Positions 1 through 20,175 of a stretch of 20,175 nucleotides of DNA are shown here, one piece after another. Each line of letters starts with the position of its first letter. Within the stretch, counting starts at the first letter, position 1. Source of the stretch: a virus. The stretch is taken from positions 1 through 20,175 of the IMG/VR virus record IMGVR_UViG_3300018426_000214. One strand, given 5' to 3'. The notes under the pieces were generated by a model. The model was not told the DNA's origin. It made no database searches and worked only from the letters and a program-made list of their open reading frames with translations. The translations under genes and the position numbers were made by a program.

Positions 1-846
1 CATGTAAAACAAGATGGTAAGCTGCACGTCAGGTTACTACAACACCGCACTGCTACTGGACGTTTGTCTGGTGCCGATCCTAACATGCAGAACATGCCAC
101 GTGGTGGTACGTTCCCTGTGAAACGTGTGTTCAAATCACGTTGGGATGGTGGTGAGATTATGGAAGCTGACTTTGCGCAGTTAGAGTTCAGGGTCGCAGC
201 GTTCTTGTCACAGGACAAAACTGCTATTGACGAGGTGACCACAGGCTTTGACGTACACTCGTACACGGCAAAGGTGATCACTGATGCAGGACAGAACATG
301 TCACGACAGGAAGCCAAGGCACACACATTTGCACCGTTGTATGGTGCTAGTGGTTTTGGTCGTACACCTGCAGAGGCTGCGTACTACGAGCAGTTTACTA
401 AGAAGTACTCAGGTATAGGCAAGTGGCACAAGGAGCTTGCACGTGAGGCACTAGCAACAGGTAAGATCAAAACACCATCTGGTCGTGAGTTCTCTTTCCC
501 TGATGTCACTAGACGTGCTAATGGTACTGTGACATTTTTCACACAGATTAAAAACTTTCCTGTACAATCGTTTGCAACTGCTGACATTGTACCTATATCT
601 CTGATATACATCGACAAGTTATTAGGGGTAAACCAAATGCAATCGTGCATAGTCAATACCGTACACGACTCCATCGTGATTGATGTGCACCCAAGTGAGA
701 AGGACAAAGTATTACGGATAATAAATGCAGCCAACGACAGACTGCTTTCCATAGTCAATAAGAAGTGGAAACTGGATTTCAATGTACCGCTTTTATTAGA
801 GGCAAAGATTGGTCCGAATTGGCTTGACACTAAAGACGTGTCGTGA
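1..846 (+). CDS. polA: Family A DNA polymerase, C-terminal part (gene runs off the left edge)
   Basis: Replicative phage DNA polymerase; the visible 281 residues are the palm and fingers. The reading frame is open from base 1, so a start at the TTG at 64 would be artificial. Motifs in order (numbering from base 1): TATGRLSGADPNMQNMP at the start; motif A DFAQLEFR with the metal-binding Asp at 57; motif B RQEAKAHTFAPLYG with Arg102, Lys106, Phe110 and Tyr114, equivalent to R754, K758, F762 and Y766 of E. coli Pol I; then QIKNFPVQSFATADI; motif C VHDSIVID with Asp223. The residue after HD is Ser, where Pol I and T7 have Glu. The 3'-5' exonuclease domain and any fused domain lie upstream of the window. 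It is followed by an ssb-like gene and nucleases, as expected of a replication module. The family assignment is secure; which phage subgroup it belongs to is not. Confidence 0.95.
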   Translation, partial: HVKQDGKLHVRLLQHRTATGRLSGADPNMQNMPRGGTFPVKRVFKSRWDGGEIMEADFAQLEFRVAAFLSQDKTAIDEVTTGFDVHSYTAKVITDAGQNMSRQEAKAHTFAPLYGASGFGRTPAEAAYYEQFTKKYSGIGKWHKELAREALATGKIKTPSGREFSFPDVTRRANGTVTFFTQIKNFPVQSFATADIVPISLIYIDKLLGVNQMQSCIVNTVHDSIVIDVHPSEKDKVLRIINAANDRLLSIVNKKWKLDFNVPLLLEAKIGPNWLDTKDVS

Positions 847-852
847 TATAAC
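824..852 (+). promoter_or_regulatory. Candidate sigma70-type promoter before the ssb-like gene
   Basis: TTGACA at 824-829, a 17-base spacer, and TATAAC at 847-852. The -35 is a perfect consensus match and the -10 matches at five of six positions. It lies across the 3' end of the polymerase gene and would start transcripts near 859, about 25 bases ahead of the ATG at 885. Seen in sequence; activity is inferred. Confidence 0.5.
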
Positions 853-884
853 TAAGAACTCGCAAAACAGAAAAGGAGATTTAC

Positions 885-1775
885 ATGAATCAAGTAGCAA
901 CAATCAACACAGGAAACTTCAACGCAATGGCAGAAGCAATGGGCATGTCCGTTGACAATCAACAGAAGTCACAGGCAAGCACACTTGCACGTTTACGTAT
1001 CAATCACTCAGCCATCATGGGTGAGGAAACTGTGAACGGCAAGAAGGTCAAGATGGAAGTTGTGTCAGGTGGTACATACAAGTTGGAAATCCCTGATGGG
1101 CCAACATACTATGCACCTACTGCGACTATTCGTCCTTACCTACAACGCTTCATGTACAAGCGTTTCATCAAGGGTAGTGACACAACACCAAATCGTTATG
1201 TCAAAACGCTTATGGCTAACGATCTGAACAGTGACATGAAGGATAACGATGGTGGTTTCAACTGCGGTAAACCTGCGGGTTACATTGAAGATTTCAAAGC
1301 GTTGCCTGAGAAAACACAAGATTTGATTCGTCAGATCAAACGTGTTCGTGTCATGTTCGGTACAGTAGAACTGCATGACGTTACAGATGCACAGGGTAAC
1401 CCAGTTGACTTAGAGCCACAGGCATTCATCTGGGAGATTGAGAACCGTGATGCATTTAAAACTGCGGGAACACTGTTCAACAAACTAGGCAAGATGCGCC
1501 GTTTGCCAGTGCAGCACAACATCAAAGCTGCGACTGAGGAACGTTCACTACCAAACGGCAACTCGTTTTACCTGCCAACCTTGGCACTTGATCTGAACGA
1601 GACACTTGACGTGGCAGACTCAGAGCAAGAGACATTCGCAAACTTCCTTGCATGGGTTGAGAATTATAACGAGTACATCAAGGGTGCTTGGAATGACAAT
1701 GCATATAAGAATGATGACACAGACACAGATACTGTTGAGTCATTTGTAGACATTGACGAAGAGGACTTCGTGTAA
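885..1775 (+). CDS. Probable single-stranded-DNA-binding protein
   Basis: A 296-residue protein directly after the polymerase, with a strong ribosome binding site (AAGGAG at 873-878, six bases before ATG). I do not recognise a specific fold by eye. The case for an SSB is the position in the replication cluster, the lack of enzyme motifs, a middle part rich in basic and aromatic residues, and an extremely acidic C-terminal tail (about residues 270-296) ending in DIDEEDFV. Such acidic tails with a terminal aromatic residue are typical of phage and bacterial SSBs such as T7 gp2.5, where the tail contacts polymerase and primase-helicase. If correct, it coats unwound DNA and recruits replication partners. 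A candidate promoter sits just upstream. Its TAA overlaps the next gene's ATG by one base (TAATG), suggesting translational coupling. It could instead be another replication accessory protein. Confidence 0.6.
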   Translation: MNQVATINTGNFNAMAEAMGMSVDNQQKSQASTLARLRINHSAIMGEETVNGKKVKMEVVSGGTYKLEIPDGPTYYAPTATIRPYLQRFMYKRFIKGSDTTPNRYVKTLMANDLNSDMKDNDGGFNCGKPAGYIEDFKALPEKTQDLIRQIKRVRVMFGTVELHDVTDAQGNPVDLEPQAFIWEIENRDAFKTAGTLFNKLGKMRRLPVQHNIKAATEERSLPNGNSFYLPTLALDLNETLDVADSEQETFANFLAWVENYNEYIKGAWNDNAYKNDDTDTDTVESFVDIDEEDFV

Positions 1776-2626
1776 TGAACCACCCTGCTGAACTAAAGCT
1801 GCACCAGTTTATGACTGACGCTGCCAATGGCAAGAGCACGTTCACGGAAGAACAGGCTAAAGATATTGGAGCAGAGGTTGCTGATGCAGTACTTCGTCAG
1901 TTCGGTAGTGGCAAGTCTCGTGATGCTTTCACATTAAGGATGTCCAACATTGGGCGTCCTACTTGCCAACTCTGGTTTCAAAAGAATAAACCTGAGAGTG
2001 CATTACCAAAGCCGACGACATTTGTAATGAACATGATGATAGGAGACATTGTTGAGGCTGTTTTTAAAGGGCTGCTTAAAGCTGCTAACGTGGAGTTTGA
2101 AGACACTGATAAAGTTAGCCTTACAGTGGGAGATAGTAATGATACTAGGGTTTCTGGCTCTTATGATCTTGTCATAGACGGTGCTGTTGATGATGTGAAG
2201 TCAGCATCGCCGTGGTCGTATCAGAACAAGTTTGATTCCTTTGCTACACTAGCCAAGGGTGACGGGTTCGGATACGTAGGGCAGCTTGCAGGTTATGCCA
2301 AAGCATCTGGCAAACGTGTAGGTGGATGGTGGGTCGTGAACAAAGGCAACGGTGAATTTAAATATGTACCAGCCGATGGTCTTGACCTAGATGAAGAACT
2401 TGATAAAATCAAGAACACGGTTGAAGCAGTAAACACTAATGAGTTTAAACGTTGCTTCAAACCAGTACCTGAGTTCTTTCGTGGTAAGCCCACAGGGAAC
2501 AAGGTACTAAATGATAACTGTCGTTTCTGTGATTACAGGTACGAGTGTTGGCCCAACATGGTTGAAGAACCATCACGGGTATCAAAAGCAAAAGACCCCA
2601 AGACGGTGGCATACATAGAGGATTAA
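1775..2626 (+). CDS. Cas4/RecB-like PD-(D/E)XK exonuclease with four-cysteine Fe-S site
   Basis: A 283-residue nuclease of the RecB/Cas4/AddB superfamily. The catalytic core is visible: Asp131 in GSYDLVIDG, the (D/E)xK element D140-V-K142 in DDVKSASP, and the RecB-type QxxxY motif Q170-LAG-Y174. One cysteine near the N-terminus (Cys64 in RPTCQLWF) and three near the C-terminus (Cys249, Cys252, Cys258 in CRFCDYRYEC) have the layout that holds a 4Fe-4S cluster in Cas4 and AddB. Such enzymes trim DNA ends from single-stranded tails. Here, between an SSB-like gene and endonuclease I, a role in recombination-linked replication or in degrading host DNA is likely; no CRISPR genes are nearby. It overlaps the upstream gene by one base. 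Superfamily assignment is strong; polarity and substrate are unknown. Confidence 0.85.
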   Translation: MNHPAELKLHQFMTDAANGKSTFTEEQAKDIGAEVADAVLRQFGSGKSRDAFTLRMSNIGRPTCQLWFQKNKPESALPKPTTFVMNMMIGDIVEAVFKGLLKAANVEFEDTDKVSLTVGDSNDTRVSGSYDLVIDGAVDDVKSASPWSYQNKFDSFATLAKGDGFGYVGQLAGYAKASGKRVGGWWVVNKGNGEFKYVPADGLDLDEELDKIKNTVEAVNTNEFKRCFKPVPEFFRGKPTGNKVLNDNCRFCDYRYECWPNMVEEPSRVSKAKDPKTVAYIED

Positions 2627-2628
2627 TT

Positions 2629-2835
2629 ATGTTAGGTGATGATGAAATAAAAGAACTTCAAGACGAAATCAAAATGCTTGAAGAACAACTACGTGAACGA
2701 AAACGTGAACTCAGTGAGAAACGATATGCAGGTTTACGTGCAGCAATGGAAGCACGTAAGGAAGCAGATCAGCTATTGAGTGAGGAACTCAAGGCACTGG
2801 GTGTACGCCGTGTGAACTGGCATCCGTTTATCTGA
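2629..2835 (+). CDS. Small coiled-coil protein, function unknown
   Basis: A 68-residue, highly charged protein. Residues 5-35 (DEIKELQDEIKMLEEQL and onwards) have heptad-like leucine spacing with alternating Glu and Lys/Arg, predicting a coiled coil, and helix probably continues to about residue 58. The C-terminus (VRRVNWHPFI) is different in character. It begins two bases after the nuclease gene and its TGA shares a base with the ATG of the endonuclease I gene (TGATG), so it is translated within the same message. It may be a partner of one of the two flanking nucleases, but nothing in the sequence shows this directly. Confidence 0.7.
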   Translation: MLGDDEIKELQDEIKMLEEQLRERKRELSEKRYAGLRAAMEARKEADQLLSEELKALGVRRVNWHPFI

Positions 2836-3287
2836 TGAACGGTAAACAGTTCAAGGCTGCACTAAAGCATGGGTATAGGAGTGGACTAGAAATCAAAGTA
2901 AAAGATTACTTGAAAGAACGTAAAGTAAAATTCAAGTATGAAGCCATCAAGATTGAATGGGAAGATTTAATGTACCGCACCTATACCCCTGACTTTATAT
3001 TGCAGAACGGTATCATTGTAGAGGTGAAGGGACGATTTACTTCGGATGATAGACGTAAACACGTGGCGATAAAGAAACAACACCCAAACTTAGACATACG
3101 TTTTGTGTTTGAAAACAGTAGACGTAAGCTAAGTAAGGGTGCTAAGATGACATACGCCACATGGTGTGAAAGAAATAAATTCTTGTATGCAGATAGGGTT
3201 ATTCCAGAAGAATGGTTGAAAGAGAAAGGTAGCGACACACATCCAGACTTAATTGAGTTTCCTTATGACAAAATAAAAAGGAGCTAA
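2835..3287 (+). CDS. T7-type endonuclease I (Holliday junction / branched-DNA resolvase)
   Basis: A 150-residue homologue of T7 gp3, about the same length as the 149-residue T7 enzyme. The catalytic set is complete: Glu19 in RSGLEIKV, Asp53 in TYTPDFIL, then Glu63 and Lys65 in GIIVEVKG, matching T7 E20, D55, E65 and K67. The following blocks SDDRRKHVAIKKQHP and LDIRFVFENSRRKL also align closely with T7. The T7 enzyme is a domain-swapped dimer that cuts four-way junctions and other branches before packaging, and also helps break down host DNA. The start overlaps the stop of the coiled-coil gene by one base. No truncation is seen and the call is secure. Confidence 0.95.
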   Translation: MNGKQFKAALKHGYRSGLEIKVKDYLKERKVKFKYEAIKIEWEDLMYRTYTPDFILQNGIIVEVKGRFTSDDRRKHVAIKKQHPNLDIRFVFENSRRKLSKGAKMTYATWCERNKFLYADRVIPEEWLKEKGSDTHPDLIEFPYDKIKRS

Positions 3288-3291
3288 ACAT

Positions 3292-3612
3292 ATGCTAAAC
3301 TCATTAATAAACTTTAACCCTAACGATTTCGTTATCCGTATTGCACCAGATGTGGATGACAATGGAGATTGGACAGGTGATCTTACAGTAGGTATGCTGA
3401 CAACAGATGACAACACTATGAAAGCAGATGACTTTGCCCATCTAAAGATGTTGACGGACATGTTGATAGCTGCTATACCTTTAATGGAGCAGGATCATGA
3501 TGTAAGACGCAAGCTGTTCAAGTTGGTTGATAAGATTGATGCTGATGAAATGGCACAAGACAAACCACTAATAGAAGAACGTGACGGTAATGTAGTAAAA
3601 GTAAATTTTTAG
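3292..3612 (+). CDS. Hypothetical acidic phage protein
   Basis: A 106-residue protein of unknown function. The ATG at 3292 is supported by a strong ribosome binding site (AAAAAGGAG ending at 3283). The N-terminal half holds a beta-rich, Asp-rich stretch (IAPDVDDNGDWTGDLTVGML); the middle is a predicted helix (about 45-70, AHLKMLTDMLIAAIPLM) and the rest is charged. No membrane segment, cysteine motif or catalytic motif is evident. It lies between endonuclease I and the DUF3310 gene in the same run of + strand genes, so expression together with replication genes is likely. I do not recognise the family. Confidence 0.75.
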   Translation: MLNSLINFNPNDFVIRIAPDVDDNGDWTGDLTVGMLTTDDNTMKADDFAHLKMLTDMLIAAIPLMEQDHDVRRKLFKLVDKIDADEMAQDKPLIEERDGNVVKVNF

Positions 3613-3625
3613 AAAGGAGAAACGA

Positions 3626-3841
3626 ATGGTAGACAATGTAAACAACCCACCACACTATAATCAAGCAGGTATTGAATGCATTGATGCCATTCGTGCAGCC
3701 ACTGGTGATGGGTATGAGTACTACCTACAAGGTAATATAATGAAGTATCTATGGAGATACCGATATAAGAATGGTACAGAGGACTTGAAGAAAGCACAGT
3801 GGTATTTGACCAAGCTTATTGAGGAAGTAGATGATAGTTAA
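3626..3841 (+). CDS. DUF3310 family protein (nucleotide-kinase-associated domain)
   Basis: A 71-residue protein consisting almost entirely of a DUF3310 domain: NNPPHYNQAGIECIDAI, then YYLQGNIMKYLWRYRYK, NGTEDLKKAQWYLTKLIEE. The HY, G-N-xx-KYLWRY and K-A-xWYL elements are the family's hallmarks. In T7 the same domain occurs in gp1.7, a larger protein reported to have dGMP/dTMP kinase activity; whether this short stand-alone form is catalytic is unknown. A role in deoxynucleotide supply would fit its place a few genes ahead of ribonucleotide reductase. The ribosome binding site GAAAGGAGA precedes the ATG. Its end overlaps the next small ORF by 11 bases. Confidence 0.85.
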   Translation: MVDNVNNPPHYNQAGIECIDAIRAATGDGYEYYLQGNIMKYLWRYRYKNGTEDLKKAQWYLTKLIEEVDDS

Positions 3842-3989
3842 AGTATTTTTAACACTACACATAGACGAAGATGAATACCCTGTTCCTGTAGATGGAGAAG
3901 TTAATGAAGAGATTGACCAAAGTCTACAGGAATATATTTATGACATTGACGGTATGTCAATCAAAGCAATAAAGATACTTACGGAGTAA
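3831..3989 (+). CDS. Small 52-residue hypothetical protein
   Basis: An ATG at 3831, inside the last codons of the DUF3310 gene, opens a 52-codon frame reading MIVKVFLTLHIDEDEYPVPV and onwards, ending in IKAIKILTE and TAA at 3987-3989. It otherwise fills a gap of about 180 bases in an arm where genes are packed end to end, and the 11-base overlap is typical of neighbouring genes here. The composition (alternating hydrophobic residues, acidic middle, beta-like ends) is protein-like. No function is recognised. No clear Shine-Dalgarno is visible, so translation probably depends on coupling to the gene before. Confidence 0.6.
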   Translation: MIVKVFLTLHIDEDEYPVPVDGEVNEEIDQSLQEYIYDIDGMSIKAIKILTE

Positions 3990-4019
3990 CGCAAATGTTA
4001 AACAGCAAAGGAGAAAACA

Positions 4020-4250
4020 GTGCCTAAACTATCGATCAACGATAAAGATTATTATACTGATGACTTCAACGAAGATCAGATGAAGATGTATCAGGAGATT
4101 GGCCTAGCTCGTGAAGAAATGGGACGTATGGATTACCTGATGCGTGTACTTGATGCACGATGCAATCGGCTAGGCAGCATGATTGTTGAGATTGCGGAGC
4201 AAGCAGGTGATGATGAAGCAAAACAGCTACCAAAAGATAACGAGGAGTAA
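4020..4250 (+). CDS. Small coiled-coil phage protein, possibly DUF6447-like
   Basis: A 76-residue protein starting at a GTG; the ribosome binding site AAAGGAGA just upstream supports this start and no ATG is nearby in frame. The N-terminus (PKLSINDKDYYTDDFNEDQ) followed by a long predicted helix (about residues 20-62) resembles a family of short marine phage proteins that I believe is DUF6447; that name is from memory and tentative. The C-terminus is acidic. The stop is two bases before the ribonucleotide reductase ATG, so the two are co-translated. Function unknown. Confidence 0.7.
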   Translation: MPKLSINDKDYYTDDFNEDQMKMYQEIGLAREEMGRMDYLMRVLDARCNRLGSMIVEIAEQAGDDEAKQLPKDNEE

Positions 4251-4252
4251 AA

Positions 4253-5992
4253 ATGGAAACCTATGGACCAACACTAGGAATCTCACAAGAGATTCACGCC
4301 ATGAAATATCGCAGCCACGGGGAAACTTTTCGTGAAGCAATGACACGTGTAGCAGAAGCATTGAAGGATGGAGAAGCACACTTCAATAACTTCCGAACTA
4401 TCCTGTATGAACAACGGTTCCTACCTGCAGGACGTGTGCAGTCAGCAATGGGTGCACCTCGTCGTGTAACACCATACAACTGCTTTGTCTCAATGACTAT
4501 AGAAGATTCAATGGACGGTATCATGGAAGCTGCTCGTCGTGCAGCAGAGACAATGCGCCTTGGCGGGGGTATCGGATACGACTTCAGTACACTACGTCCA
4601 CGTGGCACACTAATCAAGTCGTTGGACAGTAAGTCATCTGGCCCAGTGTCATTCATGGGTATCTTTGACGCAGTATGTAAGACTATTGCATCTGCAGGGC
4701 ATAGACGTGGAGCACAGATGGGGGTGCTACGTGTTGATCACCCAGACATTGAAGAGTTCATCACGGCTAAGAACAACAGTGATACACTGACACAGTTCAA
4801 TATCTCTGTGGGTGTCACGGACGAGTTCATGACTGCAGTAAAAGAAGACAAAGATTTTGACCTACAGTTTGACGGACGTGTGTACAAAACTGTGAGTGCT
4901 CGTGCTCTATGGGATCAGATACTACGCAGTACATGGGACTGGGCAGAGCCTGGGATTCTATTCATTGATCGTATCAATAAGAAGAACAACCTTCATTACG
5001 TAGAAAAGATTGCAGCCACAAACCCATGTGGAGAGCAGCCACTTCCACCAAACGGTGCATGTTTGTTGGGGTCATTCAACTTAGCTAAGTACGTAATAGA
5101 ACATGAAGGTAAGTACGTATTCAATATGAATCAACTACGTAATGACATTCCTCATGTGGTACGTGCAATGGATAACGTTGTAGATCGTGCAACCTATCCA
5201 CTGCTAGAACAAGAGACAGAGGCAAAGAGCAAACGCCGTATGGGTCTTGGTGTTACAGGTGTAGCCAATGCTATTGAGGCATTAGGATTTGAGTATGGTA
5301 GTGATAGGTTTCTGCAGACTCTTGAAGAAATCATGGGAGTAATTAGGGATGTGGCATATACTACGTCAGTTGAGCTTGCACTTGAGAAAGGTCCGTTTCC
5401 TCTCTTTAGTCAGGCATACCTTGGTTCTGATTTTGCTAAGTCTTTGCCTGATAATATTCGTGATCTCATTAGCAAGCACGGTATCCGTAACAGTCATCTT
5501 CTTTCGGTTGCTCCAACAGGAACTATCAGCTTGTCAGCCGACAACGTATCCTCTGGAATCGAGCCTGTCTTCTCACATTACTACGACAGAACTATCCAAA
5601 CCTTCGATGGACCCAAGGTTGAACGAGTAGAGGACTACGGCTATCGTGTGTTTGGTGTGAAGGGTAAGACTGCAGATGAACTGTCTGTGTTTGATCACGT
5701 TAAAGTATTGAACGTTGCCTCTCGTTACGTTGACTCAGCATGTTCAAAGACATGTAACACAGGTGACGATGTAACATGGGAAGAGTTTAAGAAAGTGTAC
5801 ATGGATGCATACGATGGTGGTGCATCAGGGTGTACAACCTTCCGTGCTGCAGGTAAACGTTATGGCATTCTAAATGCATCCAACTCTGAGGATGTTGCAG
5901 AAGAACCAGTAGTAGAGGAAACGCAAGACTACGTAGAAGAAGGGGGTGCTTGCTACTATGATCCTGCAACTGGCTTACGTCAGTGTGAGTAG
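4253..5992 (+). CDS. nrdJ: Class II (adenosylcobalamin-dependent) ribonucleotide reductase
   Basis: A 579-residue single-subunit reductase converting ribonucleotides to deoxyribonucleotides for phage DNA synthesis. Active-site residues are visible: Cys77 in TPYNCFV and Cys270 in [10 protein letters not shown] form the expected redox pair, and NPCGE (Asn257, Cys259, Glu261) carries the thiyl-radical cysteine. The 11-residue step from Cys259 to Cys270 matches C408/C419 of the Lactobacillus leichmannii enzyme. Other family blocks are [36 protein letters not shown] and [10 protein letters not shown]. There is no N-terminal ATP-cone and no NrdB gene in the window, which together with sequence style supports class II. 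The enzyme would need B12 from the host. The C-terminus has an acidic linker and then Cys567 and Cys578, presumably shuttling electrons to the active site. Overlaps the DUF1289 gene. Confidence 0.93.
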
Positions 5993-6182
5993 GAACAGAG
6001 GAAAGAAACTGGGCACTGTCCCATCACCCTGCGTGAAAGTCTGTCGGATAGACACTGATGGCTTTTGCGTGGGGTGTAAAAGAACCATTGACGAGATACG
6101 TGAATGGTGTATAATGTCGGAGTACGAACAACAGAAACTTTTATTTGAACTATTGTGGAGGAAAGATAATGGGAACACGTAA
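5985..6182 (+). CDS. DUF1289 family cysteine-rich small protein
   Basis: About 65 residues with the full DUF1289 signature: SPCVKVCRIDTDGFCVGCKRT then EIREWCIM. Four cysteines (16, 20, 28 and 31 from the GTG at 5985) are spaced C-x3-C-x7-C-x2-C and probably bind a metal or Fe-S cluster. DUF1289 proteins are common in Alpha- and Gammaproteobacteria and have no settled function. The frame stays open upstream to 5946 (GTG) and holds an ATG at 5958; I chose the GTG at 5985 because it keeps the overlap with nrdJ to eight bases, but no strong ribosome binding site decides between them. The 3' end overlaps the next gene by 14 bases. Confidence 0.8.
   Translation: MSRNRGKKLGTVPSPCVKVCRIDTDGFCVGCKRTIDEIREWCIMSEYEQQKLLFELLWRKDNGNT
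6088..6115 (+). promoter_or_regulatory. Possible sigma70-type promoter inside the DUF1289 gene
   Basis: TTGACG at 6088-6093, a 16-base spacer, and a perfect TATAAT at 6110-6115, about 55 bases before the ATG at 6169. It would add transcripts for the last three genes of the + strand arm. It lies in coding sequence, so chance is a real alternative. Confidence 0.3.
6157..6162 (+). promoter_or_regulatory. Ribosome binding site fixing the start of the 148-residue gene
   Basis: GGAGGA six bases before ATG 6169. It places the start at 6169 and not at the upstream in-frame codon at 6145, which lies before this site. Confidence 0.7.
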
Positions 6183-6615
6183 ACAATTTAGCCGTGCTCT
6201 ATATGAAGCATACGATGGACCAGCAAAAGAAAAGCTGGTTGAGTATCTCAAGAGTGCAGGGCATGAGATAGAAAATACAGAGGAGAATTACTATGTGGAT
6301 ATTGTATCAAAGAAAAAAGATTATACATACTTTAATGAAGCTGAAGTAAAACTGGCATGGAAAGAAGAATGGCCTACACACTGGACAGACATTCGTATTC
6401 CTGAACGTAAAGGTAGATTGCTTGAGAAATATGAGGGGGAGAATGGAGTGCTAAACTTCTACATCTTCCGTAAAGATATGAAGCAAGCTTGGCGTATCAA
6501 GGATACAAGCCTGACACAGGATCGTCTACGTGAAGCACATGGACGTAACATCCTGAAGGGTGAACTGTTCTATCACATACCATACACAGAAGCAGAACTA
6601 ATCAACGTAGCATAA
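6169..6615 (+). CDS. Hypothetical protein with possible PD-(D/E)XK-like core
   Basis: A 148-residue protein of unknown function. The start at 6169 is set by the GGAGGA site; the open frame begins at 6145 without such support. Asp44 in YYVDIVSKK and Glu59-Val-Lys61 in NEAEVKLAW are spaced and placed (on predicted beta strands after an N-terminal helix) as the D...(D/E)xK core of a restriction-like nuclease fold, followed by basic stretches such as RIPERKGRLLEK. The second half has a strand NFYIFRKD and ends acidic (PYTEAELINVA). This match is weak and by eye only. It lies between the DUF1289 gene and an RMF-like gene, overlapping the former by 14 bases. Confidence 0.75.
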   Translation: MGTRKQFSRALYEAYDGPAKEKLVEYLKSAGHEIENTEENYYVDIVSKKKDYTYFNEAEVKLAWKEEWPTHWTDIRIPERKGRLLEKYEGENGVLNFYIFRKDMKQAWRIKDTSLTQDRLREAHGRNILKGELFYHIPYTEAELINVA

Positions 6616-6619
6616 GGAG
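6614..6619 (+). promoter_or_regulatory. Ribosome binding site deciding the start of the RMF-like gene
   Basis: AAGGAG lies one base from the ATG at 6621 but seven bases from the in-frame ATG at 6627, so 6627 is the better start. It overlaps the stop codon of the gene before. Confidence 0.65.
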
Positions 6620-6626
6620 AATGCAT

Positions 6627-6851
6627 ATGAACAAACAACTAACTCGCAAACAACGTGGCCTTGGCAAGTATGATGCACCGTTAAAATTTCAACACGAGAA
6701 AGGCTATAAAGATTTTCGACATGGACGTGTCGTTAATCCATTTCCTAGTGATACCATGCAGTACAGGGAGTGGGAACGTGGGTTTAATAAAGCCTACTAT
6801 GAGCAGTTGAAACGGGTGAAGGAGTATGAACAAGCTACAGGACGAGGCTAG
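6627..6851 (+). CDS. Small basic protein resembling ribosome modulation factor (RMF/CrpP-like)
   Basis: A 74-residue basic protein. Residues about 26-57 read HEKGYKDFRHGR, VVNPFPSD, YREWERGFNKAYYEQ. The order and spacing of GY, GR nine residues on, a proline-containing turn (NPFP where E. coli RMF has CPY), W, and a final G-aromatic step match E. coli RMF. RMF binds 30S subunits and drives formation of hibernating 100S ribosomes; short phage and plasmid proteins of the related CrpP group share the pattern without proven ribosome binding. The basic N-terminus (NKQLTRKQRG) would suit RNA contact. Function is inference; identity in the aligned part is low. The 3' end overlaps MazG by 26 bases. 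Confidence 0.6.
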   Translation: MNKQLTRKQRGLGKYDAPLKFQHEKGYKDFRHGRVVNPFPSDTMQYREWERGFNKAYYEQLKRVKEYEQATGRG

Positions 6852-7191
6852 AGCATTCATGGAAAGCAAGTATGAGAATATAAACTTCAGGTCATATCAA
6901 GACATGGCATCAGAAACTGCGATCTATAAATCAGAGCATCAAGTAATCTACCCTGCACTAGGATTGGCAGCAGAAGCAGGTGAGGTTGCCAACAAAGTCA
7001 AAAAGATTTTACGTGATGGTAAGTTTGATCGTGAGGCAATTGCAGATGAAGTTGGTGACTGTCTCTGGTATATTGCTGCACTTTGTCGTGATCTAAATGT
7101 AGACATGGCAGAGTTAGCAAAAGGTAACTTGCGAAAGTTACATGACCGAAAGGTAAGGGGTGTCATTTCAGGGAGTGGTGACAAGCGGTAA
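6826..7191 (+). CDS. mazG: MazG-like nucleotide pyrophosphohydrolase
   Basis: A 121-residue all-alpha NTP-PPase. The metal-binding pattern is intact: E50-AG-E53 in LAAEAGEVANKVKK, then E75-VG-D78 in DEVGDCLWYIAAL, followed by NLRKLHDRKVRG. Enzymes of this family hydrolyse (d)NTPs to monophosphates; marine phage forms have been proposed to adjust ppGpp levels or to recycle host nucleotides, but in vitro work favours dGTP/dCTP-type substrates. Position after nrdJ fits nucleotide management. The ATG at 6826 has GAAGGAG immediately upstream; an in-frame ATG at 6859 would remove only 11 residues and leaves the catalytic domain whole. It is the last gene of the + strand arm and ends at the shared terminator. 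Confidence 0.9.
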   Translation: MNKLQDEARAFMESKYENINFRSYQDMASETAIYKSEHQVIYPALGLAAEAGEVANKVKKILRDGKFDREAIADEVGDCLWYIAALCRDLNVDMAELAKGNLRKLHDRKVRGVISGSGDKR

Positions 7192-7229
7192 AAAAAAAAG
7201 AGGGGGCTGTAATGGCCCCCTTATTTCTT
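7190..7229. terminator. Bidirectional Rho-independent terminator between converging arms
   Basis: Perfect seven-base stem AGGGGGC (7201-7207) and GCCCCCT (7215-7221) around the loop TGTAATG. On the left is a ten-base A run (7190-7199), giving - strand transcripts a long U tract. On the right TTATTTCTTT gives + strand transcripts a weaker U-rich tail. The stem overlaps the stop codon of the 1209-residue gene at 7221-7223. It separates the two transcription units and probably ends both. Confidence 0.88.
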
Positions 7230-10200
7230 TGGTTTAATGTCTCTACCTGCAAGCATGAGAAGTCTTTCTATGTCACGGTAATCGCTGTAATCAATATCGC
7301 CCTTTTTACCGTACCTTCTTATAAACTCTGCCTCTGCCGCCTTACGTTTAGATTTAGGAAGCTTCATATATTCATTTGTACGAGTAACTAGCCTACTTTT
7401 TACAAGTGCTCTACCATCACCTATTTGATTTCTATAATCACGTACATTAGACATTAAAGAGTCACGTTCAAACAATCGCACGTACTGCTCACGTTCATAT
7501 TTTTTCTGTAGAGATTCACTCTTATCCCACTGGCTTCCTCGTTTAATACCTTCCCGTTTAGAACGACGAATAAAAGAAGGTAACATTTCTCCTACTTTAC
7601 TGTCTTGCCAATCACGCACACTGTAAATTTTGTGTCTGCTACCTAAAGTAAACTTAGGATCATCCATACCTATCTCAGATAAATAATCTAAGGTTTCATT
7701 TCTTTCCCGTAAAGAAGTACCACCCAAAAGCTTTGCCCATATATAGCGTCTTTCTTCCCCTGTATTTGTTACAGTCTCTCTTCGGGGTAGTTGGTCTTCG
7801 TAATCTGGATCAACCAATCCACGGCTTATTGCTTGCCGTGTTGCACCAATTTGAAACTGTGGATCATCAATAAGGAAGTCAGTACCAGATTGTTTTCTTT
7901 CGGTAGTACGGAAACCCATAGCACGTTCAGCTTCAACCACTTGGAATAGTGGATTAGCAAAACGTGTTACATATTGACCAAAGATTTTACCAAACAATAG
8001 ATCACGTTTAGCTTCATCAGGTTCATTTTCAAGACCACTAATCATGGATGAAAATTCTTCTACCAATACATTAGTAACACCTGTACGTCCTTGTGGTACT
8101 AAGAATAATTCCACCCAATCATTCTTTGCATCCCAATCATCAAACGTTCCTTTATTTCTTTCTACTGCAGCACGAACAATCCAGTTCATTTGTCCTACAG
8201 GATAATCAGCAAGAACGTTAGTCTCTAAATCGGTAAATGGTATACCAACCTCTTGATAGTTTTCTCCACGATCTCCTTGATCCCTTTGAAAACTATACAG
8301 CCCCATAAACAAACCTATACCAATCATGTTATTAGCTATACGTTCTGTTTCTCTAGGAGTCAGTGGTCCCGCAACACTACGATCAGCTAAACTATATAGC
8401 TTACGCCCAAGGGGAGAGGCTGAACCCGCCGCAAGTTCACCAAAGTACTCTATACCGTTTGCAATAAATCTAGGAAAAGGTATAACCAGAGTAGCAGGAG
8501 ACTTACTAATCATCTCTGCTGTTTTTCTAAGTACGATGTTCTCAGGCTGGGCTGAATAGGTAACACGTAGTGCTTTTCTGGCTGAGTCATCTACTAGATT
8601 TGCAAATGCTCTTGCATTCTTAGGTCTAACAGTTTCTGCATCACGAAAGAAGTCCATAAGCTTTCCTTCGTTCAGTGCCCCTTCAAAATCCACACCGTAC
8701 TCACGCTTTACTAATCTTTTTAACTCACCATAGAATGTAGCATTACGAATAAGCAGTTCTTGTACACGGTTAGGTGTGTTCAAAGCACCAACTAAATCTT
8801 CCATGTCTGACATCATAGTATCAAACACCCTGTCTACAGCACCAATTGGATTGTTCTTTCTACTTGCTCCACCTCTTCCAAGATTTAATTGTATCTCGTT
8901 TAAAGTAGTGTAAATTTGCCTTTGATGATCGGGGCTTTGTGCTAATATATACTCAGAAAAAGCTTTGGCAGAACGAGGATCAGCAAACATATATTTAAGA
9001 TTGTCTAATGTGCCTGTCCATACAGAGCTTTCTGTGTAAGGTACTAATGCTTTTGCTCCACCTTTAATGCCTTGACGTTGGAACTCTAGCATTGTGTTGG
9101 ATAGCAATGCGTTTAGTGATTCCATAGGAGCACGAATTACACCACTTTTAAAGTTACGTACTGCCACCGCAAACGGAGCAACTAGCGCACCCTTAGCTAT
9201 AGCTTCTGACCGTAAGAAGTAACGAGTGTATAGATCACTAAAGACATTTTCTTTTTTAATTTTAATCTTTGAATCAAGATCGTCAGTCAAACCTTTTGGT
9301 TTTACTTTACTAATACGTCCCCATGTTCCAAGAATACTACCAGCTTCTGATACAGTACCGTATGAAGCAACAATAAACTCTTCAAACTTCAAACCGTTCT
9401 TAGCCAAGATGTTCATTAAATCATCAGGTTTTAACTTTTGCTCCATAACAAGATGCAACATATCATCAATACGAGTTTTACGTTTACCAAACTCTTCTGG
9501 CATAATTTTCTTGATGTCTATCATTGCACCAATAAGACCTTCAAGAGTCTCTGGTTTCAGAATAGCCATAGTAGCTGCGTCTTCAGGAAGATTTATCTTT
9601 GCCCCTGCCTCCGAGGACATAAGGTCTTGAGTTTTTCTTTGGCCTAAAGCAAGCAAAGCTTCTTTGTCTATTACTTTTTTACCGTCTACTTCTTTAAAAA
9701 TAGAAACGTCAAACTTACTTTCAAATGCCTCTGCAAACTCATCTGCTACAACCTTGTTGGCTTCCAGTTTTTTACGTACTTCTAAACGTAATGCAGCCTC
9801 ACGTCTTCCACCAGCTTCTATTGCTTGTCTAGCTTTTACATACTGAGAATTGTCTATCCACTTCCTAAATCCCTTGCCTGTATTCTGCACCCACTTTACT
9901 GGTGGAGCAAGTGTAAGTATGTTTAAGGTTGTCATGGTAGCCGCACCTAACATACCCATTACGTCACCCTGATCAAACATCCGAGAGAATCTTGAAGCTT
10001 CTACATTTACATCCCCTAGTATTACAGAAGGATCAACAAACTCTTTAGCAAACTGTAATGTATTTATTTCCCCTAAATTCATGTCGCTTTTTAAGAATAT
10101 TTCCATTCCTTTTTTACGTGGAATATTTTCCCCGTTAAGGTATTGGTACACAGTCATTGCCTGTTTATCTATTCTTTCAAGTTCTCTATCTAGTCTACGA

Positions 10201-10850
10201 TTAAAAAACTCTTGTTTTGTTTCAGGCACAAATCTAGGATCACCCTCTGGGGTTGTTAAATAGCTTTCATACTTAGGATCATTCTCAGCAATATCCCAAA
10301 TCCATTGTAAAGTATCCTCATACCCCTGAGACTTTGCATAAGGCTCAAACTTTTTTAATAGCTCTTGTCGTTCTGCCCACTGTATTTCAGCATTAGCACG
10401 TAAATCTTTTAATCTTTCAGGAGAAAACAATCTGTCTACTGCAGCTTCTGTTTTAAGTTGTAATGCTTCTAAGTACTCACTGTTAGGATCATCTTCTCTT
10501 TCTAACTCACTTATCAAATAAGGGCTAGTGGGATCATCTTCTAGTTCAGCTTCTATGTTTGCACGATACTGTTCTTGTAACATAGACAATGTATTTTCTT
10601 TATACTTATCTACGTCGATACCAAGTACTTGCATATCTTCATAATCTTGATTATTAAACCTATCTTGTTCAGACACAATCAAACTCATGTCTGTAACCGT
10701 AGGCTCTTCTGCAGTTAATAAACTTTCAGGAACATTAAAACTTGTAGAAGCTTTATCATCAGAAATAGGAGCAGTAACTGTAGGAGTTACTACTTGAGTA
10801 TCATTTGTTTCTTCATCTAACATACTCTGTGGTATATTAAAGTTTGCCAT
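7221..10850 (-). CDS. Large internal virion / DNA-ejection protein candidate (1209 aa)
   Basis: The last and largest gene of the virion arm. Size and position after other ejection candidates match T7 gp16-type internal core proteins that leave the capsid and form a channel into the cell. The N-terminal 140 residues are acidic and carry two linear duplications: FNIPQSMLDEE (4-14) with FNVPESLLTAEE (38-49), and DDPTSPYL (105-112) with DDPNSEYL (120-127). Hydrophobic or amphipathic stretches occur near 298-319, 551-564 and 840-853, suited to membrane insertion. The last 120 residues are basic, ending KPKK. I see no lytic transglycosylase motif. AGGA eight bases before the ATG is its ribosome binding site; two bases separate it from the 414-residue gene. 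Role is inferred, not shown by a recognised domain. Confidence 0.8.
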   Translation of the reverse strand: MANFNIPQSMLDEETNDTQVVTPTVTAPISDDKASTSFNVPESLLTAEEPTVTDMSLIVSEQDRFNNQDYEDMQVLGIDVDKYKENTLSMLQEQYRANIEAELEDDPTSPYLISELEREDDPNSEYLEALQLKTEAAVDRLFSPERLKDLRANAEIQWAERQELLKKFEPYAKSQGYEDTLQWIWDIAENDPKYESYLTTPEGDPRFVPETKQEFFNRRLDRELERIDKQAMTVYQYLNGENIPRKKGMEIFLKSDMNLGEINTLQFAKEFVDPSVILGDVNVEASRFSRMFDQGDVMGMLGAATMTTLNILTLAPPVKWVQNTGKGFRKWIDNSQYVKARQAIEAGGRREAALRLEVRKKLEANKVVADEFAEAFESKFDVSIFKEVDGKKVIDKEALLALGQRKTQDLMSSEAGAKINLPEDAATMAILKPETLEGLIGAMIDIKKIMPEEFGKRKTRIDDMLHLVMEQKLKPDDLMNILAKNGLKFEEFIVASYGTVSEAGSILGTWGRISKVKPKGLTDDLDSKIKIKKENVFSDLYTRYFLRSEAIAKGALVAPFAVAVRNFKSGVIRAPMESLNALLSNTMLEFQRQGIKGGAKALVPYTESSVWTGTLDNLKYMFADPRSAKAFSEYILAQSPDHQRQIYTTLNEIQLNLGRGGASRKNNPIGAVDRVFDTMMSDMEDLVGALNTPNRVQELLIRNATFYGELKRLVKREYGVDFEGALNEGKLMDFFRDAETVRPKNARAFANLVDDSARKALRVTYSAQPENIVLRKTAEMISKSPATLVIPFPRFIANGIEYFGELAAGSASPLGRKLYSLADRSVAGPLTPRETERIANNMIGIGLFMGLYSFQRDQGDRGENYQEVGIPFTDLETNVLADYPVGQMNWIVRAAVERNKGTFDDWDAKNDWVELFLVPQGRTGVTNVLVEEFSSMISGLENEPDEAKRDLLFGKIFGQYVTRFANPLFQVVEAERAMGFRTTERKQSGTDFLIDDPQFQIGATRQAISRGLVDPDYEDQLPRRETVTNTGEERRYIWAKLLGGTSLRERNETLDYLSEIGMDDPKFTLGSRHKIYSVRDWQDSKVGEMLPSFIRRSKREGIKRGSQWDKSESLQKKYEREQYVRLFERDSLMSNVRDYRNQIGDGRALVKSRLVTRTNEYMKLPKSKRKAAEAEFIRRYGKKGDIDYSDYRDIERLLMLAGRDIKPKK

Positions 10851-10852
10851 GC

Positions 10853-12097
10853 TTAACGTCCTGTTTTAGTAACCAGCCACATAGGATCATTATTTTTATT
10901 AGCAAATACATAAGGTAGAACAAGGGGGTCTTCTGTTGATCTAGCCGCATTGCCATAGGTGTGGGCCATCCCTGTATATATCGCTAACTTACCATTAATA
11001 ACAATTACATCTCCGTAAGAAATTCCACTAGGTTTTAGGCCATCCATTTGAAATAATTCACCCAAAGAATAGTTATCTTTACCTTCTGGCATTTTAAATT
11101 TTGTACCAAGGTCTGCATCTGCACCTAATTCACCTGCTTTGTCTGAGGAATATGCTTCCGCTGTTTGTGTAGCTATGCTTCTTAATGCACTTACAGCACT
11201 AGTTAACTCTGCATCAATAACGCCTTGACCATTCTTGGAACCACCTACATTATTAATGCGGTCTTGATAAGTCAACGCTGCATCAATACGGGCAACTTGA
11301 GCTTTACCTTGAGCACCTGCTGTTATATCCTGATATGTACCCTCAAGGGATGTAAGATTGTATGTGCTTGCAACTGTATCTTTATAAAATTTTATATCCC
11401 TGATTGCGTCAGCATTTGACATAACATCTTTAGATGTGTCAGGATCACGTGCCGCATCTGCTTCTGTTTTAGCTACTTTACCAATCTCTTGAAGTAAAAA
11501 TTCGTTTTGTTCAGCTAAAGTCATATAATCGCTATCGGGATCAGTTGACGGTTCCATAGTCATAAGTTTTTGAACAACACTAGCTCTCATCTTTTTAAGA
11601 GTATCAAATTCTTTTGGCTTAGGAGTTAGAATTGTAGTAACTACGTCCCTATCTTGCTCAAATGCTGTAGTATAATCCATGTCTTTTAATTGAGCTTGAG
11701 TAAAGTCTAACCTTCTTTCGCCTGGAGGACCAACAAACAGTTTACTAGACTCTAATTCTGGAGTGTACTTTAATATAGTATTAGGATCGTAACCATTAGC
11801 CAATGCTGTTTGAGCATATGCAACCATTTGTTCTGCATATCCAGCACCTCTTGACATAATAAATGATATTCTACCTTTGTCAAAGTTTAATGCCTCTAAT
11901 GATCCTGCTAATTTTTTATCTGCTGCTCGTTGTGCTTTTCTATCTGCAGCAGCTTGAAGACGTTGCTTGGTCGCCTCTTCTTCAGCAAGCATTTCTAATC
12001 TAAAATCTTGTTGTCTTTGATCTTCTTTTGCTGTTTCAATATTTTCAGAAACTCTAGTTCCAAACCCACCAACAAATGCACCAAAATTAAACGCCAT
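10853..12097 (-). CDS. Probable internal virion protein (414 aa)
   Basis: I do not recognise a domain. The N-terminus starts with a short Gly/Phe-rich piece (FNFGAFVGGFGTRV) and continues with a long charged helix (about residues 16-70, with KEDQRQQDF and EEEATKQRLQAAADRKAQRAADKK) that should form a coiled coil. The middle is helical and polar, and the C-terminal third turns to mixed strands (YGDVIVINGKLAIYTGMAHTYG) that could be a small beta domain. The length and position between two other ejection candidates suggest an inner-core protein. The ribosome binding site GGAGG lies upstream of the ATG. It overlaps the 169-residue gene by 11 bases. The role is inferred from context alone. Confidence 0.75.
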   Translation of the reverse strand: MAFNFGAFVGGFGTRVSENIETAKEDQRQQDFRLEMLAEEEATKQRLQAAADRKAQRAADKKLAGSLEALNFDKGRISFIMSRGAGYAEQMVAYAQTALANGYDPNTILKYTPELESSKLFVGPPGERRLDFTQAQLKDMDYTTAFEQDRDVVTTILTPKPKEFDTLKKMRASVVQKLMTMEPSTDPDSDYMTLAEQNEFLLQEIGKVAKTEADAARDPDTSKDVMSNADAIRDIKFYKDTVASTYNLTSLEGTYQDITAGAQGKAQVARIDAALTYQDRINNVGGSKNGQGVIDAELTSAVSALRSIATQTAEAYSSDKAGELGADADLGTKFKMPEGKDNYSLGELFQMDGLKPSGISYGDVIVINGKLAIYTGMAHTYGNAARSTEDPLVLPYVFANKNNDPMWLVTKTGR

Positions 12098-12596
12098 CTT
12101 TATTCCTCCGTGCCATCAATCCACCTAGAATATTTTCTTCTGGACTTTGTTCTTCCATAGGTTCTTCTATTTCTTCTTCTGGTTCTATGTTTGATTTAGA
12201 TAATGCTAAAGCAATACGAGATTCATCAATCAAGTCTGAGTCAACTGTTTTGTTTGAACCAGTTTCATATTCTACGTCAGCTTCTTCTGCTAGGTATGCC
12301 ATAGTTTCAATCAGTACTGGCATAATTAATATACCTACATCAATACTATGCTTACCTTCCATGACCCCTGCAACCTGCATTGCATTTGCTATAGTTGTAA
12401 GCGGTATTCCTGTTTCCATTACATCTAGTAACTGAGGCAAAAGTTCTGGATTTACAAGACGAGGGACGTAATATTCTAATGCTTCTTCAACAGTAGTGTA
12501 CTGAGGCGGTTGTTGCCACGGCCTACTACCTAACTCTGCAGTTAGAGATTGTCCAGGGATAGGTCTATCAAATGAGGGCGAAGGCATATCAACCAT
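12087..12596 (-). CDS. Conserved-looking phage structural-region protein (169 aa)
   Basis: A 169-residue protein, function unknown. The proline-rich N-terminus (RPIPGQSLTAELGSRPWQQP) leads into a helical domain (about 35-115: TTVEEALEYYVPRL, LLDVMETGIPLTTIANAM, IDVGILIMPVLIETMAYLAEEADVEY). The stretch IDVGILIMPVLIETMAYLA is hydrophobic but looks like a buried helix, not a clear membrane segment. The C-terminal 40 residues are strongly acidic (EPEEEIEEPMEEQSPEE) and end LMARRNKDGV. From memory, similar proteins sit among internal virion genes in marine podoviruses. It overlaps neighbours on both sides (eight and 11 bases), which argues for translation in step with them. Confidence 0.7.
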   Translation of the reverse strand: MVDMPSPSFDRPIPGQSLTAELGSRPWQQPPQYTTVEEALEYYVPRLVNPELLPQLLDVMETGIPLTTIANAMQVAGVMEGKHSIDVGILIMPVLIETMAYLAEEADVEYETGSNKTVDSDLIDESRIALALSKSNIEPEEEIEEPMEEQSPEENILGGLMARRNKDGV

Positions 12597-12786
12597 TTTT
12601 TAATTCCATTCTTCCTTTACGTATCTCAGACACGTATTGTGCAATACGATCACGAGGTTCTAGTTTCTTAGGCTTTTGTGGTTTAGTATCCCGTGCCAAA
12701 AGACCACCGCTTTGCTGTGACATTTCTTTAGGTGTATCTTCTTTAGGCAATTGAAGATTATTCATTGTCATATAACCTATATTCAT
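12589..12786 (-). CDS. Small basic hypothetical protein (65 aa)
   Basis: A 65-residue polar protein. The ATG shares one base with the stop of the 652-residue gene (TAATG), and the TGA overlaps the next start by eight bases, so it sits neatly in the operon. The middle is Lys/Pro-rich (RDTKPQKPKKLEPRDR) and likely disordered, followed by a short helix (IAQYVSEIRKGRMEL). No domain is recognised. The motif GGLLARDTKP echoes GGLMARRNKD at the end of the 169-residue protein, suggesting a shared short linear motif in the two neighbours. Confidence 0.65.
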   Translation of the reverse strand: MNIGYMTMNNLQLPKEDTPKEMSQQSGGLLARDTKPQKPKKLEPRDRIAQYVSEIRKGRMELKNG

Positions 12787-14744
12787 TATGCTCCTCCGAT
12801 TCCAAATACGTTACCAAGAATGCTACCGCCAATAGTTTTTGTAAGATCAGAAGTAAACAGTGAACCAATTAGTGAACCAAATCCTGCGGATGCCTCTGCA
12901 TCTGATTTGTATTTCTGTGCATCGAACTGTGCGTCAGCTTGTAGCTGCACCATAGCTAAATCATTTATACGTTTACGTTCATTCTCAGCAGATGTCCAAG
13001 CCCACTCCATGTTATCTGAATAATTCTGCCACAAGTTATTATATGCAGATTGGGATATACCTAGAAGTGAACTAGCATTAATTTCATTGGCACGATTGAC
13101 TGCTGCCGTATCTGCAGTAGCAATCTCTCTACGCCACTGTGCATTTGACTGATCAATAACTAAACGGTTCTGTGCGTTAAACTGATCACGTTGGTTGTTT
13201 ATCTCGGCATTAAAACGTTCAACTACATTGACCTGACCTGCATTAAATTGTGCCTGTGCATTTGTTTGTGCAGCATTAAACTGTGATGTGTTACTTGCTA
13301 GACTTGCAAAGAACTGATCAACTTGGTTTTGTGATGTAGCATTAAATTGTTGTGCCGCATTTGCTGCAGCTTGATCTGTAAACAAAGCCTGTGCACGTTG
13401 TTGTGCATTAAACAATTCCGTTTGTTGTTGATTGCTTAGGTTAGCCATGTCCATCTGCAAGAAAGACTGAGCATTCTGTACAGCAGCTTGTTGTCTATTG
13501 TTTAAGTTTGCCATGTCTAACTGAGACAGTGCTGCAGCTTCTGCCATTACCATAGCCTGTTTATTAGACAGGTTGTTTAGGTTCATTGTGTTAGTAGCAC
13601 GAGCATTCTCTAAAGCTATCTGTTGGTCTGCAGTAAAATTCATATTGGCAATGTCACCAATACGAGCAGAGTTAGCTACACGGGCTTGAAATGCTTGGTC
13701 AAACTCTTGTCCCATAAATGTTGCACGTTGTTGTGCCGCAAGCATAGCACGTTGTTGACGGTTTGACAAGTTCTGCGATTCAAACTGTGCTTGTGTTGCA
13801 GCGTCAGCCTGTGCAATTGGTAGTGCGGATTCCATAGCTGCTTGAATAACCGCTTGTCCCGCCATAGAGGAAGCACCTAGACCACGTGAAGACATAGCAG
13901 ACATTGCTGCTCTCATTGCACCTGATGCCCAAGGAGGTGTTGCTCCACCCTCAAACTGTTGCATCAAACCTTCTAGTTGACCTTGTACAGTAGCCTGACT
14001 AGTTGGTGTAGCTTCTGCTGCTTGAATTTGTTCTGTAAACTTAGCTGCTTTTTCTGCATCTGCGGCACCTGAAATAAGCTCACCATCACGTATCTCTCTA
14101 GCAGTAGGTGAGTTTACCATAGAAGCTGTACCTTGCTCTGCATTTAAGAAAGATACAGATGTCTCCCCCTCCTGCATTGCACGTACTCGTGCAGGGTCAC
14201 TCACTTGTCCTGTCTGTGCTTGTGCGCCTGTTACTTCATCTGCTACTTGAACAGGAGACATTTGAGCAGCTTGTGAAGCAGTTATACTATCTGCTTGTTG
14301 TGTACCTGCAATTGCGGTAGGTACAGCAGTCTGCCCATACACCTGACCTGACATAGGAGATACTAACTGTCCTTGTTGAACTGTAGTGCCTACAGGAACA
14401 ACAGCAGAGCCTACTGGTAATCCTGGGGATGTAGCCTGTTGGACCATCGCCTGTTGCAAGTTAGAACCAGCATCAATGTTTTGTTGAGGAATTGTTTGCT
14501 GCATAAGAGCACGAGGGTTTGCTTGTGGTTCTGCTTCATCATTGGGCATACCCCCTGGGGCTAGTTTAACTGCACCACCTTTTGCCATTTGCATAGCTTT
14601 GTTTTGATACATGTCCATCATTTGTTTTTTGTCTGGGTTTTGCATAAGATACTGATCAAACCCTGACATGTCAGTGCCCTGATACCCTAAAGAGTTTGCA
14701 ATACGTTGCATTGCTTCAGGTTTAAATCCTCCGAACTGCATCAT
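12786..14744 (-). CDS. Gln/Ala/Asn-rich repeat protein, putative DNA-ejection protein (652 aa)
   Basis: A 652-residue low-complexity protein. Residues 1-65 form a small helical head ending in MAKGGAVKLAPGG. Residues 70-310 are Gln/Ala/Pro/Thr-rich and probably flexible. Residues 325-456 carry a 22-residue repeat built on NLSNRQQ (325, 391, 413, 435), and residues 466-542 carry seven consecutive 11-residue units starting QFNA or a variant (466, 477, 488, 499, 510, 521, 532). Eleven-residue periodicity gives long right-handed helices or hendecad coiled coils. The C-terminal 35 residues (GFGSLIGSLF, IGGSILGNVFGIGG) are hydrophobic and Gly-rich, as in membrane-active peptides. Composition and position suggest an internal protein ejected with the DNA; not proven. 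AAGGAA precedes the ATG. Two ATG codons in tandem open the gene. Confidence 0.8.
   Translation of the reverse strand: MMQFGGFKPEAMQRIANSLGYQGTDMSGFDQYLMQNPDKKQMMDMYQNKAMQMAKGGAVKLAPGGMPNDEAEPQANPRALMQQTIPQQNIDAGSNLQQAMVQQATSPGLPVGSAVVPVGTTVQQGQLVSPMSGQVYGQTAVPTAIAGTQQADSITASQAAQMSPVQVADEVTGAQAQTGQVSDPARVRAMQEGETSVSFLNAEQGTASMVNSPTAREIRDGELISGAADAEKAAKFTEQIQAAEATPTSQATVQGQLEGLMQQFEGGATPPWASGAMRAAMSAMSSRGLGASSMAGQAVIQAAMESALPIAQADAATQAQFESQNLSNRQQRAMLAAQQRATFMGQEFDQAFQARVANSARIGDIANMNFTADQQIALENARATNTMNLNNLSNKQAMVMAEAAALSQLDMANLNNRQQAAVQNAQSFLQMDMANLSNQQQTELFNAQQRAQALFTDQAAANAAQQFNATSQNQVDQFFASLASNTSQFNAAQTNAQAQFNAGQVNVVERFNAEINNQRDQFNAQNRLVIDQSNAQWRREIATADTAAVNRANEINASSLLGISQSAYNNLWQNYSDNMEWAWTSAENERKRINDLAMVQLQADAQFDAQKYKSDAEASAGFGSLIGSLFTSDLTKTIGGSILGNVFGIGGA
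13119..13349 (-). repeat. Seven tandem 33-base (11-residue) repeats
   Basis: Within the 652-residue gene. The + strand sequence shows GCATTAAA or a close variant recurring about every 33 bases, coding QFNA-type unit starts. Units differ at the other positions, so this is an old, selected protein repeat and not a recent slippage product. Confidence 0.8.
13377..13772 (-). repeat. Degenerate 66-base (22-residue) repeats
   Basis: Six 22-residue units (codons 325-456). Four begin NLSN/NLNN followed by a Gln-rich run (325, 391, 413, 435); those at 347 and 369 are more diverged. The period is twice that of the adjoining 11-residue array. Confidence 0.65.
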
Positions 14745-14760
14745 TATATTTCCTTATAAA

Positions 14761-15015
14761 CTATTTGCTTCCAATTTGCATCCATACAGATGCCGCTATA
14801 AAAGTAAGCAATCCTACTGTGGTTATTTTTACTATAGTAGACCATATACTTTTCTTTGTATCACGATATGCTTCTAACAAGGTACGCATTTCTGATATAT
14901 CTCTTCGGGCATCTTCATCCTGTAAGCCCATAGACTTTAATGCTTCACAAGCACCACGTCTTGCTGCACGATCAAGCATAGCCTCTAGTTCTTCTGGTGT
15001 CAAGTTTATACTCAT
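14761..15015 (-). CDS. Small membrane protein, holin candidate (possibly DUF6127)
   Basis: An 84-residue protein with a charged helical N-terminus (TPEELEAMLDRAARRGACEAL, DARRDISEMRTLLEAYRDTKK) and one clear membrane segment at about 58-81 (WSTIVKITTVGLLTFIAASV). The layout resembles phage proteins that I recall as DUF6127; that assignment is tentative. A single C-terminal membrane segment with a cytoplasmic coiled head would fit a small holin, yet no endolysin or spanin gene lies next to it here, so a virion or ejection role is also possible. Its ATG overlaps the stop of the glycine-rich gene by four bases (ATGA), a layout that usually couples translation. Confidence 0.7.
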   Translation of the reverse strand: MSINLTPEELEAMLDRAARRGACEALKSMGLQDEDARRDISEMRTLLEAYRDTKKSIWSTIVKITTVGLLTFIAASVWMQIGSK

Positions 15016-15734
15016 GATGGCACCGTATATGTTCCAGAGGATGTGAACTCTGTGTCAGTTCCGTTTACAGTAAGTTTAGCATAACCTCCTGCACCATTAC
15101 CACCACCAGAAATAGCATTACCACCTGTGCCAATAGTTACAGTTATTACTGATCCTGGGGCTAGTAGTAGTGTACCCGTCTGTCTTGTAGCAGCTTTACC
15201 ACCACCACCACCGTTGTTGGCACTAAATGGTGCGGCACCGCCCCCGCCTCCACCAGCACCATAAGATGTGGCAGGAGCACTATAACCTGCAGTTTGGTTG
15301 CCGCTGTCAGAGTTTAAGCCACCAGCACCGCCTGATCCGTAATAAGATGCTTCACCTGCTTCACCTACTCTAAAGGAGCCACTAAACGGAGCAGGTTGTG
15401 TACCACCAGCACCGCCTGTAGATGTTACTGTTGTAAAGGATGTACCACTAGATGAAGCCAAAGAGCTATCTGTACCAGCACTACCATTGCCTTGCCCTGT
15501 ATAGCCACCAGCACCTTCACCACCACCACCGATTATTTCATAGGTAATACTATTAGCTAGTACAGAACCGTGAAAGTCTGCTAAATCTATAGTGCCTGAT
15601 GTGGGTACATTACTATTATTATCAGACATAAAAGACCCACCACGATAGTACTCAGAAATACTAATAGGATTAGTACCGCCAAACTCTGTTTGAATATCGT
15701 TTAAAGATATAGTACCTGAAGACGGTAGAGCCAT
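15012..15734 (-). CDS. Glycine-rich tail fibre tip / adhesin-like protein (240 aa)
   Basis: A 240-residue secreted-free virion-type protein. The N-terminus holds two related segments, PSSGTISLNDIQTEFGG (4-20) and PTSGTIDLADFHGSVLA (44-60), of a kind common at the start of marine phage tail proteins and separated by SEYYRGGSF. From 64 onward comes a Gly-rich domain (YEIIGGGGEGAGGY, GAGGGGGGAAPF, NNGGGGGK, then LLAPGSVITVTIGTGG and GGGNGAGGYAKLTV). Similar domains in T-even gp38 adhesins form stacked polyglycine II helices whose loops choose the host receptor. Position right after the long fibre gene supports a receptor-binding tip. The strand FTSSGTYTVPS lies at the extreme C-terminus. One base overlaps the fibre gene stop (TAATG). 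Confidence 0.75.
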   Translation of the reverse strand: MALPSSGTISLNDIQTEFGGTNPISISEYYRGGSFMSDNNSNVPTSGTIDLADFHGSVLANSITYEIIGGGGEGAGGYTGQGNGSAGTDSSLASSSGTSFTTVTSTGGAGGTQPAPFSGSFRVGEAGEASYYGSGGAGGLNSDSGNQTAGYSAPATSYGAGGGGGGAAPFSANNGGGGGKAATRQTGTLLLAPGSVITVTIGTGGNAISGGGNGAGGYAKLTVNGTDTEFTSSGTYTVPS

Positions 15735-17338
15735 TATACTGTTCCGTAAGCTGTGACGTTACCTGTTACTGTTAGGTTGCCAGAAGAGTCTAGCTTCATC
15801 TTATTAGTACCGCCATAAGATATAACAAGTTCGTTAGACGCATTAACTTCTACTTTCCAATCAGACGCACCTTCAGTAAATGTAATGTTGTCTGGTACAG
15901 AAACGTTACCTGTATATGCTGCATCTGTACCATTCGTTCCACTATCTAATATGACGGTGCCGTTGTTAGCTTTTACATCACCAAGCACGTCGCCTGTAAC
16001 ATTACCTGTAACAACACCTGTTACTGTTACGTTAGTAGCATTAACTGCACCTGTGTGTGTACCTGTAGTATCACCTGTTAGATTGCCTGTTACGTTACCT
16101 GTCAGGTTTCCTGTCACATTACCTGTAACATCACCAGTTATGTCTCCTGTAATATCGCCTGAAATATTACCTGTTACGTTGCCAGTAAGATTACCTTCAA
16201 ATGTAGCAGCTACAAATGTCTCGCTTCCTATTGTCCATTTATCTGCAGTCTCATCCCAAACTAAAGTTTTATTTGCTTGAGTACCACGTTCAATCTCAAT
16301 ACCGCCATTTTCTGTAGGAGAAGAACCAGTATAGTTTGAGTTAAGTACGATCTGGTTGTCTGCTAGGTTGATTGTCTCTGTATTAACTGTAGTGGTTGTG
16401 CCCGATACAGTAAGATCGCCTGAAACTGTGAGATCATTAAATGTAACATCTGATGTAGTTGATAGTGATTGATTAGTGTCAGACAAATCTGTTGCAGCAA
16501 TAGTAATGTCTGCAGTACCATCAAAACTTTTACCTGCAATAGTACGGGATGTTGCTAGAGCAGTTGCCGTATCTGCGTTACCTGTAATATTTCCTGTGAA
16601 GTTACCAGTAACATCTCCAGTAACGTTGCCTGTAACGTTACCCGTAAGGTTTGCGGTCACAGTATTAAATGTAACATTGTCTGTAGTACCTACGGATTGT
16701 CCAATAGCTATCGTAGCAGTAGAACCTTCAGCAGGAGTATGTGTAATGGTAACACCTGTTCCACCAGAAACATTAGTCATGTAATTACCTGTAGTATGAG
16801 TACCTAAGTCTACAGAATTACTAGCCATTGCAGTATTTAATGTGACATTTCCTGAACCGTCAAACGTTACACCTGTTGCTGTTACATCACCTGTAATAGT
16901 AAAGGTTCTTGCTGTTGCTAGTGTAGTAGCAGTGTCTGCGTTACCTGTAAGATCACCAGTAACATCGCCAGTAAGGTTACCTGTTACACCACCATTAGCA
17001 GTAATACCCCCCGTAAATATTGAAGTCTCGTCCACAAGTAATAAGTCTGTTTGGACTGTTCCATCAAAAAATGCATCCTTATACTGTGCACCTGCTGTAC
17101 CTAAACTAAGGGTGTTAGTTGTCTTTGGATTAACATTTGTTCCTGATACAATTAAATCTTGGCTTGGTCCTACTTTTGTAATAGCTGCACCACCACCTGC
17201 TGTACCATCGTGAGTGTGTCCTGATGAAGCATTAAATGCAGCTTCAATAGCATTGTACTCTGCATCGAAATCATCTGCATCAATAACGTTACCATTAGCA
17301 ATGTTGTTTGCTGTATCCTGACGTGTATAACCTGCCAT
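15734..17338 (-). CDS. Tail fibre protein with Thr-Gly repeats (534 aa)
   Basis: A 534-residue fibre. The N-terminus (TRQDTANNIANGNVIDADDF, then EYNAIEAAFNASSGHTHDGT) is the usual head of marine phage tail fibres and should attach to the tail. The shaft alternates unique beta segments with arrays of a four-residue unit TGNV/TGDV/TGNL: residues 118-134, 229-254 and 381-430. A longer module, TGNADTATTLATART (131-145), recurs almost exactly at 252-266. Such arrays most likely build a slender trimeric beta structure. The C-terminus (KMKLDSSGNLTVTGNVTAYGTV) lacks an obvious intramolecular chaperone. It is one base from the nozzle gene and overlaps the glycine-rich adhesin gene by one base. Trimeric fibre assignment is firm as a class; the receptor is unknown. 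Confidence 0.85.
   Translation of the reverse strand: MAGYTRQDTANNIANGNVIDADDFDAEYNAIEAAFNASSGHTHDGTAGGGAAITKVGPSQDLIVSGTNVNPKTTNTLSLGTAGAQYKDAFFDGTVQTDLLLVDETSIFTGGITANGGVTGNLTGDVTGDLTGNADTATTLATARTFTITGDVTATGVTFDGSGNVTLNTAMASNSVDLGTHTTGNYMTNVSGGTGVTITHTPAEGSTATIAIGQSVGTTDNVTFNTVTANLTGNVTGNVTGDVTGNFTGNITGNADTATALATSRTIAGKSFDGTADITIAATDLSDTNQSLSTTSDVTFNDLTVSGDLTVSGTTTTVNTETINLADNQIVLNSNYTGSSPTENGGIEIERGTQANKTLVWDETADKWTIGSETFVAATFEGNLTGNVTGNISGDITGDITGDVTGNVTGNLTGNVTGNLTGDTTGTHTGAVNATNVTVTGVVTGNVTGDVLGDVKANNGTVILDSGTNGTDAAYTGNVSVPDNITFTEGASDWKVEVNASNELVISYGGTNKMKLDSSGNLTVTGNVTAYGTV
16049..16198 (-). repeat. Tandem 12-base repeat array, largest of three in the fibre gene
   Basis: About twelve units coding TGNV, TGDI, TGNL and similar (fibre residues 381-430). 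On the + strand it reads as repeated ACCTGTTACGTT-like words. Silent changes between units mean it is not freshly expanded. Confidence 0.8.
16577..16654 (-). repeat. Second 12-base repeat array in the fibre gene
   Basis: About six units coding LTGN, VTGN, VTGD, FTGN, ITGN (fibre residues 229-254), followed directly by the second copy of the NADTAT module. Confidence 0.75.
16937..16987 (-). repeat. Third, short 12-base repeat array in the fibre gene
   Basis: About four units coding VTGN, LTGD, VTGD, LTGN (fibre residues 118-134), leading into the first NADTAT module. Confidence 0.7.
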
Positions 17339-17339
17339 A

Positions 17340-18911
17340 TTACTGCCTATCGTTTTGTCTAAATTCTAATAACGCTGTGTCAAGCGTAAAAGTTGGGTTT
17401 GTCGAATTGTCTTCAATTCGTAATGCTACTGTTTTACCTGATCCTATTACATTAGAATCATACACTGTGTCTAATTCACCACCATACGTAGCTGTACCAA
17501 ATACTGCATTAGAAGAGCCGAATTGAAATACTGCGTTTCCTGTGCTAGTAATATTAAATGTAGATGGTTGTACTTTTTTTGTGTTAGTAGCAGACGCAAA
17601 ATCATATTTTAAGTTTACATCTATATTCATGTCTCCTGTAGGTTCAGCATACAGGGTCATTTTGTAAAACGTTTTTCGTATTTGTGGGTCTGTTATTGGC
17701 ATAAAAGGAGACTCATAAACTGCTTCAATTTCTGAAGTATCAAATGAATTGCCTGTATTTAATACATAAATATATCCATCGGAGTTAGCAAAAGCAATTG
17801 TTTCTTGATCTCCAGAGTATCTACTGTCTGCTACATGAGCTTTAATGCCCTTTGTTGTAGCCCAAGATATACCAGATGCACCCTGTGATATAAACTTAGT
17901 AGCTATTAAACCTTTAGCAACATCACTTTGTTCTGATTCTACATAAGCAAAAATACGATACTGTGCTTTTTCACGAAACAAAACAGAACTAAATGTTGAG
18001 GAAGTATTTAAAAAAGTATTTGCATCTTTAGAAATAATATCAGAAGCAATGTCCAAACCAAAGTCACCGATACGATCAGTAGCACTTAATAGTCGGATAC
18101 CATCAGGGGCGAGATACATAATATCACCCCCGACTTCTTGAATAGTATCCCCGTTAATACAACCAATACGATCTGTAATAGGAGACACTTGAAAGTCTGC
18201 TGAAGTATTGCCTGTCAAACGTTTAATACTACTGTTAGTAAATATAATAAGTTGATCACGAAATACTACTAAGCCTGTAATATTACTGCCTACGTTTATA
18301 CTACCTGCCCCGTTTGCTGAAGTAAAATCCTTTACGTTAAAGGGTGCTGTAAAATATAAAATATTTTCTTTACTATAAAAAGCAGTATTCTTAAATATAG
18401 CTACCCTTTCTGCTCCAGAAGGATCATTGGTGCCAATATCAAAAGGGTCACCGCTACTATCATTTTTAAAAAAGTCTAAAGAATTACCAGAGGTGCTGTA
18501 GATTGCAGGAAAGTTTACGCCATCTACAAATATAACTTTGTCTACACCCGCTTCTGTAAACTCAGCATGATTTACTTTTAATCCATTTGTACTAGCACTT
18601 GCCCCCATACTAGTCCATGTAGTACCTGTACCATAATAATATTCTGTATAATTTGAAGCATTTTTACGAGCTACAACAATGCGACCAGAAGATATTACTT
18701 TAAGTGCTAATATAGGTCCACTACCCGAAACTGCAGTAGTACTAAACTTTTCATATCCTTTAACTTTAGAATACCCACCTTCTTTATTAGGCTCAAAGTT
18801 TTGTAATATAGTTGCGGAACCTACGGCATTAGAACCGTGCTGTAACGGTGACATATTAGAGATTAGACCACCTCTAAACTCAATAGGAAATGTCTGCCAT
18901 TGGGTAGCCAT
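17340..18911 (-). CDS. Tail nozzle / DNA-stabilisation-like protein (T7 gp12 or P22 gp10 type)
   Basis: A 523-residue, beta-rich protein. The opening FRGGLISNMSPLQHG, LQNFEPNKEGGYSKVKGYEKF is the characteristic start of podovirus nozzle proteins (P22 gp10, T7 gp12 tail tubular protein B). Repeated strand pairs follow with blade-like motifs such as VDKVIFVDGVNFPAIYS, VAIFKNTAFYSKENILYFT, LVVFRDQLIIFTNSSIKRL, GGDIMYLAPDGIRLLS and TIAFANSDGYIYVLN, consistent with a beta-propeller. The C-terminal 110 residues form a separate beta domain. The protein would close the tail tube and carry fibre attachment sites. Its ATG shares a base with the stop of the adaptor gene before, and the fibre gene follows one base later, the order expected for head-to-tip assembly genes. 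Family call is by pattern, not search. Confidence 0.8.
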   Translation of the reverse strand: MATQWQTFPIEFRGGLISNMSPLQHGSNAVGSATILQNFEPNKEGGYSKVKGYEKFSTTAVSGSGPILALKVISSGRIVVARKNASNYTEYYYGTGTTWTSMGASASTNGLKVNHAEFTEAGVDKVIFVDGVNFPAIYSTSGNSLDFFKNDSSGDPFDIGTNDPSGAERVAIFKNTAFYSKENILYFTAPFNVKDFTSANGAGSINVGSNITGLVVFRDQLIIFTNSSIKRLTGNTSADFQVSPITDRIGCINGDTIQEVGGDIMYLAPDGIRLLSATDRIGDFGLDIASDIISKDANTFLNTSSTFSSVLFREKAQYRIFAYVESEQSDVAKGLIATKFISQGASGISWATTKGIKAHVADSRYSGDQETIAFANSDGYIYVLNTGNSFDTSEIEAVYESPFMPITDPQIRKTFYKMTLYAEPTGDMNIDVNLKYDFASATNTKKVQPSTFNITSTGNAVFQFGSSNAVFGTATYGGELDTVYDSNVIGSGKTVALRIEDNSTNPTFTLDTALLEFRQNDRQ

Positions 18912-19600
18912 TAGAATCCAACTCTTGTATCACTCACATAATCTGCACGATTAATATGTAAACTACGCAAGTATTTAATGCCTTGCTCAAATTTTTGCAT
19001 AGCAAGTTGTGCCGCTTGCATGTCACCACGGAATTGATAAACATAATACATAGCACCATCTACAATAACATACTTATATTGTTCAGGTAAATTAGGTACA
19101 TCTGTACTATTTTCTAAATCAAATCCTGTTCTATAGTATTCATATACAAGTTCATATGCTTTATCTGGACTTGGATACAACATAAATTCTCTACTAGGAG
19201 TACGTGCTACATGTGTAGGTACTGCTCGTATACTCGTATTACTATTGTACTCTTGGTCTGCATACTTAGTCAAGTACTCTTCGTAAGAAATAACTTTAAG
19301 TTTTCTAGTTGTTACATTTAAGGCACTGTCACGTTTAATACGAAACGTGTTCATGTCTATAATTTTAGAGTCATATGGAAAACCGTACCGTACTGTACCC
19401 GCAACTAGTACTTCAGTTTCTTCTACGTGATTCCAAGGCCAACCATATTCTTCTTGTTGTATATGGCGAATGGCTGCATTAACTGCATCTTTAGCAAAAC
19501 TATAATAACCAGTAGTAGATGCAAAGTTTGCCGTAGTTAATTCCACTTCGTTTAATCTACGGTTTACATCGTTGACTAATCCTAGATAATCATATGCCAT
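18911..19600 (-). CDS. Head-tail adaptor protein (tail tubular protein A-like)
   Basis: A 229-residue, mostly helical protein. The start YDYLGLVNDVNRRLNEVELT with AKDAVNAAIRHIQQEEYGWPW, and a later block RTPSREFMLYPSPDKAYELVYEYYRTGF, is typical of podovirus adaptors (T7 gp11 / P22 gp4 / SU10-type adaptor), which form a dodecameric ring under the portal and hold the nozzle. The C-terminal helices (VIVDGAMYYVYQFRGDMQAA, MQKFEQGIKYLRSL) fit as well. A clear AAGGAG precedes the ATG. The fibre-tail adaptor gene ends two bases upstream and the nozzle gene follows at once. The class is convincing; the exact family name is not settled. Confidence 0.8.
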   Translation of the reverse strand: MAYDYLGLVNDVNRRLNEVELTTANFASTTGYYSFAKDAVNAAIRHIQQEEYGWPWNHVEETEVLVAGTVRYGFPYDSKIIDMNTFRIKRDSALNVTTRKLKVISYEEYLTKYADQEYNSNTSIRAVPTHVARTPSREFMLYPSPDKAYELVYEYYRTGFDLENSTDVPNLPEQYKYVIVDGAMYYVYQFRGDMQAAQLAMQKFEQGIKYLRSLHINRADYVSDTRVGF

Positions 19601-19602
19601 AC

Positions 19603-19920
19603 TTATTTCTCCTTAACACGTAGAAAAATAGAACGTTCATACTGTAAATTTTCCCCTGTGTTTATTCGGCACACAACGTTGTAACGTATGTTGTTAGTTC
19701 CTAGTGAAAATCTTGCAGTGGCTACACGACCCGATACTGTTCCTTGAACAAACTGCAAACCGTTAACTACGGAAGAATCAGACACTTGTTGTTTAACTCC
19801 ATCAGCATCGTGTATAAACCACGTAACAGACGATATAGTATCATCACCTAAAAAACGTGACCAATCTACGCTGTAGTCCAGCATTTCATCAGGGTCTTTA
19901 TCGGGCCATTTGTAAGACAT
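19603..19920 (-). CDS. Phage fibre-tail adaptor-like small structural protein (105 aa)
   Basis: A 105-residue all-beta protein. The pattern WPDKDPDEMLDYSVDWSRFL, GDDTISSVTWFIHD, then NIRYNVVCRINTGENLQYER with a terminal strand RSIFLRVKE is the hallmark of small phage proteins often labelled fibre-tail adaptor or related to gp6-type neck proteins: an Ig-like sandwich with a tryptophan-containing core. It probably sits at the head-tail or tail-fibre junction. AAGGA lies before the ATG. It is flanked by a partial gene that ends nine bases upstream and by the head-tail adaptor gene two bases downstream. Confidence 0.7.
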   Translation of the reverse strand: MSYKWPDKDPDEMLDYSVDWSRFLGDDTISSVTWFIHDADGVKQQVSDSSVVNGLQFVQGTVSGRVATARFSLGTNNIRYNVVCRINTGENLQYERSIFLRVKEK

Positions 19921-19929
19921 AGTGTGTCC

Positions 19930-20175
19930 TTATCCTGTAATATACACAGTATAGTTCTGCATATCTTTATCTATATAAACTGTTCTGTTTTCTTCAGTAA
20001 CATGTACAGTATCACTACCACCGTATGAAACTATATAAAGTACTCTTGATCTATCATAACTGTCAGCAAACTGACCGAAGTCAAATCTTACAGCAATAGG
20101 GTCATCTAAGTCTATAGCTGGGGTTAATACGACAGAAGGTGGTACTACTGTTGCCTGTGCGTCTACATCGTCAAA
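19930..20175 (-). CDS. Partial structural-region gene, C-terminal 81 residues
   Basis: The - strand frame ending in TAA at 19930-19932 is open without a stop to the right edge of the window, so the gene begins outside. Reading from the edge it runs FDDVDAQATVVPPSVVLTPA, IDLDDPIAVRFDFGQFADSY, DRSRVLYIVSYGGSDTVHVT and ends KDMQNYTVYITG. It is acidic and beta-rich, with Tyr/Val/Thr strand patterns at the C-terminus. It stops nine bases before the adaptor ATG, as in the rest of the operon. No family is recognised; a small head or neck component is plausible from position only. Confidence 0.65.
   Translation of the reverse strand, partial: FDDVDAQATVVPPSVVLTPAIDLDDPIAVRFDFGQFADSYDRSRVLYIVSYGGSDTVHVTEENRTVYIDKDMQNYTVYITG

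Follow-up and report, generated by a model that had tools for sequence, protein, structure and literature searches.

Small Proteins of HMO-2011-Type Marine Podoviruses Probably Form a Phage Branch within the Rmf/CrpP Superfamily

Does a phage protein that resembles ribosome modulation factor (RMF) also act as one? This question is raised by a reading frame of 74 codons and a stop in the window, by which we mean the whole stretch of DNA that was analysed, a 20,175-base virus record in IMG/VR. The frame lies on the plus strand, exactly where a sequence-only reading had placed it (Table 1). A fragment of the DNA polymerase encoded in the window is 97.3% identical to that of Roseobacter phage CRP-1 and 70.8% identical to that of Puniceispirillum phage HMO-2011, and we therefore assign the window to an HMO-2011-type podovirus. 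No tRNA genes were found in the window.

Table 1. Positions in the window of the gene for the 74-residue protein, its parts and its neighbours
Feature	Position	Strand	Basis or remark
nrdJ-like ribonucleotide reductase, upstream neighbour	4253..5992	+	PF02867, E 3.4e-111
Gene for a 148-residue protein, upstream neighbour	6169..6615	+	in 75 of 80 group A loci
AGGAG, probable Shine-Dalgarno (SD) sequence of the gene	6615..6619	+	7 nt before ATG 6627; sequence
Alternative in-frame ATG (76 residues), unlikely start	6621..6623	+	1 nt behind the SD sequence; not kept in all relatives
CDS of the 74-residue protein, Rmf/CrpP fold predicted	6627..6851	+	stop included; selection, conservation of start and SD sequence, predicted fold
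Predicted helix 1 (residues 19-32), with G26 and F30; G33 next	6681..6722	+	AlphaFold model
Predicted linker (residues 33-43), P38 at the place of RMF P30	6723..6755	+	model and profile alignment
Predicted helix 2 (residues 44-71), with E48-W49-x-R51-G52-F53 and Y57	6756..6839	+	model
Overlap of the CDS end with the mazG start, 26 nt	6826..6851	+	ORF positions
mazG-like nucleotide pyrophosphohydrolase, downstream neighbour	6826..7191	+	PF03819, E 9.8e-9

Judged by its relatives, the reading frame is genuine: it is a gene conserved among HMO-2011-type marine podoviruses and evolves under purifying selection. Its ATG is the assigned start in all 79 testable relatives of group A, and GGAG stands upstream of the start in 78 of them. 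The ATG at 6621 is an unlikely start because AGGAG ends 1 nt before it, as against 7 nt before the ATG at 6627. The Nei-Gojobori method gave a median dN/dS of 0.14 for 54 codons in 57 unique sequences, calculated from the 857 pairs whose pS lies between 0.1 and 0.65. With the single protein as a query, viral contigs gave 96 pattern matches, of which tblastn confirmed 93 as relatives. Three small alignments as queries led to confirmation at 152 of 174, at least 588 of the 599 listed and at least 465 of the 599 listed pattern matches, and 80 loci were kept from each of these searches. The HMO-2011-type subfamily is thereby represented in IMG/VR by at least 588 stretches. In bacterial genome contigs, one of 24 pattern matches was confirmed, in a Rhodobiaceae MAG.

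Among 11 HMO-2011-type isolates found via their polymerase, six carry the gene, and these infect Rhodobacteraceae and Puniceispirillum. For CRP-2, CRP-603, CRP-207, CRP-738 and HTVC033P, the family HMM gave no match within the searched stretch of 17-18 kb, which is part of each genome. The homologue is listed as "hypothetical" in the records of CRP-1, CRP-345 and HMO-2011. An unannotated record of Pseudomonas phage Ep020 (Otagovirus) holds a 44-residue Rmf/CrpP-like ORF (L086:2001-2132).

Taken singly, the 74-residue protein matches existing models poorly. It scores 15.4 bits (E 0.02) against the Pfam RMF family (PF04957) and 15.2 bits in a genome-level search, both below the cut-off of 27.9. 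The NCBIfam models, including NF041886, NF041887 and NF041856, gave no match at E ≤ 10, and the PHROG matches are weak. When 20 family members were searched, 15 matched Pfam RMF at E ≤ 0.1 (best 1.3e-5), and at the same threshold eight matched NF041886 (Rmf/CrpP), two RMF, one the CrpP-related NF041856 and one NF041887 (Rmf_like_phage, E 0.016). A profile of these 20 members, searched against all PDB sequences, returned RMF as the top two of 18 matches (E 0.011 and 0.014), followed by the FRB of mTOR (0.15). Conversely, E. coli RMF gave no tblastn match at E ≤ 0.01 in the phage collection, so the phages of that collection contain no close copy of RMF.

An HMM of canonical RMFs scored single family members at 11.8 bits at best, compared with 10-11 bits for some unrelated ORFs and shuffles and 113.7 bits for E. 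coli rmf; in the reverse test, 12 of the 31 RMFs scored higher with the family HMM than the best control did. Because the former comparison is too weak, we used profile-profile tests. With hhalign, the 78-row family profile aligned to 31 canonical RMFs (30 from a phylum-wide draw of bacterial genomes plus that of E. coli) over 47 columns with a score of 24.0 (probability 54%, E 1.3e-4), whereas 300 column-shuffled RMF profiles averaged 9.5 with a maximum of 17.2, and reversed profiles gave 6.4. Against 23 bacterial Rmf/CrpP-like proteins the score was 43.4 (probability 96.2%, E 2.4e-9), compared with a mean of 8.6 and a maximum of 14.9 for 200 column-shuffled decoys; the domain limits of some of these proteins were set by our own family HMM or by an ANPY string, which makes this comparison slightly circular. 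The 23 proteins are PF04957 matches in bacterial genomes (26 loci, L362-L387, of which L363 and L367 were set aside and L362 yielded no row) and reach 98.3% against RMF. Since the profile scores lie above all decoys, homology to the Rmf/CrpP superfamily is well supported, with the family standing closer to the Rmf/CrpP-like proteins than to RMF itself. The profile search against RMF and CrpP that had been proposed as a check of the sequence-only reading thus returns similarity above background, both among PDB sequences and in hhalign against either set. Applied to the other ORFs of the fetched loci, 26,975 in all, a regular expression for the full motif finds E. coli rmf alone and leaves the remaining 26,974 unmatched. 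It does match 73 of the 207 unique proteins of the family and 24 of the 31 RMFs. As it was composed with both proteins known, it is no independent test; the proper tests are the comparisons of profiles and structures.

An AlphaFold model of the 74-residue protein, based on 78 sequences, predicts two helices (pLDDT 88.9, pTM 0.71; Table 1). In a Foldseek search of the PDB, this model ranks E. coli RMF in the hibernating ribosome first (9iot_y, probability 0.85, E 0.75) and Vibrio RMF second (2jrm, probability 0.72, E 2.2), with the remainder at or below 0.12. A further model, made for L109, a relative of the CRP-3 type (39 sequences, pLDDT 91.3), likewise ranks RMF first, with E-values above 0.5 for both models. 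Structural alignment with VIA gave Z values of 6.1 (50 residues, 2.9 Å) and 5.8 (56 residues, 3.1 Å) for RMFs against the first model, the next structure reaching 3.8. The CRP-3-type model aligned with RMF chains at Z 7.7, 7.1 and 6.5, the best being ribosome-bound RMF over 52 residues at 2.3 Å, and with the next unrelated structure at 3.6; all these RMF values lie below 8, a range that, by the guidance of the tool, may reflect a common arrangement. The alignments covered 43 and 63 pre-ranked chains, respectively, so the absence of other structures from the lists proves nothing. We therefore base the predicted fold on the agreement of the two models with each other and with the sequence profiles, rather than on single Z values. 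On this basis the structure prediction bears out the earlier expectation of a two-helix RMF fold, with solved RMFs on top for two branches of the family. Among predicted viral proteins, a single match lies below E 0.001 (A0A6J5NBQ0, 7.8e-4); further down the list, some entries bear the name ribosome modulation factor.

Profiles and models together make it very probable that the gene represents a phage branch of the Rmf/CrpP superfamily, encoding a small, basic protein of two predicted helices that combines the RMF scaffold with a conserved surface of its own. The basic N-terminus noticed earlier is confirmed (+5 in residues 1-25), the protein carries +8 overall with a calculated pI of 9.9, and net charge is positive in 200 of 207 unique relatives.

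How much of RMF this branch retains can be judged from the residues that are fully conserved in RMF and were mutated in a study of the E. coli protein (PMC8126665, as far as its accessible text goes). The scaffold is kept: G16, G23, P30, W40, G43 and the aromatic residue 44 (W44) of RMF correspond to G26, G33, P38, W49, G52 and F53, and in the 78 rows of the profile alignment these positions are conserved in 78, 74, 60, 78, 78 and 78 rows, respectively. The glycines and tryptophans of RMF are described as sitting between the helices (PMC8126665). The claim that the RMF landmarks occur in the same order and spacing stands for the order (G26-Y27, G33-R34, P38, W49, G52-F53) and for the identical G-to-G and W-G-aromatic distances, but the distance from G to P is two residues shorter and that from P to W one residue longer. 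The "GR after nine residues" was miscounted: five residues separate GY and GR here, as in E. coli RMF.

The residues R3, K5, R11, C29 and R45 of RMF are not kept; they align with G13, Y15, F21, N37 and N54 and are replaced nearly throughout the family. The R45 column contains N in 66, D in 11 and T in one of 78 rows, the A12 column contains Q in 64 and A in 11, and the G20 column is F in 78 of 78. According to the mutational data accessible in PMC8126665, each of the exchanges R3A, K5A, R11A and C29A in E. coli RMF left no detected dimers, R45A left faint dimers, and C29A alone abolished binding; R3 and K5 lie at helix 28 of 16S rRNA and R45 at C1536 of the anti-SD sequence. Thus, the scaffold is retained and the known rRNA-facing residues are not. 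By its sequence, the 74-residue protein is without the residues that canonical RMF uses for rRNA contact, binding and dimerisation, and it is not a canonical RMF. The resemblance seen by the sequence-only reading consequently holds for profile and predicted fold but does not extend to the functional residues, and its step from "RMF-like" to the tuning of host ribosomes is not borne out by the sequence, since the residues needed for dimerisation (C29 also for binding) are replaced. The family has invariants that RMF does not share (F30, E48 and R51) next to common ones (G26, W49 and G52). Its conserved surface comprises KYDAPLKIQ (a stretch running up to and into the beginning of helix 1), F30, E48-W49-x-R51-G52, N54 and Y57. 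In HMO-2011 (L083:4004-4240) and its close relatives, about 11 extra residues are inserted into the interhelix linker, near the place of the C29-P30 turn of RMF.

The gene order in the window is nrdJ-like reductase, gene for the 148-residue protein, the gene discussed here and mazG, with a 1209-codon gene on the opposite strand beyond. The overlap with mazG makes translational coupling possible. The argument once drawn from the position beside nrdJ and MazG is weak: both neighbours are indeed in the window, but in Roseobacter phages CRP-3, CRP-212 and CRP-235 unannotated homologues of 61-64 residues lie directly 3' of nrdJ (L087:2968-3150, L088:2986-3177, L089:2959-3144) with mazG located elsewhere, and the nrdJ adjoining the family gene is of two very different types. 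We therefore reject a fixed partnership with either gene.

The reductases merit a remark of their own. NrdJ of the window (579 aa; 4253-5992) and NrdJ of CRP-1 (637 aa; L082:1259-3172) align over only 78 residues with 26% identity, so that close relatives, with polymerases 97% identical, carry dissimilar reductases at one and the same position. The window-type NrdJ was detected in 43 of the 80 group A loci. Between nrdJ and the gene for the 148-residue protein, the window encodes a DUF1289 protein (5946-6182; PF06945, E 8e-17), which mostly accompanies the window-type NrdJ: in the 80 loci, both are found in 35, NrdJ alone in eight, DUF1289 alone in four and neither in 33.

Do the hosts of these phages have an RMF of their own? 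Our counts refer to the probable host class, that of the Rhodobiaceae MAG that bears a relative (Alphaproteobacteria by its title). In this class PF04957 exceeds its cut-off in one of 190 genomes (six of 190 at E ≤ 0.001), compared with 53 of 299 in the phylum-wide draw. The dimerisation domain of long HPF (PF16321) exceeds its cut-off in 126 of the 190 genomes, the completeness of which is not given. The accessible part of a review states that RMF is confined, as far as reported, to species whose HPF is of the short form (PMC6746590). Since the host class is nearly devoid of RMF, the phage protein probably works in cells without RMF, and a recent acquisition of the gene from a host rmf is improbable.

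What may the protein do in such cells? To judge from its fold and charge, it most likely binds the 30S subunit of the host or some other structured RNA. Once bound, it would act as a monomeric wedge that alters or dampens host translation during infection. It would form no 100S dimers, because R45, the anti-SD contact needed for dimerisation by RMF, is N or D here, and because the probable hosts make 100S particles by means of long HPF and not RMF. For this reading as a whole, a branch of the Rmf/CrpP fold that binds ribosomes or RNA without dimerisation, we estimate a probability of about 0.45. It is weakened by the loss of the contact residues known from RMF and by the fact that many basic two-helix proteins bind no ribosome. 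A strong block of the anti-SD sequence can be argued against since the phage itself uses SD-led starts: SD-like motifs precede 15 of 22 genes in the window and 12 of 21 genes in a stretch of CRP-2 without the 74-codon gene, and they occur in 7% of random 15-mers, although these counts are too few for a conclusion. A serious contender is that the Rmf/CrpP scaffold now serves to bind a protein and not the ribosome, for example to inhibit a host or defence protein or to assist NrdJ and MazG, the enzymes of nucleotide metabolism encoded nearby. The retained scaffold with lost RMF functions and a new invariant signature (F30, E48, R51) is consistent with this role, as are the accessory nature of the gene among the isolates and its overlap with mazG; the displaced mazG of the three CRP phages and the unlike nrdJ types beside the same gene speak against it. 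We judge this repurposing and the binding of ribosomes or RNA without dimerisation to be nearly level, the latter slightly ahead.

Two other explanations carry far less weight. From the predicted fold, the order of the landmarks and the basic charge one could expect a working RMF that pairs ribosomes of the host to form 100S particles, and a hibernation factor, HPF, is known in phages (PMC6375957, in the part accessible). However, the protein differs from RMF at all five places where mutation left no or faint dimers in E. coli, and the host class combines scarce RMF with frequent long HPF, which makes this function very improbable. Even less credible is a chance resemblance of an unrelated short helical hairpin such as P63C (PF10546). 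The 74-residue protein does match P63C slightly better than RMF (17.4 bits, E 0.0068, cut-off 26.1), and eight of the 20 members match it as well (best 0.0021). This match covers 23 positions of a 93-position profile and only one helix, RMF matches more members with better E-values, RMF heads the structural matches of the AlphaFold models for two branches, and the hhalign scores exceed all 300 and all 200 decoys. We therefore rejected P63C as the identity of the protein.

If ribosome binding without dimerisation is indeed its role, one may speculate further, though this is an unlikely version, that the protein serves HMO-2011-type phages as a translation-takeover factor. It would sit with its RMF fold on the 30S platform near the 3' end of 16S rRNA in hosts without RMF, and would favour initiation on phage messages over those of the host, or keep ribosomes idle without dimers, by way of a new contact surface that includes KYDAPLKIQ, E48 and R51. 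The accessible part of PMC9038755 calls HMO-2011-type phages dominant in the ocean and speaks of their broad distribution there. The searched text of two papers on these phages does not mention ribosomes, and the literature searched contains no link of HMO-2011 to ribosome modulation. Should the protein be directed at ribosomes, a conserved RMF-fold gene found in six of 11 isolates, in hundreds of environmental contigs and in an RMF-poor host class would offer a direct handle on how HMO-2011-type phages steer translation. The family further points to the Rmf scaffold as a small-protein chassis in general use among mobile elements, so that a phage protein labelled "ribosome modulation factor" should not be assumed to have that function.

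Among known systems, RMF itself (PF04957; NF011162; PDB 9iot, 6h4n, 4v8g, 2jrm) shares with the phage protein two helices and a linker, the scaffold residues and a basic character with a pI of about 10. It differs in its N-terminal MKRQKRD, which is KYDAPLKIQ in the phage protein, in R3, K5, R11, A12, G20, C29 and R45, which are G, Y, F, Q, F, N and N, and in E48 and R51, which are invariant in the phage family only. The Rmf/CrpP proteins (NF041886; CrpP-related NF041856) are closest by profile and share an NPY/SPY linker, W..G-aromatic and the absence of R45; eight of 20 members match NF041886, whereas the 74-residue protein itself matches none of these models at E ≤ 10. CrpP is reportedly a ciprofloxacin-modifying enzyme, and this report is disputed. 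HPF belongs to a protein family unrelated to RMF and binds elsewhere on the 30S subunit. The HPF genes of rv5-like phages are likewise phage genes bearing the name of a hibernation factor, but the list accessible in PMC6375957 contains only large genomes. The Rmf-like phage proteins (NF041887) are phage-borne, small and of the same fold or family name: two RMF-domain proteins are described for Agrobacterium phage Milano (PMC6588377, accessible part), and the name "Ribosome modulation factor" is given to BFVD entries from Caulobacter phage CcrBL9 and Myoviridae sp. ctu2j3. In contrast, one of 20 members of the family described here matches NF041887, and the HMO-2011-type subfamily is separate and numerous. 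RMF and Rmf-like proteins of phages were thus already known; what is new is the recognition of a large, distinct and so far unnamed subfamily in HMO-2011-type phages.

Follow-up and report, generated by a model that had tools for sequence, protein, structure and literature searches.

Gene A, which heads a block of five genes in a genome fragment of a short-tailed phage, encodes a rod of 11-residue units that keeps a single register, and among homologues the length of this rod changes in whole units. The gene block headed by A most likely makes the DNA-injection channel, and a tape-measure-like design known from long-tailed phages is found here in a gene of a short-tailed phage. On balance we favour for gene A the role of an internal virion protein leaving the particle together with the DNA or before it, a positional counterpart of P22 gp7 and T7 gp14 provided with a hendecad rod.

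Genomic Context and Layout of Gene A

The window, that is, the whole stretch of DNA analysed (20,175 bases), makes up a viral record by itself and is not cut from a larger genome. The proteins it encodes have their matches in Puniceispirillum phage HMO-2011 and its relatives, and it corresponds to a fragment of an HMO-2011-type podovirus. The right part of the window is all on the minus strand and runs from P22-type tail genes through fibre genes to the five-gene block A-E; the upstream matches were to the "tail protein" family phrog_10775, to phrog_5107, and to tail/stabilisation families. The features of the block are the following.

12786..14744 (-): gene A, repeat protein of 652 aa heading block A-E, from the open reading frame and homologues
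14571..14732 (-): gene A N-terminal three-helix domain, residues 5-58, with AKGGAVK at its end, from AlphaFold2 and tblastn
14004..14570 (-): gene A linker, residues 59-247, Ala/Gln/Gly/Thr/Pro-containing, mostly of low pLDDT and free in length among homologues
13794..14003 (-): gene A conserved core ahead of the rod, residues 248-317 (TPPWASGAM...RGLGASS...SALPIAQADA), from invariant residues and an anchor HMM
13065..13772 (-): gene A hendecad rod with Asn ladder, residues 325-560, from repeat, register, and homologue analysis
13119..13349 (-): seven QFNA-type units of gene A, residues 466-542, from the repeat check
12885..13052 (-): gene A post-rod helix with conserved Trp, residues 565-620, from the AlphaFold2 helix 565-631
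12789..12884 (-): gene A Gly-rich C-terminal tail, residues 621-652, from hydropathy
12589..12786 (-): gene B, 65 aa, with a GGLLAR motif
12087..12596 (-): gene C, 169 aa, PIPGQSLT...WQQPP N-terminus and GLMARR C-terminus, the most conserved partner of gene A by alignment
10853..12097 (-): gene D, 414 aa, fast evolving, in the place of P22 gp20/T7 gp15, its role taken from gene order only
7221..10850 (-): gene E, 1209 aa, in the place of P22 gp16/T7 gp16, with an internal-virion-protein-like predicted fold, from a model and fold search

In the alignment, residues V253, P270, W272, A273, A311, and A315 are invariant in the core, and D577 is nearly invariant in the post-rod helix. The Gly-rich tail is replaced or extended in relatives by a Peptidase_S74 (S74) domain or by a domain with the sequence CWVAREVYG. 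Many close orthologues (L005, L007, L009, L010, L024, and that of CRP-1, L088:8660-11941) carry an N-terminal extension of 380-560 residues before the KGG domain, which is missing from gene A of the window (site 14744-14761). The 84-aa gene that precedes gene A (14761-15015, minus strand) matches DUF6127 (Pfam E 1.5e-23) and has one hydrophobic helix with a 19-residue mean of 1.78, holin-like by appearance; it is placed outside the fixed block because it was found at only 23 loci. A small Cys-containing protein at 5946-6182 on the plus strand (CVGCKRTIDEIREWC) presumably recalls DUF1289.

Repeats and Asparagine Ladder

An earlier sequence-only reading had proposed seven consecutive units of exactly 11 residues starting at positions 466, 477, 488, 499, 510, 521, and 532, and all of them were confirmed (QFNATSQNQVD, QFFASLASNTS, QFNAAQTNAQA, QFNAGQVNVVE, RFNAEINNQRD, QFNAQNRLVID, and QSNAQWRREIA). 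Identity at lag 11 over residues 466-545 was 8.0 sd above shuffles, the top shuffle reaching 5.05 across all lags. The same reading had described a 22-residue period with NLSN or NLNN at the unit starts. The period held, at 4.8 sd for lag 22 over residues 320-470 (99% of shuffles below 3.9, top shuffle 5.3), and so did the starts at 325, 391, 413, and 435; those at 347 and 369 are EFDQ and NFTA. For residues 320-560 combined, the values were 7.5 sd at lag 44, 6.8 at lag 22, and 5.1 at lag 11. The repeats of gene A are real and stronger than had been stated.

The 22- and 11-residue zones are not separate: a single register of 11 residues starts at residue 325 and continues through both to about residue 560. 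Read in steps of 11 from 325 to 556, the first register position is NAENNNNENNNNDNFNNNNNDN, with Asn at 16 of 22 places, a count matched by none of 20000 shuffles when the best of 11 registers was taken. The hydrophobic period inside each zone is 3.67-3.68 residues, which equals 11/3 and not the heptad value of 3.5; against shuffles at 99% it was significant for residues 457-560 and not for 313-460 alone. From zone to zone the hydrophobic positions move within the register, and the Asn positions stay put. Six Phe lie at a spacing of 11 within residues 467-522, and a strict seven-fold [FW]-x(10) pattern was reached only six-fold. The rod is composed of 21% Ala, 16.5% Gln, 14% Asn, and 14% charged residues, with no proline. 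In 142 of 143 homologues no other register has more Asn than the ladder, 70% of whose positions are Asn as compared with 10% elsewhere. In an alignment of 85 sequences, Asn makes up 80% or more of fifteen ladder columns.

Rod Length among Homologues

Rod length was defined as the distance from P309 to W537 (window numbering), using profile anchors on the conserved flanks, and it was measurable in 143 homologues. It goes from 151 to 668 residues, with 228 in the window, and the difference from the window value is an exact multiple of 11 in 142 of the 143. The offsets seen were -77, -66, -55, -44, -11, 0, 88, 110, 220, 308, 330, 418, and 440 residues. The lone exception, L101, stands at +89, and its gene also has a frameshift near the start. 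Nine apparent off-by-one lengths arose from loose motif matching of the rod ends, and the anchor profiles left only L101. Twelve of the 13 distinct non-zero offsets are multiples of 11, which has a probability near 4e-12 if lengths are random modulo 11. As controls in the same proteins, the linker ahead of the rod showed 58 distinct lengths evenly spread modulo 11, and the tail behind it 42 distinct lengths, also spread. Offset 0 was present in 76 sequences, and rod length is fixed across the main clade. The tree of the anchor stretches requires at least 17 length changes, a count that is approximate because tree support is uneven.

The longest rods (L154, L157, L158, and L159, with 558-668 residues) come from a group in which length changes in steps of 110 residues; as straight helices they would measure about 84-100 nm. 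The rod of L154 contains a 110-residue super-repeat with a self-identity at lag 110 of 48% in amino acids and 55% in nucleotides. Since this super-repeat is still recognisable, some of the length steps are recent duplications, and the 110-residue duplications came from copying. For single-unit steps simple slippage is not an obvious source, because adjacent units of the window are only 35% identical in DNA at lag 33, over a background of 27%.

Predicted Structure

The AlphaFold2 model of gene A was built from 85 sequences (mean pLDDT 67, pTM 0.26). It shows near-continuous helices at residues 293-433, 438-561, and 565-631, and three helices in the N-terminal domain (9-18, 26-35, and 37-54), with pLDDT of 83-97 over residues 1-50 and 67 over 51-60. 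Disorder of the repeat region would have spoken against the long hendecad helix proposed before; the model predicts the rod as helix, which argues against disorder, and the proposal agrees with the 11/3 period, the long predicted helices, and the lengths shifting by whole hendecads. Rod packing is not readable from the model, a single chain of low pTM. In comparisons with PDB folds no match had E below 5, and the best Z in a second comparison was 3.9.

The C-terminus had been described as Gly-rich, hydrophobic, and membrane-active in looks. It is indeed Gly-rich; its hydrophobicity is weak, with a best 19-residue Kyte-Doolittle mean of 0.97 (1.37 in the HMO-2011 and CRP-3 orthologues) against the usual 1.6 for a membrane span, so that the case for a membrane-active tail is weak in this member. 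In HMO-2011 the protein gp25 ends in the extra CWVAREVYG domain of some 75 residues (L082:10508-10732, minus strand) straight after the Gly-rich tail, and this domain also occurs in about ten contigs (L042, L044, L050, L054, L055, L058, L067, L069, L077, and L080). It gave no link to other phages, as tblastn matched HMO-2011 alone among phage records. The N-terminal KGG domain, searched by tblastn for other kinds of phages, matched CRP-1, CRP-345, and HMO-2011 only.

Relatives and Gene Block

Homologues of gene A are widespread among short-tailed phages, most of them marine, and tblastn detected them in 27 phage records: Roseobacter CRP phages, HMO-2011, Pelagibacter HTVC103P, 104P, 115P, and 033P, Vibrio CHOED, Aeromonas MQM1 and 1233, Pseudoalteromonas Slicky01, Sinorhizobium phiM6, Rhizobium phages, and one environmental podovirus. 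Among viral contigs at least 596 stretches were related to gene A, and two distant members used as queries added more. Bar one evidently automatic name, the relatives are annotated as "hypothetical protein", and searches of gene A against Pfam, NCBIfam, PHROGs, and PDB sequences gave no match. Prophage relatives were considered and rejected: all 15 matches in genome contigs (L163-L177) sit in metagenome-assembled genomes, several of them on contigs of 55-63 kb, which is phage size. They are attributed to binning contamination by phage contigs, since MHASMcontig_807657 occurs in genomes of two phyla. According to the literature, few groups of marine viruses are as abundant as the HMO-2011-type phages (PMC9038755). 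In the literature searched, no study of DNA injection by them was found, nor virion proteomics for any relative of gene A.

The search for homologues beside the same gene cassette was successful. Nine genomes (HMO-2011, CRP-1, CRP-3, HTVC103P, Slicky01, CHOED, MQM1, phiM6, and ctYwJ313) share the order A-(small genes)-C-D-E, and the last gene is the largest in all nine. The block comes after P22-type genes for head and tail. The correspondence of genes D and E in distant phages is by place and size, as no sequence kinship to D and E of the window was detectable there. Gene C occurs in the same phage records as gene A (27 of 27, tblastn) and is possibly a chaperone or docking protein. Its residues P12, G15, T19, G81, and D86 are invariant, and it ends in GLM[AS]RR, to which the GGLLAR of gene B is similar. 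Searches with genes C and D gave no match to anything known. The model of gene E (pTM 0.63) matched, by predicted fold, "Internal virion protein" of Synechococcus phage S-RIP1 (E 5e-8) and of Pelagibacter phage Eyrgjafa (E 1.4e-6), and also several "large polyvalent protein" entries with E down to 2.5e-16; against the PDB there was nothing with E below 0.1 and no Z above 5.1. From the nine-genome synteny and the fold of gene E, gene A appears to be encoded in an operon of internal virion proteins, and the block A-E is quite probably an ejection operon.

The S74 Branch

At the C-terminus of the CRP-3 orthologue Pfam recognises a Peptidase_S74 domain, above the cut-off (E 6.7e-6). The domain is absent from gene A of the window and, among the members scanned, belongs to the CRP-3 branch only. 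By tblastn the CRP-3 C-terminus resembles the C-termini of annotated DNA injection, ejection, and transfer proteins, plus a few fibres such as a tail fibre of Synechococcus S-SSM7. Proteins ending in this domain directly precede gp20/gp16-type genes in the P22-like phages H6/1, 199E37-1, and AH02, which is the position that gp7 occupies in P22. When the S74 tail was searched against PDB sequences, no S74 structure was among the matches listed. Homology to the S74-tailed injection proteins beyond this domain was rejected, since the core of gene A against gp7-position injection proteins gave an hhalign E of 0.26, equal to that of reversed controls. The link between gene A and injection proteins is therefore made through S74, a domain also borne by tail fibres.

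The injection protein of Salmonella phage 7-11 has a distant relative in SU10_022, matched by tblastn at E 6e-4 over residues 46-204 and thus not in S74. SU10_022 is taken as gp22 on the assumption that the published gp numbers follow the locus tags of the record. Proteins gp20-24 of SU10 were reported in virions and were missing from the genome-release intermediate (PMC9509320). As this chain from gene A to gp22 joins a mobile domain and a weak match, with no homology of gene A outside S74, it points to a kind of function and not to common ancestry.

Discussion

The proposal that gene A encodes an ejection protein has indirect support from where the gene stands in the operon, from the predicted fold of E, and from the S74 domain common to the CRP-3 branch and annotated injection proteins. 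That it is unlike T7 gp14-16, as was also suggested, agrees with the sequence searches in so far as these gave no relatives in Pfam, NCBIfam, PHROGs, or PDB; its operon place equals that of T7 gp14 and P22 gp7, and a counterpart of these is likelier for that reason than something apart. As an ejection protein, the gene A product would be packed inside the head, with the rod joining the folded N-terminal domain and linker to the Gly-rich end, and would go through the portal as a helix. Its copies may associate in register, the Asn ladder and the 11/3 helix being suited to a straight bundle or barrel, and together with the products of C, D, and E they could form part of an envelope-crossing conduit. 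Whole-hendecad steps would keep the side chains of each copy on the same partners as rod length changes. We infer that gene A may self-associate into a bundle or tube and may act as a ruler. It is a speculative extension, to which we give low credence, that short-tailed phages employ a tape-measure principle, in which the rod sets the length of the ejected-protein conduit or internal stack in 1.65-nm steps, lineages being tuned to their hosts by whole 11- or 110-residue units. Several observations run counter to ejection: rods of the greatest length, which at 668 aa would measure about 100 nm as a straight helix, would not fit unbent into a head, the tail has no clear membrane span, the core of gene A shows no detectable homology to injection proteins, and genes C and D match nothing known.

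A rival reading is a shaft on the outside of the particle, either a trimeric fibre or similar to a tail needle, in which parallel chains would form a coiled coil with layers of Asn; one branch would trimerise it by means of a self-cleaving C-terminal S74 chaperone. S74 is familiar chiefly from trimeric fibres of phages, the Asn ladder and hendecads fit coiled coils that are parallel and in register, genes for tail fibres are found a short way upstream of gene A, and rods of up to 668 aa are more easily placed outside the head. We nevertheless think it rather unlikely, given that gene A is always at the head of the C-D-E block and not in the fibre block, that S74 of this sequence also ends annotated injection proteins at the gp7 position, and that most members have neither S74 nor a recognisable receptor-binding end.

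The conserved length in the main clade and the whole-unit changes, together with the constant company of gene C, whose product may serve gene A as a chaperone, would also suit a morphogenesis factor, namely, a scaffold or ruler for the tail or internal core that acts inside the assembling particle and is not ejected. The P22-type scaffold gene sits elsewhere, before the coat gene, however, and no part of the short-tailed virion is known to require such a ruler, which makes this role distinctly improbable. Finally, the 11-residue steps could be the mere footprint of repeat-mediated DNA recombination in a passive, neutral spacer, as the super-repeat of L154 indicates for some recent duplications. 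We regard this as very improbable, since units of the window are too divergent in DNA for easy slippage, the Asn ladder is kept as top register in nearly all homologues, and length is fixed throughout the main clade.

Compared with known systems, gene A resembles P22 gp7 and T7 gp14 in standing at the head of a small-to-giant series of ejection genes and in its Gly-rich end, and the protein in the gp7 place of P22-like phages can bear the C-terminal S74 type of CRP-3. A review lists T7 gp14-like proteins of 181-240 aa and gives those of the T7 group predicted membrane helices (PMC8954989); gene A and its homologues, in contrast, have from 460 to more than 1300 aa, a long hendecad rod, and no clear membrane helices. 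With the S74-tailed injection proteins (Salmonella 7-11 gp20, Cronobacter GAP52, and distantly SU10 gp22) it shares a Gln/Asn/Ala-rich body and a Gly-rich stretch, but the final S74 of 7-11 gp20 and GAP52 is found only in its CRP-3 branch, and 7-11 and GAP52 are without 11-residue periodicity, while H6/1 gp17 has some at 22 and 33. In the literature searched, mostly outside subscription journals, no description of hendecad rods in ejection proteins was found. Like trimeric coiled-coil fibres and needles, for example P22 gp26, gene A has a long helical shaft, with S74 in one branch; it differs from them in gene position and in having no recognisable receptor-binding end.

The closest parallel to gene A is that of the 11-residue units of siphophage tape-measure proteins. 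In some of these the units are marked by Trp or Phe, and relatives vary in length by entire units (Belcaid et al. 2011, PMC3271669); in the TP901-1 tape measure some whole-unit deletions were tolerated and a deletion of one and a half units gave no visible plaques (PMC5099701). Gene A likewise has tandem 11-residue helical units, a Phe marker, and whole-unit variation; it differs in belonging to a short-tailed phage with P22-type tail genes and in having the Asn ladder as marker. That it is itself a tape-measure protein was rejected on the gene neighbourhood, where no tail-tube or tape-measure chaperone genes were seen beside it, and on the tape-measure family models of Pfam, NCBIfam, and PHROGs, none of which matched. 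A whole-unit rod in the injection block of a short-tailed phage offers a testable handle on how a channel of the right length gets built. In its design, though not necessarily by descent, gene A ties ejection proteins to the tape measures of long-tailed phages.
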